A stretch of DNA of 64,000 nt from Candidatus Heimdallarchaeota archaeon (GTDB lineage Archaea > Asgardarchaeota > Heimdallarchaeia > JABLTI01): positions 1-64,000 of the forward strand of contig DXJV01000006.1 in NCBI GenBank assembly GCA_019056785.1, written 5' to 3'. The notes below the pieces were generated by a model that worked only from the letters and a program-made list of their open reading frames with translations, was not told the DNA's origin and made no database searches. Positions 1-64,000 of this stretch are shown piece after piece. The position numbers and the translations under genes are program-made. The number at the start of each line of letters is the position of its first letter. The stretch's first letter is position 1.

Positions 1-2
1 AA

Positions 3-356
3 TTGGCGATGAAGCTTTCTGAGCTTACTGGAAAAACAGTTCTCTCTAAAGAGGGGAAAAAACTCGGAGTCATTAAACAAGTCGAAATGCTTGCTAATGA
101 AAACGAAGTGTTAGAAGCTTATTTGGTGATCAAGAAAAGAAAAATCTTGCGAGAGAGCATTTTACTTTTTCTCCCCTTAAAGGAATATAAAATAATTGAA
201 GTGAACGAAAAAGAGGTTTGTCTTAATATTTCCATGAAAGAGTTCGAGCACTTGTTTAAATTAGAAGAACTCAAGATCCAAAGAAAGCTCTCCGAGACAA
301 AATATGCACGTATTGATCTTAGAGAGAAAATCACAATTGATATCTACAAACTTTAA
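3..356 (+). CDS. PRC-barrel-like small protein
   Basis: 117 aa; 'LTGKTVLSKEGKKLGVIKQVE' resembles the PRC-barrel pattern; paralog of 3039-3395. Confidence 0.55.
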   Translation: MAMKLSELTGKTVLSKEGKKLGVIKQVEMLANENEVLEAYLVIKKRKILRESILLFLPLKEYKIIEVNEKEVCLNISMKEFEHLFKLEELKIQRKLSETKYARIDLREKITIDIYKL

Positions 357-620
357 TGAGTGAACCGTAGCATTTTTAGCAGTATACTCTCATTTTGTAA
401 AGATTGATAGTTTTTGCTAATCCTTCGAGTTTGGACATGCTATTAATCTATAGGTGATTTTAACGGGAATGGTTTTTATTATGAACGATGAACGTTTTTA
501 TTTGCCGGTGCATATGCTGAAGTGAATAATACCTTTTGTATATAAAAACAATTCAAGGTAAAATAAATTAAAAAAAAGAAGAGGGGAGGGAAGATATTTT
601 GTTGTTGTGAAAACGGGTTC

Positions 621-1478
621 CTAAGAGACACGAACGTTCTTATATTGCATTTCAAACCAGGTTTTACCACGTATCCTTCTTCTAAGCCATTCTGGCATGA
701 TCCATCCGAGGTATAAGATGATATATGCTACGACAAAGCCTAATTTTCGCAGTGCCCATAAGATGGGTGGCATTGCACTTCCTGTTGGCCAATGAATGCT
801 TATTTCCAAAGTAATGATAATACCCGCCAAGAGGTAAGTTATCAATCCCCAGCCAATAAGCTGCAACCCTCTTTTTCTTACTGCTTTTGATGTTCTTTTC
901 GCCAGCACAAAAGAGCGAATGCCTACTCTCAGATTGATATAGATTTGTGATAAAATAACGGGGGGTGAAATTGCTGTTATTGAAAAGTTATAGAGTGTGG
1001 TTCCTGTAATTGGCACCCGTTTTATTTGCCACCAAGACGCCTTCTCTCCTTCTGGCACAATAAAGTTTGTGAATTGTGGCGTGATATTAAAGGCCCCTAA
1101 GACAAATAATGTTAAACCAAAGCCAACAACAATTGAGATGACAATTGTATGAAGCGTTTTTAAAAGTTCATTATCCCTTAAGATATGCCTACAAGAGAAG
1201 ATATAGATCAAAGTAAGGGAGAGAAGAGGAGCTATTGAAGCGATCATTTGAAGGAGCGTCTGAGTAGATAAAGAAACACCGGCTACTTCAAGATTGTAAA
1301 CCAGAGCGGCGAGGATACTGGTTACCCCAACAAACACATATGCAAAAAAGAGTAAGAGTGTTCCTATTGTTTTCTTTTGGAGAAAGCGGATTAAGAGAGC
1401 GCCTATCAAGATAAGATTAAATAGAGTTGTTATCCAGCCAAAAGTCGAATAAAACATTGTTAAGGAATTTACCGCCAT
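621..1478 (-). CDS. multi-pass membrane protein (about 7 TM) in operon with Arf-like GTPase
   Basis: 285 aa with several hydrophobic segments; 4 bp from GTPase gene. Confidence 0.6.
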   Translation of the reverse strand: MAVNSLTMFYSTFGWITTLFNLILIGALLIRFLQKKTIGTLLLFFAYVFVGVTSILAALVYNLEVAGVSLSTQTLLQMIASIAPLLSLTLIYIFSCRHILRDNELLKTLHTIVISIVVGFGLTLFVLGAFNITPQFTNFIVPEGEKASWWQIKRVPITGTTLYNFSITAISPPVILSQIYINLRVGIRSFVLAKRTSKAVRKRGLQLIGWGLITYLLAGIIITLEISIHWPTGSAMPPILWALRKLGFVVAYIILYLGWIMPEWLRRRIRGKTWFEMQYKNVRVS

Positions 1479-1482
1479 TTTC

Positions 1483-2013
1483 TTAGCCCTCCTTTAATTG
1501 CTCAAAAAACCATTTGAAGCTTTCGAAGATATTTTGCCCTGTTTTTGCCGAGGTTTCATAGCAAGCCCATTTAAAGGGAAGGTCTACCAAACCGAATTCT
1601 TGAATGAACCTGCTTCGATCCATGCCCTCAGGTAAGTCTGCTTTGTGCAATAAAACAAGAACAATCACATCGTCGTGGATTTGGTGTTCGACGATTTCTT
1701 GGAATGCTTTATAAGCCTCCTCAAATTTCATGACATCATTTTTATCAACAACAAAAACCACACCATCTGATTTTTCATTTACTTCCGGCCAGAGAACTCT
1801 GAAATCATCTTGTCCGCCCATGTCCCAAATGTTTATTTCGAGTTTTTCTATTCGAATGGTTTCTCCACGATTTATCCCCATTGTTGGCTGTGTTTTTACA
1901 AATTCACCTGTCTCGAGATATTTCACAATGGTAGTTTTTCCTGCATTTGCTAGCCCACAAAGAGTGATATTTACCTCTTTTTTTCGTTTGAATATTTTTC
2001 TAAAAAATGACAA
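1483..2013 (-). CDS. Arf/Sar-like small GTPase
   Basis: P-loop GLANAGKT, switch II WDMGGQDDFR, LHKAD (G4-like), TSA (G5). Confidence 0.9.
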   Translation of the reverse strand: MSFFRKIFKRKKEVNITLCGLANAGKTTIVKYLETGEFVKTQPTMGINRGETIRIEKLEINIWDMGGQDDFRVLWPEVNEKSDGVVFVVDKNDVMKFEEAYKAFQEIVEHQIHDDVIVLVLLHKADLPEGMDRSRFIQEFGLVDLPFKWACYETSAKTGQNIFESFKWFFEQLKEG

Positions 2014-2082
2014 TTTTTTCTTACACCTTTATCTTTTCGGAACGATTACTCTCTTTCACACTATCTTTACGGCCTGAGCTCC

Positions 2083-2601
2083 TTACCTCCAAAGGTCTTC
2101 CTCGAGGTCCTCAGTATAATCTTTTTCTTCCTCAGAACTTTCCATATCATTAAATTTGATCGAAATCGTCGCAATAGAGCTTATTTTAATGTTAATTACT
2201 CCCTTTACAAAGCCTGTGTAAAGATTGGGCAGAATCTCTTGGATGATATCTAGCTTTAATAATGATTTCCCATCTAATTCCTTGATTATACATGAAAAGG
2301 TTTTTTTTATCCCCTCAAGATTATACTTCATATCTTCAAAGACTGCGATGATTGCTCCGATATTATGCCGAACATCTTCTTGTGGTAACTGGAAAATATA
2401 ACTGGAATAGAAGAGGTCTCCAATGGACCCTGAAGAGAAATCGCCAGGCTTTGCACTCATTGGCATTGACTTGTATGTTAGCTCGTCCAGTACTTTTTTT
2501 GGTAGAACTTTGGGATAGGCAGTTACAAGTTCCAATCCTTTGTTTCCCATTTGTACTAGACAAAGGGTTATTGGTTTCAAAAATATTGCCTCCAAAGTCA
2601 A
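2083..2601 (-). CDS. longin/roadblock-like GTPase-associated protein (putative)
   Basis: 172 aa; 'KSMPMSAKPGDFSSGSIGDLFYSSYIFQLP' profilin/longin-like pattern; directly upstream of Arf-like GTPase. Confidence 0.4.
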   Translation of the reverse strand: MTLEAIFLKPITLCLVQMGNKGLELVTAYPKVLPKKVLDELTYKSMPMSAKPGDFSSGSIGDLFYSSYIFQLPQEDVRHNIGAIIAVFEDMKYNLEGIKKTFSCIIKELDGKSLLKLDIIQEILPNLYTGFVKGVINIKISSIATISIKFNDMESSEEEKDYTEDLEEDLWR

Positions 2602-3038
2602 ACTTTTGAATGAGCTTAGGAAAACTCATTTAAATAAGTTTTTTTGTGGGTAAATTGACACTTTTTATTTATTTTGTTGAAATTTATTGTCACCCTTGCA
2701 ATTGCTCATTACTCTATAGAGATAAAAAGTTTGACCAAAACACTCGAGGAGGAAAGATTTCACCGAATTTTATTTGGCAGATCCACCCCCACCATCACAT
2801 TTCCCCCATAAAACTTTGAAAAATTCGGTTGGAACTGCTAAAGGCCTTATTAGACGACAAATACCGGTTTGAATCCTTGAGACTTTTCTCCAATAATTGT
2901 TCATTTTAATAACCTTTTTAGCAAACAATGATGTAAGCACCTCTTTTCTCTGAAATTTTCTTCAAGGTTTATTTCTTCTGCAAAGGAAATTAATGAAAAA
3001 AAATGAAAAGGTCTTTTTAAGCAGAAACGAATTTTTGC

Positions 3039-3395
3039 TTACCATCGTCTTAGGATGTATTCTCTGAAAATTGCTTTATCGAAATCAGGAATTTTGCCGA
3101 ATTTAGTTTCAGCAATCTTTGCCTGTTTGTCCAATTTTTCTTTAATAATGAAATAGTTGCAGTCTTTTTTACTGATATCAATCTGAACCTCATCATCAGT
3201 TATTTTTCGTAATTTAAACAGCTGCATTGGGAGCGCAAGAAGAATATTTTTCTGAAGAACTCTGCGATAATCAATGACAACAAAGACTTTTAACGCATTG
3301 TTTTGGTCTAGTGAAAAATCAATTCGTTTTACTTTTCCAAGAACCTTCCCTTCTTTTGAGAGTGCAATTTTACCAATAATATCAGGAAATTCCAT
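3039..3395 (-). CDS. PRC-barrel-like small protein (paralog of 3-356)
   Basis: 118 aa; 'IIGKIALSKEGKVLGKVKRIDF' aligns with the 3-356 ORF. Confidence 0.55.
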   Translation of the reverse strand: MEFPDIIGKIALSKEGKVLGKVKRIDFSLDQNNALKVFVVIDYRRVLQKNILLALPMQLFKLRKITDDEVQIDISKKDCNYFIIKEKLDKQAKIAETKFGKIPDFDKAIFREYILRRW

Positions 3396-3657
3396 GTGTT
3401 ATCCCATCTTCTAGATAAAAGTTTCTTCTTTTTGTATTTTAACCTTTTTAATCTAGGAGTAGTAATCATTCAGCTTAGTTTATGAAGGTTAATAATACTT
3501 GAATCATGTTTGAAGGAAAACACATGAGTTGTTTTTTCTCTTCTGCCTTTTTTTTATCCCTCTGTTTTTCTTTGTTAACTCAAGTCGATTAACCCTATTG
3601 ATAAGAAAAATTTCTATTAAGATAACTTTGGTAAGGAAGTGGGCTTAATAGGGCAGA

Positions 3658-3984
3658 CTAGTGCTGTCTGAATTCAAGAGCAGCTTCCTCAACAGCTCCT
3701 TTAAGGTCAGTAAGTATTTGTTCGAACAGAGGTTTGAAATCGTCGTGAAAACATTCTGCCCGACCGTGAGGATTAAAAAAGGCAACCAACTCACCTGTTG
3801 TTACATCTAAAATCCGAAATGTTGGCCTTGGGATTGGTCCTGGTTTGGGGCCTGACCCTACTTTTGGAGGGATAATCTCGAGTTGATATTTTTCTTTACA
3901 ATATTTTTCGACTAACTTAGGGATCAATTTTTGCCGGGTATCAAATTCTACTTGTAAATAGGGAGGTTCTACCATTATTTTCAC
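3658..3984 (-). CDS. hypothetical protein
   Basis: 108 aa ORF, coding-like composition. Confidence 0.5.
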   Translation of the reverse strand: MKIMVEPPYLQVEFDTRQKLIPKLVEKYCKEKYQLEIIPPKVGSGPKPGPIPRPTFRILDVTTGELVAFFNPHGRAECFHDDFKPLFEQILTDLKGAVEEAALEFRQH

Positions 3985-4089
3985 TCTTGTTTCTGAGCTT
4001 TTATCCCTCTTTTCGGTATAAAAACCAGAATATAATTCTTAAATAGACAGTTTTTTTATTGTGAAAGTTTACTTATTAATTCGTTTCTT

Positions 4090-6333
4090 TTGGCTGTGAA
4101 TGATATGTCTCCTCAGAAAGTTCCCTCTGTAATAGCAAGAATTCAAGGGCTTATTATTGTGCTAATTCTTTTACAATCTTTACTCCCACTTTTGGGTTCT
4201 AGTCAGTATACCAGCCAATTGAAGGCTTTTACCCATGCGTCTTTCAAATCTCAGAGTGTCTCCCCTACTGCTCCGTCTTGGCTTAAAAACGCGCGTATTG
4301 TTGGTTATGAATTCTGGGAAGATGAAGATGACGCAAGTGTTCGGGCGAAAGTTGCAGAGTTATGTGAACAAAACGTGAATGTTTTAGAACTTGATATTGG
4401 TCTGATTAATAACTATGAAACGTTTTTTGAACCTGAAATATTTCTTAATGCCACAAAACAAATCGTTTCTATTGCCCATGAGAAAGGTTTAGCTGTTGTG
4501 GAATACATTGCTGGTTTTGAATTAATTACTCCTAATGTTGCCTGGAAAGAGCATTCGACGTTCAAGGATCATCCTGATTGGATTCAAAGAGATTTGCATG
4601 GAAACTACGCCGTTTATGGCCCAGAACTTGGTTTTTGGGTCGAAGAGGGTGCTGAGTCAGCCTGGGTTACCCCTCTTGCTCCGGAGTGGCGCAGCCAGTA
4701 TATGTCTATTATTGCTGACCTTGCTGCAACCGGCGTGGATGGTATTTATATTGATGTTCCGTTCTGGAGGACCTGGTACAGTGAGGAAAATGACTGGACC
4801 TGGGGAAGCTTTGACAATTATACCGTTAGCGAATTTATTTCAAGGTATGGTCACCCCCCACCAGCTAATGAATCAGACTTTGATTTGAACAATCCTTTGT
4901 TTATTGAATGGCTGCAATTCCGCACGACAATTATCAATGAGTTTTTTGCTGAGGTCTCAACAATTGCAAAAGGCATTAATCCTAACATTCAAATCATTGC
5001 TGAGATTTGGTTGGCACAAGCACTTCACGCCTTGCTCTCAGGGGCAGACCCTTACTATCTTTATGATTATGTTGATGCAATTACTTACGAATTTGGCACC
5101 GAGGGTGATTCCAAGGCCTTTACTGAAGAGCTCTGGTTATACGTGGTCATTAAGAATCTTCTTTACCGTGCTCTTGACCATGACCATCCTAGCTGGATAC
5201 TAGATTATGCTGTCAAACCGGAAGATTCCACACTCCTTGCAGCGGCAGACGTTCTCTTTGAAGGCAATTTTTGGGAGACAAAAGGACCGGAAATGGCTGG
5301 CACTGTAGGGTTCGAATATCGTAAAGCCCTCTTTAATTGGATTGCCACCTATGATGACTTTCTCTATGGTAATTGGGAAGTCGTTAATCCTGTAGCTGTC
5401 TATTACAGCCCCCAGACACGAGACTTTGTCTATTCCCTCGAGGCAATTCACCATCCTATTCTTGATTATGGAGAAGGTGTACTTGACGAGCAATTCTGGG
5501 GGGCGTATAATGAATTTATCGGCGGTCATCATTCTTATGATCTCTATGGCTTAACGGCAATGTTGCTCCAATCGCATATTCCCACAAAAATCATCACTTC
5601 GAGAGATCTCGCACGCCTCCAGGAGTTAGGAGTGCAAATGTTGATACTCCCTGATGTTGCAGCGATGAACGAAACAGAAATGACTTTTGTTGAAGCCTTT
5701 GCGAAAGGAAAGCCGGTGATCGCGACCGGCAATACTTCACTTTATTACCAAAACGGGACCAGAAGAGCTGAGTTTGGCTTAGCAAGTCTTTTTGGAACAA
5801 GCATCCATGAAACAGCACCGGTGGTTGTTCATGGTAATGTAACCTTTATCCGCGGTCGTCCAGGTGAAGCGTTTTTAGTTGATTTATTGCTCGGCCTAAC
5901 AGAGGCTGCGAAGGAAAAGCGAACAAGCTTCTTTAACGATATTTTCACTCCACTCGGTTTTCCGTTTCAAATGCTTACAAATGCCCCCACAACGGTATTC
6001 ATGAATCCTTACACAAATGGAACCACCACTATCGTTCGGGCTGTGAATTTTGATAGTACGCGTAAGAATCATCAAAAACCAAATGAGCAAACTTTTAATC
6101 TCACCGTTTTTGATTCCTCAGGAACGAAACTTGAGACAAATAGTTCAATTAGCATTAATTATGGTGGTATTGTTATCTTTAATGGCGAGTTTCTGCAGCT
6201 TTTAACTGAATTTTATATTCCTCGAAGTACACCAAGTTGGCTGCTGGTTGGTTTTACGATTACTTGTGCAAGCATCGTTGTTATTCTAGTACTTGTTTTT
6301 ATCGTGCACCGGAAAAGATTGAAGAAGAATTAA
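4090..6333 (+). CDS. secreted, membrane-anchored glycoside-hydrolase-like protein (TIM-barrel type)
   Basis: 747 aa; N-terminal signal/TM, 'GVDGIYIDVPFWRTWYSE' barrel-type motif, C-terminal TM followed by KRLKKN. Confidence 0.6.
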   Translation: MAVNDMSPQKVPSVIARIQGLIIVLILLQSLLPLLGSSQYTSQLKAFTHASFKSQSVSPTAPSWLKNARIVGYEFWEDEDDASVRAKVAELCEQNVNVLELDIGLINNYETFFEPEIFLNATKQIVSIAHEKGLAVVEYIAGFELITPNVAWKEHSTFKDHPDWIQRDLHGNYAVYGPELGFWVEEGAESAWVTPLAPEWRSQYMSIIADLAATGVDGIYIDVPFWRTWYSEENDWTWGSFDNYTVSEFISRYGHPPPANESDFDLNNPLFIEWLQFRTTIINEFFAEVSTIAKGINPNIQIIAEIWLAQALHALLSGADPYYLYDYVDAITYEFGTEGDSKAFTEELWLYVVIKNLLYRALDHDHPSWILDYAVKPEDSTLLAAADVLFEGNFWETKGPEMAGTVGFEYRKALFNWIATYDDFLYGNWEVVNPVAVYYSPQTRDFVYSLEAIHHPILDYGEGVLDEQFWGAYNEFIGGHHSYDLYGLTAMLLQSHIPTKIITSRDLARLQELGVQMLILPDVAAMNETEMTFVEAFAKGKPVIATGNTSLYYQNGTRRAEFGLASLFGTSIHETAPVVVHGNVTFIRGRPGEAFLVDLLLGLTEAAKEKRTSFFNDIFTPLGFPFQMLTNAPTTVFMNPYTNGTTTIVRAVNFDSTRKNHQKPNEQTFNLTVFDSSGTKLETNSSISINYGGIVIFNGEFLQLLTEFYIPRSTPSWLLVGFTITCASIVVILVLVFIVHRKRLKKN

Positions 6334-6475
6334 GGAAAATTGTCTAAAATTAGTAGTTTTGGTAAAAAAAGGAGTTCTAATGATAGTTGCTACTTTTTTT
6401 TCAACTAAGATCAAGCTGCAAGTAGACTTTTCTTTACAAACATAAGTAACTGTTTTATCAAGCACGTTTCTTCAA

Positions 6476-7219
6476 TTACTCATCAAAAAATTCGCGATAA
6501 TATTGATATTCTTGCCAGAGACGATATCGGCGCAAATAATATAATGGAACAGCAAGAATCAGTAAAGCAACAATTATAACCCCTATGGCAATACTTCGTG
6601 CAATTTGCCCTTCTTTTGAAAATTCAATGGCTGCATAAATAAGTCCTGCTATTGAAATAATGAGCGAGCAAGAAAAATAGACAATATCGCGTATCTGGAG
6701 TGGGTTTGGTTTTGATTTTGAAAACTTATTATATTTACTGCTTGAAGGGATGATCCGCGTTAAATGAGTGCTCCCGCATTGAAAACAAAACCGGGCTTTC
6801 ACGGGATTTATTGCGCCACAATTGTCGCATTTTTTTTGGAAGTAGGCAAATTTATCATTATGACTAAAAAGCATGTTGAAATCAGCACCACAATTAAAGC
6901 AAAATCCCTCTAAAACTTTTGCATTTTCTGTTCCCTCGAGTAATATCCCACAAATGGGGCAACGTTTTAATTTGAGCATGTGAATTTGTTCTTTCGTTAG
7001 AACTGGTGTGGGTTGCCACTTTTCGGCTTTCGTAATTTTCGCTGCATCCTCTGGAAGAACTATGTATGCTCCTTTTATGACCAGGCCAAGCTTTTTTGCT
7101 ACAACTTCAAGTTCATCAAAAGTTAATTGGGTGATCGTCAATACCCAGTTTATTCTCGCTTTCCTCTCTTTAGAGATTAAATAATATACTTCGTTTATTT
7201 TTTCCTGAGAAATCGTCAT
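6476..7219 (-). CDS. double zinc-ribbon membrane protein
   Basis: CPICG..CFNCG and CDNCG..CFQCG pairs, two C-terminal TM helices; start chosen at MTISQEK. Confidence 0.6.
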   Translation of the reverse strand: MTISQEKINEVYYLISKERKARINWVLTITQLTFDELEVVAKKLGLVIKGAYIVLPEDAAKITKAEKWQPTPVLTKEQIHMLKLKRCPICGILLEGTENAKVLEGFCFNCGADFNMLFSHNDKFAYFQKKCDNCGAINPVKARFCFQCGSTHLTRIIPSSSKYNKFSKSKPNPLQIRDIVYFSCSLIISIAGLIYAAIEFSKEGQIARSIAIGVIIVALLILAVPLYYLRRYRLWQEYQYYREFFDE

Positions 7220-7330
7220 TCTGTTTCTCCCACATATATTCCCCAAAAACAGACTTTTAAAGCTTTACAATATCTATTGGCTTTCTCATCACTAATTCTC
7301 TTTTCTCTCTCCCCTCGAAGCAAATGATCA

Positions 7331-8038
7331 TCATGAAGTGGATTTTCTCTCTTCCCTTTTTTTGGGCACCATGCCATCGAGCATAACCTTAATTTGAGTA
7401 TCGACAAGCTTGACCACATCGATTTCTTCTTTGCTTCCTCGAAAGAGGAGTGTCGGGAGGTGAGCAATTAGTGGTAATAAATTGGATGTTACTAAAATGC
7501 CACATTCCTCCGGCAATAGATCCTCTCGTAAATTCCCCGCTTTTTTACAGCGCTCAAAATAGTCAGTTAATACTTCTAAGATGTTAACTGATTGGATGGC
7601 TTTTTGAAAGAGTCCTGGTCCTTGTAAACCATCTCCAAGTTCTTGGTTTAATTTAATGAAAATACGCCTGATTTTCGGGCTATCCCGTACGAGAAATTGC
7701 AGGAAGGTCTGATTCTCAGTTATGGTTTTCGCCATCATCTTTCCAATGATTGGAAGTGAAACTTTGAGGTCCGGCACCAGGGCTTTCACTGTTTCCATAA
7801 ATGCTTTCCATTCATCTGTAATTTTTTGAATATTTACTTCTAAAATTGTCTGGAGGATGGCGTATTTGTTCTTATAAAACCGGTACAGCATTGCTTCTGA
7901 TATTCCTTCGGCTTTGGCAATTTTCCGCATGCTTAACCCATTGAATCCCTCTCTCGCGAGTACTGTTAGGGCGGATTTAATTATCGATTCCTTTCTCTTC
8001 TCTTTTCTTAGCCTTAGTTTCTCGACCATTGTCTTCAT
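7331..8038 (-). CDS. TetR/AcrR family transcriptional regulator
   Basis: N-terminal 'IIKSALTVLAREGFNGLSMRKIAKAEGISEAMLYRFYKNKYAIL' TetR HTH; divergent from ABC transporter. Confidence 0.88.
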   Translation of the reverse strand: MKTMVEKLRLRKEKRKESIIKSALTVLAREGFNGLSMRKIAKAEGISEAMLYRFYKNKYAILQTILEVNIQKITDEWKAFMETVKALVPDLKVSLPIIGKMMAKTITENQTFLQFLVRDSPKIRRIFIKLNQELGDGLQGPGLFQKAIQSVNILEVLTDYFERCKKAGNLREDLLPEECGILVTSNLLPLIAHLPTLLFRGSKEEIDVVKLVDTQIKVMLDGMVPKKREERKSTS

Positions 8039-8056
8039 TTAATACCAATTGTAAAA

Positions 8057-8092
8057 GTTTATATAAACGTTATCCTAAGTAGACACTTGTCT
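8057..8092. promoter_or_regulatory. candidate TetR operator/promoter region between divergent genes
   Basis: perfect palindrome GTTTATATAAAC (8057-8068) and inverted repeat AGACA-CT-TGTCT (8081-8092). Confidence 0.4.
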
Positions 8093-8152
8093 CAACTTGT
8101 GGACATGCTTTAACACTTGAAATGAGAAGAAGAAAAAACAAAGATAGAGTGA

Positions 8153-8857
8153 ATGGTGATGACGCAGGATTATATTAAGGCAGTGGGATTAGTGAAGGAT
8201 TATATTTTAGGGGCAACCATTGTCCGTGCTTTAAGAGATGTGAGCTTCTCTGTTAGGCAAGGTGAAATTTTATTCTTAATGGGCCCTTCTGGGAGTGGGA
8301 AAACAACTCTAGTTAACATTCTTGGGGGAATTGACTATCCCACAGCGGGTCAGGTGTTCTATAATGGCAATGAGATTACCAAGCTGAAACCCGCTGCCTT
8401 AACTACTTTCAGGAAGGAGAAGCTTGCGTATGTCTTCCAATTTTATTCGTTGATCCCCACATTAACTGCTATCGAGAATGTTCAATTAATGATGGAATTG
8501 GTTGGTTTTCGAGGGAAAGAGTTGAAACAAAAGTCCGAAGAGGCTTTACAAGCGGTTGGTTTAGCTGAGCGAATGAATAATTTTCCTTCTCAACTTTCCG
8601 GGGGAGAACGGCAACGTGTGGCCATTGCGCGTGCCTTAGCTAAGGATCCTGAGGTTATCATTTTGGATGAACCTACCGGGCAGCTGGACCAAGAAACCGG
8701 CATCCAGGTGATAGAATTGGTGCGGAAGATTTGCAAAGAGCGACAAAAAACAGTAATCCTAGTAACGCACGATCAGAGCATTACTTATCTTGCTGATCGC
8801 GTGCTTCATCTCCATTCAGGGCGGATTATTAAAGAAGAGGGTGTAAACAATGGTTGA
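8153..8857 (+). CDS. ABC transporter ATP-binding protein (LolD/MacB type)
   Basis: Walker A GPSGSGKT, signature LSGGERQR, Walker B VIILDEP. Confidence 0.95.
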   Translation: MVMTQDYIKAVGLVKDYILGATIVRALRDVSFSVRQGEILFLMGPSGSGKTTLVNILGGIDYPTAGQVFYNGNEITKLKPAALTTFRKEKLAYVFQFYSLIPTLTAIENVQLMMELVGFRGKELKQKSEEALQAVGLAERMNNFPSQLSGGERQRVAIARALAKDPEVIILDEPTGQLDQETGIQVIELVRKICKERQKTVILVTHDQSITYLADRVLHLHSGRIIKEEGVNNG

Positions 8858-8887
8858 GAATTTTGAATTATCGGAGGACTAAACTCA

Positions 8888-11275
8888 ATGGTTAAGAAAA
8901 ATCGAAAACTACCCAAACAAAGTTCCCTCATCGCAAAATCGGCCATTCGTGACATCTTTCAAAAGAAGACCCGAAGCCTTACGACCATTATTGCTGTTAT
9001 GTTTGTTGTAGCATTTCCCATTGCCTTTTTACGAACTTCTGCCTCTCTCACTCTTTCCCTTGAATTGGAGTCAGCAGAGTTTAAGTTGGCCCATATTGAT
9101 TTCCAAAGTAGTTTTCTTGACGAGACACTTATTCAGCAAATTGAAACAATTGTTGCTGATGAAACAAATAATACCGCCTTAGTAGAGAGCCGGGTCGTTG
9201 CTGCAGGAGCTACCCTCAGCCTTGAAAAGACTTATTCGGCAGTGTTTATTGGAGTGAATGGCTCTGCTCCTCCAGAGATCAATCAGATTAGTATTGACGA
9301 AGGGCATTTCGTGGCAGATGATGATGAAGTGATGATTCTCAGTAGTTTTGCTGAAGCGGTACATCTGAAGCTTGGTGATAACATTACTATTAAGGGTGCG
9401 ACAGGTGAGAAAACCTTCGAGATCGTTGCGGTTGTTCACTCTATTGAATGGTTAAACTTTAAGCTTTCTAATAAAGCTGTTCTTTGGCTCACCGAGGAAG
9501 CGATTCGTGACCTTTATACACTCCCACCAAATGTCTACACCAGCGTACTTGTATATTTCGATGAAGAAACGCCTTTTGCTGATGTTCTAGCTGTTGGTGA
9601 GAAAGTGCGTCAACACTTTATTTCTCTGGGGTTTCCCCTCAGCTTAGTGGATTACCCCCACGAACTTTCTGTTCGAGCAGTTCTTTTAGATGCTTCAGAA
9701 ATGATTGCTCGTTATCTTAGTATCTGTACAGTTTTGACGATAATCATTAGTGGTTTTGTTATGTACGTCATTATGAGCCGTTTCGTGGCTGAGCAGCGAA
9801 AGTTAATTGGCGTTTTTCACAGTTTTGGTTTCCATCATACTGCCATCCTTCGCATGTTCACAATTCGCGCGGTTATTTTGGGAGTGATGGGCTGTGCTTT
9901 GGGGATAGGTGCATCCTATGGCATTTTAGCATTAATTACTATGCAATTAGGCGAATCTTGGGGGGTAACGACCATTGCCCTCAGTATTGACTGGTTTACT
10001 GTTCTGTGGGTAAGCCTAATGGCAATGGCTTCCATTCTCCTCTTTGCTGTCATCCCAGCACTAAAGGTCGCCCGTATGAATCCCTATGAAGCACTTCGAG
10101 GAAAAATGACAACCGATGTGACAAAAAAATCCTTCATCGATTACCTTCTTTTCACTAAATACCTCCCACAAATACCACGAATTGGCATCCGGAATCTCAA
10201 TAGGCAGAAAACCCGAACATGGATGACCATCTTAGCTGTAATGAGTGCTTTATCATTAAGTGCTGCTTTGGTTGCTACTGTAGATATCGCTAATTATCAG
10301 ATCCCCAAAAATATTAACGAATCAATTGTCTGGGATATCGAAGTTAATTTCTATCAGCCAGTTTCTGAGGCTGTTGTTAATACTTATGCTTCTATGGCTC
10401 ACGTTGAGAAGGTGGAGCCTTACTTGCGAATGACAACGATGACAACTGCTAATGATACTTCTCTCATTTTTCTCGAGGTCCAACCATGGAATAGCAGCAT
10501 GACGAACTACAATTTCAAAGAGGGAAGTGTTTTCATAGAGGAAGGCACAAATGAATGTTTCGTTAATGCTCGGTTACTCTATGAACTTGGGCTGTCAAAT
10601 GGTGACAATCTTTCCCTTTGGTTCTATAATCTGCAGCTTAACTTAACGATTATTGGTATCTCCGATTCTTGGGCTTCGCCCTCTTCAGTCATTATCCAAA
10701 AAGAATATCTAGAGTTGCTTCTTGGTCCCACCATCCGCTTCACTGCCATGCGACTCTTAGTCGAAGATGGATTCGAGGACGAGCTTGTTGAAAAGTTAAA
10801 TGAAGAAGATGAAAGTATTAGTTTTGCTACGACAAGCAAGTTTTTCCTCTCACAAATGATGGAAATTATCCACGTCGAACAACAAATAGCGTATGTTGCA
10901 GTTGTTCTAGGGTTTATAGTGGCATTTATCGCAATTTTCAACACCACCTTTATTTCTTCGCTTGAGCGAACGCGAGAGTTTGCCATTATGCGCGCCTTTG
11001 GCTTTTCCAATGGGTCAATCCTGAAAATAAGCCTTATTGAGAACGCTGTTCTGACTCCCGTCTCATTTCTTCCTGGTATGGCTCTTGCTTACCCGATTAC
11101 ACAGGTGTTTCTCGGGATAATAGAAGAATACGCCCAAACTATCCCATATAACTTTAGCTGGCAAACCGTTTGGGTTACTCTGGTGTTTGCTCTTGGGACC
11201 ACTCTCTTTGCTGTCATTCCAGGCTGGTTGAAGAACACGAAATTAGGTCTGGCAAATAATTTGCGGGAAGAATGA
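8888..11275 (+). CDS. ABC transporter permease, FtsX/MacB-like
   Basis: 795 aa with two FtsX-type TM blocks; 31 bp downstream of ATPase. Confidence 0.9.
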   Translation: MVKKNRKLPKQSSLIAKSAIRDIFQKKTRSLTTIIAVMFVVAFPIAFLRTSASLTLSLELESAEFKLAHIDFQSSFLDETLIQQIETIVADETNNTALVESRVVAAGATLSLEKTYSAVFIGVNGSAPPEINQISIDEGHFVADDDEVMILSSFAEAVHLKLGDNITIKGATGEKTFEIVAVVHSIEWLNFKLSNKAVLWLTEEAIRDLYTLPPNVYTSVLVYFDEETPFADVLAVGEKVRQHFISLGFPLSLVDYPHELSVRAVLLDASEMIARYLSICTVLTIIISGFVMYVIMSRFVAEQRKLIGVFHSFGFHHTAILRMFTIRAVILGVMGCALGIGASYGILALITMQLGESWGVTTIALSIDWFTVLWVSLMAMASILLFAVIPALKVARMNPYEALRGKMTTDVTKKSFIDYLLFTKYLPQIPRIGIRNLNRQKTRTWMTILAVMSALSLSAALVATVDIANYQIPKNINESIVWDIEVNFYQPVSEAVVNTYASMAHVEKVEPYLRMTTMTTANDTSLIFLEVQPWNSSMTNYNFKEGSVFIEEGTNECFVNARLLYELGLSNGDNLSLWFYNLQLNLTIIGISDSWASPSSVIIQKEYLELLLGPTIRFTAMRLLVEDGFEDELVEKLNEEDESISFATTSKFFLSQMMEIIHVEQQIAYVAVVLGFIVAFIAIFNTTFISSLERTREFAIMRAFGFSNGSILKISLIENAVLTPVSFLPGMALAYPITQVFLGIIEEYAQTIPYNFSWQTVWVTLVFALGTTLFAVIPGWLKNTKLGLANNLREE

Positions 11276-11455
11276 TCATCGATAAAGATGACCTCTCCCT
11301 TTTATTTTACTGTAAAGGAACGAGCCAAGCTTTTTCTCAAGTCTTCTCAATTGTTTTTTCACCCCGCCTTTTTTCGTTCTGTTTTTTCTCGTTTTTTAGC
11401 TACGTCCTTATTTCAACAAAAGCTTTTATGAATTGTAGTTGTTTATTATTTATAA

Positions 11456-13168
11456 GTGACGATGAAGAATCAAGAAATTGCAAGAATTCTGTCTGAGATC
11501 GGCTTTTTCTTAGAGATAAAAGGGGAGGCCTTCAAACCTCGTGCGTATCAGGCAGCTGCTCATACTCTTCGCACGCTATCAGAGGACATTGAACACGTTG
11601 CGAAAGAAGGCCGTTTAGAAGAGTTACCGGGTATTGGTACGAGTATTGCTAAAAAAATCAAAGAATATCTCAAGACTGGCACTATTAGTTATTATGATCG
11701 ATTAAAGAAGGAAATCCCTATTGCTGTAGAAGAATTGATGGCGGTGGAAGGTCTCGGCCCTAAAACCATCAAATTGCTTCATAAAGAATTAGGCGTTAGA
11801 AATCTTTCTGACTTAGAAAAAGCGCTCCTGCACCATAAGATTCGTGAGCTTCCTCGCATGGGAGAGAAAAGTGAGGAACAACTTCTCCGTAGTGTTTTAT
11901 TCTTGAAAAAGCATGCCGGCCGAAAATTGTTGGGTGATATTCTCCCCATTGCTGAGGAACTTGCAGGGGCAATACGCACATTCCCGGATGTTATCCAAGT
12001 TGCTGTTGCAGGTTCCACACGGCGCATGAAAGAAACTATTGGTGATATTGATATTTTGGTGACTACAACCGCTCCTCAACCAATACTTGACCGTTATGTT
12101 GCCCTGCCAGCTGTTGAGGATGTTGTTGCTAAAGGAGATACTAAAGCAACGGTTAGATTAAAGGCTGGTTTAGATGCTGATTTGCGCGTTATTCCTCCCG
12201 AATCCTTTGGTGCTGCTTTACTCTATTTTACCGGTTGCAAAGAAATGAACATTGAATTGCGTAGAATCGCAAAAGCAAAGAGCTGGAAGCTTAATGAGTA
12301 TGGTCTTTTTCAAGGTGAGGAAATGCTTGCAGGCAAAACGGAGGGGGAAATTTTTCATCAACTTGGATTGGATTACATTGAGCCAGAACTGCGAGAAAAT
12401 AGGGGTGAATTAGAAGCAGCAGCACAGGGGCAGTTGCCGAAATTGCTCCCATATGATTCTTTACGGGGCGATTTACAGATGCATACAAAATGGAGTGACG
12501 GTGTAAACACCATTAAAGAGATGGCACTGGCTGCAAAAGAATGTGGGTATGAATATTTAGCAATCACTGATCACACCGGTTCCTTACGTATTGCTGGTGG
12601 GATGGATGAAGCAGCAGTGGCAAAGCAAATGGCGGAAATTGCAAGATTGAATGAGGAATTAGCTGATGTAACTATTCTCGCGGGTGTGGAAGTGAATATC
12701 GATGCGCATGGTAATCTGGATTTAGCAAACTCACTCCTGAAAGATTTGGATGTTGTTGTAGCGAGTATCCATACTGGTTTCAGACAGTCCGAGGAACAGC
12801 TCACACAAAGGCTAATTGCGGCTATGGAGAATGAATATGTTAACATCATTGCTCATCCCACTGGCAGAAAGTTACTCGAGCGTGAGGGTTACGAACTCGA
12901 TTTTGAGATGCTTTTTGAAAAGGCGAAAGAGACGAAAACCATTCTCGAGATTAATGCCTTTCCAAATCGCCTGGACCTGAATGATCTCCACGTGAAACAA
13001 GCGGTTGAAGCTGGCTGTAAATTGGCAATAAATACCGATGCTCACAGCGTAGAGCACTTACGCTATATTCGTTTAGGCATTGCCACTGCGAGGAGGGGGT
13101 GGGCAAAAGAAACTGATGTTATTAACACCCTTCCTCTAACCAAATTGCAGAAATTTCTAGAGAAATAA
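11456..13168 (+). CDS. polX: family X DNA polymerase with PHP domain
   Basis: HhH 'LPGIGTSIAKKIKEYL', 'VAGSTRRMKETIGDIDILV' NT domain, PHP 'LRGDLQMHTKWSDG..ITDHTG'. Confidence 0.95.
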   Translation: MTMKNQEIARILSEIGFFLEIKGEAFKPRAYQAAAHTLRTLSEDIEHVAKEGRLEELPGIGTSIAKKIKEYLKTGTISYYDRLKKEIPIAVEELMAVEGLGPKTIKLLHKELGVRNLSDLEKALLHHKIRELPRMGEKSEEQLLRSVLFLKKHAGRKLLGDILPIAEELAGAIRTFPDVIQVAVAGSTRRMKETIGDIDILVTTTAPQPILDRYVALPAVEDVVAKGDTKATVRLKAGLDADLRVIPPESFGAALLYFTGCKEMNIELRRIAKAKSWKLNEYGLFQGEEMLAGKTEGEIFHQLGLDYIEPELRENRGELEAAAQGQLPKLLPYDSLRGDLQMHTKWSDGVNTIKEMALAAKECGYEYLAITDHTGSLRIAGGMDEAAVAKQMAEIARLNEELADVTILAGVEVNIDAHGNLDLANSLLKDLDVVVASIHTGFRQSEEQLTQRLIAAMENEYVNIIAHPTGRKLLEREGYELDFEMLFEKAKETKTILEINAFPNRLDLNDLHVKQAVEAGCKLAINTDAHSVEHLRYIRLGIATARRGWAKETDVINTLPLTKLQKFLEK

Positions 13169-13355
13169 TTTCACTAAGTATTCCAACTCGCGCCCCTCAC
13201 TATACTTCTTTGAGTTCAAACGCTTGCAATAAAGGTTCTTTAGCTGGGCGTAGCTCTGAAAAAAAGACTTTTTGTTTTTCTCTTTAATTAATAATGTTTT
13301 TTAATAGCTTTTGGCTGTATTTTTAGTCGAGATCTTTTAGAGGGAGAGCTTCCTG

Positions 13356-13637
13356 ATGTCACCTTATGAGACAAGAAATCAAATCAAACAAAATTTTCTG
13401 GCAGTATTTGTTGGAATTGTTCTACTTTATGCGAGCACTTTTGGCTTTTATAGTATCAGCATAACGGGTGCTGCGGCTGCTGAAGTTCTCGTGGCGTTTT
13501 TTCTTTATCTCTGTTGTCTATTAATCTCCGGTTTTCTAACATGCCTATTGGCTTTTCGCAAAGACGGCTACAAAATAATGGCTGCGTTGAGCTTTTTGAT
13601 GGTCTTGGGTAATTTTTTGTATATATATTATCCTTGA
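13356..13637 (+). CDS. small membrane protein
   Basis: 93 aa with three hydrophobic helices. Confidence 0.5.
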   Translation: MSPYETRNQIKQNFLAVFVGIVLLYASTFGFYSISITGAAAAEVLVAFFLYLCCLLISGFLTCLLAFRKDGYKIMAALSFLMVLGNFLYIYYP

Positions 13638-13674
13638 CTTTTATACTACAAACACGCTCCCCTACACCATTACT

Positions 13675-13809
13675 ATGAAAGAAGCATTATCCTTACTCAA
13701 ATTCCTGCCAGGAGTTTTGGCCGTCGCCTGTGGGTGCTTCTTAGGTGTGCTTCTCAAATACAAAAAGCAGAAGGGAATGCACTTCAAATTACTTTTGCTT
13801 GAGAAGTAG
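13675..13809 (+). CDS. possible 44-aa small membrane protein
   Basis: ATG-to-TAG ORF translating MKEALSLLKFLPGVLAVACGCFLGVLLKYKKQKGMHFKLLLLEK; one TM plus basic tail; not in supplied ORF list. Confidence 0.3.
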   Translation: MKEALSLLKFLPGVLAVACGCFLGVLLKYKKQKGMHFKLLLLEK

Positions 13810-13924
13810 ATTCGAGTTCAATCTTTCTTTTTTTCTCATTTAAGCTCCTCCTAAAGAATGTTCCACATAAAACGAAAGATTCATAAAAGAAAAAAGAGAG
13901 GAAAAGAAAACAAAAGCAAACTGT

Positions 13925-14063
13925 GGGCCGGTAGATCAGACTGGAAGATCGCCTGCTTGGCAATTAGGCGGCGAGCTGCCGTTTCTAACCTTAATGCAGG
14001 AGGCCCCGAGTTCAATAGGCTGTTGCTTCGGCACTTCCTGGACACATCTCGGCCGGTCCACCA
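13925..14063 (+). tRNA. tRNA-Ala(GGC) with two introns (13963-13994 and 14016-14045)
   Basis: exons GGGCCGGTAGATCAGACTGGAAGATCGCCTGCTTGGCA / TGCAGGAGGCCCCGAGTTCAA / ATCTCGGCCGGTCCACCA form a complete cloverleaf with G3:U70 and encoded CCA. Confidence 0.88.
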
Positions 14064-14442
14064 TTTTCCTTCTTTTCTCTTCGTTAATTTCTCTCAGAAG
14101 TCGTTTCTTAAAACAGTCTTAGTATTCTTTTTTTCCTTATTTTCTCCTCTTTTTTCTTTGAGCTCTTTACTTTTTTCTTCTTTTGTTTGTTTTTGTAATA
14201 TTATTTAGTCTTATTTTATTGAGTATTAAGAGTGTTAAACTGTAAACATAAGCCGTTAGTTTGGTTTATTTTCTTTCTTTTATGTTGGCTCGAGAGAGTG
14301 GAATGTTTGTTGTAGCAGACTTTTTTTCTCTTTAAGTTAAAGCTCTTGGAAAAATTAAATAACCATAACTTTGTTTGGAACGGTAGTAAGGTCAAGCTGG
14401 CATGCAATATTCTTGCTGCGACCTCAAAGGAGTATTAATTCA

Positions 14443-15501
14443 ATGCGCGACTTGAAAATTGTTCTTACCGCTTGTGGCTGTCCTGGTGCTTCCACTCTTT
14501 TACGTATGTTGAAAGCCAATCATGGTGAGCGGAAGGTTGAGATTATTGGTACGGATATGGATAAAGAAGCAATTGGCCGTTTTCTTGCAGATAAGTTCTA
14601 TCAGGTGCCGGCCGGCTCATCTCCCGATTATATCCCCGCCATGATGCATATCCTCGAGAAGGAGAAACCAGATATTCTATTTCCGGAGTCTAGTTTTGAA
14701 GTTTATCATCTAGCAAGAGCAAAAAAAGAGTTGGAATCGACAGGAACAAAGATCCTTGTTTCGGATCCAGAACCCATTCTCTTAGCAAATAATAAATTAG
14801 CTATGTATGATATTTTACGGAGCCAAACCTCTCTTGCTCTCCCAGCCTATTATCCTGCTAAAACCTTTGATGAATTTATGGTTGCGCTTGATAAGCTTGG
14901 GTATCCTGAAAAGCCGATTGTTTTTAAACCTCAGATTGGGAAAGGAAGTCGCGGCGTTCGAATTATTGATCCAAAGGTTAATCGTAAGGATCAATTGCTC
15001 AATTATAAACCCACCAGCAAATATATGTCTCTCGAGGAATTTGAGGGCATTTTCCGGGAAGAAGATGAATTTCCAAAGTTATTGGTTATGGATTTTTTAG
15101 AAGGTGGAGAGGTCACAACCGATACTATTGCTTTTCGGGGAGAAGAACTCTTTACGACTGTAAAAACTGTTGAACAGGCTCGTTGGGGCGTCATTGTTCG
15201 TGGCGAATTGATCCGCCGTCCCGACCTTGTCCAGCAAACTCGAGAGATTCTCCAAGCGATTCCGTTAAGCTATTGTAACAATCTCCAGTTTATTGGTGAT
15301 AAACTCATTGAAATCAATCCCCGTGTTTCTTCGTTCATTTATCAAGAGAACCTCATTATGCCCTATTTAGTTGTTAAGTTTATTTTGGGCGAACTTTCAA
15401 AGGATGATTTGCGAGCATTAACTAAGAAGATTGATTACGGTCGGCGAATGGTTAGATATATGGACCAGATTTTCCATAAGAATCTCGAACGTGTTCTCTG
15501 A
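14443..15501 (+). CDS. ATP-grasp protein (CarB/PylC-like)
   Basis: 'IVFKPQIGKGSRGVRII' and 'FIGDKLIEINPRVSSFIYQ' ATP-grasp motifs; start at MRDLKIVL. Confidence 0.8.
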   Translation: MRDLKIVLTACGCPGASTLLRMLKANHGERKVEIIGTDMDKEAIGRFLADKFYQVPAGSSPDYIPAMMHILEKEKPDILFPESSFEVYHLARAKKELESTGTKILVSDPEPILLANNKLAMYDILRSQTSLALPAYYPAKTFDEFMVALDKLGYPEKPIVFKPQIGKGSRGVRIIDPKVNRKDQLLNYKPTSKYMSLEEFEGIFREEDEFPKLLVMDFLEGGEVTTDTIAFRGEELFTTVKTVEQARWGVIVRGELIRRPDLVQQTREILQAIPLSYCNNLQFIGDKLIEINPRVSSFIYQENLIMPYLVVKFILGELSKDDLRALTKKIDYGRRMVRYMDQIFHKNLERVL

Positions 15502-15528
15502 TTGACTCTTCCTTTTCACCCTTTTTTT

Positions 15529-16677
15529 TTATTTGCCGTGGAGATTTATGGCTATTTCATATGCTTGTTGAAGATTCTCTCCATAATTGTCCAAAATAAA
15601 TCGCTTTCGAGCGATATTCATAATTTCTTTTGCACCTGTAGTCATGAGCTCTTCTTTCTTAGCTCTCAAATATCTCACCAAGTCGTCATATGTCTGGAAT
15701 TGATACCCCACGCTGATAGCTTCAATCACCGGCTTGAATTCCGTTTGGGTTATGGGTGTGATTAATCCTAAGCCGGCATGGATATACAGATAGGCTTTGT
15801 TTGCCCCACTAAATTGATGATATTTTGCATAGGGTAGAAAGGGAATAATGCCCACATGCCCTATTGCTGCTTCAGTATAACAAGCATAATGTGAAACTCG
15901 ACCAATGCTGATAATTTTTCCTTCACTTTTTAGGTCATTTTGTCCAATAATCAGTATCTTTCCTATGTCTTCATTTTGTTTCCAGAGGTCGAGAAATCCT
16001 TCAATTCTCCGGTGTTTTGCTGTACTTCTCGTTGAAACTCCTATTGCAACAGTTATCAGTGAATCTTTTGCTCGCTCTTTTAACTTGGGTTTCTTTACTT
16101 CCTGTAATAAAGGCATGTTGGGGAATAGAAGAACATTTTTCGTTTTATATTTTGTTTTATAGAAATTAATAATGCCTGTTGACGGTGCCAAGATCGCTGT
16201 GGTTTTTGCCAGCTCTTTCTCCCATCGAGGGTAATATGTTCGTTGTAACGCCATACTAACTTTGCTCTTTAAGCCAGAGTAATTGTAGCACTTGATTTTT
16301 TGTGACCACAGTTCATGATCATCATATACAAAAGGCAAACCTGTCTTTTTTGCTAATTTTGCCATGAAAATGTTGTGCGCATGAATGATGTCTGGATCTA
16401 CTTCTGCTATGAAATTGTTCAATGCAGTCATAAAAGGCTTAATGTCTATTAAGAGTTGATTCCTTGGTGTCAAATCAACATACTGTGTTTTTTTGAAGAT
16501 ATTTTTTATGAGCACCTCTTCTTTTACATTTCCAATTAGAAACTGCTTTTTCGCTTTCTGTTTTTTAGCAAGGAGTGCTGCTCTTTCTGCTCGAATGTTT
16601 CGTCGCCCATCTGCTAAATGTAAAATTTTCATTGGGTATTCTACCTGAGGATGTTTGTCTTTTCTCCTTTCTTTCAT
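15529..16677 (-). CDS. glycosyltransferase (GT4-like)
   Basis: 'DPDIIHAHNIFMAKLAKKTGLPFVYDDHE' GT-B fold motif. Confidence 0.75.
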   Translation of the reverse strand: MKERRKDKHPQVEYPMKILHLADGRRNIRAERAALLAKKQKAKKQFLIGNVKEEVLIKNIFKKTQYVDLTPRNQLLIDIKPFMTALNNFIAEVDPDIIHAHNIFMAKLAKKTGLPFVYDDHELWSQKIKCYNYSGLKSKVSMALQRTYYPRWEKELAKTTAILAPSTGIINFYKTKYKTKNVLLFPNMPLLQEVKKPKLKERAKDSLITVAIGVSTRSTAKHRRIEGFLDLWKQNEDIGKILIIGQNDLKSEGKIISIGRVSHYACYTEAAIGHVGIIPFLPYAKYHQFSGANKAYLYIHAGLGLITPITQTEFKPVIEAISVGYQFQTYDDLVRYLRAKKEELMTTGAKEIMNIARKRFILDNYGENLQQAYEIAINLHGK

Positions 16678-16725
16678 TAAAAAAAGCTTTCTTATATTAT
16701 TACTAAAAGTGTGGGTGTTTGCGAT

Positions 16726-17385
16726 TCAAGGCTTGAGTGTTGTTCCTTTGCCTATGATTATCCGAATTGCTTCAAATGCTTCTGCATATTGATGGTCTAA
16801 TTGTACTCCTCGTACTCTTGCCAATGCCCGTAAATAATCTTCACTCGAGTAAAATTTGTCAGCTTGCGTTTTGTATTCTTTAATTGCGGCTATTTTTTTA
16901 GCGATGTGTCGTTCCTCGAGTTTAATGAAACACGTTGAAGAGAATTGGATGTTGTTTCTTGGGAATTCATACCCTAAAAGTGAGCTTGTTATCCGGAAAG
17001 CACGAATGCCTTCGTTATGCATTATTTGATGGTCCTGGTGCATGTCATCACTATTCGGTAAGAAAACGATGTCGGGCGCCAGATCTTTTCGGTAGTTCAC
17101 CAAATCCTCGAGTATCTCTTGACGATTAGCAGGGAATGATCGGACTTCATAATCATGGATGAACAAATTTTTTGGAGGGATCCCTAAGACTTTCGTTGCT
17201 TTTTTCACTTCTGTTTTCAAAGCATCTTTCGGAAACCCGGGTTTTACAGATTTCCGTGCAGTGGAAAAGGCAATATAGAACACTTCGTGTTTTTCTTCTA
17301 CAAAACGGGCTATTGTTCCCCCCGCGCCAAATTCTCCGTCGTCTGTGTGTGGGCTTAAAACAACGATTCTCATTTTCTTGCGCAC
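16726..17385 (-). CDS. PIG-L/LmbE family deacetylase
   Basis: 'VVLSPHTDDGEFGAGGTIA' and 'PNSDDMHQDHQIMHNE'. Confidence 0.9.
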   Translation of the reverse strand: MRKKMRIVVLSPHTDDGEFGAGGTIARFVEEKHEVFYIAFSTARKSVKPGFPKDALKTEVKKATKVLGIPPKNLFIHDYEVRSFPANRQEILEDLVNYRKDLAPDIVFLPNSDDMHQDHQIMHNEGIRAFRITSSLLGYEFPRNNIQFSSTCFIKLEERHIAKKIAAIKEYKTQADKFYSSEDYLRALARVRGVQLDHQYAEAFEAIRIIIGKGTTLKP

Positions 17386-17516
17386 CTATCTTTGCTATCT
17401 TATTTATTGCCTTTAATTTTTTCATTAATCATAAATGTTATTCCAGAGTTGCTTTTACTCTAAGGTTGCTTTTTATTCTTGGTGAGAAAAAAAGAGGTGG
17501 AAGCCCTGCTGGTAGT

Positions 17517-18020
17517 TTACTCTTCAACTTCCGCCCCGAGTTTAGTACCAATCTTGATAATGAGATAGATTACAAAAGCAACTGCAATGAAGGTTATGCT
17601 TGTCGACAGAAAGTGTCCTATATAGAAATTACCTACTACCCAGTCGTTCAATCGGTCTAAATTATTCAAACCTGGTATATAGGTAAACAACGGCATAATG
17701 ATATCATCAACCAGCGCTTGCACTAACAGTCCAACATATGTGGCCATAATAAATGCAACAGCCATACCCAATACTTTGTACTTTCTAATGAAATCCATGA
17801 AATCCTTGCCAAATCTTCTGATGACTTTTAGTCGTTTCTTCTTTTTTGGCTCCTCTCCTTCTGGAGGTTGTTTTTCCTCAGTCATTTCTTCTGTTGTAGT
17901 TTTTTCAGCTTCTGCTTTAGGTTGGTTGGTGAGGAACTTTCTTATCATTTGCAATTCTTTTAGAATCTCTTCTTGGGTTTCACTTTTTCCTTCTTGTGGC
18001 TCTTCTACTGTTTCTGCCAT
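17517..18020 (-). CDS. mscL: large-conductance mechanosensitive channel with charged N-terminal extension
   Basis: 'DFIRKYKVLGMAVAFIMATYVGLLVQALVDDIIMPLF' MscL TM1; TM2 present; start at MAETVEE assumed. Confidence 0.85.
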   Translation of the reverse strand: MAETVEEPQEGKSETQEEILKELQMIRKFLTNQPKAEAEKTTTEEMTEEKQPPEGEEPKKKKRLKVIRRFGKDFMDFIRKYKVLGMAVAFIMATYVGLLVQALVDDIIMPLFTYIPGLNNLDRLNDWVVGNFYIGHFLSTSITFIAVAFVIYLIIKIGTKLGAEVEE

Positions 18021-18100
18021 TCTTTCTTCTCCAGAAATTCTTCTTTCTGTACGCTCTTGTTTTATCAACAAAAAAATTTCTGGCGGTGGCATTTCCTCAT

Positions 18101-18358
18101 TTAAGATTTTTGCTCAATTTCTTTCTTCGCTCTATTTTTCCGTTTTTGAATCACTACTATTAAGCCTGCAGCTGCTAAAATGATGACAATTCCCCCAATA
18201 AGTATTAGTGGTAGTGATATGGGCTCACCGGTTCTCAATGGCACAAGCCCGAAGACGAGAAATGTTAGGCTAATTGCCAAAGCAAAACTAATGATTAAGA
18301 ATTCTAACAATTGGCTTCTCTCAAGGTATTCAACAATCATGTCTCGTTTTGTTGTCAT
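18101..18358 (-). CDS. small membrane protein
   Basis: two TM helices; start at MTTKRDM overlapping the upstream nitroreductase end. Confidence 0.55.
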   Translation of the reverse strand: MTTKRDMIVEYLERSQLLEFLIISFALAISLTFLVFGLVPLRTGEPISLPLILIGGIVIILAAAGLIVVIQKRKNRAKKEIEQKS

Positions 18359-19254
18359 TCTATCCACCTGACTCTTAATGGACTTCGGGGGGGTGCCCGT
18401 AAATAGCGAATAGCTGGGTAGCCAAGAATTAACACCCCGCGTACTTTGTAACCTTTCGGGATGGCAAAATGCTTCTGTAATTTCCGTTTCTTTTGCAATC
18501 TTATTTGGGCAAAGCCGATCCAACAGCTCCCCAAGCCCAGCGATTGAGCAGCTAACATGCCATAGGTAAGAGCAATACCGGCATCGTTGTCGGCCAATCC
18601 ATTGGGATAATCTCGTGAGTAATGAAGGATAACACAGGGTGCGTTAAAAAAAATGATGTCCTCACCATTTTCAAGTCGTGCTAATTCTCTATCCAGGGTT
18701 ATCTTTGTTTTTGGATTAAGGGCACGTCTTCTTGTCCCCGGGCTTAAGAAAGGGGCTATGAGAATTTTAAATGGCAACAGCTTCCTTGCTGTCTTGAAGA
18801 AACGGCTTACCTCTCGCGAAAGAAAAGCGATCTCTTCTTTGTTTGTAAGAACAACATACCGCCAGTTTTGCCGATTACTCGCAGAAGGGGCATATCTCAT
18901 CGCTTCTAATACTTTGGTTATTTCTTCTTTTTCTACAACTTGATCTTTAAACAAGCGAATTGATCTTCTCATTCGAAGGGCTTGAAGCATGGTTTCATAC
19001 GGGATGAGTTTCTCCAATTGTTTTGTTCCTTCGAAATTCAGAGGTTCATCTGCATCTTCGAATAGTATCGCCTCGGTAGGGCATATTGCGATACAATGCC
19101 CACATCTTACACAGAGATTATAGCTGTCCGCGAATGCAACTCTCAGCTTGTTCTTTTCAGGCTCAGCAACAGAATTGTAAAGCCGGCTGGGGCAAACTTT
19201 CACACATTGTCCGCAGTTTGTACACTTTTCTGGGTCGATTCCTAGAATTTTCAA
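18355..19254 (-). CDS. nitroreductase with N-terminal 2x[4Fe-4S] ferredoxin domain
   Basis: CTNCGQCVKVCPS, CVRCGHCIAICPT; 'MRRSIRLFKDQVV' nitroreductase start. Confidence 0.92.
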   Translation of the reverse strand: MKILGIDPEKCTNCGQCVKVCPSRLYNSVAEPEKNKLRVAFADSYNLCVRCGHCIAICPTEAILFEDADEPLNFEGTKQLEKLIPYETMLQALRMRRSIRLFKDQVVEKEEITKVLEAMRYAPSASNRQNWRYVVLTNKEEIAFLSREVSRFFKTARKLLPFKILIAPFLSPGTRRRALNPKTKITLDRELARLENGEDIIFFNAPCVILHYSRDYPNGLADNDAGIALTYGMLAAQSLGLGSCWIGFAQIRLQKKRKLQKHFAIPKGYKVRGVLILGYPAIRYLRAPPRSPLRVRWIE

Positions 19255-19321
19255 CGTTACTCTGGAGTATTAACACGTTGGGCTATTTTTATATTTCTCC
19301 CCCTATTTGTAAAAGGATTGG

Positions 19322-19396
19322 TGCACCGAGCGGGATTTGAACCCGCGTACCCAGCTTGGAAGGCTGGAGTCCTAGACCAGTCTAGACCATCGGTGC
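19322..19396 (-). tRNA. tRNA-Gly(TCC), intronless
   Basis: GCACCGA..CCAGC CTTCCAA GCTGG..GCGGG TTCAAAT CCCGC TCGGTGC A; CCA not encoded. Confidence 0.95.
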
Positions 19397-19649
19397 TTCT
19401 TCTTTCAGTTATTTTTCGGGCTTTTTTTCTTTTAAACTCTTTCGATTATTTGGAGTTCTTTTCCAAAATTTCTTTTTTTGTCTGTAATTTCCTTCCTTTG
19501 TAAGGGTGTGCCTTCCTTACCGACAAAAAACTGAGGATTCTTTTACTAGATATACCGACAGTTTTTCTCACTGTGCTTATTAATCATCGTCTCCATTAGT
19601 TGGCTTGTAAAGTTAACATTTTATGCTATTTTAAAGGAGTTAGATTAAA

Positions 19650-20342
19650 TTGACAGTTGCAGAGCTCCTTCGGGAGGGTAAAGTTGCTCGTTTGCTAAAA
19701 ATTACCGTTCTTGGTACCTCTGGTAGTGGTAAGACATCCTTTTTGCGAGCTCTGTTTGGGGATGAGTTCATCACTTCTGATGTTAAACGACAAGATTATC
19801 TCGAGAATAAAGCCAATCTTACTTATACGCCGATTGATGTTGAAGAATCAACCACTACTCTTAGTTTGAACCAACTTGGTGCGATGGTCATTTTCACGAA
19901 GAGCAATCAATTTGAAGTTCTCAAAATACAGGATGGTGTTGATAATCTGCTCACGAGAGAGGATATTGATTATTTCATGACGTTCTCAATTTTTGATACT
20001 GCTGGTCAAGAACGGTTTGAGTTTATGGCTGATATTTGTCTAAAGGGTTCTGATGCAGTTATTTTAGTTGCTGATGGTACCAATGTCTCTTCCATCGAAT
20101 ACTTGAATGTCTACATCGAGAAGATAAAAGATGAAGAACTTCGGACCGGCAAAGAAATTCCTGTGATAATTTTCATGAACAAGCAAGATCTCAGCAAGAA
20201 AGGAATCTATTTGGGTGCCGATGTTGCTCGCACAGCCACAAGAAACGAATACGAAGTTTTTGAGACAACTATTAAAGACAAGGACTCTTTCATCCTACCC
20301 TTGCGGATTTTAATTAGCAGGTTAAATGCGCTTTCGTTTTGA
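19650..20342 (+). CDS. Ras/Rab-like small GTPase
   Basis: GTSGSGKTS, FDTAGQERF, MNKQD; TTG start with upstream GGAG. Confidence 0.88.
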   Translation: MTVAELLREGKVARLLKITVLGTSGSGKTSFLRALFGDEFITSDVKRQDYLENKANLTYTPIDVEESTTTLSLNQLGAMVIFTKSNQFEVLKIQDGVDNLLTREDIDYFMTFSIFDTAGQERFEFMADICLKGSDAVILVADGTNVSSIEYLNVYIEKIKDEELRTGKEIPVIIFMNKQDLSKKGIYLGADVARTATRNEYEVFETTIKDKDSFILPLRILISRLNALSF

Positions 20343-20451
20343 GCTGCTGAAGAAAATTCCTTCTTCCTTTTTTCAAACTCGTACATGCAATAAAAACAAA
20401 AGGTGGCTGCAGAATTGCGCAGCCTTTTTTATTTTTCTCTGTACACCATTT

Positions 20452-20898
20452 CTACCAGAAGAATCGAGGTACCAATAAAACTGCTTCTATTGAGTATGGT
20501 AGAGTGGTAATGTAATGATAATTAAAGTGGCTTATTTGCGTTGTCGGATAACTGAATGCTTGTCGTTTCTGCTTTTCAGTTTCTGATAAAGCATAAAAAG
20601 TATATTTCATATTGAGAAGATTCTTTCGTTTAACAATATCTCCTCGCGTTTGCAAGTCTCTTAATGCTGAGAAAAACAAGTAGTTACTTAATCCTTTAAC
20701 CCGTTTTCCTACGGCAATTCTGATTTCAGATGATCGCATTAATCGACAACTAACAAATAATGTATCTAATATTAATTCCTGAACGCGAATTGTTTTTTTG
20801 CTTCTTTTTCGCCCTCTAGTTCCTTTTTTCTTTTCTACAGAAAGCCTTATCCTAGCTTCTCGGTCTCTAATAGAGCTGTTTAATAATTCCATGATCAT
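20452..20898 (-). CDS. putative winged-helix DNA-binding protein
   Basis: basic N-terminus and wHTH-like 'LRDLQTRGDIVKRKNLLN'. Confidence 0.35.
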   Translation of the reverse strand: MIMELLNSSIRDREARIRLSVEKKKGTRGRKRSKKTIRVQELILDTLFVSCRLMRSSEIRIAVGKRVKGLSNYLFFSALRDLQTRGDIVKRKNLLNMKYTFYALSETEKQKRQAFSYPTTQISHFNYHYITTLPYSIEAVLLVPRFFW

Positions 20899-21147
20899 TT
20901 TTTTTCACAGCCTTTTTTCTTATTACTGCTCGTGCTTTTATTGTTTGAGCTTTTGAGTGAAGACATTCTCCACATTCTCCTTATAAGTCTTTCGCTATTA
21001 CACCGCGATGCTATATAAACACTTTTTGTTAATATAGCTTATGCGATATATTATTTATATTTTTCCCTCGTAAGTAGTAAGACTAAATCTTAGTGATAGT
21101 TGGAGAATGAACAATCTAAAAGGCAAGATGGTGTTTATATTAAAAAA

Positions 21148-21230
21148 GGCTTTCTATTAAATAGTAAAGGGGAGCAATATTTTCTCTTTAAAAAATAAGA
21201 GAAACATTATCATTTATAATAGAAAGAGCC
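21148..21230. other. nested inverted-repeat structure upstream of membrane protein/radical SAM pair
   Basis: outer GGCTTTCTATTA/TAATAGAAAGAGCC, inner TTTCTCTT/AAGAGAAA. Confidence 0.45.
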
Positions 21231-21257
21231 CTCCTTGATAATGTGTAGCAAGTTGAG

Positions 21258-21734
21258 TTGATAATATTGAGGCAAAAGGATTATTTATTCGGTTTTTTAA
21301 TAGTCATAATTTGTTCAATAATTTTCGTTCTTCCAGCTGATGCTTTATATCTCATTATCCCTTCCATCTTGATTGCTGGAGCGGCAGGGGGGATGTATGT
21401 GGGGTATGTTCGGAAGCGTCCTTTAATTTCCTGTGTTTATGATGGTTTTATTCTGGGTATCCTAGCAAGTCTCGTTCAGGCAGCTGTTATTATTCCTATT
21501 CTATGGTATTATCACAATCAAAGTTATGATATTGGTACTCCACTTCGGTTTGTTTTTCTTATATTTGCTCTTTGTCTCTTGACTGCTGGATTTGTTGGTG
21601 GGCCTTTTGGTGGTTTGATCATGGGTCTTTTCTATCGATACCTTCGACGCGACCGGGGCGAAGCTGACTTGTATGAATCATATCTTGAAACTAAAACACA
21701 AGATAATTCTTCATACGAAGATTTGCATGATTAA
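21258..21734 (+). CDS. membrane protein
   Basis: 158 aa, glycine-rich TM helices; stop overlaps start of radical SAM gene. Confidence 0.6.
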   Translation: MIILRQKDYLFGFLIVIICSIIFVLPADALYLIIPSILIAGAAGGMYVGYVRKRPLISCVYDGFILGILASLVQAAVIIPILWYYHNQSYDIGTPLRFVFLIFALCLLTAGFVGGPFGGLIMGLFYRYLRRDRGEADLYESYLETKTQDNSSYEDLHD

Positions 21735-22861
21735 TGTTTGATGATTTGGAGGTTGATGTGGCTACGAACTACTTTATTATTCTGACCCGTGCTTGTAATT
21801 TGAAGTGTAAATATTGTGGAGAAGATGCCACTTTCGAACCTCCACCAATTGATCTCGCTTACCCTTTGACCGATTTGGTAACCTTTCTTGCAAAGGATCC
21901 GTCTGAAATAACCATTCAATTTTATGGCGGAGAGCCGTTACTAAAAATCCCTCTTTTAGAGCAAATAATGGATGCCATTCCAAATGTCCGGCACTGGTCC
22001 ATTCAAACGAATGCTGTTTTTTTACATAAACTCCACCCTCCCTATCTTCAACGCTTAAGTGCAATTTTAGCATCGATTGATGGTCGACCACATGTTAATG
22101 ACGCAAACCGCGGACAAGGTAATTATCAGAAGGTTCTAAACAACTGTTCTTATGTTCTTAGCCATGGTTTTTCTGGCGATTTGATTGCCCGCATGACCGT
22201 CTCAGAAGTTGCGGACATTTATGAAGAGGTTGTTCACCTAGTCTCTCTCAAGCGGCCAAAGTTTTCCCATATTCATTGGCAACTTGATAGTCAATGGGAT
22301 GATCGCCCTGAAAATCGTTGGAAAGATTTCTTGGGCTGGATTGACAAATCGTATAATCCTGGTATAAGCAGGTTAGTGAAGTGGTGGTTAAGCTTTCTTC
22401 GTGAGGGCATTGTTCAAAGGCTGGTGCCTTTTATTGCGCTTATGTATTCTCTTCTAACTAATAAGCCAAGTGCACTTCGATGTGGGGCAGGCTTGGATTC
22501 CTTTGCGATTAATCCTGATGGACAAATTTCTGTTTGTCCTATTTCCCCTGAGTTCTCCTTTTCCATTGTTGGTCATATCACTTCTCATTCGCCGGAAGCC
22601 ATTCGTAATTCTCTTCACGTAACTGCTCCTTGTCCTTCATGTGCAGAATACCCTGTTTGTGGGGGGCGGTGTCTTTTTATCAATTATACGAAATTGTGGG
22701 GGGAAAAGTATTATGCTAAAGTTTGTGGCACCGTTAAACATTTGATCAATTCGTTACGTCAAATTGCCCCTGAAGTCCAGCAGTTAATTGCTGATGGTAT
22801 TCTTTCTTTGGATGACTTTAATTATCCTCAATATAATAATGGCTGTGAAATTATTCCGTGA
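21734..22861 (+). CDS. radical SAM/SPASM protein (putative peptide-modifying type)
   Basis: CNLKCKYC; SPASM 'CPSCAEYPVCGGRC' and upstream Cys residues. Confidence 0.85.
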   Translation: MFDDLEVDVATNYFIILTRACNLKCKYCGEDATFEPPPIDLAYPLTDLVTFLAKDPSEITIQFYGGEPLLKIPLLEQIMDAIPNVRHWSIQTNAVFLHKLHPPYLQRLSAILASIDGRPHVNDANRGQGNYQKVLNNCSYVLSHGFSGDLIARMTVSEVADIYEEVVHLVSLKRPKFSHIHWQLDSQWDDRPENRWKDFLGWIDKSYNPGISRLVKWWLSFLREGIVQRLVPFIALMYSLLTNKPSALRCGAGLDSFAINPDGQISVCPISPEFSFSIVGHITSHSPEAIRNSLHVTAPCPSCAEYPVCGGRCLFINYTKLWGEKYYAKVCGTVKHLINSLRQIAPEVQQLIADGILSLDDFNYPQYNNGCEIIP

Positions 22862-22944
22862 ATTTCGCTCATTTTTGCTTAGTCTCAGTTATAGGAAAAA
22901 CAATTCCCCCTTCCAACCACAATCATTTTCAAAAACTCTTGAAC

Positions 22945-23889
22945 TCATTTAAGTTCGTTTAAAATTAATCGCGTTATATCATTTCTTCTTTTTTTACTCC
23001 CCAAATTAATATCTGTGCAAATTGTCTTGATGCCTAATGCATGGATTTCTTCGGCTAATGTTCTGTCAGTTTCACTTAAAATAAAAATGTCGAGAAATTC
23101 TTGATACAGTTTTGCAATGCTCACTGGTGAGGCTTCCATTCCAAGTTCATGCAGTAATTGTGCTGCCGGTCCACTAAAAGCTCGCTTATCTTCGATTGGA
23201 GAAATAGCGACAATCGTTGCCGGAGATTCCATTAAAGATTCTTTGAACCCCTTTACTGCCAACATCGGTCCTATGCTTGTGATGGGATTACTAGGGCCAA
23301 TAATAATCATTTTGCTGTTCGAAAGTGCTTTCGAACATTCGGGTGTTATTTCTGCCTTTTCACTTCCCTGATAAAGGACTTTCTTAACTGCAAACTTTTC
23401 ATGCGTTTTAACAGTATATTCCTGAAAGGTTAACTTTCTGTTGTTTACTTTTGTAATCATAACTGTGCGAATGGCATCATTTGTCATTGGTAAAATAGTA
23501 GCTTGAATATGTAGTCTTCTTGAGAGCTCGCTGGTAACTTTTGTGGCGTTTTTTCCTTCAAGAAGAAGTTTCTTCCGAACAAGATGAAGAGCCAAATCTT
23601 TATCCCCCAGCTGAAACCAAGCTTCTTCTCCCAGCGATCTTAAAAAGTCGTTAGTGTAGAAACTATCCCCCTTGACTCCCCAATATTTGTTTTCATCAAG
23701 TAGCCCTGCGAAGAGATAGAGTAGCGTATCTATATCCGGGGAAACGAGCAACCCATAAAATTCTTCATCATCACCTGTATTGCCAATAACAGTTAGCAAT
23801 TCGTCCGAAAGCAGTGCTCGAAAACCCTGCAATAATTTCGGAGTACCTGTTCCTCCGGAAAGGAAAACTAACTCACCTGGCTCGACCAT
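22945..23889 (-). CDS. cofD: 2-phospho-L-lactate transferase
   Basis: 'LSGGTGTPKLLQGFRAL..VIGNTGDDEEFYGLLVSPDIDTLLY'. Confidence 0.93.
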   Translation of the reverse strand: MVEPGELVFLSGGTGTPKLLQGFRALLSDELLTVIGNTGDDEEFYGLLVSPDIDTLLYLFAGLLDENKYWGVKGDSFYTNDFLRSLGEEAWFQLGDKDLALHLVRKKLLLEGKNATKVTSELSRRLHIQATILPMTNDAIRTVMITKVNNRKLTFQEYTVKTHEKFAVKKVLYQGSEKAEITPECSKALSNSKMIIIGPSNPITSIGPMLAVKGFKESLMESPATIVAISPIEDKRAFSGPAAQLLHELGMEASPVSIAKLYQEFLDIFILSETDRTLAEEIHALGIKTICTDINLGSKKRRNDITRLILNELK

Positions 23890-23998
23890 CTGGATTATTC
23901 TCCAGTAATTGTTTTTTTGTTATTGACACTTACGCTAAGAATTATTAATTGCATGGTAAGTATTAGTTTTTACATTAATTACACGTCACGTTGCACAT

Positions 23999-24829
23999 TT
24001 GGTGAATTACTTGTCTAATAATATCGATAATATAACAGGTTCAAATATGCCGGAAACTGCTCAACCAAGTGATCTTTCGACCAGTAGTGAACAAGTTCCG
24101 CCCCCCCAACCCCTTTCACTCGAGGTTGATGCACCTCAAAAAGAGCCCTCTGCAAACGCTAAAGAGATAGGACAATTTAGAGCGATTTTGCGAGCAGTTT
24201 TTAGTAAGGAAGGTATACAGCTCCTTCTTTCTCATCATCCAAATTGTGAAAAATACGAATCGCATGTTTTCAAAATTGGCAGATTACGATTATGCAAGGG
24301 CTGTATTTTAAGTTATCCACCTGTATATACCATCATTTTAATGTATATCTTTTGGAATGCCGCACGAACCTTCTTGCTTACAAAAAGTTTTCGAATAGCA
24401 AATATCTATTGGTTTGTCATTGGTTTTGGAGTTCTAACCTTGGGGGGATATGCTCTAAAAAAGTATTCTCGGATAATAAATGATTTTACAAAATTATTCC
24501 GAGGGATTTTGGCCGGTTTCTTAGTTGCGAGTGTTTTCGCCGCAACAACATGGTATTATGCTATCATACCTGCGCTCCTTTTTTTTACAGGCCTTGCCTT
24601 CCTCAGTCTGAAACGGGGAAAAGAAATGGATACAACTTGTAAAGAATGTGAATGGCATGGGAATTTTGAGACTTGCCCGGGATTTCGGGGCTTTTATGAA
24701 CGTTTAACCGGAGGCACTTCTAAGGATCAGCAACCCGCTGGGCAATTAGAATCTACACAGCAACAAATTGCCCCCTCTAAGGTTGGCTCTGATACTGCTT
24801 CTGAAGTAATAGCAGAGAAAGAACCTTAA
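23999..24829 (+). CDS. membrane protein with Cys/His motif (DUF2085-like)
   Basis: 'HHPNCEKYESHVFKIGRLRLCKGC' followed by TM helices. Confidence 0.5.
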   Translation: MVNYLSNNIDNITGSNMPETAQPSDLSTSSEQVPPPQPLSLEVDAPQKEPSANAKEIGQFRAILRAVFSKEGIQLLLSHHPNCEKYESHVFKIGRLRLCKGCILSYPPVYTIILMYIFWNAARTFLLTKSFRIANIYWFVIGFGVLTLGGYALKKYSRIINDFTKLFRGILAGFLVASVFAATTWYYAIIPALLFFTGLAFLSLKRGKEMDTTCKECEWHGNFETCPGFRGFYERLTGGTSKDQQPAGQLESTQQQIAPSKVGSDTASEVIAEKEP

Positions 24830-24842
24830 AAGATAATAAATG

Positions 24843-25103
24843 TTAGTCATTTTTGGTGCTTGGTTCTGCCCCTGTTTTCAACGCCCATTCAAGTAACTCT
24901 CGTCGTTTTAATTCATTGGAAATTGCTTGTTCTCTGAGATACAGTTTCCAATTTGCGCCCTCTTCGGCTGACTGGTTGTTTGTTAATTCCTTTCGTACAT
25001 CCCAGAGCGCCTTTCGCAATTCTTTGCTGTTTGCCCGCCTGGCTTGCCGTAGAACTTTCCGCCAGAAAATTCTCTTTTGCAATCCGTTTTTGTGGAGATT
25101 CAT
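24843..25103 (-). CDS. hypothetical protein
   Basis: 86 aa, charged helical. Confidence 0.4.
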   Translation of the reverse strand: MNLHKNGLQKRIFWRKVLRQARRANSKELRKALWDVRKELTNNQSAEEGANWKLYLREQAISNELKRRELLEWALKTGAEPSTKND

Positions 25104-25321
25104 GACATCAATTCCTTTTCAATGGCATTTACTTACTACAAGTTTCTGGTGTTATTTTTTTTTACGAAATTTCTTACAATAGCTTCTTTAATAATAATCT
25201 TAAAAAAGCTACAAATATATGAATTTTTTTACCAAGAAATAGTTTAACGAGAAAAATAGACTTGAAATCTCTTAATAAAGGATTTTTCTTGATGACAAAA
25301 ACGTTTTTAAGTAACTATATC

Positions 25322-25358
25322 AACTAATTAGTTTAGCATCTAAACCTTTATGGTTTAG
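25322..25358. promoter_or_regulatory. palindromic elements upstream of solute-binding protein gene
   Basis: AACTAATTAGTT (25322-25333) perfect palindrome; CTAAACC-TTTAT-GGTTTAG (25340-25358). Confidence 0.4.
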
Positions 25359-25426
25359 AGCATGATTCAGATGGAATCAAAAAAAACCAACATATAGGTT
25401 AAACCGATATTATTGGTGATCACCTG

Positions 25427-27307
25427 ATGAAAGTGAACAAAGTTAAATCAGCAATTCTTGTTGGTGTAATGTTATCCCTGTTTGTCGCAAGTTCTTTCGC
25501 AGTTAATCCTGTGAAGACAAAATCCATTGAACCATTTTTCACATTGGTATTTAAGACAAACCAAGGAGGAGTTCGCCCTGACTATGGGAACTTCTTGAAA
25601 CAACACTTGGCAAGAATTGGGATTGATGTAAACGTAGTTGTACAGGACTGGCCTACTTTTGTAGCAGAGTTGATCGTCTTCCGAGACTTCGATATCTGTT
25701 ACGTTGGTCTTTCCGGTGGCGGTGCAGACCCAGACTTCACTGGTGTCTACAATGAAAACGGTTCCTTGAACCTCTTCGGTTATGATACCAGCATGGACTG
25801 GGACGATGAATTAGGAACCGGTAAAAACGAATGGTACATGAAACAAGGTACTTTGATCATGCCCCCAGACTCAGAAGAGCGTGTTCAACACTACTGGGAA
25901 TGGGAAAACTACTTAATGGACAAGATTTTACCCTTATTACCAACCTTCTCACCCAAGTCTTATGTTGTTACCTGGTCAAACCTCCATGGTTATAACATGA
26001 CCGATGGTGTCTTACAATCTTGGGGTAAAATGTGGTGGGAAAGTTCACACCAAGGTCAAATCAGCACTGATGAATTAGTCATTACTGATGCCGCCTGGTC
26101 AGACTTAAACCCCTTAACACAAGATGATACATCCTCAAGCTTCATTAGTAGTGCGACAATGGATACCTTGATCTGGTACGATGCTGACCTCAGCGTCTGG
26201 CCACACATAGCAGACAGCTATACCTATCTTAACGACACAACCATTCAAATCCACGTGCGTGATGGTATCAAGTGGGCAACTGACCCAGATGGTTTATTCA
26301 CCAACGAATACCTTGATATCTATGATGTATACTTCACCTTTTATGCCTGGAAATATGTCTCCAACGACAAACAACTCTGGGACTGGATTGAAGATATGAA
26401 AATCGTCGACGATAAAACCTTAATTATTTACGTTGACGGTGATCCAACCACTCCTGAAAACGATCCTTATGCTCCTTCCTTACCTGCAATTAGTACCCGC
26501 ATTTTGCCAGAGCACTATTTGAACCAAACTCAAGAACCTGATGGTGTCACTCCAGACACAACCCATCCATCATGGACAACCTTCTCAACCAACTGTTTCG
26601 GAACTGGTCTCTTCGAGATTAGCGACTTTACAGAAGGTGTAGAAACAGTTCTCACTCTTCGAAGTGACTGCTGGAGATTAGATGAAAGCATCACCAATGA
26701 CCCAGACTTGAATTGGGTTGAACGATTTGGTTTTGATTCCGAATGGGATACCAAAGGTATGCACCAATTACGTATCCGAATTATTCCAGACCTTCAAACT
26801 TCTCTCTTAGAATTTGAGGCTGGTAAAGTCGATATTGATGGTGTTACTGCCTTCCCAGAAAAGCGTGATCAATACCAAGCTGATCCCAAATATACTATCC
26901 AATCAGATACAACCTTCAGCTACGGTTTCTACGGCTATAACATGCGCGAAAGCAGACAACAAATGGGTGATCGCAGAATCAGCGAAACCAACCCAACCTT
27001 AACCAGGGGTCTTGCTTTACGAAAGGCTATCTCTTATGCTGTTGATCGAGATGAAATCAACCAGGTTATTCACCGTGGCGAATACACCATTACTGACTGG
27101 CCCATTTATCCAAAGATGGGTATCTGGTGTAATCCAAACATCATCCGCTACAACCACGACCTCGACAAAGCAAGAGAGTACATGTACTACGCAGGCTTCG
27201 ATATCGGATATACTCCAACTACTCCAGGATTTACCTTGATTATTACCCTTTCCTCCTTGTTAGCTGTTGCGAGTGTAACATTCGTCATCATCAAGAAGCG
27301 AAAATAA
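25427..27307 (+). CDS. family-5 ABC solute-binding protein, apparently circularly permuted, C-terminal TM anchor
   Basis: typical N-lobe text 'MDTLIWYDADLSVWPHIADSYTYLNDTTIQIHVRDGIKWATD' lies in the middle; typical C-terminal segment 'HLARIGIDVNVVVQDWPTFVAELI..' lies at the N-terminus. Confidence 0.85.
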   Translation: MKVNKVKSAILVGVMLSLFVASSFAVNPVKTKSIEPFFTLVFKTNQGGVRPDYGNFLKQHLARIGIDVNVVVQDWPTFVAELIVFRDFDICYVGLSGGGADPDFTGVYNENGSLNLFGYDTSMDWDDELGTGKNEWYMKQGTLIMPPDSEERVQHYWEWENYLMDKILPLLPTFSPKSYVVTWSNLHGYNMTDGVLQSWGKMWWESSHQGQISTDELVITDAAWSDLNPLTQDDTSSSFISSATMDTLIWYDADLSVWPHIADSYTYLNDTTIQIHVRDGIKWATDPDGLFTNEYLDIYDVYFTFYAWKYVSNDKQLWDWIEDMKIVDDKTLIIYVDGDPTTPENDPYAPSLPAISTRILPEHYLNQTQEPDGVTPDTTHPSWTTFSTNCFGTGLFEISDFTEGVETVLTLRSDCWRLDESITNDPDLNWVERFGFDSEWDTKGMHQLRIRIIPDLQTSLLEFEAGKVDIDGVTAFPEKRDQYQADPKYTIQSDTTFSYGFYGYNMRESRQQMGDRRISETNPTLTRGLALRKAISYAVDRDEINQVIHRGEYTITDWPIYPKMGIWCNPNIIRYNHDLDKAREYMYYAGFDIGYTPTTPGFTLIITLSSLLAVASVTFVIIKKRK

Positions 27308-27467
27308 GTTCCTGTATAAATTAGCAGCGGGGTATCCTGCTGCAAATACTCTTTTTTTTTTCATGTTTTCTTCATTTTCGAGACATGTATATTTTGATAC
27401 ATTTTTTTGTAGCTATAAGAAAGATTTAAAATCGATAATTGTTTTTCAGAACATCATCAAATCATTT

Positions 27468-27545
27468 GCCCCAATGGTGTAGCTCGGCCAATCATTACAG
27501 CCTTTCGAGTTGTAGACTCGGGTTCAAATCCCGATTGGGGCACCA
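27468..27545 (+). tRNA. tRNA-Glu(TTC), intronless, CCA encoded
   Basis: GCCCCAA..ACAGC CTTTCGA GTTGT..CTCGGGTTCAAATCCCGA TTGGGGC A CCA. Confidence 0.95.
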
Positions 27546-27607
27546 TTTTCCTTCTCGCCGAAAATTTCTTTTGCTAGAAAAGTGTTATTTTTGTTGGTGT
27601 ATTATTC

Positions 27608-27982
27608 TTGGTGAAAATGGATGTCTATCCTGTAAAATTCATTGTTGAACGATTTGGTGAAGCTCTTGGAGAATTTTATCGTATGAAGGCCCCCTTGTCT
27701 GTTGAAGAAATTTGGTATTCTCTTCCAATAAGTGGAAGGGCGCGCATAGAAGATAATGCGCAGCTTTATTTTCTAACTGACATTCAAGTAAAGGCCGAAC
27801 ATCCCACATTAACGGTCGAACCGGGTGATATTGCTTACTGCCCTTTGCAAAAGTCCATTCATGTGTTTTGGGCTCAGACAACACCTGTTGCTGAAGTTAA
27901 TATAATCGGAAAAATAACTAAGAATCTCGAGATGTTTAAAGAGGTAAAATCTCTCAGCCGTGTTGTTTTACAAAAGCACTAA
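27608..27982 (+). CDS. cyclophilin-like fold protein (DUF369/TM1367-like)
   Basis: 'LGEFYRMKAPLSVEEIWYSLPISGRARI..VEPGDIAYCPLQKSIHVFWA'. Confidence 0.7.
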   Translation: MVKMDVYPVKFIVERFGEALGEFYRMKAPLSVEEIWYSLPISGRARIEDNAQLYFLTDIQVKAEHPTLTVEPGDIAYCPLQKSIHVFWAQTTPVAEVNIIGKITKNLEMFKEVKSLSRVVLQKH

Positions 27983-28009
27983 GGTACCAGCTCCTTTTTT
28001 TCTGCTTTT

Positions 28010-28210
28010 CTACCATTCCTCTCTTCTTTGCGCTGTTTTCCAGAAAAAAAGGCCACATTTTTTACAAACAATTTTTTGCTGATATTTCTTCTTTGAGTAA
28101 TAGATCTCTAATACAAGGGGTTCGTTACACCTGCCACATTTTTCCTGCAGATTTTGAGTTTCAATAAGGACAAGATCCTCGTCACTAGTTTGATTCCGTT
28201 CTGAGAACAT
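28010..28210 (-). CDS. zinc-ribbon small protein
   Basis: CGRC..CKKC. Confidence 0.45.
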   Translation of the reverse strand: MFSERNQTSDEDLVLIETQNLQEKCGRCNEPLVLEIYYSKKKYQQKIVCKKCGLFFWKTAQRREEW

Positions 28211-28259
28211 CCTTCATAGCCTTCTCTAAATAAGCCCTTGTCGGTGACCGGCCTTCTCT

Positions 28260-28991
28260 TTAAATGAATAGGTTTTCTGCAGAGAGTACTACACAACCAT
28301 CTTTACCGAGAGTGTACGGGCGTCGCACCAATTCATGATCTATACCGCGCATTTTTCTGATGTAAATACTGCGTACCAATCGATGGTTTACTTCTTGAAT
28401 GTCTAAAACGATAACACCTGAAGCCATGAATTCTTCGACACCATAACGTGAAATTTCGCCGCTCTGTGACATTTCACTTGTAACAATGGTTGTACATTTT
28501 AGGCTTGACATAACTGCGCTTAGCTTTAAAATTTCACGACGAATTCTCATCTCGCTTTCTAATGATAGTGCAAGAGCTGTTAACGAATCAATTACTACTC
28601 GATCTGCTCCAAGTTCATCTATCAAACTGATGAGTGTCGTCAGTAAATCATCAATCTCAAGTCGAATACTATACTTTTCTTTGGAAGCAACGCCGGCCCT
28701 CATTGAGAACCCATCGACGAGCGCCAGGAGGTTCTCGTTTTCCAAGCTCTCAAGTTTCCAATTATAGCTTACGAAATTTTGCCGGACCGTTTTCGGACTT
28801 TCATCAAAAGTAACATAAATACCCGGATCGCCATAATCTAAAATTCCTCGGTAGATAAATTGTGTTGCAAGGGTTGTTTTTCCTGCCCCCGCCGGTCCGC
28901 TCAGTAAAATAGTTCGTCCCTTTGGGAGTCCCCCTTTTAACATTTTATCCAATCCTGGAATTCCAGTTTTAACACGGGCAATTTGGCTCAT
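28260..28991 (-). CDS. KaiC/RadA-like ATPase
   Basis: 'TGIPGLDKMLKGGLPKGRTILLSGPAGAGKTTLATQF'. Confidence 0.9.
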   Translation of the reverse strand: MSQIARVKTGIPGLDKMLKGGLPKGRTILLSGPAGAGKTTLATQFIYRGILDYGDPGIYVTFDESPKTVRQNFVSYNWKLESLENENLLALVDGFSMRAGVASKEKYSIRLEIDDLLTTLISLIDELGADRVVIDSLTALALSLESEMRIRREILKLSAVMSSLKCTTIVTSEMSQSGEISRYGVEEFMASGVIVLDIQEVNHRLVRSIYIRKMRGIDHELVRRPYTLGKDGCVVLSAENLFI

Positions 28992-29039
28992 TGTAGTTTT
29001 TCTCCTTGGTAAATAGTGGGGTATAATTAAATAAAATTC

Positions 29040-29732
29040 TTATGTTTTGTGATTTTTATTATAATAAATCTCCGTTCCTATAAAGGTTTTATTAGCTAAT
29101 GCTTTTTCAAGTCGTTCTGGGTAGAAGCCATTAACAATTTTAATCGGTAAATAATGCTGTTCTGCTAACTCAATTGCTTTCTGGTCGAATAGTGTATGCT
29201 TTAGGGTCTTAACGTTTTCAAATGACACCCTTTTCACCAGCTTTCCTTGTTGTAATAATCCATCTACATCTTTTAGGAAAATTATTTGGCTCATCTTCAA
29301 AGAGATTGCAATTTCCACTGATAAAGCATCACTTGTAACTTTCCATGAATGCTCTAATTTACTAAACTTTTTAAGAAAGGCATAAATTGATAAAATTGGA
29401 ACTTCTGTAAGTGGTGCTTGCACGCGTCTTGTAATGAGTTCCTCTGTTGCTATGATTTTTGCATTTGGAATGACTTGCTTGAGTAAAAACCCATGTTGGT
29501 CCATTGCCAGAATCGCCATCCAATGGGCCGTTTCATTAGTGAGTTGGTATTTTTTTTGCAATTGTCTTATTGTTTCTGCAAATGCACCTCCCCCGGGGAC
29601 AATTAAAAACGATTGTTCCTTTTGATAGAGTTTACTTAAGCTCTCCCCCAGTACCATGATCTGAGAGAGCGTGCCTTTTTCTGTAATTGAACCACCAAAT
29701 TTAATTAGTGTTTGATATTTAGCGCCCGTCAT
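29040..29732 (-). CDS. mfnE: amino acid kinase family, candidate methanofuran-pathway kinase
   Basis: 'IKFGGSITEKG', 'IVPGGGAFAETIR'; next to mfnF/mfnD-like genes. Confidence 0.75.
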   Translation of the reverse strand: MTGAKYQTLIKFGGSITEKGTLSQIMVLGESLSKLYQKEQSFLIVPGGGAFAETIRQLQKKYQLTNETAHWMAILAMDQHGFLLKQVIPNAKIIATEELITRRVQAPLTEVPILSIYAFLKKFSKLEHSWKVTSDALSVEIAISLKMSQIIFLKDVDGLLQQGKLVKRVSFENVKTLKHTLFDQKAIELAEQHYLPIKIVNGFYPERLEKALANKTFIGTEIYYNKNHKT

Positions 29733-30799
29733 TTTCCCTTCTTTTTAGGTGTATTTATTTGAATAGCCAGCATTCCAAGTGCATAGGCACTAAAGCAATT
29801 TAATGCTTCCTCCGCTAGCTCTTCTTTAGCAATTAACCAGTTCTTAATTTTTAGCTGATTGAGGACTGGCAATCCTATTGCTGTTGCACCTGCACCAATA
29901 AGGACAATCGTTGGTTCACATCGAAAGTTCTTTTGATACCTCTTCCGAACTTTTCCAAGTGCGTTTCTAATAATTTTGTATTGTTCAGTTAGGACTTGTC
30001 GGGCAATCCCAAGAATCTCTTCTTCTGTTAACTGATTTGTGTCTGCACAAACAACTCGCGCTAGCCGTGCTTTTGCATGCTCTTTTGTAAAGGGTTTTCC
30101 ATCTGCAGTTTCAACAAAAAACTCTTTGGGAGAAATTTTATCGAGTAATAAATACACATCAGCCGTTGTAGCAAAAAGCTCACTTGAAAGTCGCGTTATC
30201 TTCTCATCAATTTTTACCTGCGAAAGTATTGCTATCACATTGGTTCGTAATAATCCTGTATACACTAATTCAGAAGTAGCCAATCGTTCAAGGTCCGTTC
30301 TTCCTTGTGCAACTACTTTCCGGTTATGGATCGGGATGATGTCTGTTGTTGTTGAGCCTATGTCTAAAAGGATTGCGTTGGGGTATCTTGAACCAAGAAA
30401 CATTGCAGAAGCATACCAGTTTGTTGCTGCAACTTGTTCCCAACAATCTGTTGCATTTTCCGCTGGAATAAATTTTCCGGCAAAGTCTAAAATTTCTGGT
30501 TCTTTATCAGCAAAAACCTCGAGCATATAGTCACTGATTGCTTTTATTCCTTCTTTTTTTGTTGTAAAACAGTCCGCGAGTTCAGCTGTAGTGACGAAGA
30601 CTACTTTTGTAATTTCTCCAAAATTTGTTTCGATGGTCGTTCTGATCTGTCTTAAAAGTTTGGGATATTCTTTATTCTTTTGCCAAAAAGGGAAATAAAT
30701 GGAACCGTGGGTTATTAATCGTTCTTCTCCTCTCTCTTTCTTCAAAAGAGCATATTTTGTGTTTGCTCCTCCAATGTCTAAGCTTAAAATTACTGTCAT
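29729..30799 (-). CDS. mfnF: hydantoinase/oxoprolinase-like, H4MPT-linked C1 pathway/methanofuran synthesis
   Basis: 'LSLDIGGANTKYALL', 'ILLDIGSTTTDIIPI'; context. Confidence 0.75.
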   Translation of the reverse strand: MTVILSLDIGGANTKYALLKKERGEERLITHGSIYFPFWQKNKEYPKLLRQIRTTIETNFGEITKVVFVTTAELADCFTTKKEGIKAISDYMLEVFADKEPEILDFAGKFIPAENATDCWEQVAATNWYASAMFLGSRYPNAILLDIGSTTTDIIPIHNRKVVAQGRTDLERLATSELVYTGLLRTNVIAILSQVKIDEKITRLSSELFATTADVYLLLDKISPKEFFVETADGKPFTKEHAKARLARVVCADTNQLTEEEILGIARQVLTEQYKIIRNALGKVRKRYQKNFRCEPTIVLIGAGATAIGLPVLNQLKIKNWLIAKEELAEEALNCFSAYALGMLAIQINTPKKKGK

Positions 30800-30815
30800 T
30801 TTTCTTTCATCTTAT

Positions 30816-32081
30816 TTAGAGAAATTCTTCCTTTAATTTATTTGCAACAAACGCAAGTCGCTTATCAAAATGGGCAGTCGCTTTTCGCGAATTTTTTCCA
30901 GAGCCACGCACCAGTGTGTAAACCGTTCGTTTGTCAAAACATACAGGTGGCGTTATTATGTCATTCTCAGTTTGAAAGGTTATATAGAGTGGGTGGTCTG
31001 TTTTTAATGGGAAATAGAATTTCGCTTTTGCAAAATAGGTTGTTCCTTTTTGTGTTGGATTATGAGTGAGGGATTCTGGCTGGAGGAAGTTGAAAGGCTC
31101 CGTAAGTTTATCAAGGAAAGCACAAATAGGTGTTGTTGGTCGGGCATTCAATTCAATAAAATAGTAATGATATGCTCCAGTGGAGTCCTTCTTAGCAATA
31201 AGGTCAATGCCAACAAAGCCAGATAGCCCCGGCACTTTAGTTAAAACTTCCCTGCAAAATTGCAGTATTTCTTCTCTTTTCGGGTGTTTAAAATTCGTTA
31301 TCCCCCCAAGATATTCAGATTTCTCAAAGCCAAGAGAAAGAATCTGTTTATTTAGAGAGAGAAAATATATCTGTTCGTTAGTAATAAAAGCGGTAATGCT
31401 CAAATTCTCTCCTTCAATAAATGCCTGCACGAGTTGCTCAGAATCCTTTCGTTCTCTTAATGTTGTTTGCAGTTCTTCTTCAGTCCGGATAATTCTTACT
31501 CCTTCACAAGCAACACCGTCGTTTGGCTTTATAATTACCGGGAAAACAAAGCCAAGATCACTAAGGTTGAAATTTTTCGAAAGGAAAAATTCTTTGGTAC
31601 TTTCGCTACTGAGAACAAGTGCTATTTGACTGTTAGCAGCTATAACTGCTGTTTTTGGGAACAAGATTCGATTTTTTGCACATACTTCGTACATCCGTTT
31701 TTTGTTGGATGCGAGGGCTATTGCTAAGGGAGAACAATTCAGACTTTTAGTGCCAGTTTGTTCATAGCTGGTAACCAGTTCTTTTAGGATCCCGCCGGTA
31801 CCAGGGGCTATTACGAGAAAAGCATCCGCCTCGGACGCAAGGAGTCGACTTTTTTCTAAGAAATCTTTTTGCGAAGAAATACTCTCTATCGTTTCTGCGT
31901 GTAAGAATTTCTTCAAAAACATTAGGCGAGAGTCAAGAGTAGTGCTTACCTCGATGGCTAATGTTTTACAATACCCAATAAGCGTTCGTAGCATACCAAA
32001 CCCCTCAACTAAGAGGTTTGCTGTTAGCTCGCTTTCAGAAAAGCCACCGGAGGTTGCATATTCTTGTATGAAAAGTTTCAT
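30816..32081 (-). CDS. mfnD: ATP-grasp, candidate tyramine-L-glutamate ligase
   Basis: 'FIQEYATSGGFSES', 'FPVIIKPNDGVACEGVRII', 'FIELNARPTTP'; context. Confidence 0.75.
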   Translation of the reverse strand: MKLFIQEYATSGGFSESELTANLLVEGFGMLRTLIGYCKTLAIEVSTTLDSRLMFLKKFLHAETIESISSQKDFLEKSRLLASEADAFLVIAPGTGGILKELVTSYEQTGTKSLNCSPLAIALASNKKRMYEVCAKNRILFPKTAVIAANSQIALVLSSESTKEFFLSKNFNLSDLGFVFPVIIKPNDGVACEGVRIIRTEEELQTTLRERKDSEQLVQAFIEGENLSITAFITNEQIYFLSLNKQILSLGFEKSEYLGGITNFKHPKREEILQFCREVLTKVPGLSGFVGIDLIAKKDSTGAYHYYFIELNARPTTPICAFLDKLTEPFNFLQPESLTHNPTQKGTTYFAKAKFYFPLKTDHPLYITFQTENDIITPPVCFDKRTVYTLVRGSGKNSRKATAHFDKRLAFVANKLKEEFL

Positions 32082-32147
32082 TTACATACTTAATGAGTAA
32101 AGTCTTTTGTAAATATTTTTAATAGTTCAAATGAATCTCTTTCCAGG

Positions 32148-32399
32148 ATGAAAATGACCGGCGAAAAAGCCGTTATTGCTAAAGAACTAGATTGTATGGG
32201 TTGGGAGTGTTATCAGATTAATTTGAGTCTACGAATTGAAGTAAAAACCATTCACCCTGGTGAGATCCTGAAATTTGTGACTGATAACCCAAAGGCCGAC
32301 GAAAAAATCTTCAAATGGTGTCAAACAAACAAGCAGGAATTGTTTCTCTCGGACTTTAAGAACGGTAAATATTATTATTATATCAAACGATTATCCTAG
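32148..32399 (+). CDS. TusA/SirA-like sulfur-carrier-fold protein
   Basis: 'LDCMGWECYQINLSLRIEVKTIHPGEILKFVTDNPKADEKIFKWCQTNKQEL' TusA pattern with altered CPxP. Confidence 0.55.
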   Translation: MKMTGEKAVIAKELDCMGWECYQINLSLRIEVKTIHPGEILKFVTDNPKADEKIFKWCQTNKQELFLSDFKNGKYYYYIKRLS

Positions 32400-32422
32400 T
32401 AAATTGGTGTGCGTGTGTTATT

Positions 32423-32905
32423 GTGAGTTACAAACTAGTTCAAGGTGAGTTAAGTTTCAAGTTCGCTGCAGCCCATTTTGTACTGGGTGAAACAGGTTGC
32501 GAGCGTTTACACGGCCATAACTATCTTGTGGAAGTGCAAATATATGGAGAACAGGATCCGGCAAAGAATCTTGTTATCGACTTTTTGTTGTTAAAGCCTT
32601 TTGTGCGCGAATTCGTTGAAGCCCTGGACCACCGAATCATTTTACCTCAGAACAACCCGAAGTTAGAAATCAAGTCTGAGGGTAATGAGTTTCACCTCCT
32701 TTTTACACCAAAACAAAAGAAATACATTTTTCCCAAAAGCGATGTTGTACTTTTGCCAATCGAAAATACAACCGTTGAGGAATTTGCACGATATTTGGCA
32801 GAACAACTAGCACCCTTGTTTCAAACCTACCCAAATATCAACATTATTGAAGTTGGAGTCTTTGAATATAAAGGGCAAGGTTGCTGGAAACGCATAACCC
32901 GTTAA
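32423..32905 (+). CDS. 6-pyruvoyl-tetrahydropterin synthase family (COG0720), CExxHGH motif
   Basis: 'FAAAHFVLGETGCERLHGHNY'; GTG/TTG-type start. Confidence 0.85.
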   Translation: MSYKLVQGELSFKFAAAHFVLGETGCERLHGHNYLVEVQIYGEQDPAKNLVIDFLLLKPFVREFVEALDHRIILPQNNPKLEIKSEGNEFHLLFTPKQKKYIFPKSDVVLLPIENTTVEEFARYLAEQLAPLFQTYPNINIIEVGVFEYKGQGCWKRITR

Positions 32906-33792
32906 TAGTGCCTTTCATTTGGTAAGAGTGAGACGACTTTCTCAATTTCAATTGTCTGAAATAATGAGGTCTCCAAGCTGCTATTTATTGTTGCGTTAAA
33001 AAAACTGCTTTCCGGAAAATGTTGAGGTAATGCTGTGAGCAGTTTTTTGGCAATTTTGAATTTCAGCAACTTTCTTGCTGAGGCTGAAAAATGACCGGTA
33101 TGCTCATCTGGTTTTGAATATCTCCCAACTATCGCCCCGAAATCAAAGCCAAAAAGGATGATCGCCTTCGCATGGAAATTTGCCGCAAGGTACGCTGCCC
33201 TATCTCCATCGGTGAAGCCACCATAATTCCTTACCTTTAGGGTCTCTTTTGTTTGAGTGGTGCCAATGACCCACCCCTTTTGGACTATGCCTTTTAATAG
33301 CAAAAGACGTTGGATGTTGTCTCCATGCGCATGTATGACTTTAATTGTGGTTTGCAAAATATTTTTCTGCAGAAGGTTAAAACAGCCATCCAAATCTGAC
33401 ACAAGAGCAGTAATGGGTATGTTTTTCTCTAATAAAGCATTTGCCGCTCCATCAACTGCAATGGTTGTTATGTTATCATGAGAAAAAGGAAGGCTCTCCC
33501 TTAATTGCTCGAGTGTCTCTTCGAGTGATGGTCCCGCCCCAAAAATTAACACAATCTTTCCTTTTATGAGTTTTTTAAGAGCTTCTTTTGTTTTCTTTAC
33601 AGTCCAGAAGGTTAGCATCTTCGAAAGGATTTTTGTTGCTCGCCAATCCTCAGAAGGGTCAATATTCAATAGCGAGCAAATCTCTTGATAATCCGTCTTT
33701 GATAATTTAAAGATCTTCTGCAAGTCAGAGCAACTCGGACAAGTTTCCGTTAAACAAAAAACAAATGAGGTAGAATATAAATAATTACTCAT
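32902..33792 (-). CDS. mptE: 6-hydroxymethyl-7,8-dihydropterin pyrophosphokinase, DUF115 family
   Basis: 'LIFGAGPSLEETL', 'AVDGAANALLEKNIPITALVSDLDG', 'GFTDGDRAAYLAANFHAKAIILFGFDFG'. Confidence 0.85.
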   Translation of the reverse strand: MSNYLYSTSFVFCLTETCPSCSDLQKIFKLSKTDYQEICSLLNIDPSEDWRATKILSKMLTFWTVKKTKEALKKLIKGKIVLIFGAGPSLEETLEQLRESLPFSHDNITTIAVDGAANALLEKNIPITALVSDLDGCFNLLQKNILQTTIKVIHAHGDNIQRLLLLKGIVQKGWVIGTTQTKETLKVRNYGGFTDGDRAAYLAANFHAKAIILFGFDFGAIVGRYSKPDEHTGHFSASARKLLKFKIAKKLLTALPQHFPESSFFNATINSSLETSLFQTIEIEKVVSLLPNERHY

Positions 33793-33827
33793 AAAGAGGT
33801 CAAATTACTCTTTAGGATAGAATAGCA

Positions 33828-34457
33828 ATGAGTGAAAAATTACCATTCTTCGACGAAGAAGTTCTCTACGAAGTTATAGTGAGTACTGTTGATGATACCA
33901 AGCAACCAAATGCCGCGCCGATGGGTGTTCGATATTCGAACGGGCAATTGATCTTGCAGCCCTACCTAACAAGCACCACCTATCAAAATCTCCTGACAAA
34001 TAAAGAGGCAGTAATTAATGTAACAACTTCCCCAGAGCTATTTGTCAAAGCAGCTTTGTTTCAAGAAGAGTTCAATGCAGAAGACTTTCTCACTTCGCTG
34101 GTAAGTTCTGCTCCCTTTCTAAAAGCTTGCGCTCACAGTTTTATTGTCGTGCGTGTTAGTTCATTTTCTATTGATGACTTGAAGGCACGCTTTCTCTGTG
34201 AAATTGTCAGAGTTGATTTGAGCGAATTTCGCCCCAGACTTTATACTCGAGCGTTTTCTTCACTCATTGAGATTTTAATTCATGCAACACGGGTTCTCGC
34301 TTTTCAAAGAGACAAAGACAAAGAAAGTGAAGTGAGCCGATTGCTGGAGTTAATAGATTATCATCAAAAAATTATTGGGCGAGTAACGTCTAAGAATTCC
34401 ATGTATCAAATTTTGATGAGAAAAATCAATTCTAAAATTAACCAGGTAAGAGTTTAA
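33828..34457 (+). CDS. DUF447-like (flavin-binding split-barrel) protein
   Basis: 'YEVIVSTVDDTKQPNAAPMGVRY' and position in pterin cluster. Confidence 0.65.
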   Translation: MSEKLPFFDEEVLYEVIVSTVDDTKQPNAAPMGVRYSNGQLILQPYLTSTTYQNLLTNKEAVINVTTSPELFVKAALFQEEFNAEDFLTSLVSSAPFLKACAHSFIVVRVSSFSIDDLKARFLCEIVRVDLSEFRPRLYTRAFSSLIEILIHATRVLAFQRDKDKESEVSRLLELIDYHQKIIGRVTSKNSMYQILMRKINSKINQVRV

Positions 34458-34459
34458 GC

Positions 34460-35515
34460 ATGTTCGAGAGAATTCAGGAGCCCATTGAAGGCTTTTTTTT
34501 GGCGACAAAGGAGAACTTAATTTTTGATGTCAAGGGATTGTCTCACCCGACGGATAGGATCATCGCTTTTATTCGATATTATCCAACGATGGCAACAACA
34601 GCAGCGACAGGAGAAACAACTGAAAAGACCCCTCCAAAGAAATCCTATGCCAAAGTTTATGCTTTGAATGAAAGATATGCCTTTCTTAAAAGTCATTATC
34701 CACAATATCTCTTTCGAGACCCCCATGGGCGTGGGCTTCTGCAAGCTGTTCCGCGAGAAAAGATACAAACGATTTACAATCCCATGGAAAAATTACAGCG
34801 ACTAAGAGAAAAGCCAGCGAGTAAGCTTGATGCTTTAGAAAATCTTGCACTTGCTCTAAGCGCTCAACTTGAGGAGTATATTGAACCTGCAGCAATTGGC
34901 CTTTCAGGCTCATTGCTTGTTTCCCTTCATCGAGAAACTTCTGATGTTGACCTTATAATCTACGGCCGAGAGAATGGCTTGAAAATTTATCATGCCATGC
35001 CTGAAATCTTCGAGCACTCATCGCTTGTTGCTCGTTATACGCGTAAAGAACTCGAAACTTTGTGGGTTACTCGAAGGCAAACAAACCAAATTGACTTTTC
35101 ATCTTTTGCAGCTTTGGAACAGCATAAAGTTCTTCAAGGGACAATCAGTGGCCGCGACTTTTATCTTCGTTTGGTTCTACATCCCGATGAATTTTACGAG
35201 CCGTATGAGAAAACATTCATTATTCCACTTGGTGAGATTGAGATCACTGCTGAAGTTGCTGATGCAACAGGTGCGATTTTCACTCCTTGTATTTATCAAT
35301 TAAAGGATGTTGAGTTACTCTCCTCTACAAAATTATGCGAAGACTTGCCGGGGCGTATTTTCACTCTTCGGGGGCGTTATTGTGAGCTGGCAAAAAAAGG
35401 GGATCGCATAATCGCCAGGGGAAAACTCGAGCGTGTAGAGATAAGACACCGGAAAGAGCAATATCAATTAGTGTTGGGGACGTTAGAAAATGAGTTCTTT
35501 CGAATGGTAGACTAA
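34460..35515 (+). CDS. nucleotidyltransferase-domain protein
   Basis: 'IGLSGSLLVSLHRETSDVDLIIYG' (GS..DxD). Confidence 0.75.
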   Translation: MFERIQEPIEGFFLATKENLIFDVKGLSHPTDRIIAFIRYYPTMATTAATGETTEKTPPKKSYAKVYALNERYAFLKSHYPQYLFRDPHGRGLLQAVPREKIQTIYNPMEKLQRLREKPASKLDALENLALALSAQLEEYIEPAAIGLSGSLLVSLHRETSDVDLIIYGRENGLKIYHAMPEIFEHSSLVARYTRKELETLWVTRRQTNQIDFSSFAALEQHKVLQGTISGRDFYLRLVLHPDEFYEPYEKTFIIPLGEIEITAEVADATGAIFTPCIYQLKDVELLSSTKLCEDLPGRIFTLRGRYCELAKKGDRIIARGKLERVEIRHRKEQYQLVLGTLENEFFRMVD

Positions 35516-35605
35516 AGTCTGAAAAGGCAGTAAAAGACACCTATATATACAGCTTTAGGAATACACCAATAATAAGGATAAAACTATTCGAGGTAAAATT
35601 TTAGT

Positions 35606-36313
35606 ATGACAATTAAAATCAAGCAAGGAAACCCTAAAGACTTGTTTCCTGAAGTTTCAGCCATTGTTTCCGACTGTTTCGGTAGTGTCTGGACTGCAGA
35701 TGATTTACAACAATTAATTGACTTCCCGCATGAAAACAAGCTATTCCTTGTTGCCTATAAAGATGATAAACCAATTGGTTATGCTTTTGTCGTTGCTGAT
35801 TACATGGATGTTGTTGACACCAAAGTCGCCACTGTTCAAGAAATCGGCTTACTCCCAGAATATAGGGAAATGGAGATTGCTGAAGAGTTTCTTGATCGAG
35901 CAATTCAGTTTTCAAAAGCAAACCAGGCGGAATTACTCGAACAGGTAGTTTCTACAATCGACCAGTGGCTCATACCTATCTTGATTAAGAAAAAATTAAG
36001 GCCAAGCGAAATTAAAGCTGACCGTGAAATCTCTTCAACAAATGAGGCAAAGTTAATCATTTCGAATCTCAAGAAAAACCCCAAATTAACCGTTTTAATG
36101 AATCAATTATTCTTCGAACAAAATGATGACCTTGAAAGCCATATTATTGAAAGCGAGCAAGATTTAGATAATTTACCTCGGAAGGATCCGATAGCTTTTG
36201 GGTCGATTATCTCTGTAAATAGGGCAGAGGAATTAGATACTATTCTGGAAGAATTACGAAAGATTGATGTTGAATGGGACGAAATTGGCATAACTTTTGA
36301 TTATCTGTTCTAA
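35606..36313 (+). CDS. GNAT-like acetyltransferase
   Basis: 'VAYKDDKPIGYAFVVADY..TVQEIGLLPEYREMEIAEEFL'. Confidence 0.55.
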   Translation: MTIKIKQGNPKDLFPEVSAIVSDCFGSVWTADDLQQLIDFPHENKLFLVAYKDDKPIGYAFVVADYMDVVDTKVATVQEIGLLPEYREMEIAEEFLDRAIQFSKANQAELLEQVVSTIDQWLIPILIKKKLRPSEIKADREISSTNEAKLIISNLKKNPKLTVLMNQLFFEQNDDLESHIIESEQDLDNLPRKDPIAFGSIISVNRAEELDTILEELRKIDVEWDEIGITFDYLF

Positions 36314-36323
36314 AAAAGGTGGC

Positions 36324-37001
36324 CTACCGGGTCACTCTCTCTTCAATTTCCTCTATAGTTTTCCAATAAGTCCGGACAATATCGGCCGGCCAAGAGCCAT
36401 ATTTTTGAAAATAATTGGTAAGCCAATTAATCGTACGTTTGTCACTTGTGCTACCAGAGCCAAAATCTCCGTAGTGCTGCTTTATTTTGAGTAATTCACT
36501 AAGTGCTTTATCTCGTGCTAGAATAGAGCCTGCACTTACAGCAATATATTTCGTCTCTGCTCTAATACTAACAACCAATTTTGTGTCTTTTAATTGTGAG
36601 TTTTGTTTGAGCAATTTTCGGAGGAGTTTGACAGCCTGGAAATTGTCGACTTGAAACGTGTCAATCTTCCCGACTTTTTCGTTGATGTTTTCTAATGCTC
36701 TGAAAAAAGCATATGCTTCAGCTTCGTCCATTGTTAAGCCGTTTTTATTATAGTTGTTAAGATCCTTTGCAGTCAGCACTTTGATGCTCCAAGCAAGGGC
36801 TTTTTCTTTGATCATCTCTGCATGCATTTTTAATTTTGTCCGCGATGAATACTTTTTACTGTCCTTAATTCCCAACAGCTTGAATTCTTTCATCACGCTT
36901 TCATCAACTGCGCAAGCTCCGATAATCATTGGTCCTATGATCAATCCTCTACCGGCTTCGTCTGCCCCAACGATTATTTTTCCTGTCATATTCATCATCA
37001 A
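36324..37001 (-). CDS. rnhB: ribonuclease HII
   Basis: 'IVGADEAGRGLIIGPMIIGACAV', 'GSGSTSDKRTINWL'. Confidence 0.95.
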   Translation of the reverse strand: MMMNMTGKIIVGADEAGRGLIIGPMIIGACAVDESVMKEFKLLGIKDSKKYSSRTKLKMHAEMIKEKALAWSIKVLTAKDLNNYNKNGLTMDEAEAYAFFRALENINEKVGKIDTFQVDNFQAVKLLRKLLKQNSQLKDTKLVVSIRAETKYIAVSAGSILARDKALSELLKIKQHYGDFGSGSTSDKRTINWLTNYFQKYGSWPADIVRTYWKTIEEIEERVTR

Positions 37002-37004
37002 ATT

Positions 37005-38234
37005 TTATTTTGTAAATTTCGCGATAAATTGTCCATTGAAATCTTGCTTGTCTGGATAAAGATATTGCAATTTTTCTACCCCAATAAAATCTCCTTGGGG
37101 GGGACTACCAATGAAAATGTTTTGTTTGGCGACTTTCAGGTTCAATTCTTCTACAGCAAATTGCACGTTGTTCTCATTTTCTGCAGGGTCTAAACTATTA
37201 GTTAAATAGAAAAGTGTCCCACCATTCTTTAGTAACCTTGCTGCTTCGGTGAGGTATTTTCTTTGAATGCTTATTGTCTTCAAGATGGCATTTTCTTTCA
37301 AGTTTTCAAAAAGCTTGGGACGAAGACCAATGTTTGTCGAAGGGCCATCTATGACAATTACATCAAATGTTTCATCGCGGTTAAACTTCCGAGCAAAACC
37401 GGCAAAGGACATCTTAAAGCGTTCCACAGGTAACTTGTACATCCTTAGTCGTTTGATGTTTTCATCAAATTTCAACCAGTTAGCGTCAGTTCGTTCAAAG
37501 GCAATGTATTTGACATCTTTTACATTTTGATTTCTCTGCCAGATATAAGAAAGCAGTTCACCCCTGCCAGCATTAAGTATCAAAAACCGATCTTTGGTCT
37601 TAAGGGAAATCTGTGCTCCAACAAGAATGCTTCCAAGGGATTGCCTGATAAATTGCCCCCGTAAAAATTCTTTGAGTGTTTTGAGATTTGGGATTGCATA
37701 TTTACTTTCAATAATTTTTATCGCAACGCCTTTTTTTCTTCTTAGAATGTCCTCCAGTTGCATCATGAGAATACCATTCGCTATCACTTCCCCTTTTTTA
37801 GTAACGACTGAAATTTCATCTCCAATTTTCAGATCTTCTGTGGGGAAAAAGTCCTTGTAGGTTAAATTTAGCCCTGTTAGCACTTCATTAACTTTCTTTG
37901 AAAATTTTATTTGGACACTCTTTTCCTTTCTTTCGAGGTTTTTTGGTCCTTCAACTTCTATAAGCAAACAGTCGGGCACAGCAGGCAGTTTTTGTGCCGG
38001 GATGTTTTTTGCCTGCAGACTTTCAAATAACTTGTCTATTGTAGTAAAAAGGGTGTTTACTCGTATAGGAATTGTTTTTGGGTGCTGCCTCAATTTGGCC
38101 ACTAATGTTGCAGTTCGTGCATAGCCATAATGAAAAATCAGTCGATTAACCACATCTCGACTAAAATTACTCTCTTCGCAGAGCCTTGTTATTTGTTCCG
38201 AAACACTTTGAGCCAGCGTTTTCTCACCATTCAC
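37005..38234 (-). CDS. NOL1/NOP2/Sun-family RNA methylase homolog with PUA domain, degenerate active site
   Basis: 'IRVNTL', 'IDGPSTNIG', 'YLTNSLDPAENENNV'; both catalytic Cys replaced. Confidence 0.8.
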   Translation of the reverse strand: MNGEKTLAQSVSEQITRLCEESNFSRDVVNRLIFHYGYARTATLVAKLRQHPKTIPIRVNTLFTTIDKLFESLQAKNIPAQKLPAVPDCLLIEVEGPKNLERKEKSVQIKFSKKVNEVLTGLNLTYKDFFPTEDLKIGDEISVVTKKGEVIANGILMMQLEDILRRKKGVAIKIIESKYAIPNLKTLKEFLRGQFIRQSLGSILVGAQISLKTKDRFLILNAGRGELLSYIWQRNQNVKDVKYIAFERTDANWLKFDENIKRLRMYKLPVERFKMSFAGFARKFNRDETFDVIVIDGPSTNIGLRPKLFENLKENAILKTISIQRKYLTEAARLLKNGGTLFYLTNSLDPAENENNVQFAVEELNLKVAKQNIFIGSPPQGDFIGVEKLQYLYPDKQDFNGQFIAKFTK

Positions 38235-38419
38235 TTCTTTTTATCGCTGTCTTTTCGATAGCGAGTATTTCTAAATACTTTTCGATAATTTATTCTAACA
38301 AGGTTAAGGCTTATGTTGGCAATTTTCTTTGGCATTTCGGATACTTTTTAGGAGTGATTGCATGTAATAATAATTAAAAAAAGAAATGAACAATCATTCA
38401 TTAGTAGGAGTCGAATTGT

Positions 38420-39148
38420 ATGCCGGTGTTAAATAAAGATAAATTGGCTAGGTTAATATCCTATTGCATTGGGAGCACAGTTCCAAAGACTGACCCATTG
38501 GTTGTTGCAGTTGAGTCCGAAGGGAGAAAGAATAAATATGCCTTTATGGGTGCGTTTACTTTGCGGGGACTTGATATGGACCGTGTTATTGCATTGACGC
38601 TCCCGAAGAAAGCCTCACCGGATGGCTTACTCCATTATCTCTTTATCTGGGTTTCCAATGAAAATGCTTCGGTGAATAACGAAAAGGCTTATGCCACTCT
38701 CCAGATTAAATCTATTGAGCCCACTCAGTTTTCCCTTCGTGGCTCCCCAGATGATTTTGTTAAAGTTTTAGGCGAAAGCTCGATGATTCAGAGCATCCTG
38801 GTCGACCTGGTGGATGATTTACGATGTTTAGAAGGATTTACCATTTATAATCGAGAGGGCTCACAAAAAGATGCCGTTGTGCAGATTCCTAAAGAACTTA
38901 TAACTACACGTTTTATTGTTCAAACAAGGATCGCTGAGGAAGCGACAAATCCCACGGGAGGAAAATTGGAACGAATGGAAATGGCTTTGCCTCAATTAAT
39001 TGACTTGGCAAATTACTCGATCATGACCGGTCTTAAAATGTTTGGGCCTATGGATGACTTTTCCAATTTCTGCCCAGCGTGCGGCAAAAAACTTCCACAT
39101 GGCAAGAATAAATTCTGCGTTAATTGTGGTGCTAAACTCCAGGAATAA
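38420..39148 (+). CDS. zinc-ribbon-containing hypothetical protein
   Basis: C-terminal CPACGKKL..CVNCGAKL. Confidence 0.55.
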   Translation: MPVLNKDKLARLISYCIGSTVPKTDPLVVAVESEGRKNKYAFMGAFTLRGLDMDRVIALTLPKKASPDGLLHYLFIWVSNENASVNNEKAYATLQIKSIEPTQFSLRGSPDDFVKVLGESSMIQSILVDLVDDLRCLEGFTIYNREGSQKDAVVQIPKELITTRFIVQTRIAEEATNPTGGKLERMEMALPQLIDLANYSIMTGLKMFGPMDDFSNFCPACGKKLPHGKNKFCVNCGAKLQE

Positions 39149-39313
39149 TTACCCTCTTCATCTTTTATTGCAAATTTGTTTTTTTATCCCTTCTCTTTCA
39201 TTAGTCAGTTTACAAATCAAAACAAATGGGTTGTTTGGCAATTGAGATTATTATCGCAAATTACTTAAGCTCTTCCCCCTCATTTTTATTTACTGCTTAA
39301 AGGAAGAATTGGA

Positions 39314-41266
39314 TTGCCAATGCTTTTTGACTTGTTGGATATCTCTGCTAATGGGAAATACGCCAAAGTTGTTATTAATGATACTTCCTTAGTGTTCCCA
39401 ACTCTTCTGACCCTCACTTCAACGAAGGAAAATGACATAAATTGGCTTCTCGGGGACTCGGGCAAAACATTAAGCATAAATCTCCCACCAAGTAGCTTAA
39501 CTCAAGAGGTGTCCAATAAGAAGACAACAATTCAATTTGTTGCCAACATCTTAATGCACGAGCCACTTCAAGTTAGTTTTGTTTTAAATAATTTACAGAA
39601 AACAACTGCCCTCATTGCTGATAGGCTTAAAATTGTCCCCCCAGAAAATGCGCTGGTTATGCTACAGCCTAATATCAATCCTGAAATATTGGATGCTGTT
39701 ACAAAAACCATAACAAAATACAAGATTCGGCATGTGGGTATAACAAACTTTACCCCATTATTAAACACCCCCCGTAAAGCTTTGGAATTTATACTCCGGT
39801 TGCGACAACTACTGCCTCTTGATACCTTACTCTATCTATTTTCACCTGTTCCCCATACTGTTGTCCCTATTCTGAGCTATTGTGGGGTGGATGCATTTAA
39901 TAGTGGGTACGTTTGGTTAGCCACAAAATCGGGCTTATATTTAACAGCAGCGGGAGCTTTACCGCTTACTCAGCTCTCTGAGAAAATTTGCTCTTGCAAA
40001 ATTTGTGCTGACTTGCCTATTTCTGACTTACAAAAGGCTCTCCTGGAAAACAATGCCGCCGGGCTTGATGAGCACAATATGCTTATTTATCAAGCTAAAG
40101 TTCGGGAGGTTAGGTATGCACTCAAGCAAAAAGACCTGCGAAGCTATGTTGAGCAAAATCTCTTTGATACTTTTACTGCAACTGCTTTGCGGCTGCTGGA
40201 TAGTTCATGGACTGACATGCTCATCTCCAGAACTGCCACTTGGTTATCAACACCCATATATCACCTAACACCCCTGAGTTATTATCGTCCTGCAGTGCAG
40301 GCCTTTCAAAGAAGGGTTAGGGAACGATTTGACATATTGCCGTACAAAAAAATTGTTGTTATTTTCCCGTGTTCTGCTCGAAAGCCTTATTCTTTCTCAA
40401 AAAGCCATCGAAAATTCCTCGAGGTTATTAACAGCTTGCCAAAAGATAAACAAGCCTATATTCAACAATTGATTCTAACTTCGCCATTGGGTGTTATCCC
40501 TCGTGAGCTTGAATTGGTCTATCCTGCAGCACATTATGACATTCCGGTAACAGGTTTATGGTCAGAAGAAGAAAAGGCTATAGCCGTTCAACAATTAACT
40601 TCCGTTCTTTTAAAAGCTCGGAAACAAAAACCAATTGTCATTGCTCATGTGAGTGATGAATATTTAACCCTTTGTCAAGAAGCAGAACAGAAATTAAAAA
40701 CAACTTTTGTTTACACTGCTGCAGGCAGTAAACCAACGGCATTTCAAGCTTTGGCTAATTTGAAAAAAACATTACTTGCCAAAATAGCAGATTCACCCCC
40801 CCATCAATATAATAAGGACCTGGAGTTTGTTCGTGCTTTAAGCGATTATCAATTCGGCTTGGGAATTGGTGAAAAATTATTTCCGGAGCCGGTAACGTTG
40901 AAGCAAAAACCCAACCAGAATATTTTTCTTTTCAAAGGGAAGAATCGTATTGGTGTTATCCATCACAGAACAGGACAACTGATGCTAACAGTACCTATGG
41001 GTATGGCCCTCGCGAAACAGAAGAAATATTATTTAAAATTACATGGAGAGGAGTTAAAGGGTTCGACCATCTTTGCTGTTGGTGTTTTTGAAGCTGATCC
41101 TGAGATCCGTCCTTCAGATGGGGTTGTTATTTTAAACGAAAAAGATGAGTTGCTTGGTGTTGGGGTGGCTTCGCTCTCGGGAAGCGATATGGTATCCATG
41201 TCCTCTGGTAGAGCAGCAAAAGTAAAAACAAAGGTGAAATCCTTAACGAAAGCCCATTCAGGATGA
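39314..41266 (+). CDS. arcS: archaeosine synthase, TGT-like with PUA
   Basis: 'FPCSARKPYSFSKSH' motif; paired with RaSEA-like gene. Confidence 0.88.
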   Translation: MPMLFDLLDISANGKYAKVVINDTSLVFPTLLTLTSTKENDINWLLGDSGKTLSINLPPSSLTQEVSNKKTTIQFVANILMHEPLQVSFVLNNLQKTTALIADRLKIVPPENALVMLQPNINPEILDAVTKTITKYKIRHVGITNFTPLLNTPRKALEFILRLRQLLPLDTLLYLFSPVPHTVVPILSYCGVDAFNSGYVWLATKSGLYLTAAGALPLTQLSEKICSCKICADLPISDLQKALLENNAAGLDEHNMLIYQAKVREVRYALKQKDLRSYVEQNLFDTFTATALRLLDSSWTDMLISRTATWLSTPIYHLTPLSYYRPAVQAFQRRVRERFDILPYKKIVVIFPCSARKPYSFSKSHRKFLEVINSLPKDKQAYIQQLILTSPLGVIPRELELVYPAAHYDIPVTGLWSEEEKAIAVQQLTSVLLKARKQKPIVIAHVSDEYLTLCQEAEQKLKTTFVYTAAGSKPTAFQALANLKKTLLAKIADSPPHQYNKDLEFVRALSDYQFGLGIGEKLFPEPVTLKQKPNQNIFLFKGKNRIGVIHHRTGQLMLTVPMGMALAKQKKYYLKLHGEELKGSTIFAVGVFEADPEIRPSDGVVILNEKDELLGVGVASLSGSDMVSMSSGRAAKVKTKVKSLTKAHSG

Positions 41267-41272
41267 ATTGCC

Positions 41273-42388
41273 ATGGAACGACCTGTTGGAATGTTCAGCC
41301 CACAAATTTACCAAATCAGAAAAACGGCTCTTATAAGCAGAAAGGCTTTTGCAGCCGATAAGTTTATCGCTTCATGGATTGAGAAGGAGCGTCTTTTAAC
41401 AGGCATTGGCAACGCCCTTGTTGTTATCCTTAACTCTCCTGGTTGCCAGTGGGGTTTGGGCTCTGAAGGAGGTTGCAGCATGTGTGGCTATTCAAATGAG
41501 ACAAGTGAGGGGATTACTGCTGAAAACCTTGTAGCACAATTTACACAAGCACTTCAAGCAAATGCCGGGAAAAAATTCCAAAGTGTCAAGATCTTTAATG
41601 CTGGTAGTTTTTTAGATGAAAAGGAAATTCCCCGCACAGCCCAAGAAGTTATTTTCAGACACATCAGTGAAATCCCTTTTGTTCAAGAAATAGTTATTGA
41701 ATCTCGGCCGGAGTTTGTTACTGCATCGGCGCTCAAACGATTAACAACCATTTTACAACCCGAACAAATCCTCGAGGTTGGTATTGGTCTGGAATCAAGT
41801 TCAGATCAAATTCGCATTCATAATATTAACAAGGGTTTTTTATTTGCTGACTTCCAAAAAGCAGTGGCAATCGCATTAGCTCAAAAAGTACGCGTCAAAA
41901 CATACTTGCTCTTAAAACCCCCCTTTTTAACAGAAAAGGAAGCAATCGCCGACGCTATCCAATCAGCAATTGATGCCATTAAAGCTGGCTCACGGTCCAT
42001 ATCAATAAATCCTGTGAATATTCAAACCGGCACATTGGTTTCAGTTCTATGGAAAGCGGGGCTTTATCGTTCTCCGTGGTTTTGGAGTTTGAAAACAGTG
42101 ATTCAAACCCTATGGAAAAGAATAGCCGAAGAAAATCTCACGGCAAGTGTTGATCGCATTGTTTCGGACCCCTCCGGTGCGGGAACACAGAAAGGCATTC
42201 ACAATTGCCGTCTTTGCAATAGAACTGCCAGCAAACTCGTGAAGGAATATTCCCTCCAACAAGACCCCGCAATCCTGAATGAGTTGCACTGCAGCTGCCA
42301 TTCGCTCTGGAAGGAACTCCTCGAGCAAGAAGAAGCAACACGTGACTTTTCACTTCATTTCTTTGAACGTTCAATTAACCAAAACTAA
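41273..42388 (+). CDS. raSEA: archaeosine biosynthesis radical SAM protein (RaSEA)
   Basis: 'WGLGSEGGCSMCGYSNET' and location 6 bp after arcS. Confidence 0.85.
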   Translation: MERPVGMFSPQIYQIRKTALISRKAFAADKFIASWIEKERLLTGIGNALVVILNSPGCQWGLGSEGGCSMCGYSNETSEGITAENLVAQFTQALQANAGKKFQSVKIFNAGSFLDEKEIPRTAQEVIFRHISEIPFVQEIVIESRPEFVTASALKRLTTILQPEQILEVGIGLESSSDQIRIHNINKGFLFADFQKAVAIALAQKVRVKTYLLLKPPFLTEKEAIADAIQSAIDAIKAGSRSISINPVNIQTGTLVSVLWKAGLYRSPWFWSLKTVIQTLWKRIAEENLTASVDRIVSDPSGAGTQKGIHNCRLCNRTASKLVKEYSLQQDPAILNELHCSCHSLWKELLEQEEATRDFSLHFFERSINQN

Positions 42389-42456
42389 TCAGAGACTGAA
42401 ATAACCTTTTTAACGAAAAATAGAAAGGTTTTATTGAAGGTCCAGACATTCAAACG

Positions 42457-43065
42457 GTGGGAACAATCATTAAACTCAAAATCCTTGACTTTAACGAAAA
42501 ACATTCTTATGACGGCTCGCAGATCAAACCCCTGTGGGCCCTGAGCACGCTTAAGCTAAGTGGTAATTCTATTGTAGTGTTTCGCGGAGCTATGCGCATT
42601 GAGCAGTCAGAAATGGTCGATGCTCAAGATATTGTTCGCGAACAAGCTTTGGCTGACATTCTTATATCCGGTGATGATTGTATTCATTTTATCATCGAGA
42701 TGTTTGACACACAACCCGCAAGTCTCAAGCTTGCTTACCATCGTTTGCATCTCTTGGCCCATATTGCTCAAAAGGTAATTGAAGAAACCGCCGGGGTTAA
42801 GTTAGAGAAAAAGGGAACTGACCTTTATTGCGAGAAACGAAAATTAAATGTTGGAATTGCCACTTGTGCAAACAATTCAGCAAAAATCCATTTCGGATTA
42901 AATGTCGTTTCTTCCGGCGTCCCAAAACACGTTCAAGCAGTTGGTTTAAACGAATTGACAGATAAACCTCTCAAACTCGAGGAAATAGGAAAGAAGATTG
43001 CTGAAGAGTTTATAATTGAAATAGACCAGATTGAAAACGACATTGTTAAAACGAGGACTTTTTAA
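42457..43065 (+). CDS. DUF366 family protein
   Basis: 'HSYDGSQIKPLWALSTLKLSGNSIVVFRGAMRI'. Confidence 0.7.
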   Translation: MGTIIKLKILDFNEKHSYDGSQIKPLWALSTLKLSGNSIVVFRGAMRIEQSEMVDAQDIVREQALADILISGDDCIHFIIEMFDTQPASLKLAYHRLHLLAHIAQKVIEETAGVKLEKKGTDLYCEKRKLNVGIATCANNSAKIHFGLNVVSSGVPKHVQAVGLNELTDKPLKLEEIGKKIAEEFIIEIDQIENDIVKTRTF

Positions 43066-43075
43066 TGGAGTTGTT

Positions 43076-43537
43076 ATGACCATGCCTTTTGAAATTGATT
43101 TTGAAGATGTTCGTATCGGCTTTGCTTCAGCTCATTTTATTGTCGGACACGACAAGTGTGGACATCTACATGGCCATAACTATTTTGTGAGGGTTAATAT
43201 TAAAGGCACATTAAACGAGGAGCATATGATCCTCGATTATGGTATTTTAAAAGATGTCTTGCGCAAATTGGTGAAGCCTTTTGATCATCATCTCCTCGTT
43301 CCCACAAAAGCTCAGGGATTGCAACTAGCTGAGAAAGAGGATGCTTTGGAAATTATATCCTGCGGGAAGCGTTATTTAATCCCTAAAGAAGATGTCTTCT
43401 TACTCCCCCTCGAAGCAACAACGGCAGAAGAGCTGGCGAAATATTTTCATCAAGAACTGAAAAGCCTTTGGCCCTCTTTCCATTTCAAGGTTTCTGTGGA
43501 AGAAACCCCCGGCGCAAGTGCCACATATTATGAGTGA
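43076..43537 (+). CDS. queD: 6-carboxytetrahydropterin synthase-like (QueD/PTPS)
   Basis: 'FASAHFIVGHDKCGHLHGHNYFVRV' (CxxxHGH); beside archaeosine genes. Confidence 0.8.
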   Translation: MTMPFEIDFEDVRIGFASAHFIVGHDKCGHLHGHNYFVRVNIKGTLNEEHMILDYGILKDVLRKLVKPFDHHLLVPTKAQGLQLAEKEDALEIISCGKRYLIPKEDVFLLPLEATTAEELAKYFHQELKSLWPSFHFKVSVEETPGASATYYE

Positions 43538-43619
43538 GATCTTCTTTTTCTTTCTTAACAAAGAACTTTAATTCTCAGTAAACGAAATACTAGCTATTAT
43601 CCTATAGGAGTAACTCTCT

Positions 43620-44384
43620 TTGGAACTGTTCCCCTTAAGTACCCCTCTTGTGACAACAAATGATGACTTATTTGAGATTATTTTACAAGCGCTAAAGAAG
43701 GCCAATATCCATTTGCAAGAAGGCGATGTTCTTACAATTGCGACTAAAATAGTAAGTATCACCTCTGGATTGCTTATTAAAAAAGATGACATTGTTGTCT
43801 CTGAAGAAGCAAAAAAGTATGCGGAAATAACTCGCCTCGCCCCTGAATTCATGGAGGTGGCGATTCGGGAATCTGATGAGGTCCTCGGTGCTTGCTATGG
43901 TGCTTTGCTAACCCGCAAAAATGGGAACATGATGCCAAACGCCGGAGCTGACCAGAGCAATGCTCCAGAAGGAACGATCATCATTCTCCCTCCCAACCCC
44001 TCTGAAATTGCTCATCAAATCCGCGCACAGTTAGAAGAGCATTTCCACTGTCGAATTGGCGTCATCATTGGTGACAGCCGTGTGCAACCATTGCGACGCG
44101 GCACCAGCGGGCTTGCATTGGGTGTTTCTGGTTTTGTCCCAGTTATTGATGATCGTGGTCGAAAGGATTTATATGGAAGAGAAATGCGCATCACTCGTCG
44201 GGCAATTGCAGATAATTTGATGTCTGCAGCAGAAATTCTGTCCGGTGAAGTAGATGAAAAGATCCCTCTCGTTCTTATCCGGGGTGCGCCCATTATTTTG
44301 ACCGAAGAGGATCTAACTGCAACAATGTCTATTGATCCAAGTGAATGCATGTATTTCAGCACGTTTCTGGCCAAAAAAAACTGA
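43620..44384 (+). CDS. cofE: coenzyme F420-0:L-glutamate ligase
   Basis: 'LQEGDVLTIATKIVSITSG', 'GADQSNAPEGTIIILPPNPS', 'VIIGDSRVQPLRRGTSGLALG'. Confidence 0.93.
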   Translation: MELFPLSTPLVTTNDDLFEIILQALKKANIHLQEGDVLTIATKIVSITSGLLIKKDDIVVSEEAKKYAEITRLAPEFMEVAIRESDEVLGACYGALLTRKNGNMMPNAGADQSNAPEGTIIILPPNPSEIAHQIRAQLEEHFHCRIGVIIGDSRVQPLRRGTSGLALGVSGFVPVIDDRGRKDLYGREMRITRRAIADNLMSAAEILSGEVDEKIPLVLIRGAPIILTEEDLTATMSIDPSECMYFSTFLAKKN

Positions 44385-45095
44385 TTGGCCCAACACTTGT
44401 CAGGTGAAATACCTTTGGAGATAGCTTTTGTGGAAAAAGTAGCACGTATTATCCAAGAATTAGATAAACATTATGGCAAAAAAGTTTGGTCGCGTTGGCG
44501 TGAGCCTGTAGATGAATTAGTTAGAACAATTCTTTCTCAAAATACGACAGATAAAAACAGCCTTCGGGCTTTTGCAAATTTAAAAAAACGATTTGAAACA
44601 TGGGAAGAGCTCCTCCAAGCAGATGAAGAAGACATTATTCAAGAAATCAAATCTGGCGGCTTGGCAAACATCAAAGCAAGGAAGATTAAAGGCTGTCTGA
44701 CTGAAATAAAAAAAAGGGAAGGGCGGATTGACCTCGAGATTCTTGCAAAAAAGCCCGTGCCTGAAGCGCTCGATTATCTTCTCTCATTAGATGGTGTGGG
44801 ACCAAAGACAGCAGCTTGTGTCTTGATTTTCTCCTTTAATTCACCTATCCTCCCTGTTGATACCCACATCCATAGATTAAGCAATCGCTTAGGTATTGTC
44901 CAAACAAACTCGCGAGGGAAAACCCAGGAATTATTACAAAAAATCATCCCTGACAAAGACAAATACAGTTTCCATCTTAATCTTATAGAACATGGGCGAA
45001 AAGTCTGCAAGGCACAGAAGCCATTGTGTTTTGACTGTTTTCTCAGAGAACTATGCTCTTATTATCAGAATCTACAACCCGGCACCCCTAGTTAG
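44385..45095 (+). CDS. nth: endonuclease III-like DNA glycosylase with Fe-S cluster
   Basis: 'LDGVGPKTAACVLIFSFNSPILPVDTHIHRLSNRLG', C-terminal Cys cluster. Confidence 0.9.
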   Translation: MAQHLSGEIPLEIAFVEKVARIIQELDKHYGKKVWSRWREPVDELVRTILSQNTTDKNSLRAFANLKKRFETWEELLQADEEDIIQEIKSGGLANIKARKIKGCLTEIKKREGRIDLEILAKKPVPEALDYLLSLDGVGPKTAACVLIFSFNSPILPVDTHIHRLSNRLGIVQTNSRGKTQELLQKIIPDKDKYSFHLNLIEHGRKVCKAQKPLCFDCFLRELCSYYQNLQPGTPS

Positions 45096-45193
45096 TTAAA
45101 GATTACCACAACGAAAGGAAAGCTAATTAAGAATGAAAAAACCATATGTGTACAAATTTTATCTTATGTTGAAATCATCGGAAGGACACAAAA

Positions 45194-45691
45194 GTGTACT
45201 ATCAATCGCCCGTTTTAACTCTTCAAAAAATCACTTCGACAACATTTCTCAATTGGTTTTTGCCAGCGTTAGGGATCATCGCCGCAGTTTTAGTTGTGAT
45301 TTTCATCTGGCGGTATTTAAAACATAGCAACCAAGCTGGGAGAATTTCAGAATTCGACGAACGAGCTTTTAAAAAGATCGTAAAGGAGGAAAGTAGTCAC
45401 CAACTCCCCTTCTGCTCAGACTGTAATTTACCCATGAGACTTGAAACTACTTACAAGGATTTCCTCCATGACCAGGGCGAGTTTCTCATCTACCGGCTCA
45501 CATTAGAAGAAACGTTGACAAATCTTGTAAAAAGTGAACGTATAACCACTGATGATGAAAGCAAGATTCACCAGTTTTTTGATGAGCATCCCAACAGTAC
45601 TGAACATCTTTTCCGACGCTATAAATGTCCTAATTGTTCAAAAGTTGTTGTCCTTCCCTATTCGGTTGCAAAAGAACAGAAAAAGAGTTAG
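45194..45691 (+). CDS. single-TM zinc-ribbon protein
   Basis: N-terminal TM, CSDC..CPNC. Confidence 0.5.
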   Translation: MYYQSPVLTLQKITSTTFLNWFLPALGIIAAVLVVIFIWRYLKHSNQAGRISEFDERAFKKIVKEESSHQLPFCSDCNLPMRLETTYKDFLHDQGEFLIYRLTLEETLTNLVKSERITTDDESKIHQFFDEHPNSTEHLFRRYKCPNCSKVVVLPYSVAKEQKKS

Positions 45692-45770
45692 AAGCAAATT
45701 CACTCAATTACCGTAACAATTTTAACTCTTAGGGTTATCTGATAGCTGATTTCATTAAGGAGAAAAATAA

Positions 45771-46736
45771 ATGGATCCACTTTCAGTATTCTTTTTGTTA
45801 ATCCCAATTGGTCTGGCAGTCGGAATTTTTGCGGCAATCACTGGCTTGGGTGGGGGGGTTTTAATGGTCCCTATCATTTATCTGGGTATTTTTCTCTTGA
45901 CTAACCCTGCAGTGCCTGACCATTTGAAATATGCCACAACAATTTCCAGCACTGTTATAATTTTCACAGCAATTTCCGGTACAATCGCTTTCTCAATTCA
46001 GAAACGGATAGATTATCTTGTTGGGGTTCTTTGTGCACCCTTTACTATTACCGGAGCCTATCTTGGGAAATATACCCAAGCAATCATAGATGAGACATAT
46101 GTGTTAATCTTTTTTGCGATTTTATTGTTCCTAACAGCAGTGCGGATGTATTATAAAGTCATTAATTCAAGGCGAAAAGCAAAACAAGCTGCAAATTCTG
46201 CTGCGGCAAAGGAACAATCTGATGAGCTCAGCTCAACCAACAAAGCCGAGGAGCACAAAGAGGAACCAAATCGTTTTCTTAAGGCGCTGGACAAAATGAC
46301 CTTAAAACGAGTCGTCAGTGACAGATCCGATCAAGAATGGCGCTATGCCGCTCGCCTTTATCTCACGCCACTCGCCATTGTAGGTGGTTTTGTTGCAAGT
46401 ATGGCCGGTGTTGGTGGAGGGATAGTTATGGTTCCTATTTTACATATAATTATTGGTCTCCCCATTCATTTCTCCACGGCAACTTCTGTTTTCATTATGA
46501 TTTTCACAAAGACAACCACTGTTATTACCTCCTACACAAACTCTAATATTGTCACAGAGGGCATCTGGTGGCCATATGTTGCAGGCTTGGCTATCGGTAT
46601 AGTTGCAGGGGCTCAAATCGGTGCTCGGGTGGCTCGGAAAATTAAGGCTGACCCGTTGAAAATCATCTTCGCAACTGTGATTGTTCTCGTTAGTATCTGG
46701 ACCTTGGTGAATTGGCGGCTGGGAATAACTGGTTGA
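45771..46736 (+). CDS. TauE/SafE family sulfite/sulfonate exporter-like permease
   Basis: 'GLGGGVLMVPIIYL' and 'GVGGGIVMVPILHI' repeats. Confidence 0.9.
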   Translation: MDPLSVFFLLIPIGLAVGIFAAITGLGGGVLMVPIIYLGIFLLTNPAVPDHLKYATTISSTVIIFTAISGTIAFSIQKRIDYLVGVLCAPFTITGAYLGKYTQAIIDETYVLIFFAILLFLTAVRMYYKVINSRRKAKQAANSAAAKEQSDELSSTNKAEEHKEEPNRFLKALDKMTLKRVVSDRSDQEWRYAARLYLTPLAIVGGFVASMAGVGGGIVMVPILHIIIGLPIHFSTATSVFIMIFTKTTTVITSYTNSNIVTEGIWWPYVAGLAIGIVAGAQIGARVARKIKADPLKIIFATVIVLVSIWTLVNWRLGITG

Positions 46737-46852
46737 ACTATTCCCTTTTTCCTTTTAAGAAACAATTATTAACCAATAGCTATTTCTCAAAGAAATAGAC
46801 AATCCTTAATAGTAACAATTGAAATCGTAATGATAATGGATAGAATGGAAAA

Positions 46853-47272
46853 ATGGCTGAAGTCACGGATTTACACGTTTTGGCAAAAATGGCTCAGGGT
46901 TCGCCAAACGAAGAAGATGCCTTTGTAATTAGGAATGAAAATGGGGAAATTATAACTGTTGTACACAATCTCCGTGAGCTTGTAGATGCATTGTCAGATT
47001 TAAACGCTGAACAAATCTTCCCAAGCCTGTGCACTGAAGAGAATGGGGAGCTTGTCTGCTCTCTTGCACTCTGGGTTCACTATGTTTTAGGAGATGCGAT
47101 ACTCTCAGCAAAAATCTTTAATCTTGTTGAAGAATTCCGTGACGAACCAAAGAAGCTGAAAGTAGAAGTTTTCAATTTGTGTTTTAATCGCTTTTTAAAT
47201 TTCCTCGAGTTAATTGATCAAACAGAACCACTGGAACTATTTGGTGAGGAGGTTCTCCCAAGCGATTTATAA
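46853..47272 (+). CDS. hypothetical protein (DUF5752-like)
   Basis: 139 aa acidic helical; 'LALWVHYVLGDAILSAKI'. Confidence 0.45.
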   Translation: MAEVTDLHVLAKMAQGSPNEEDAFVIRNENGEIITVVHNLRELVDALSDLNAEQIFPSLCTEENGELVCSLALWVHYVLGDAILSAKIFNLVEEFRDEPKKLKVEVFNLCFNRFLNFLELIDQTEPLELFGEEVLPSDL

Positions 47273-47333
47273 AAGCCTTTGGCAAAACGATTATCAATCA
47301 TTTTGTTCAATAACCATTTAGTGAAAATCAAAT

Positions 47334-48473
47334 ATGCCTCATTTTCCTGTCCGCTCAGGAGCCTTCAAGGAATGCCAACTTTGTGGGCAACGGTCACTAG
47401 AGATTTCAGCTAAAATTGGTGTCTGTAAAACCTGTATTCTAACAAATTTCGAGAAAGCTAATGCAATTATTTCTCGCGTGCGCATAAAAGAACGGCAGAA
47501 ATATTCATTACCCCCCACAATCCCTAAAACAACAAAAGGGGTTGTTTGTGGTGATTGTGTTAATGCTTGTAAAATTGCTGAAGGGGAATTTGGTTATTGT
47601 AAATTGGTGACAAATGTTGCCGGTCAATTAGTACGCTTGGCCGGTGATGAAAATCGTGGGCTTTTTAGTTTTTATTATGACCCTTTGCCAACAAATTGTG
47701 TTGCTGAACCGTTTTGTGCTGGTTGTACCTCAAATGATTTCCCAACTTTCTCCTATAGCCGGGGTCCTGAAATTGGCTGGAATAATCTTGCTGTTTTTTA
47801 TCAAGCGTGCACTTATGATTGTTTGTTCTGCCAGAATTACCAATACCGAGAGGGGGTTACTGCTGCTACTTCTTTTCCTCCAAAGGTGCTTGTTAATGCC
47901 CTTAAAACGAACACGAGTTGTATTTGCTTTTTTGGGGGCGATCCAGCTGCACAAATTCGTCATTCAATAGCTGTGGCAAACCTGGCTCGTGAGAAAGCTC
48001 AAAAGCAAAAGCGGATTTTACGCATCTGTTGGGAGACAAACGGTTCCGCACGCCCAGCTTTAATGCGTGAGTGTGCTCAAATAGCTTTGCATTCTGGAGG
48101 AGTGATCAAAATAGACATTAAGGCTTTTTCTGATAAATTGAACATTGCTTTATGTGGTTCTAGTAATAGATTCAGTCTTTACAACTTAAAGGTCATTGGA
48201 AAACAAGTTCAGAAGCGCCCTGACCTTCCCTTGTTGGTGGTGAGCACCCTCCTCATCCCGGGCTATATAGATGTGGAAGAGGTTCGAAAACTGGCACAGT
48301 TTATTGTTGGAATTGACCCCACCATTCCCTTCTCATTGTTGGCATTTTACCCCACATTTATCATGAATGATTTACCAACGACATCGAAAAAACTCGCTTT
48401 TGATTGCCTGGCTGCAGCAAAGGAGGAGGGTTTATCCAATGTACATATTGGTAACATTCATCTTCTTCATTAG
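47334..48473 (+). CDS. radical SAM protein, PflA/AmmeMemoRadiSam-like
   Basis: 'YQACTYDCLFCQNYQYREG' CxxxCxxC plus N-terminal Cys-rich region. Confidence 0.85.
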   Translation: MPHFPVRSGAFKECQLCGQRSLEISAKIGVCKTCILTNFEKANAIISRVRIKERQKYSLPPTIPKTTKGVVCGDCVNACKIAEGEFGYCKLVTNVAGQLVRLAGDENRGLFSFYYDPLPTNCVAEPFCAGCTSNDFPTFSYSRGPEIGWNNLAVFYQACTYDCLFCQNYQYREGVTAATSFPPKVLVNALKTNTSCICFFGGDPAAQIRHSIAVANLAREKAQKQKRILRICWETNGSARPALMRECAQIALHSGGVIKIDIKAFSDKLNIALCGSSNRFSLYNLKVIGKQVQKRPDLPLLVVSTLLIPGYIDVEEVRKLAQFIVGIDPTIPFSLLAFYPTFIMNDLPTTSKKLAFDCLAAAKEEGLSNVHIGNIHLLH

Positions 48474-48476
48474 CTC

Positions 48477-49634
48477 TTAAACAGTTTTCAGGCGGATCTC
48501 ATTTAGAATTTCTTGTCGCATTCGCCAACGATTTAACTCTAAGCGAATACCTTTCCTAATGTAGCGACTCTTTGGGAATGTGTCTAATCGGTATTCTTCA
48601 AGAAAATCATAGACTCGAGCCAATAAATCAGAGGGCTGCAAAACAACAAGATCTGTTGTGAAACTGTACTTCTTTGTTTCAAGCCATTGAAGAAATGCTT
48701 GCAAATCTTTGGCTGTAAGTTGTTTAGACCTGTAGCCAAGGCCCATTTGCTCTAACCGATAGGCATTACTGACTTGCTCAAATTGGTTATGATAGGGGAT
48801 AGTCCAGATTAATTTCTTTAAAAGAAAAGTCTCCCATGCAAGATTAAACCCTGCATTTCCAATAACTGCTTTACTTGATGCGAGATCATGTAAAAAGCCT
48901 GTTCGCGTTGTTTTTTTGAAGTGAATATTTTTCACTTTTTTATTTTTATTAAAGCCATACACAAAAAAGGTCTCGCGGGGGAATTGGCTCAAGATTTCAA
49001 CAACTTTTTTGCTATCATACCAGGAAAGATAACAAATAATATGTTCCCCTAAAGAAGTTTCAAGGTCTTTTAACTCTTGTTTCCAAACAAGCGGAAAGAG
49101 TGTGATGTCTCCAGCAGTTTCAATTGTTTGAGTAAAGTCTAACGCAAAGCAATGATTATAAAAAGGCATCATGATGTTTTGCACCCAGCGCATGCCCATT
49201 TTTTCATGCGGCTTGCCCGGCGCAACAGTTATTGCTGGGTGAAAAACCGCATGTTGGCGGTCAATACAAACAACAGGTTTGCCAGTCTTTTTCCCCACTA
49301 CTGAACTGTGGGGCTCAAAATCTGTGAAAATGGCATCGAAGTTCTCCTTGGCATCAAGCTCAATAAGTTCTTTTCGGACTGCAGCATACTCTGGGATGTT
49401 GGCAAGATTTACCTGAAGGATTTTATTAAGGTTGACTCTATGGTCCTTATAAAAGTCAATTGGCCCTGGTTTAAAGAATGTTTTCGAACTTAGCTCAAAA
49501 GCGTAGTGCGGTGGTTGACGCCCTGCAAGTAAAACATGAACATCATGGCCATCCTCAAGTAGCTGGGTGATAAATACCCGGGCGCGGTTGATGTGTCCTT
49601 GGCCATTTGTGTTAATGCCATATAGAATTTTCAC
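48477..49634 (-). CDS. glycosyltransferase (MurG/GT28-like)
   Basis: 'ILYGINTNGQGHINRARVFITQLLEDGHDVHVL'; 'AVIGNAGFNLAWETFLLKKLIWTIPYHNQFEQVSNA'. Confidence 0.8.
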   Translation of the reverse strand: MKILYGINTNGQGHINRARVFITQLLEDGHDVHVLLAGRQPPHYAFELSSKTFFKPGPIDFYKDHRVNLNKILQVNLANIPEYAAVRKELIELDAKENFDAIFTDFEPHSSVVGKKTGKPVVCIDRQHAVFHPAITVAPGKPHEKMGMRWVQNIMMPFYNHCFALDFTQTIETAGDITLFPLVWKQELKDLETSLGEHIICYLSWYDSKKVVEILSQFPRETFFVYGFNKNKKVKNIHFKKTTRTGFLHDLASSKAVIGNAGFNLAWETFLLKKLIWTIPYHNQFEQVSNAYRLEQMGLGYRSKQLTAKDLQAFLQWLETKKYSFTTDLVVLQPSDLLARVYDFLEEYRLDTFPKSRYIRKGIRLELNRWRMRQEILNEIRLKTV

Positions 49635-49880
49635 TTTGAACTATCTCCTAACAATACATAGGTTAGATCTCTTATTTAAAGATATCAGTTTTGTTCTTAA
49701 AATTTCTCTTTAAATTTTCTCTTTCACAACAAATGCAAAATGTGAGAGAGTGTTTTGCAGCAACGCGAAGAGCTCTTCCTTTCTTAAGTGCACCTAAAAA
49801 GAAGTTTTAATTTCTAACGCATGTCTTTTATGAAGTCTTGCGACCACCAGTAACTAAGTACTTTTAGATGTGAAATCAAA

Positions 49881-50432
49881 TTGAAATATCGAAAAGTCGG
49901 TAAAAGCGGTTTGAAAATAAGTGAAATTGCCTTGGGGTCATGGTTAACCTTTGGCGGTTCGGTTGAAGCAGAAATTGCAAATAAATGCCTAAGAGCAGCA
50001 GTTGAACAAGGCATCAACTTTATCGATTCTGCTGAAATCTATGCGCATGGCGAAGCTGAAAAAGTCATCGGTAAGTGGCTCCAAGAGGGAACCATTGACC
50101 GTAAAAACCTTGTCATTTCCAGCAAAGTCTTTTGGCCAATGTCTGAAGACATTAATCGCTGGGGGCTTTCGCGGAAAAACATTTTAAATGCTATCGAAGG
50201 AACCCCTGAACGGCTGGGTGTGGATTACATTGACATTTATTATATGCATAGATACGATTACACAACACCGATAAAGGAAACAGTTGAAGTTCTAGATGAT
50301 TTAATTCGCTCCGGAAAGGTCCTCTATTGGGGCACTTCTATTTTGACAGCCGCTCAACTCGAACGGGTGAATGCCGTGGCTAAGGACTTGAAAGCACATC
50401 GTCCTATCGTGGAACAGCCACTCTATGACTAA
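49881..50432 (+). pseudogene. truncated aldo/keto reductase (N-terminal half only)
   Basis: 'YRKVGKSGLKISEIALGSW..DSAEIYAHGEAEKVIG..YYMHRYD..EQPLYD*'; stops where intact AKRs continue for about 130-150 aa. Confidence 0.75.
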
Positions 50433-52899
50433 AAAGATTTTTCGAGAAATCTGGTTCAACAAATTCCGATCCATTTCGATTATCAGTGTTGTTGCTATAA
50501 CCGTTGCTATGTTTTCAGGAATGCGTGCAGGTTATCCGATGTTGCTTGCCTCCTATAACCTCAATCGTGAGATAAGTAATGTAGCAGATGGTCGTTTTAC
50601 TTTTCTACAGCCGGTCAATCAAGACAATCTTACAGTAATTAAAAACAATGATGTGTTGCTTTCAAAGGCAAATATTGATCGAATTGACGGTAGAATTCTC
50701 TTTCAAACATCGCTACTATATAAGGGAGAAAAATTTCAAGCAATGGTTATTGGTGTGGATTATCCAAATGAAGTGAATGAATTAATAATTGAAGCACAAG
50801 CAGAAGACATTACAAATACTTCACAACTCTTAGCAGCAAATAATAGTTGTATAATAGAAACTCACTTTGCCGGGCAAAATATCCATCTCATTGGTCAAGA
50901 CGTTGCATTAAATGACACATTATCAATAGATTTTATAGGGCAAAGTGTTAATTTCTCTGTTAAAGCAATAGCTCAAGATACTGATTATTTATATGTCGTT
51001 GATGAGACCACTCAGATGCCAATGTTAGGTGAATTGGCAATAGTTTGGATTAACCTTGCTAGAGTGCAGGAACTAAGATATAGCAACAAACCCTTTATAA
51101 ACCAAATTCTCTTCACAGTCAAGGATCGCTTCAATAAAAGTCAGATTTTTACTGCAGCAGATGAGCTTGCAGAATATTTCACAAGTAATAATATTGATGC
51201 TAATTCCTTGCAATTTGAAACCTTTGATGAAACGCTTGAATACAAGATGTTCGAAGCAGATGCAGGCTCTCTTGATAGCATGGGAACAATCTTTGGGATT
51301 ATTGGGCTGATAATTTGTTCTATCATCATCTTTAATACCTTAAGTAAACTGGTAAACTCTCAAAGAAAGAATATTGGCTTATTCCTAGCTATGGGTGCAT
51401 GTAAACATGAAATTCTTTTCCATTATGTTGGTGTAACGCTCATTCTCGCAACAATTGGAGTGGTCATTGGAGTGCCGTTAGGCTACGAACTCTCAATTGG
51501 TATGGTAAAAATGGTCACAAAATTCTATGCAATACATTACCTTTCCTATATCTTACCTGCGAGTGAGTTCATTATTGGTGGAGCTATAACAATTGGCATC
51601 TGTTTTTTCTTCTCTCTTTTCAGTGCATGGCCAATAACCACCGTTACTCCTCGAGAAGCTATGACGCCGATTTTTACTCGAATTAAAGCAACCGGAAAAT
51701 CAATGGCAGAAAAAATCTTCGGGTGGTTGCCGTTATTCAAACCAATACACATGGTAATTCCACTGCGAGAAGTGTTTATGAAGAAAAAGAAAACGCTCGT
51801 AACTATTTTAGCCCTTACAACATCAATGGTTTTTCTGGTAGATTCCCTTGCAATGGAATATAACATGTATAAGGTTATGACAGACAATTTCAACAAATAC
51901 AACACTTCTGACATACAAATTACCCTCCAGACCCCCTTGCCGGTTGAAGAGATTAATCACTTCTTAAAAAAGCAAAGTAATACTGTTTTACAAGACATCA
52001 CTCATTCAGAAATCTTCATTGATCTATATATAAAAATAACTCACAAAGGAGAGTTCGCCACGTGGGCGAAGTTTGTCTGCTATCAAGAAAATTCAACAAT
52101 AAGAAATTATAATGTGATAAAAGGCATGAAAAGCAAAGAAGAACTTGGCCCTACAAAGGTTCTGTTGGGAAAATCCATAGCAGGAAAATATGACATCAAA
52201 CTTTATGATGACATTAGTATCGGAATACTGGGAAATTATGAGGTAGAAGTAGTAGGAATCGTTGGAGAGCTCATCGATTTTTCAGTCATGTGGACATATG
52301 AAGCATACCAAGAAAGCACCATAAGCCCCTATTTCGGGTTGATGAAAGGATGGGCAAACGGTATCGCAATAACAGTGAAAGAGGGAACAAATCTCAAGGC
52401 ACTACGAACCGCTTTTGAAGAGCAATTCGAAATCAACCGCTGGACAGAAACAGAAACAGCAAAGAATTCCGCCAGAGCGCTAATGGAATCAATGATGGGG
52501 ATAATGTTAGTCTTTCTATTTGTAGGGTTGGCAATAGGGGTGGTATTTAGCTTCCAAGCAATGTACATAGCTTTTGTAGACAGAGAAATGGACTTTCTAG
52601 CACTAAGAGCCATGGGAGCAAAAATGAAGCATGTCAGGAGGATAATCTTCTGGGAAAATGCAATACTAAGCCTAATAGGAACAATACTAACAATACCATT
52701 TGGCTACCTATTCTATTTCTGGAGTATGAACTATATCCTAAAAGATAAGTTCTATATACCAATGAGAGTGCCGTGGTTCACTTGGCCAATCGTACTGGTG
52801 CTAGCACTGTTTGCAATATGGTTGGCAACAATGAGATTAGTAAGAAAAATAAAGACAATAAAATTACATGATGAACTGAGAGTAACAGGAGCAACATAG
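50425..52899 (+). CDS. FtsX-like permease, no adjacent ATPase
   Basis: 824 aa, two FtsX TM blocks; overlaps AKR fragment end (ATGACTAA). Confidence 0.88.
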   Translation: MTKKIFREIWFNKFRSISIISVVAITVAMFSGMRAGYPMLLASYNLNREISNVADGRFTFLQPVNQDNLTVIKNNDVLLSKANIDRIDGRILFQTSLLYKGEKFQAMVIGVDYPNEVNELIIEAQAEDITNTSQLLAANNSCIIETHFAGQNIHLIGQDVALNDTLSIDFIGQSVNFSVKAIAQDTDYLYVVDETTQMPMLGELAIVWINLARVQELRYSNKPFINQILFTVKDRFNKSQIFTAADELAEYFTSNNIDANSLQFETFDETLEYKMFEADAGSLDSMGTIFGIIGLIICSIIIFNTLSKLVNSQRKNIGLFLAMGACKHEILFHYVGVTLILATIGVVIGVPLGYELSIGMVKMVTKFYAIHYLSYILPASEFIIGGAITIGICFFFSLFSAWPITTVTPREAMTPIFTRIKATGKSMAEKIFGWLPLFKPIHMVIPLREVFMKKKKTLVTILALTTSMVFLVDSLAMEYNMYKVMTDNFNKYNTSDIQITLQTPLPVEEINHFLKKQSNTVLQDITHSEIFIDLYIKITHKGEFATWAKFVCYQENSTIRNYNVIKGMKSKEELGPTKVLLGKSIAGKYDIKLYDDISIGILGNYEVEVVGIVGELIDFSVMWTYEAYQESTISPYFGLMKGWANGIAITVKEGTNLKALRTAFEEQFEINRWTETETAKNSARALMESMMGIMLVFLFVGLAIGVVFSFQAMYIAFVDREMDFLALRAMGAKMKHVRRIIFWENAILSLIGTILTIPFGYLFYFWSMNYILKDKFYIPMRVPWFTWPIVLVLALFAIWLATMRLVRKIKTIKLHDELRVTGAT

Positions 52900-52987
52900 A
52901 AAAAACAAAAAAAAAGAAATATTCCCATCAAAAAGAAATATTAATAAAGAAAAGAAGGAAAAACAAAAAATAACAAAGAAAAAAAGT

Positions 52988-53125
52988 GGGCGGTTGATCT
53001 AGCCCGGTATGATGCCTCCTTGACGACGACAAAAAAAGGATTTTTGTCGACAAAATGGAGGAAATCCCCGGTTCAATGGGTTCAAGTTGCGGCTTGTTCT
53101 CGGGCAAATCCGGGATCGCCCACCA
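52988..53125 (+). tRNA. tRNA-Val(GAC) with two introns (53026-53055 and 53077-53107)
   Basis: exons GGGCGGTTGATCTAGCCCGGTATGATGCCTCCTTGACG / TGGAGGAAATCCCCGGTTCAA / ATCCGGGATCGCCCACCA form a cloverleaf with encoded CCA. Confidence 0.85.
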
Positions 53126-53568
53126 CCTTTTTATTGCCTTATTGCTCCTTTTTTTCTATGCCTGTTCTGTAATAGCAGCTCGTCAAGCTGGAGAGATTTC
53201 CGTCTCTATTCTATTACAAATTTACTTCAATGTAGCTGAAATTCACTTAGGGATTAATTTATAAACTCGCTACCATAGCTAAGATTCTAATAACTATTAC
53301 AAGTTTTTTCGCAGTGACTTTGGAACCCCGGGTCTGATTTTACCACGAATTCCAAGTTCCAAAAAACTCCGAGTAGAATTTTCCAATAGACTAAAATGAC
53401 TTTATACAAGTTCCAATCGCCATTATAGTCATCACTTAACAAAGGATTAGCAAAAAGAGAAATTGATCTATTAATTACGCTGCTTTAGTATGTGATGAAA
53501 TTTCTCTTTCAACAGAAAGTTATCGATTTATTTCAACTCATTTTTGAATGTACATTCTCATCAAGAGA

Positions 53569-54315
53569 TCATTTTTCCCCTTGGTCAATGTGACATATCA
53601 TTCGTAATTGACATTGAGCACAACTTTCCTTTTTTAGGAAGAAATTTTCGGCTTCAATTTTTTGCAGGATTTGTTGAATTTTGTTCTCTACCACCTTTTT
53701 CAAACCGGAAGGATACGGCTGTACTTCTAGCTTGCCTATTGAATAATAGTAACATCCTACTTCTTTTAAGGTTAAATCTTCCCAATTGTTTTCGATCATA
53801 AACTCCTCTACTAAAAGTGCATAGAATTGTAATGCCTCAAAGTCCATCGAGTTTTGAGATTTTTTGTAATCTATTAATCGTAGATCTCCATTTTCATTTA
53901 TGATTTCAAGACAATCAACAATCCCCCGTTGTTTTTTTGTCATTAATGCTAGTTCGGTATATAATGGCTTCCAGTAATATGTTCCTCTGCAAGTAATATA
54001 TCTTTGTTGTTGATAGTTCCAAAAATTTAGCAATTCCTTCTTCGCTTTAATCTCAGGAGGGATAATCCCTTTAGAAATGCAATAGGCATAGAGTTGATGA
54101 AACGTAGCAAAAAATTGATGCAACTTAATACCTTCTAATTCTGTTTCATTATATCCCCGTAAGATATATTCACTAATTGTTCGTTTTGTAGTTTGAAAGG
54201 AATTTTTCATGGGAAGAGGATTGAGGATTCGATAAAGTCGAAATTTTTGAGGGCATTCTTGAAAGTAAAAATATTCTTGTAAACTTAAATTCAATTCATA
54301 ATCGTAAACAACCAA
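53569..54315 (-). CDS. Cas4-like Fe-S PD-(D/E)XK nuclease
   Basis: 'QECPQKFRLYR', 'GIVDCLEI..LRLIDYKKS', 'ALQFYAL', 'CAQCQLRMIC' (1+3 Cys arrangement). Confidence 0.75.
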   Translation of the reverse strand: MVVYDYELNLSLQEYFYFQECPQKFRLYRILNPLPMKNSFQTTKRTISEYILRGYNETELEGIKLHQFFATFHQLYAYCISKGIIPPEIKAKKELLNFWNYQQQRYITCRGTYYWKPLYTELALMTKKQRGIVDCLEIINENGDLRLIDYKKSQNSMDFEALQFYALLVEEFMIENNWEDLTLKEVGCYYYSIGKLEVQPYPSGLKKVVENKIQQILQKIEAENFFLKKESCAQCQLRMICHIDQGEK

Positions 54316-54317
54316 AC

Positions 54318-54836
54318 CTATTCCTCCTCTTTCACAATTCCTTTTAACAAAAAGGGATTTTTTAATAACAGTTTAAAAATATTAATGATTTGCTCGCCTG
54401 TACCTAAATAAGGAGAGTTGTATTCCATGACTAAATCATTGATAAAATCAGCTTCTTCTTTAATAGAGAGAGGGCGTATTTTTTTAATCTTAAGCTCCTC
54501 TTTAATTTTTTCTAGTTTTTTTCTCTTTTGAAAATATTGTAGGATTAAGTTGATTAGTTCTTTAACATTTTCACGTGTGAAATTTTCATTGGCATAAAAA
54601 TGAGTGTAGTATTCAAACAAACATGAAAAACTTAGAGGGGGATTTGGTTTATTAACATTTAATATGCAAGTTTTATAACGTGACTCAGTTCTGCTAAAAG
54701 TTATTAGTTGACGCTGCTCCAAAATAGAGAGATAACCTATTACTTGATCCCATTTCCACGGCAAAGATTTCTCCAGATCTCTAATTTTCAATGCTTTTGT
54801 TTTCCCAGAAAAAACAAAATCCTTTATGAGAGTCAT
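54318..54836 (-). CDS. hypothetical protein, possible N-terminal winged helix
   Basis: 172 aa; 'LEKSLPWKWDQVIGYLSILEQRQLITF'; 2 bp from Cas4-like gene. Confidence 0.45.
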   Translation of the reverse strand: MTLIKDFVFSGKTKALKIRDLEKSLPWKWDQVIGYLSILEQRQLITFSRTESRYKTCILNVNKPNPPLSFSCLFEYYTHFYANENFTRENVKELINLILQYFQKRKKLEKIKEELKIKKIRPLSIKEEADFINDLVMEYNSPYLGTGEQIINIFKLLLKNPFLLKGIVKEEE

Positions 54837-54993
54837 AACAAAAAAATGAGTTTTAACAAGACTATAATTACAAAGGGGGGCAATAGCTTCTTTAATTTCT
54901 ATACATCTTTCGTTAGAAAGTTCTCTAATGTGCGACCCGTTTTTTATACACTTTAAAAGTTTCTCTCGAAATTTTCTTAGGAATATTTCACTC

Positions 54994-56988
54994 TTAATTT
55001 GGCAACACCTCTTGAATCATCAATGGATGAAAAGGAGTCTCCTTCAAGAAATTCTTTAGATGCTTCTTTAGAGCATAAATTACTTTTCTTGGTAAATAGT
55101 CAACATTTTTTATTTCTTGTAATAATTTCCAAGCGGTATAATATTGTCCTGTTTCTTTGTTAAAAGTCATAATATTTGCAGAACTAATTGGTACTTCAAA
55201 ATATAACTTCTGACGCAATAGAATGTTCTTCTCATACGCCTTTAGTAGAGTGACTCTTTTTTCATCAAAAGTAATGACTTTCATTTGTAAAACCTCTTTG
55301 GCGATTTGCCTAATAACTGCGTCTCCCTCTGTTTCAGGCATAAGGCAATAGAGTAAATCATATCTTTTTCCTCTTCGCTCGAAAAAGTGGCTTGGTAATA
55401 ACCTTTCTTCTCTAATAGCAGCATTGATACAAAGCATGGTTACTAGCTTTCCGGATTCAAAATCATCATAAAAAAGTCCTTTCGAATAGTTTCTATGACA
55501 CCAACCTCGGAAACCATCAAAAGCAAACCCAAGTTTATTGTATACAGCTTCTTTTATAGTGTTGGCAATTCTACGATTAATACTATTAATGGCACAATCA
55601 TATTTCGAACGGGCATAGTCCAGCCCGAATGGAAGAAAGTGCTCCCCTCGAACCATCCTAGCCTTTTCACGTGATGAAGAGAAAAAACCAAAGTGTTTGG
55701 CTTCTTCCTTAAAGGGATTGAACATTATACTTCCTCCACCTCCTTCTAATTGTTGCCAATATTTGAAATCCAATTCACGAGGTATTCTAACCATTTCTTT
55801 ATACCTTTGTAATCGTTTCTTTGCAGTTAAATAGAGTTCTTTGCTTCTTCCAGTTGTTATTGCGTTATATTCCAAGATAGCTTCTCGTGAGCGAAAGTTT
55901 CCCTCTAAACAAATAGAGTTGCAGATACCCGTTGCAATAAAGATTTCATTCCCACCAATTTCTAGTTCAGAAGGCTCAGAGCTTTGGGGTGGTATGCGTG
56001 GCTCATAAATAGTTATTTTTTCAAATAAGCCCTTTCTCTCAAAGTTATTATTTGTGTATTCACTATGAAGTTTTTTTTTCAAATCAAAGTATGTTGGCCA
56101 TCGATTGCAGCTAATAAAGTCAATCTTTTTTAAAGGGAAATAGCACACTTTTTCTAAGTTGTCTTCTATTATTGGTGTTCCGGCAAGAAAAATAACCTCA
56201 TTTTTTAAATCTATATGGTAGTAAGCATCTCTGTCAATTGATATTCCAAAGTTTTTTGCTGAACTTCTCCATTCCAAAAGGCTCCCTGTTAGTTTCCTAA
56301 AGTCCTTAGCTAAAATATCAAATCTAGCGTCCCAATAGATTATCTCATAGCGTTTTAAGTGTTTGTTAAATCTCATCCTCATTGGCGACCCACAATGGGG
56401 GCAATAAAAAGTTGCTGCGCCAATCTTAAAATGGCTCAAAGCTTCACTTTGTTCAAAGATAACTTTTTTGCATCGTTCCACTGGGCAATGAAACAAGAAA
56501 TCTTGTGAAGTATTTTTTTTAATAAAACTATTTACTTCCATGGAATTTACATGTCCATTAACTCTCAAATCAAAATATTCACACGCCGGTGTGTTGGAAG
56601 ATAAAACATCTTTTTGTGCTCTAGCTTTTAATTTAGCATCAAAAAGCAAACTTTTATTATAAGCAAGATCTAACAACACACAACGACGAACCAGCGTAAA
56701 GCGTTGACATAAGCCACATCTTTTACTGCTTACTTTGTTAGCGCCTTCTTCTTTAAATGATGTCTTCTCTCGTTTATAGTAAACTAAGACTTTTCTTTGA
56801 ACATTCCTTTTTTCTAACTGACAATAAATCTTGTTTTTCAAGACTAATTTTGTTAAAATTTTATTAATATACGAAGGAGATTTTCCTACTTTTAACGCTA
56901 TTTCTTTACATGATAACCCTTCGAATCCTTTCTTTCTAAATGGAACTAATTTTTCAATTGCTTCCATAAGTAAAGACTGTAACCCCAT
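54994..56988 (-). CDS. wHTH/zinc-finger protein with C-terminal Cas1-like integrase domain
   Basis: 'CKEIALKVGKSPSYINKILTKLVLKNKI' HTH; CGLC, CPVERC, CPHCG; 'LEGGGGSIMF..DCAINSINRRIANTIKEAVYNKLGFAFDGFRGWCHRNYSKGLFYDDFES' matches Cas1 E...N..N...H...DxxE layout. Confidence 0.65.
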   Translation of the reverse strand: MGLQSLLMEAIEKLVPFRKKGFEGLSCKEIALKVGKSPSYINKILTKLVLKNKIYCQLEKRNVQRKVLVYYKREKTSFKEEGANKVSSKRCGLCQRFTLVRRCVLLDLAYNKSLLFDAKLKARAQKDVLSSNTPACEYFDLRVNGHVNSMEVNSFIKKNTSQDFLFHCPVERCKKVIFEQSEALSHFKIGAATFYCPHCGSPMRMRFNKHLKRYEIIYWDARFDILAKDFRKLTGSLLEWRSSAKNFGISIDRDAYYHIDLKNEVIFLAGTPIIEDNLEKVCYFPLKKIDFISCNRWPTYFDLKKKLHSEYTNNNFERKGLFEKITIYEPRIPPQSSEPSELEIGGNEIFIATGICNSICLEGNFRSREAILEYNAITTGRSKELYLTAKKRLQRYKEMVRIPRELDFKYWQQLEGGGGSIMFNPFKEEAKHFGFFSSSREKARMVRGEHFLPFGLDYARSKYDCAINSINRRIANTIKEAVYNKLGFAFDGFRGWCHRNYSKGLFYDDFESGKLVTMLCINAAIREERLLPSHFFERRGKRYDLLYCLMPETEGDAVIRQIAKEVLQMKVITFDEKRVTLLKAYEKNILLRQKLYFEVPISSANIMTFNKETGQYYTAWKLLQEIKNVDYLPRKVIYALKKHLKNFLKETPFHPLMIQEVLPN

Positions 56989-56991
56989 TTC

Positions 56992-57747
56992 TTAAAACTC
57001 CTCAATATTTAACCCTCTATTTACCATTGCATTTAATAGCCAAGGAATTTGCAAACGTTCAGATTCTAACTTCTTATGAATAATTTCTTTTTGTAAGGAC
57101 ACTGTGAGCCCATTAACATGATTTTTTTCTTCGCGCCTGAATCCAAAAATTATTTCTTCAGCAAATTGATACAAAGGATTCTGTTCAAGTTCTATTGGGT
57201 CATCAAAATCAACGTCCTTTACTTTTTTTACCCATTGCTCTTGTTCTGAAATCCATTGGAGATACCCCCTTATCTCTTGAATCTCTTCATCAGTGTTTTT
57301 TATCAATCTGTTAATTTGCTCAATAGCTGCAGAAAAGTTCACATTTGCAGGGAAAAATCCTCTTTTAAAAGGGGGATGTTCATCGATATCATCATTTGTA
57401 TTCTGTTCAGTAAACCCAAATAACGTAACCAAAAGAGTTTGAACAAATTCATTTGTAAAGTTTATAGTTATTCTCCGATTTTGGCCATCTCTCCCATATT
57501 CAATAATTTTCATATTGTCAAGTTTTTGTAAAGTTACCCCAATAGTTTTTGGGGTTCGCCCTGTAATTTTAACAAGAGCTTGTACAAAACCAGTTACGGA
57601 CCATTTATTTTCAATGATGCAAAGAAACAATAATGTTAGAAGAATTTCTTCCATCGAAGAAGTGATCTTAAAGTGCTTTAGGCCTTCTAAAATTGTGGAT
57701 GTTTGATCTAAATTATCAATAGTTCTAGAGACCATCACTTTTCCCAA
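56992..57747 (-). CDS. winged-helix DNA-binding protein
   Basis: 251 aa; 'LVKITGRTPKTIGVTLQKLDNMKIIEYGRDGQNRRITINF'. Confidence 0.6.
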   Translation of the reverse strand: MGKVMVSRTIDNLDQTSTILEGLKHFKITSSMEEILLTLLFLCIIENKWSVTGFVQALVKITGRTPKTIGVTLQKLDNMKIIEYGRDGQNRRITINFTNEFVQTLLVTLFGFTEQNTNDDIDEHPPFKRGFFPANVNFSAAIEQINRLIKNTDEEIQEIRGYLQWISEQEQWVKKVKDVDFDDPIELEQNPLYQFAEEIIFGFRREEKNHVNGLTVSLQKEIIHKKLESERLQIPWLLNAMVNRGLNIEEF

Positions 57748-57836
57748 AGAAAAGAAAGTAAATTTTCTTTATAAAAAGCTAAATATGTGACATTGTATGA
57801 AAGAAATAGGTTATTATGGTAAAAAAAAAAGAAAAA

Positions 57837-57886
57837 ACTGGTAAATACTGGTAAATTTTTCAAAAAAAAGTTCAAATACTGGTAAA
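57837..57886. repeat. three direct repeats ACTGGTAAA upstream of wHTH-Cas1-like operon
   Basis: ACTGGTAAA at 57837, 57847 and 57878 (spacing 10 and 31). Confidence 0.6.
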
Positions 57887-58149
57887 AAAATCGGATTATC
57901 TTGACTAATAGAAGAAAAAACGATAAAAGGAGTAAAAAATTCCCAATAAGACAAAAATAGGGGGTATTTAAAATCATAAAACTAGCAAAATTGCCTTCTA
58001 AATCATTAAAACGAGAAAAAATACCCCTCTTGTAAGGTCATGAATTTCTTCATTCTCTTTAAATGTAAATTTCTTCTCCTAAGAGAGTAAGTTTAATAAA
58101 AATTGACTAACATTCCTAAGACTAAAGCAAAACTTACATTTTAAGGGAA

Positions 58150-58458
58150 ATGGAAGAAATGAATAACTCGGATAGTGTCTCCTATATCTTTTCTTGGAAT
58201 CGATTAATTCGTTTATGTAAGATGGATAATATGGATGAAAAGGAGAAACAGGAAATTATTGATGCTATTATGTTTTTAAAAAATGAATTTGATAATAATT
58301 TCTTATTAGATACCCAAGATTCGCATTTCTTACCTCAACAATTGGTGAAAAACAGCACATTAAACAGACATCGATTTCTTTGGTTAAAATGGTTTGCCAG
58401 TTCTTATCAAAGGCTCAAAGAACATAAAAGCGCTAACCTTCTTTATCAAAATGATTAA
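58150..58458 (+). CDS. small hypothetical protein coupled to 58451-59335
   Basis: 102 aa; 8-nt overlap ATGATTAA with next ORF. Confidence 0.5.
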   Translation: MEEMNNSDSVSYIFSWNRLIRLCKMDNMDEKEKQEIIDAIMFLKNEFDNNFLLDTQDSHFLPQQLVKNSTLNRHRFLWLKWFASSYQRLKEHKSANLLYQND

Positions 58459-59335
58459 AAATAGAAATGCTTCAAGCGGTGTACTAAACGAATTAGTTTA
58501 TATTGATAAATTCCTTCAAAGTAATTTTACTATTGAACTATACCCTAGGAGACAGAAAAAAAAGCCTGATGTAGCAGTCACAATGTACTCTAGAGCTTTT
58601 GATGTTGAAATAACTCATCAAGAACCAAAAAAGAGCATTACTGATTTTCTTAATGCTTACTTCTTTTTGAATGAACCTTTCTTTAAAAATGACTTGAGAA
58701 GATCGCAATTTGATTCTGCTATTGTTTTATTAACCCCATACCTTGCAAAAGAGACCATAAAAAGCATAAACGTAATATTGGATCAAACTATAAGAACAGC
58801 CATTAAAGAAGAAACCATCATTAGTGGGAAGATAAATCATCTTCTAAAATATGTCGTTGGACATGTAAAGAAAAGGGAAGAAATAAAAAAATGGTGTGAT
58901 GAAAACAATACACAAATCAATACGATACAATTGGAGAGCAATCTTCTAGAAAGCGCAATATCCTCTTTTATGGGAAAAATCAACTCTAAAATGAAAGAAA
59001 ATCTGAGGAACTCAGAGAATAGTCTACTAATGATTACAGAGCCAAATCTCTTTTTCTTGAATGATTTAAATGGCAATGAGGATTTTGATGAAATTGTCGT
59101 AAAGAGTATGCAGATTATCCTTGATCATCCAAAATTGTTGGCAGTAATTTTAGGGTCAGGTTTATACTCTAGGCCAGAGAGATTGGCTCATAAAGAAAAG
59201 AATGAATATACTCTTATTTCTAATGAAAATGATGTGAATAATTCTTATTATCTGATTATTTGGAATAACAAGGCCACAAATATTTTAACCAAAAAAGAAA
59301 AAGCAGAACTTTGCTCCCTCTTAGCTAGAGGATAA
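58451..59335 (+). CDS. PD-(D/E)XK-like nuclease candidate
   Basis: 'LNELVYIDKFLQSNF..PDVAVTMYSRAFDVEIT' E...D...E-x-T arrangement. Confidence 0.4.
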   Translation: MIKNRNASSGVLNELVYIDKFLQSNFTIELYPRRQKKKPDVAVTMYSRAFDVEITHQEPKKSITDFLNAYFFLNEPFFKNDLRRSQFDSAIVLLTPYLAKETIKSINVILDQTIRTAIKEETIISGKINHLLKYVVGHVKKREEIKKWCDENNTQINTIQLESNLLESAISSFMGKINSKMKENLRNSENSLLMITEPNLFFLNDLNGNEDFDEIVVKSMQIILDHPKLLAVILGSGLYSRPERLAHKEKNEYTLISNENDVNNSYYLIIWNNKATNILTKKEKAELCSLLARG

Positions 59336-59343
59336 AAGAACCT

Positions 59344-60951
59344 TCAAAAGCCGGCTTTAGATCCTTCGGAGAGAACACGCAAATTACAGAAAGTAGTAAG
59401 AAAGTATCTAATAGTACTATTTTTCAAGTATTTACCGGTCAACTGAACTGCAAAGTGTTTTTGAATTTTAGCTAAGAATGAGGGGTCAGTAGACTTGATT
59501 AATATAGCCTTCTGATAAAAAACCATTTGTTTAATGATTCGTCTTAGCGTTGCAGATGGTTGTAAATCTAATCTTACGGGTATTGATTTATATTTGCGAA
59601 AACGAATGGTGCTTACTTGTTTGGTAAGGAAAGAGAGGAGCGATTCGTTTTTTATCTTGAGCAGTTTAGATAAAATTCCAATAGCAATAGCACTTTTCCC
59701 ATGTTCAAGTTGCTGAAGAAAGCTGGGTGTAATGCCCAATTTCTTTGCAAAACTAACAAGGGTGGCATTTCCTCGACTGAGCCGAAGGTAGCTACCTAAA
59801 CCGGTTATTTGCATCTCTTTTAAAAGGTGAAAATTGAAATAGCCATGAATAATGGCTTCTTTTTTAAAATCCACAAAAACTCTTGGTTGTGTTGGATTCT
59901 TCGTTTTCCCTTCTCTCAACTTTAGGAAGTCTTTGACTTTTTCAGGATGATAACAAAGCATCTTGTCTTTGTAATTTTGATGGTACTTTCTTGGAATATA
60001 AACTTGATACGTATTATCCCCCCTTTTCTTAAAAGACGATTGAATGTTTTGGTCTAAAAGGAAATGAACAAAGTCTTGAGCAAATTTCTCGCTAGCACTT
60101 GCTAAGATAACTCTATTTTGAGTATAACTCCCGTCTGTATCCATAACACCGGACCAATAAGCCGAACGCAAAGAAGCGTTACCCCGATAAAGGAGAGGTT
60201 CACGCAAGGTGGCATATTTCTTTCCACTAATAGGTTGCCCTGTAAGAAAGGAGAAGAGTCGTACTACCCAAAGATTAGTGATAATAAGTGTTGGGCAGTT
60301 TTCCGTTTGTTGTTGGATTCTTCCATGCAGTTTGAATAGTCGAGTAAAACGTTCTTGGAGCTGCTGAATATTCGTCAATGAAAAATCGACAATGTTCAAG
60401 ATATATTTCGACAAACTTCCATCCCCATTGATAACCCCACAAAGGTAAGCAAGCTCAGGTGTGAGGGTCGATGGCAGAGTAAATAGCTCACCGCGGGCAG
60501 ATTCGAAAAGCCTGTCTCGGAGGAAGGGGGAGGAAGGAGATGGTAAGCACCGGAGAAATGGCAATGGTACTGCACCGCGCTCTTTGAGATAATGGCGTAG
60601 CAACGACCGCCATTCCAGAATTCTGCGATCAATTGAAAAATAGAAATAGTTTCGCAATCGTTCAGCAACGAGGAGCTCATATCGTTCGAACACTTCCCGC
60701 TCCTCAGTGGTAAGCCGGAGAAACGGAAAGCGCGCCAGTACCCTGTCAGAAGCCTTTCGCCGAAGAAAATCGTTCCGTCGGATCATAATTGGGTAGAGAT
60801 TAAGAATTTCACCATCGGCAATGAAAACTTCTTTCTTACGTCCCGATTCTAATAATTCATTTGCATTTAGCCATTGGTTTGATTCTTTTGGATGAACATC
60901 AAAGAGAAGGGGGTCCTTCTGCCAAGATAGAACCGGCAAAATACTTAACAC
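59344..60951 (-). CDS. free-standing LAGLIDADG endonuclease with HTH domain
   Basis: 'LCGVINGDGSL' and 'YWSGVMDTDGSY' motifs; 'VSFAKKLGITPSFLQQLEHGKSAIAIGILSKLL' HTH. Confidence 0.85.
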   Translation of the reverse strand: MLSILPVLSWQKDPLLFDVHPKESNQWLNANELLESGRKKEVFIADGEILNLYPIMIRRNDFLRRKASDRVLARFPFLRLTTEEREVFERYELLVAERLRNYFYFSIDRRILEWRSLLRHYLKERGAVPLPFLRCLPSPSSPFLRDRLFESARGELFTLPSTLTPELAYLCGVINGDGSLSKYILNIVDFSLTNIQQLQERFTRLFKLHGRIQQQTENCPTLIITNLWVVRLFSFLTGQPISGKKYATLREPLLYRGNASLRSAYWSGVMDTDGSYTQNRVILASASEKFAQDFVHFLLDQNIQSSFKKRGDNTYQVYIPRKYHQNYKDKMLCYHPEKVKDFLKLREGKTKNPTQPRVFVDFKKEAIIHGYFNFHLLKEMQITGLGSYLRLSRGNATLVSFAKKLGITPSFLQQLEHGKSAIAIGILSKLLKIKNESLLSFLTKQVSTIRFRKYKSIPVRLDLQPSATLRRIIKQMVFYQKAILIKSTDPSFLAKIQKHFAVQLTGKYLKNSTIRYFLTTFCNLRVLSEGSKAGF

Positions 60952-61044
60952 CTACCAGCTTAGTTTATTCTTTCTTATTAATAGCTTTGCCGGTTCGAGC
61001 TACATAAACACCTCAGAAATAACTTGTCAATTATAGTGACACAC

Positions 61045-61718
61045 TCATTTAATGAGCCAGAGGAGGTTATAAACTTCTAAAGAGCCTGTTTCAAATAGTG
61101 GGATTCCTGCTTCCCCGAGGATCATCCCAATGAGTTGAGCTGCATAGCCCTCACTTCCGGTTATAAGCACTTTCAAGGTATTTGTTTTGCAATCAAAGAA
61201 GTGTTTGCAAAAGAAGTCTTTTACGAAGAGCATTTCTCTTGATTGTGGCGAATTGTCAATTAAATAGAGCGCTGCTGCGAGAAAAATCTGTTCTGTATCT
61301 TCCACGACTTTATTCAAAGCGTCCATTATCTGTTCTGTGAGTTCCTTCTCTCGTGTGTATTTTGCCAGGACCCAGAGTACTCTTGATTGAACAGCCAAAG
61401 AAGGGTCATTTCTTAACGGTTTTACTAACGGGACAAGTTTTTCTTTTAAAAAAGGTTCAAGAAACTGCACTGCTTTTTCTCGGAGAAGTGGTTCTTCATG
61501 AGTGAGAAACCTTTTCAAGATCAAACTCTTTTTTTGGGATGGATTTGTTCATTTTCAATTACAAATTCGAGAATGAGATTGAGTTGCTCTGGAGAGCAAG
61601 TTTACATGAACTCTTGCATCAGTTTAGAAACAGCTGCCTTCTCTTCTTCCAACTGCAAAACTTTTCTTGCCTGTGTTGGAGCAAAGGTATTCTTAATATG
61701 CTTGTGGAGAGATGACAT
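61045..61718 (-). pseudogene. HEAT-like helical-repeat protein, disrupted
   Basis: upstream in-frame TAA (about 61602) and frame change at T7 tract (61528-61534) separate MSSLHKHIKNTF.. and ..PEQLNLILEFVIENEQIHPKK from the 159-aa ORF. Confidence 0.5.
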
Positions 61719-61962
61719 TTGTACATACCACCTCTATAAATCAAAGAGCGCTTGAGAGCAAAGTCATATTGGTTATTCTCTTCTGACCTACTTTGAACCA
61801 TTCGATTTTTTCGTGGAAAGAATAACTTTCTTTTAACAAGATTAAGGTAGGACGATATAAAAAACCCGCAGATTTCAATTGAGAAGATTAGCTTTAGATT
61901 TTGCTCCGAAATTTGATTTATCTTTAATGGCTGATGTTCTGAAAAAAAAGATTGGGAAATTC

Positions 61963-63549
61963 TTATGTTTTCTTTTTTCTAAAACAAAGGCAAAGAGTTA
62001 TTCCAGCTCCGGTTATTACTGCCCATATTGCTCCTCCGAGACGTGTTGTTACTTCTTTTCGAGCGGTGATTTCTAAGGAATAAGGTGCTGGTAATGCTGT
62101 CTTGTAGTGTTCCAAATCATTAAAGACGAGGAGGTAGTAATCTCCATCTTTTTTTATCTCAAAAGTGTATTGTAGTTTGCCTTCTTTTGCCTTTCCCCCT
62201 GCCAAAACATCAAATAATCCAAGCATAAAACCGCTATCTATCAAGTAACATTCCAGCCCACTTGTTGTCTCCGTATTAATATTAATGGTGTAGTTTTTTC
62301 CGGCGCTAAGATTTATCAGGTAAAGGTCTACATCCGCGACGATAAGGTTGTATGTTTTTTCTGTTGTTATTCTTACAGCATTTCTTTCGTAGTCATTTTC
62401 CTCCAGAAGGTCATCTGTTGCGTTGTTCGGAAGAATGATATCATCCATCGTTAGATTAACCATTGTCGCTAGCGGATAAGGGTCAATGGTTAGAGCCCAC
62501 CCACTAATGCTATAGTTGCCTTCTCCGCCCCAATCGGACCAAAAGTTTCCTTCCTTCGTATTGTTATCAAACCAAATGTTATTCCTAAGCCATTGCGAAT
62601 CCAATGCCTGAGAGCCATAGCCATAATTGTACAGGAAATTATTGTGATGGACCGTGTTATTCATCGCTCCTGCCATTAATGCCACTCCATAATCTGCGCA
62701 AGCAATGATTGTGTTAAAACAAATCAAGGAGTTATTTGTGTCATATAATCGAATACCATCCGAGAAGAGATTGTTGTAGATGTAGTTGTTTTTCACGGTC
62801 ATTTCATTCGACCAAGTGAGATAGATCGAGCCATATTCCCTCGTGTTTAGAACTGTATTATTTGCGATAAGAAACCTCGAACAATTCTTAGCATAAATCC
62901 CTCTGTTAAAGAAGTTGAAAGTATTGTTAATAATAGTGGCATTCTGACAATAGGTAAATCCTGTTCCGCTGGCAGTTAAGTAGTCCAAAGAAATTCCCCC
63001 ATAAAAAGAGTTGTTGACAAGCACAGTACCAATACTATAAGAAACACGAATGCCTACATGGTCCAATCGCCCGGTATTATTCTCGACCCGGACGAAATTT
63101 GAATGGATGATTACAATACCATTTGCATTATTGCCATTGAAGATATTGTTGGCAATTGTTGCTGTATTGTTGGCTATAGCATAAAGAAAGATACCTTTGA
63201 AATCCGTCTCAAAATAACAATGGCTAATCAGAAAGTGTTTGGTAGTACCATTTATAGAAATCGCTGGAAGGCGTTCTGTCAGCTCGAACCACAACCATTC
63301 AATTCTGTAGGGGTCTTGAGCCGTCCCTGAGCCTGGAAAAGCCCCCCAGTCTTCGTCTGAGGTGATTTCAATTGGTCCAGAGTTTTCATAGCCGGCTGAG
63401 TAAGCCAACGGGGGGGTGTTTATCTCTTGAAGAAAAGGCTGCTCTGTTTTCGCCTTTGTTTCAGAAGGGTTGTAACCATAATTTCCTATATTAAACAAAA
63501 TAATAGAACAAAAAATAATTGGAATGAATTTCTTTGGGAACTCCCACAT
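61963..63549 (-). CDS. secreted parallel beta-helix (NosD-like) protein with C-terminal domain and TM anchor
   Basis: 'NNTFNFFNRGIYAKNCSRFLIANNTVLN' repeats; C-terminal TM + RKKKT. Confidence 0.85.
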   Translation of the reverse strand: MWEFPKKFIPIIFCSIILFNIGNYGYNPSETKAKTEQPFLQEINTPPLAYSAGYENSGPIEITSDEDWGAFPGSGTAQDPYRIEWLWFELTERLPAISINGTTKHFLISHCYFETDFKGIFLYAIANNTATIANNIFNGNNANGIVIIHSNFVRVENNTGRLDHVGIRVSYSIGTVLVNNSFYGGISLDYLTASGTGFTYCQNATIINNTFNFFNRGIYAKNCSRFLIANNTVLNTREYGSIYLTWSNEMTVKNNYIYNNLFSDGIRLYDTNNSLICFNTIIACADYGVALMAGAMNNTVHHNNFLYNYGYGSQALDSQWLRNNIWFDNNTKEGNFWSDWGGEGNYSISGWALTIDPYPLATMVNLTMDDIILPNNATDDLLEENDYERNAVRITTEKTYNLIVADVDLYLINLSAGKNYTININTETTSGLECYLIDSGFMLGLFDVLAGGKAKEGKLQYTFEIKKDGDYYLLVFNDLEHYKTALPAPYSLEITARKEVTTRLGGAIWAVITGAGITLCLCFRKKKT

Positions 63550-63682
63550 CTTTCAGTCAAATAATTATTGGGAATTTTATTTTAAATACTTTTCATTATT
63601 TTTTACTCAGGTATTAAAAATCATGTCAGACTCGTTAATCGTTTCTTGAATCATTTTGTAGAGTGGATCATTTGGAACAAGC

Positions 63683-64000
63683 TCATAGGCCCAGCCACGT
63701 TTTAACGAGTAGCAAAATAGTTATCGCTGTCAGGGTAACTATCATTGTTAGCTGGAGAGCTTTAGATGAGAAGCGACGCTTTAATGCAGAGCCTATGAAG
63801 GCACCAAAAACACTTCCAATGGCGATAATGGTCCATAACCACAAGGCAAATTGCCCCCAAATAATATGAATGACCCCTGTGAAAAGGAGCGTAATGGTAG
63901 TCATAAGCATCCCGGTAGAAATCGCTATTAAAGATGGCACGCCAAAACCTGAGATGAGGACCGGGGCTTTCACCCAGCCACCACCACAACCCACCATGCC
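63683..64000 (-). CDS. TauE/SafE family permease, partial at window edge
   Basis: 'GCGGGWVKAPVLISGFGVPSLIAISTGM' second-repeat motif; ORF open at window end. Confidence 0.75.
   Translation of the reverse strand, partial: GMVGCGGGWVKAPVLISGFGVPSLIAISTGMLMTTITLLFTGVIHIIWGQFALWLWTIIAIGSVFGAFIGSALKRRFSSKALQLTMIVTLTAITILLLVKTWLGL

What the first reader, a model, noticed from the sequence alone, without database searches (positions are those of the whole stretch)
13925..14063. tRNA-Ala(GGC) with two introns, one in the T-loop
Seen: removing 13963-13994 (37/38) and 14016-14045 (58/59) gives a perfect cloverleaf. The T-loop junction folds as GTTC/GGAC (one wobble) between 3-nt bulges AA|T and AC|A, so the cuts fall exactly at the predicted exon ends. 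Family knowledge: non-canonical-position tRNA introns need a broad-specificity splicing endonuclease and are best known from Thermoproteota-type archaea.
Basis: partly seen in the sequence, partly recalled or inferred. Interest (0 to 1): 0.78.

Follow-up and report, generated by a model that had tools for sequence, protein, structure and literature searches.

The report
Two-intron alanine tRNA in Heimdallarchaeon
This is a real alanine tRNA gene of an uncultured Heimdallarchaeon (an Asgard archaeon, the group closest to eukaryotes) broken by two small introns, one of them in the unusual T-loop; such introns are known from other archaea, and the genome also encodes the two-subunit enzyme type known to remove them.

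Summary
Removing 13963-13994 (37/38) and 14016-14045 (58/59) leaves a 77-nt tRNA-Ala(GGC) with encoded CCA and the alanine identity pair G3·U70. Intronless or single-intron orthologs in related genomes match the spliced exons at 66-72 of 77 positions, and two have exactly the same T arm (CCGAG-TTCAAAT-CTCGG). ARAGORN and Rfam miss the unspliced gene. It is the only tRNA-Ala(GGC) found in the 82.5%-complete assembly.

The host is an Asgard archaeon (Ca. Heimdallarchaeota). The trait is not isolated: eight further tRNA genes of this genome have introns outside 37/38 (53/54 in Ala-UGC and Cys; D-loop in Asn, Gln and others). The genome encodes a catalytic EndA alpha subunit with the lysine loop (RKPK) that gives Aeropyrum pernix EndA its broad specificity, a second EndA without the catalytic histidine (beta type), and RtcB ligase.

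Refinements: the T-loop bulge-helix-bulge is relaxed rather than strict, and the 37/38 junction has only 2 of 4 central pairs. Same-genus orthologs lack the T-loop intron, so it was probably gained recently. T-loop introns, and multi-intron tRNAs in two other Asgard lineages, are published. New member of a known kind. Splicing itself is inferred.

The parts
13925..13962 (+). Exon 1 of tRNA-Ala(GGC): acceptor 5' strand, D arm, anticodon arm to A37; anticodon GGC at 13959-13961
   Evidence: 88-98% identical over 38-48 nt to tRNA-Ala genes of same-genus relatives; ARAGORN on spliced form
13963..13994 (+). Intron 1, 32 nt, position 37/38 (36/37 gives the same product)
   Evidence: Absent from intronless orthologs; same position occupied by 30-31 nt introns in three same-genus orthologs L031, L035, L038. 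Central helix only GG/CC, 2 of 4
13995..14015 (+). Exon 2: anticodon stem 3' strand, variable loop, T-stem 5' strand, T54 T55 C56 A57 A58
14016..14045 (+). Intron 2, 30 nt, in the T-loop at position 58/59; unambiguous cut
   Evidence: Absent from all orthologs seen, including five of the same genus; BHB at both cuts
14046..14063 (+). Exon 3: A59 T60, T-stem 3' strand, acceptor 3' strand, discriminator A73, encoded CCA
14010..14043 (+). Bulge-helix-bulge of the T-loop junction: central helix 14010-14013/14040-14043, bulges 14014-14016 and 14044-14046 (to 14048 if the T stem is the outer helix), inner helix 14017-14019/14037-14039
   Evidence: Pairs listed; shuffles

Best explanation
This is the genome's working tRNA-Ala(GGC) gene, transcribed as a precursor (139 nt between the mature ends) with two archaeal BHB-type introns. 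A heterotetrameric (alpha-beta)2 EndA cuts both introns out at bulge-helix-bulge or relaxed junctions, its lysine loop allowing the junction in the T-loop as well as the weak one at 37/38; RtcB joins the exons. The mature tRNA reads GCC and GCU. Shown here: gene anatomy, orthologs without the inserts, presence of alpha, beta and RtcB genes, conserved catalytic and loop residues. Inferred: transcription, cleavage at the predicted sites, ligation, assembly of the enzyme as (alpha-beta)2. The T-loop intron was probably gained within this lineage.
For: Spliced product is a full cloverleaf called Ala(GGC) with G3·U70, A73 and CCA (read directly). Orthologs: L055 and L058 (identical 77-mers) are intronless and match 72 of 77 with identical T arm; same-genus orthologs compared match 66-68 of 77 and lack the T-loop insert. 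Only copy found, while GCC and GCT make up 447 of 896 alanine codons in long window ORFs. Other tRNAs of the genome need introns at 53/54 or 15/16, each with 4 of 4 central pairs at the deduced cuts, and give clean tRNAs when spliced. EndA alpha: E=3e-41 to A. pernix EndA alpha, with Tyr/His/Lys triad and RKPK aligned to K44-P45-R46; the loop Lys and Pro are invariant in 81 of 81 alpha subunits from Asgard and related archaea. EndA beta without catalytic His. RtcB at E=1e-175. The role of the CSL lysine: PMC6379350, PMC12397907.
Against: No RNA data. The isolated T arm folds better with the T stem intact than as the BHB by 3.3 kcal/mol, and the 37/38 junction has 2 of 4 central pairs, so enzyme-induced folding must be assumed. 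The assembly is 82.5% complete, so a second Ala(GGC) copy could be missing. Flanking genes are not conserved next to the orthologs.
Confidence: 0.93

Rival explanations
1. The locus is a decayed tRNA-Ala pseudogene: a small insertion in the T-loop has killed it, and another gene supplies tRNA-Ala(GGC).
For: No expression data; assembly incomplete; same-genus orthologs lack the insert.
Against: All stems intact after splicing, including T stem and encoded CCA; no other copy found; insert carries BHB at exactly the exon ends; several other tRNAs of this genome have the same kind of insert.
Confidence: 0.04
2. The 30-nt insert stays in the RNA as a retained T-loop extension of an unusual mature tRNA, only intron 1 being removed.
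For: The insert forms a hairpin on top of an intact T stem in the minimum-energy fold of the arm.
Against: The T-loop binds the D-loop in ordinary elongator tRNAs; interrupting it at 58/59 should break that contact (established knowledge). BHB fits the exon ends; 53/54 inserts in Ala(UGC) and Cys have perfect 4-bp central helices.
Confidence: 0.02
3. Assembly chimera or binning error: the contig or the EndA contigs do not belong to the same organism.
For: Bin contamination 4%.
Against: A window protein (CofD-like by my reading) is 50-57% identical to same-genus genomes and at most 46% to others of the class; EndA alpha is 66-76% identical to the nearest Heimdallarchaeota; alpha plus beta EndA are present in nearly all genomes of the class searched.
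Confidence: 0.02

Closest known systems
Non-canonical BHB introns of Thermoproteota tRNA genes (e.g. Pyrobaculum; positions 53/54, 56/57, 59/60; PMC4090602, PMC3218864)
   Same: Short introns at BHB or relaxed BHB junctions, in the T arm, several per gene, with an (alpha-beta)2 EndA
   Different: Here in an Asgard archaeon, at 58/59, a position not named in the partial list I could read (the list ends in 'etc.')
tRNA introns of Atabeyarchaeia and Freyarchaeia (Asgard; PMC11291895)
   Same: Asgard archaea; multiple and non-canonical introns
   Different: There 92-95% of tRNA genes have introns; here about 13 of 34 tRNA genes seen have none. Different class (Heimdallarchaeia); the enzyme was not linked in the passages read
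Aeropyrum pernix (alpha-beta)2 EndA with Crenarchaea-specific loop (PDB 3P1Z; PMC6379350, PMC12397907)
   Same: Catalytic triad, K-P-K/R loop, separate beta subunit
   Different: Host lineage; activity untested

Membership tests
Archaeal BHB tRNA intron (non-canonical position) | Removal restores a tRNA that relatives encode without interruption | tested here: met
Archaeal BHB tRNA intron (non-canonical position) | 4-bp central helix with cuts two bases into each bulge, strict or relaxed | tested here: met
   58/59: 4 of 4 with one wobble, outer side relaxed; 37/38: 2 of 4, relaxed only
Archaeal BHB tRNA intron (non-canonical position) | Excision in vivo | not testable with these tools
   No RNA data
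(alpha-beta)2 EndA with Crenarchaea-specific loop | Catalytic alpha with Tyr/His/Lys triad | tested here: met
(alpha-beta)2 EndA with Crenarchaea-specific loop | Loop with Lys followed by Pro and a basic residue | tested here: met
   RKPK aligned to K44-P45-R46 of A. pernix; Lys and Pro in 81 of 81
(alpha-beta)2 EndA with Crenarchaea-specific loop | Separate structural beta subunit lacking catalytic residues | tested here: met
   Catalytic His replaced in the second gene
(alpha-beta)2 EndA with Crenarchaea-specific loop | Heterotetramer that cuts relaxed junctions | not testable with these tools
   Needs purified protein and RNA substrate

The most novel reading that the evidence does not exclude
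The broad-specificity lysine loop called Crenarchaea-specific is a general trait of Asgard and related archaea and so was present in the archaeal parent of eukaryotes, where it allowed tRNA introns at many places, including T-loop position 58/59; the eukaryotic TSEN loop, described as convergent (PMC12397907), would then have to be re-examined as a possible descendant or replacement of it.
Probability: 0.35. Interest if true: 0.6.

Novelty: new member of a known kind. Interest (0 to 1): 0.38.

Why it matters
It shows that interrupted tRNAs at unusual places also occur in Heimdallarchaeia, the Asgard class nearest to eukaryotes, and ties them to an EndA carrying the broad-specificity loop. It also explains why automatic annotation misses tRNAs in these genomes: several tRNAs absent by standard search here turn out to be present but interrupted, so tRNA-based completeness or codon-reading claims for such genomes can be wrong.

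Tried and rejected
Looked for conserved flanking genes next to tRNA-Ala(GGC) orthologs: none useful. Looked for the T-loop intron in 58 related genomes by DNA similarity: only the 5' exon or uninterrupted T arms matched among those examined, no second case. Considered a 12-nt variable-loop intron in L024 (Ala-UGC): rejected, because the anticodon-stem 3' strand TTCCGA occurs twice and the second copy gives a clean tRNA with two introns only. Phe (L171), Gln-CTG (L173) and Ser-GGA (L176) appear to have D-arm inserts, but their exact cuts were not resolved. Papers on the loop by Hirata 2011 and Kaneta 2018 are not held, so whether Asgard loops were noted before is unknown.

Full report
What is there. 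The bases 13925-14063 are a tRNA-Ala(GGC) gene with two inserts. Removing 13963-13994 and 14016-14045 gives a 77-nt tRNA with complete acceptor (7 of 7 pairs, with G3·U70, the alanine identity pair), D, anticodon and T stems, discriminator A73 and encoded CCA. ARAGORN recognises the spliced form, and the form that keeps intron 1, but not the form that keeps the T-loop insert; neither ARAGORN nor Rfam finds the genomic version. The gene stands alone between a PolX-like DNA polymerase/PHP gene and an ATP-grasp gene, in an A/T-rich spacer with T-runs after the CCA.

Why it is not chance. In 58 related genomes the 5' exon finds tRNA-Ala genes. The intronless tRNA-Ala(GGC) L055 (another family of the same class) matches the spliced product at 72 of 77 positions and has exactly the T arm CCGAG-TTCAAAT-CTCGG that splicing at 58/59 restores; L058 has the same sequence. 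Same-genus orthologs L031, L035 and L038 have a 30-31-nt intron at 37/38 and no T-loop insert; L036 and L177 have no intron. So intron 1 sits at a site used across the genus, and intron 2 is so far particular to this lineage, most simply a recent gain.

The splice junctions. At the T-loop junction GTTC (14010-14013) pairs with GGAC (14040-14043), with one G·U, and AGG/CCT continues into the intron; both cuts fall two bases into the bulges, as the BHB rule requires. Shuffled introns give the central helix at these cuts in 2.4% and both helices in 0.12%. It is therefore a relaxed BHB. The 37/38 junction is weaker still: 2 of 4 central pairs.

The rest of the genome. The host genome (102 contigs, 82.5% complete) yields 27 tRNAs over the Rfam cut-off and several weak matches that are interrupted tRNAs. 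Deduced non-canonical introns with 4 of 4 central pairs: 53/54 in Ala(UGC) and Cys(GCA), and 15/16 in the D-loop of Asn(GUU) and two Gln(UUG) genes; their spliced forms are clean tRNAs. Phe(GAA), Gln(CUG) and Ser(GGA) also appear to have D-arm inserts whose cuts I did not settle. Of 34 tRNA genes seen, about 13 have no intron, 12 one at the canonical site only, and 9 a non-canonical one (my count). Same-genus genomes also have D-loop inserts in Asn (L192), Phe (L193, L199) and a Leu tRNA (L191) (read by eye), so the habit is older than this T-loop intron. No other tRNA-Ala(GGC) was found, while GCC and GCT are half of the alanine codons.

The enzyme. The genome has two EndA genes. The first (L028:1474-2064, minus strand) matches A. 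pernix EndA alpha over nearly its whole length (E=3e-41), with the Tyr/His/Lys triad, and its RKPK aligns with K44-P45-R46 of the Crenarchaea-specific loop. Published work shows that inserting this loop into a narrow EndA gives broad specificity and that the lysine is needed (PMC6379350), and that the lysine is typically followed by proline or valine and then a basic residue (PMC12397907). The second gene (L029:1177-1800) lacks the catalytic histidine, as a beta subunit would, and weakly but above cut-off matches eukaryotic Sen15. Nearly all of the 58 genomes searched have two EndA genes. Among 81 alpha subunits, mostly from many Asgard lineages, the loop Lys and Pro are invariant; the search patterns lay outside the loop, though the best-80 limit favours close relatives. 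RtcB ligase is present.

Identity of the host. The nearest EndA alphas belong to Ca. Heimdallarchaeota MAGs such as 12F4_9 and CSMAG_1263; a window protein is closest to the same genus, so contig and bin agree.

How it most likely works. The precursor is cut by (alpha-beta)2 EndA at both junctions and joined by RtcB; the lysine loop permits relaxed junctions. Anatomy, orthologs and genes are shown; transcription, cutting and joining are inferred.

Compared with what is known. T-arm introns (53/54, 56/57, 59/60) and multi-intron tRNAs are published for Thermoproteota (PMC4090602; PMC3218864). In Asgard archaea, Atabeyarchaeia and Freyarchaeia have introns in 92-95% of tRNA genes, often multiple and non-canonical (PMC11291895). 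I found no paper in the held library on Heimdallarchaeia tRNA introns, which is weak evidence of absence. So this is a new member of a known kind. The side result, the loop shared by Asgard alpha subunits, may matter more, because a 2025 paper treats the eukaryotic, ARMAN and crenarchaeal loops as independently acquired.

Noticed in passing
L028:1474-2064 (-) and L089-L168: The Crenarchaea-specific loop motif (K-P then usually K/R) of EndA alpha is invariant for K and P in 81 sequences, most of them Asgard, so the loop is not crenarchaea-specific.
   Followed up: partly
L029:1177-1800 (+): The Heimdallarchaeal EndA beta subunit matches the eukaryotic Sen15 family above Pfam's cut-off (25.3 against 22 bits).
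   Followed up: no
L024, L169, L027, L170, L171, L173, L174, L176: Further tRNA genes of the same genome with non-canonical introns: 53/54 in Ala(UGC) and Cys, 15/16 in Asn and Gln(UUG), unresolved D-arm inserts in Phe, Gln(CUG), Ser(GGA).
   Followed up: partly
L170 and L174: Two different tRNA genes both read as Gln(UUG) after splicing; unusual for an archaeon, one could come from contamination or be misread.
   Followed up: no
window 59344-60951 (-): 535-aa protein with LAGLIDADG and HTH domains; may be a free-standing homing endonuclease or a remnant of an intein or intron.
   Followed up: no
window 1483-2013 (-) and 19650-20342 (+): Small GTPase genes (the second matches Ras/Roc families; the first judged by eye), typical of Asgard genomes.
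   Followed up: no

What the first reader, a model, noticed from the sequence alone, without database searches (positions are those of the whole stretch)
54994..56988. Fusion of HTH, zinc fingers and Cas1-like domain in one 664-aa protein
Seen: N-terminal 'GLSCKEIALKVGKSPSYINKILTKL', then CGLCQRFTLVRRC, CPVERCKK and CPHCGSP Cys clusters, then the Cas1-like region. Cas1 is normally about 300-350 aa without such N-terminal modules. Inference: the extra modules could provide target or terminal-repeat recognition in place of Cas2/IHF-type partners.
Basis: partly seen in the sequence, partly recalled or inferred. Interest (0 to 1): 0.75.

Follow-up and report, generated by a model that had tools for sequence, protein, structure and literature searches.

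The report
Cas1-like integrase of tRNA-inserting elements
The 664-residue protein is a real and conserved fusion of DNA-binding modules to a Cas1-type DNA integrase; it belongs to a multi-copy gene cassette of Heimdall archaea that, where its ends can be seen, sits inside or against tRNA genes, so it looks like a previously undescribed kind of mobile DNA related to the ancestors of CRISPR.

Summary
The ORF is real: 54994-56988, minus strand, 664 aa. It has an N-terminal winged helix, two four-cysteine clusters and a C-terminal Cas1 fold. Foldseek's best hits are casposase 6opm and CRISPR Cas1. The Cas1 catalytic set is present as E415, H498, D508 and E511. The fusion is not an assembly artefact. 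About 24 homologues with the same architecture occur in 8 of 9 genomes of the genus (Candidatus Heimdallarchaeota), up to 6 loci per genome, and relatives outside the genus include a helicase fusion.

The gene belongs to a conserved cassette: LAGLIDADG-HTH nuclease, winged-HTH protein, Cas1-like, small winged-HTH protein, Cas4-like nuclease. There is no Cas2, CRISPR array, PolB or tyrosine recombinase in it. Relatives with visible ends lie between an intact tRNA and a displaced tRNA 3' fragment (Val, Ala, Leu). In two species a copy has split tRNA-Arg(TCT), with intact empty sites in two relatives, and carries its own replacement tRNA. In the window, a tRNA-Val(GAC) gene lies 444 bp from the Cas4-like gene.

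Best reading: a casposon-like integrative element whose Cas1-like protein is the integrase, with the N-terminal modules acting in DNA recognition (inferred). The ends of the window's own copy and the integration chemistry are unproven.

The parts
54994..56988 (-). Cas1-like integrase, 664 aa (family F0): winged helix, two Cys4 clusters, Cas1 fold
56773..56988 (-). N-terminal winged-helix module, residues 1-72
   Evidence: AF2 secondary structure; winged-helix profile hits
56374..56727 (-). two Cys4 (putative zinc) clusters, residues about 88-205: C91/C94/C103/C136 and C168/C173/C196/C199
55159..56376 (-). Cas1 domain, residues about 205-610; putative catalytic E415, H498, D508, E511 (H to D +10 and +13; the same spacing as E. 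coli H208, D218, D221, from memory)
54318..54836 (-). small winged-HTH protein, 172 aa (F2), next to F0 in the genus cassettes of types A-C
53569..54315 (-). Cas4-like PD-(D/E)XK nuclease, 248 aa (F3), with invariant H66, D134, K151 and conserved Cys 21/232/235/241
56992..57747 (-). winged-HTH protein, 251 aa (F7), directly upstream of F0
58150..59335 (+). variable cargo (ORFs 58150-58458 and 58394-59335, overlapping in different frames); no family hit; motif resembles a PD-(D/E)XK core
   Evidence: motif by eye
59344..60951 (-). LAGLIDADG + HTH protein, 535 aa (F1); LAGLIDADG acidic residues invariant in 16 homologues, C-terminal third hypervariable
61045..61524 (-). HEAT-repeat-like protein (F19), 47-50% identical to the protein at the same place in elements L083 and L084
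52988..53125 (+). tRNA-Val(GAC) gene with an anticodon-loop intron and a 31-nt T-loop intron (about 53076-53106); 3' end faces the cassette, 444 bp from the Cas4-like stop; missed by ARAGORN and by the Rfam gathering search

Best explanation
The protein is the Cas1-family integrase of a casposon-like integrative mobile element of Heimdallarchaeota. The Cas1 domain joins element DNA to the target. The fused winged helix and Cys4 clusters, with the two small winged-HTH proteins, recognise element ends and/or the tRNA target. The Cas4-like nuclease trims DNA ends. The LAGLIDADG-HTH protein, with its fast-changing C-terminal third, probably helps choose or cut the tRNA target. Shown: domain make-up, conserved cassette, multi-copy dispersed distribution, tRNA-gene location of several relatives, no other recognisable integrase in three tRNA-bounded elements. 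Inferred: catalysis by Cas1, the division of labour, and that the window's own copy entered next to tRNA-Val(GAC).
For: (1) Cas1 fold with casposase as best hit; E-H-D-E aligned to canonical Cas1 by hhalign (E=1.5e-4); family members pass the Pfam Cas_Cas1 cut-off. (2) Conserved cassette in about 20 loci, with decayed copies (stops, split frames) typical of mobile DNA. (3) Copies in different places of one genome: L040/L041 87% identical over 4.9 kb with unrelated flanks. (4) tRNA ends: L084 tRNA-Val 3' end 2 bp from the F2 stop and a tRNA-Val 3' fragment 10.5 kb away; L083 51-bp imperfect repeat of the tRNA-Ala 3' region, 10.2 kb apart; L048 tRNA-Leu and its 3' fragment, 8.0 kb apart; L047 tRNA-Val abuts F2; L132 decayed copy with Cas4-like and LAGLIDADG remnants between tRNA-Val and its fragment. 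(5) Filled vs empty site: tRNA-Arg(TCT) intact in G005 and G006, split by 13.6 kb in G004 and split in G003. (6) No tyrosine or serine recombinase and no PolB among the Pfam-scanned gene families of elements L083, L084, L048 or the window cassette.
Against: The tRNA-derived repeats are long (about 30-50 nt), imperfect and include the T arm, like attachment sites of tyrosine integrases rather than the 14-15 bp target duplications of casposons (PMC6614799). No inverted terminal repeats found. The window's own (type A) cassette has no second copy of its tRNA 3' end on the contig; most type A and all type B copies have no tRNA at their ends. hhalign against canonical Cas1 is only 51% probability, and two smaller subset alignments gave nothing significant. 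In the split tRNA-Arg case nucleotides 26-43 are missing, which simple insertion does not explain.
Confidence: 0.62

Rival explanations
1. The elements move by another route (a tyrosine integrase in trans, or homing: LAGLIDADG cut in the tRNA gene plus homologous repair using tRNA sequence carried by the element); the Cas1-like protein is an accessory or repair enzyme.
For: Long imperfect tRNA-derived repeats and tandem tRNA fragments (L133, L137); LAGLIDADG protein in every element type with invariant acidic residues; a RadA-like gene in element L084.
Against: No integrase in three tRNA-bounded elements; the Cas1 catalytic residues are conserved across very divergent copies, which an accessory role would not require; casposases are known to insert at tRNA 3' ends (PMC4046053).
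Confidence: 0.2
2. A CRISPR-like defence system without CRISPR arrays: Cas1-Cas4 as a DNA-capture module next to RNA-guided effectors (TnpB, or a Cas7-like RAMP pair) or a NERD nuclease.
For: TnpB lies within a few hundred bp of the LAGLIDADG gene in 9-10 cassettes although only 54 copies exist in about 30 Mb of genus sequence; Cas7-like RAMP pair beside 5 genus cassettes and with the Cas1-like proteins of L090-L093.
Against: No Cas2, no repeat-spacer array in any locus, no Cas10, Cas6 or Cas8 recognised; neighbours differ between otherwise 96% identical copies (L043/L046); RAMP pairs also occur elsewhere. None of these effectors is in the window.
Confidence: 0.1
3. A host gene cluster of DNA repair or recombination that happens to lie in variable regions.
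For: Restricted mainly to one genus; no plasmid or phage relative.
Against: Multi-copy, dispersed, decayed copies; absent from other same-class genomes except distant fusions; filled and empty sites.
Confidence: 0.05

Closest known systems
Casposons (Cas1-solo group 2 elements; casposase families 1-4, e.g. Methanosarcina mazei casposase 6opm)
   Same: Stand-alone Cas1 with catalytic residues kept; tRNA genes as targets; HTH proteins, Cas4-like nucleases and a second endonuclease as partners; HTH/zinc domains fused to Cas1 in family 3; no other recombinase (PMC4046053).
   Different: No PolB and no terminal inverted repeats found; LAGLIDADG instead of HNH; Cas4-like protein in the type A-C cassettes; long tRNA-derived repeats instead of 14-15 bp duplications; in two species the target tRNA gene is disrupted and replaced, whereas casposons leave their target gene intact.
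CRISPR-Cas adaptation module (Cas1-Cas2-Cas4)
   Same: Cas1 and Cas4 encoded together.
   Different: No Cas2, no array; small partner is a winged helix. Canonical Cas1 genes exist separately in 3 of 9 genus genomes.
Heimdallarchaeum elements HeimM2/HeimV2 and aloposons (PMC8813620)
   Same: Insertion at tRNA genes, HeimM2 beside tRNA-Arg(TCT) with a homing endonuclease proposed to guide integration.
   Different: The paper text does not mention Cas1 or Cas4 (0 occurrences); no giant proteins here.
SSV/pNOB8-type integrated elements and the Caldiarchaeum tRNA-disruption model (PMC3293823)
   Same: Intact tRNA on one side and a tRNA 3' fragment on the other; element-borne tRNA with intron proposed.
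   Different: There a tyrosine integrase is encoded; here none was found.

Membership tests
Cas1 superfamily | Cas1 fold (beta domain plus helical catalytic domain) | tested here: met
   AF2 model pLDDT 83.6; Foldseek casposase and Cas1, 11 hits E<=6.2e-5
Cas1 superfamily | catalytic Glu, His, Asp/Glu | tested here: met
   E415 (acidic in all aligned), H498, D508, E511; hhalign places them on the canonical residues; E, H, D invariant in the divergent versions
Cas1 superfamily | match above the Pfam Cas_Cas1 cut-off | tested here: inconclusive
   not for this protein; met by relatives L092 and two type-C copies
Casposon | family B DNA polymerase in the element | tested here: not met
   no PolB among gene families of the window cassette, L083, L084, L048
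Casposon | terminal inverted repeats | tested here: not met
   none convincing in window 52890-58500 or at defined ends; window ends not fixed
Casposon | 14-15 bp target site duplication | tested here: not met
   tRNA-derived imperfect repeats of about 30-50 nt instead
Casposon | integration at the 3' end of a tRNA gene | tested here: met
   for relatives L083, L084, L047, L048; only suggestive for the window
CRISPR adaptation module | Cas2 partner | tested here: not met
   neighbour proteins are winged helices
CRISPR adaptation module | repeat-spacer array nearby | tested here: not met
Cas4 family | PD-(D/E)XK core and four cysteines | tested here: met
   PF12705 E=1.2e-10, Cas4 models 2e-5, H66, D134, K151, C21/232/235/241 conserved
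LAGLIDADG endonucleases (F1) | Pfam LAGLIDADG_3 above cut-off, acidic residues kept | tested here: met
   window protein 41.7 bits vs cut-off 22.5; LAGLIDADG_3 hit in 16 of 16 homologues; D177 and D273 invariant
Casposase activity | DNA integration in vitro | not testable with these tools
   needs protein

The most novel reading that the evidence does not exclude
A Cas1-based homing element that attacks tRNA genes and brings its own protected replacement. The LAGLIDADG protein and Cas1-like integrase open the tRNA gene, the host copy is destroyed, and the element supplies a tRNA with a 31-nt intron in the T loop. That intron falls inside the sequence TCAAATC, the motif which the Aciduliprofundum casposase needs (PMC6614799), so it would block re-entry. 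The intron-bearing tRNA-Val and tRNA-Ala of the window would be such resistant copies.
Probability: 0.25. Interest if true: 0.92.

Novelty: new variant of a known kind. Interest (0 to 1): 0.77.

Why it matters
CRISPR adaptation is thought to descend from Cas1-bearing transposons, and known casposons carry PolB. A PolB-less Cas1 + Cas4 + LAGLIDADG element family in Heimdall archaea would widen what such elements look like, show a Cas1-Cas4 pairing without Cas2, and give direct filled/empty sites for testing how Cas1-like enzymes choose tRNA targets. If the T-loop introns do block integration, the long-standing proposal that archaeal tRNA introns protect tRNA genes from mobile DNA becomes directly testable.

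Tried and rejected
Search for CRISPR-like arrays near all cassettes: none. Inverted repeats in the window: only chance-level AT-rich pairs. Second copy of the window tRNA-Val 3' end on the contig: none. A tRNA-Asp fragment at the far end of L031: none. Short target duplications at type A/B ends and TnpB ends: none convincing. Cas2-like fold for the small neighbour: rejected, winged helix at moderate confidence. Relatives in plasmids, phages, IMG/VR: none. First genome-contig scan with the single protein: none; with alignment A4, eight Heimdallarchaeota loci. Synteny of the window flanks with fetched relatives, to find the window's empty site: no match among the fetched loci. tRNA-Arg(TCT) apparently missing in G003/G004 by pattern: explained, the element-borne copy has a different D arm, so a trans-spliced tRNA was dropped. 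Early thought that cargo next to the Cas4-like gene is acquired like spacers: only insertions/replacements of several kb seen, no evidence of ordered acquisition.

Full report
WHAT IS THERE. The ORF is at 54994-56988 on the minus strand, 664 aa, no internal stops. Residues 1-72 form a predicted winged helix, 91-136 and 168-199 hold two Cys4 clusters, and from about residue 205 the model has a beta-rich part followed by the helical Cas1 domain (AF2 with 21 family sequences, mean pLDDT 83.6). Foldseek against the PDB puts the Methanosarcina casposase 6opm first (E=4.6e-8), then Archaeoglobus Cas1, Cas6-RT-Cas1 and Cas4-Cas1-Cas2 complexes. By sequence the protein alone is not recognised by Pfam, but relatives are: L092 (25.8 bits, cut-off 22.3) and the type C copies of G003 and G004 (28.4 and 25.6 bits with frame neighbours). 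The family profile aligned to canonical Cas1 of the same genus (E=1.5e-4, 51% probability) pairs LEG with LEG, CH with LH and the D..E motif. In this protein these are E415, H498, D508 and E511. The H-to-D spacing of 10 and 13 is that of E. coli Cas1 (from memory).

NOT AN ASSEMBLY ARTEFACT. The same architecture occurs in 8 of the 9 genomes of the genus, several loci per genome, named Candidatus Heimdallarchaeota where public titles exist (one title says Asgard group archaeon). One of these eight (G001) has only a C-terminal piece at a contig end. I group the copies as type A (window and ten or so loci, 35-37% identical to the window protein), B (about 700 aa), C (about 620 aa) and D (1100-1360 aa, or split). 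Outside the genus, three same-class genomes (L090, L091, L093) have a 993-996 aa version, and G094 of the same phylum (L092) has a DEAD-box helicase fused in front of the HTH, Cys and Cas1 parts. No relative was found in plasmids, phages or IMG/VR with the queries used.

THE CASSETTE (family numbers). F1: LAGLIDADG + HTH protein. F7 or F4: winged-HTH protein. F0: Cas1-like. F2: small winged-HTH protein. F3: Cas4-like PD-(D/E)XK nuclease. In the window these are 59344-60951, 56992-57747, 54994-56988, 54318-54836 and 53569-54315, all on the minus strand, with variable cargo at 58150-59335. In types B and C the Cas4-like gene is inverted; type D has an F6 helicase/phosphoesterase instead. F1 keeps its acidic LAGLIDADG residues in all 16 aligned copies, while its C-terminal third is much less conserved. 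In pairs with about 72-77% N-terminal identity the C-terminal third can drop to 20-37%. In L043/L046, the same locus in two species with 96% identical core DNA, F1 is only 72/64/34% identical by thirds. The Cas4-like protein keeps H66, D134, K151 and four cysteines. F2 is modelled as a winged helix plus helices (pLDDT 70), not Cas2.

MOBILITY AND tRNA GENES. L040 and L041 lie in one genome, 87% identical over 4.9 kb with unrelated flanks. In type A the homology stops at the Cas4-like stop codon even between 95% identical copies. Several copies carry stops or frame breaks. In type C the ends are visible. L084: tRNA-Val(GAC) ends 2 bp from the F2 stop, and a tRNA-Val 3' fragment lies 10.5 kb away. 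L083: tRNA-Ala(GGC), with a 51-bp imperfect copy of its 3' region 10.2 kb away. L048: tRNA-Leu and a 3' fragment 8.0 kb apart. L047: tRNA-Val abuts F2. L085 has a degenerate tRNA-Val-like 3' end beside F2 (by eye). L132 has intact tRNA-Val, then a Cas4-like gene and LAGLIDADG remnants, then a tRNA-Val 3' fragment. None of the Pfam-scanned gene families of L083, L084, L048 or the window cassette is a tyrosine or serine recombinase or PolB.

A FILLED AND AN EMPTY SITE. In G006 and G005 tRNA-Arg(TCT) is intact with one 30-nt intron. In G004 the orthologous gene is in two parts 13.6 kb apart around a type C element, with flanks on both sides matching G005; in G003 the 5' part is found at the same place. 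The parts keep nucleotides 1-25 and about 44 to the end; the anticodon arm is gone. Both elements carry a complete tRNA-Arg(TCT) near F1, with an anticodon intron and a 31-nt intron in the T loop. This looks like destruction and replacement of a host tRNA gene. Whether the replacement tRNA is expressed is not known.

THE WINDOW'S OWN COPY. A tRNA-Val(GAC) gene, missed by ARAGORN and Rfam, lies at 52988-53125 with its 3' end facing the cassette, 444 bp from the Cas4-like stop. It has an anticodon intron and a 31-nt T-loop intron. This is the tRNA used by L084, L047 and L132, and it lies on the same side of the cassette as in L084 and L047, but no displaced fragment was found on the contig. So insertion at this tRNA is suggestive, not shown. 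F19 (61045-61524) matches the protein next to F1 in L083/L084, so the element probably reaches at least 61524.

T-LOOP INTRONS. The same 30-31 nt intron sits in the T loop of about 14 tRNA genes across the genus (pattern hits judged by eye; reversed-pattern control 0-2 per genome and strand), including tRNA-Ala(GGC) at window 13925-14063. It splits TTCA|AATC. The Aciduliprofundum casposase needs TCAAATC in its tRNA target (PMC6614799), and introns have been proposed to protect tRNA genes from integration (PMC3293823). The link to these elements is my inference.

HOW IT PROBABLY WORKS. Element ends are prepared by the Cas4-like nuclease. The Cas1-like protein joins them to a tRNA gene recognised through the T arm by its own winged helix and Cys clusters and by the small winged-HTH proteins. 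The LAGLIDADG protein adds target choice or cleavage. Only the parts list, conservation and tRNA locations are shown. Against it, the direct repeats are long and imperfect, as for tyrosine integrases, and no inverted repeats were found.

NEIGHBOURS. TnpB lies beside F1 in 9-10 cassettes, far above its genomic density (54 in about 30 Mb), and a Cas7-like RAMP pair lies near five genus cassettes and near the class- and phylum-level relatives. These could mean a link to RNA-guided systems, but none is in the window and no arrays exist.

VERDICT. Observation confirmed; interpretation partly supported. A new variant of the casposon kind, failing the PolB, inverted-repeat and short-duplication criteria, so not filed as a casposon.

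Noticed in passing
window 52988-53125 and 13925-14063: tRNA-Val(GAC) and tRNA-Ala(GGC) genes missed by ARAGORN and the Rfam gathering search; both have a 30-31 nt intron in the T loop besides an anticodon intron.
   Followed up: partly
L043 about 3054-3190, L046 about 16700-16870: Element-borne complete tRNA-Arg(TCT) with anticodon and T-loop introns beside the LAGLIDADG gene, while the host tRNA-Arg(TCT) is split around the element.
   Followed up: partly
genus-wide, e.g. L033, L034, L040, L085-L088: TnpB genes lie a few hundred bp from the LAGLIDADG gene start in 9-10 cassettes, mostly divergent; far above the genomic density of TnpB.
   Followed up: partly
L030, L031, L036, L038, L041, L090-L093: A pair of genes, one a Csm3/Cas7-like RAMP protein, near the cassettes and near the Cas1-like proteins outside the genus, without CRISPR arrays.
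   Followed up: partly
L092:4970-8941: Single protein joining a DEAD-box helicase, HTH, Cys clusters and Cas1 (1323 aa), next to a RAMP gene on the same strand.
   Followed up: partly
L089 (own genome, G000:C16): Second, type D Cas1-like protein of the window's own genome, 1311 aa, with two LAGLIDADG genes and a helicase nearby.
   Followed up: no
L133 (3532, 4103, 7123) and L137: Several tRNA-Val 3' fragments in tandem, as if elements had entered the same tRNA gene repeatedly.
   Followed up: partly
L046 about 3337-4170: An insertion of about 0.8 kb absent from the orthologous L043 locus, with a 20-bp direct repeat at its ends (L043 9506-9525).
   Followed up: no
window 58150-59335: Two ORFs overlapping in different frames; the second has a KKPDVAVTMYSRAFDVEIT stretch that resembles a PD-(D/E)XK nuclease core.
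   Followed up: no
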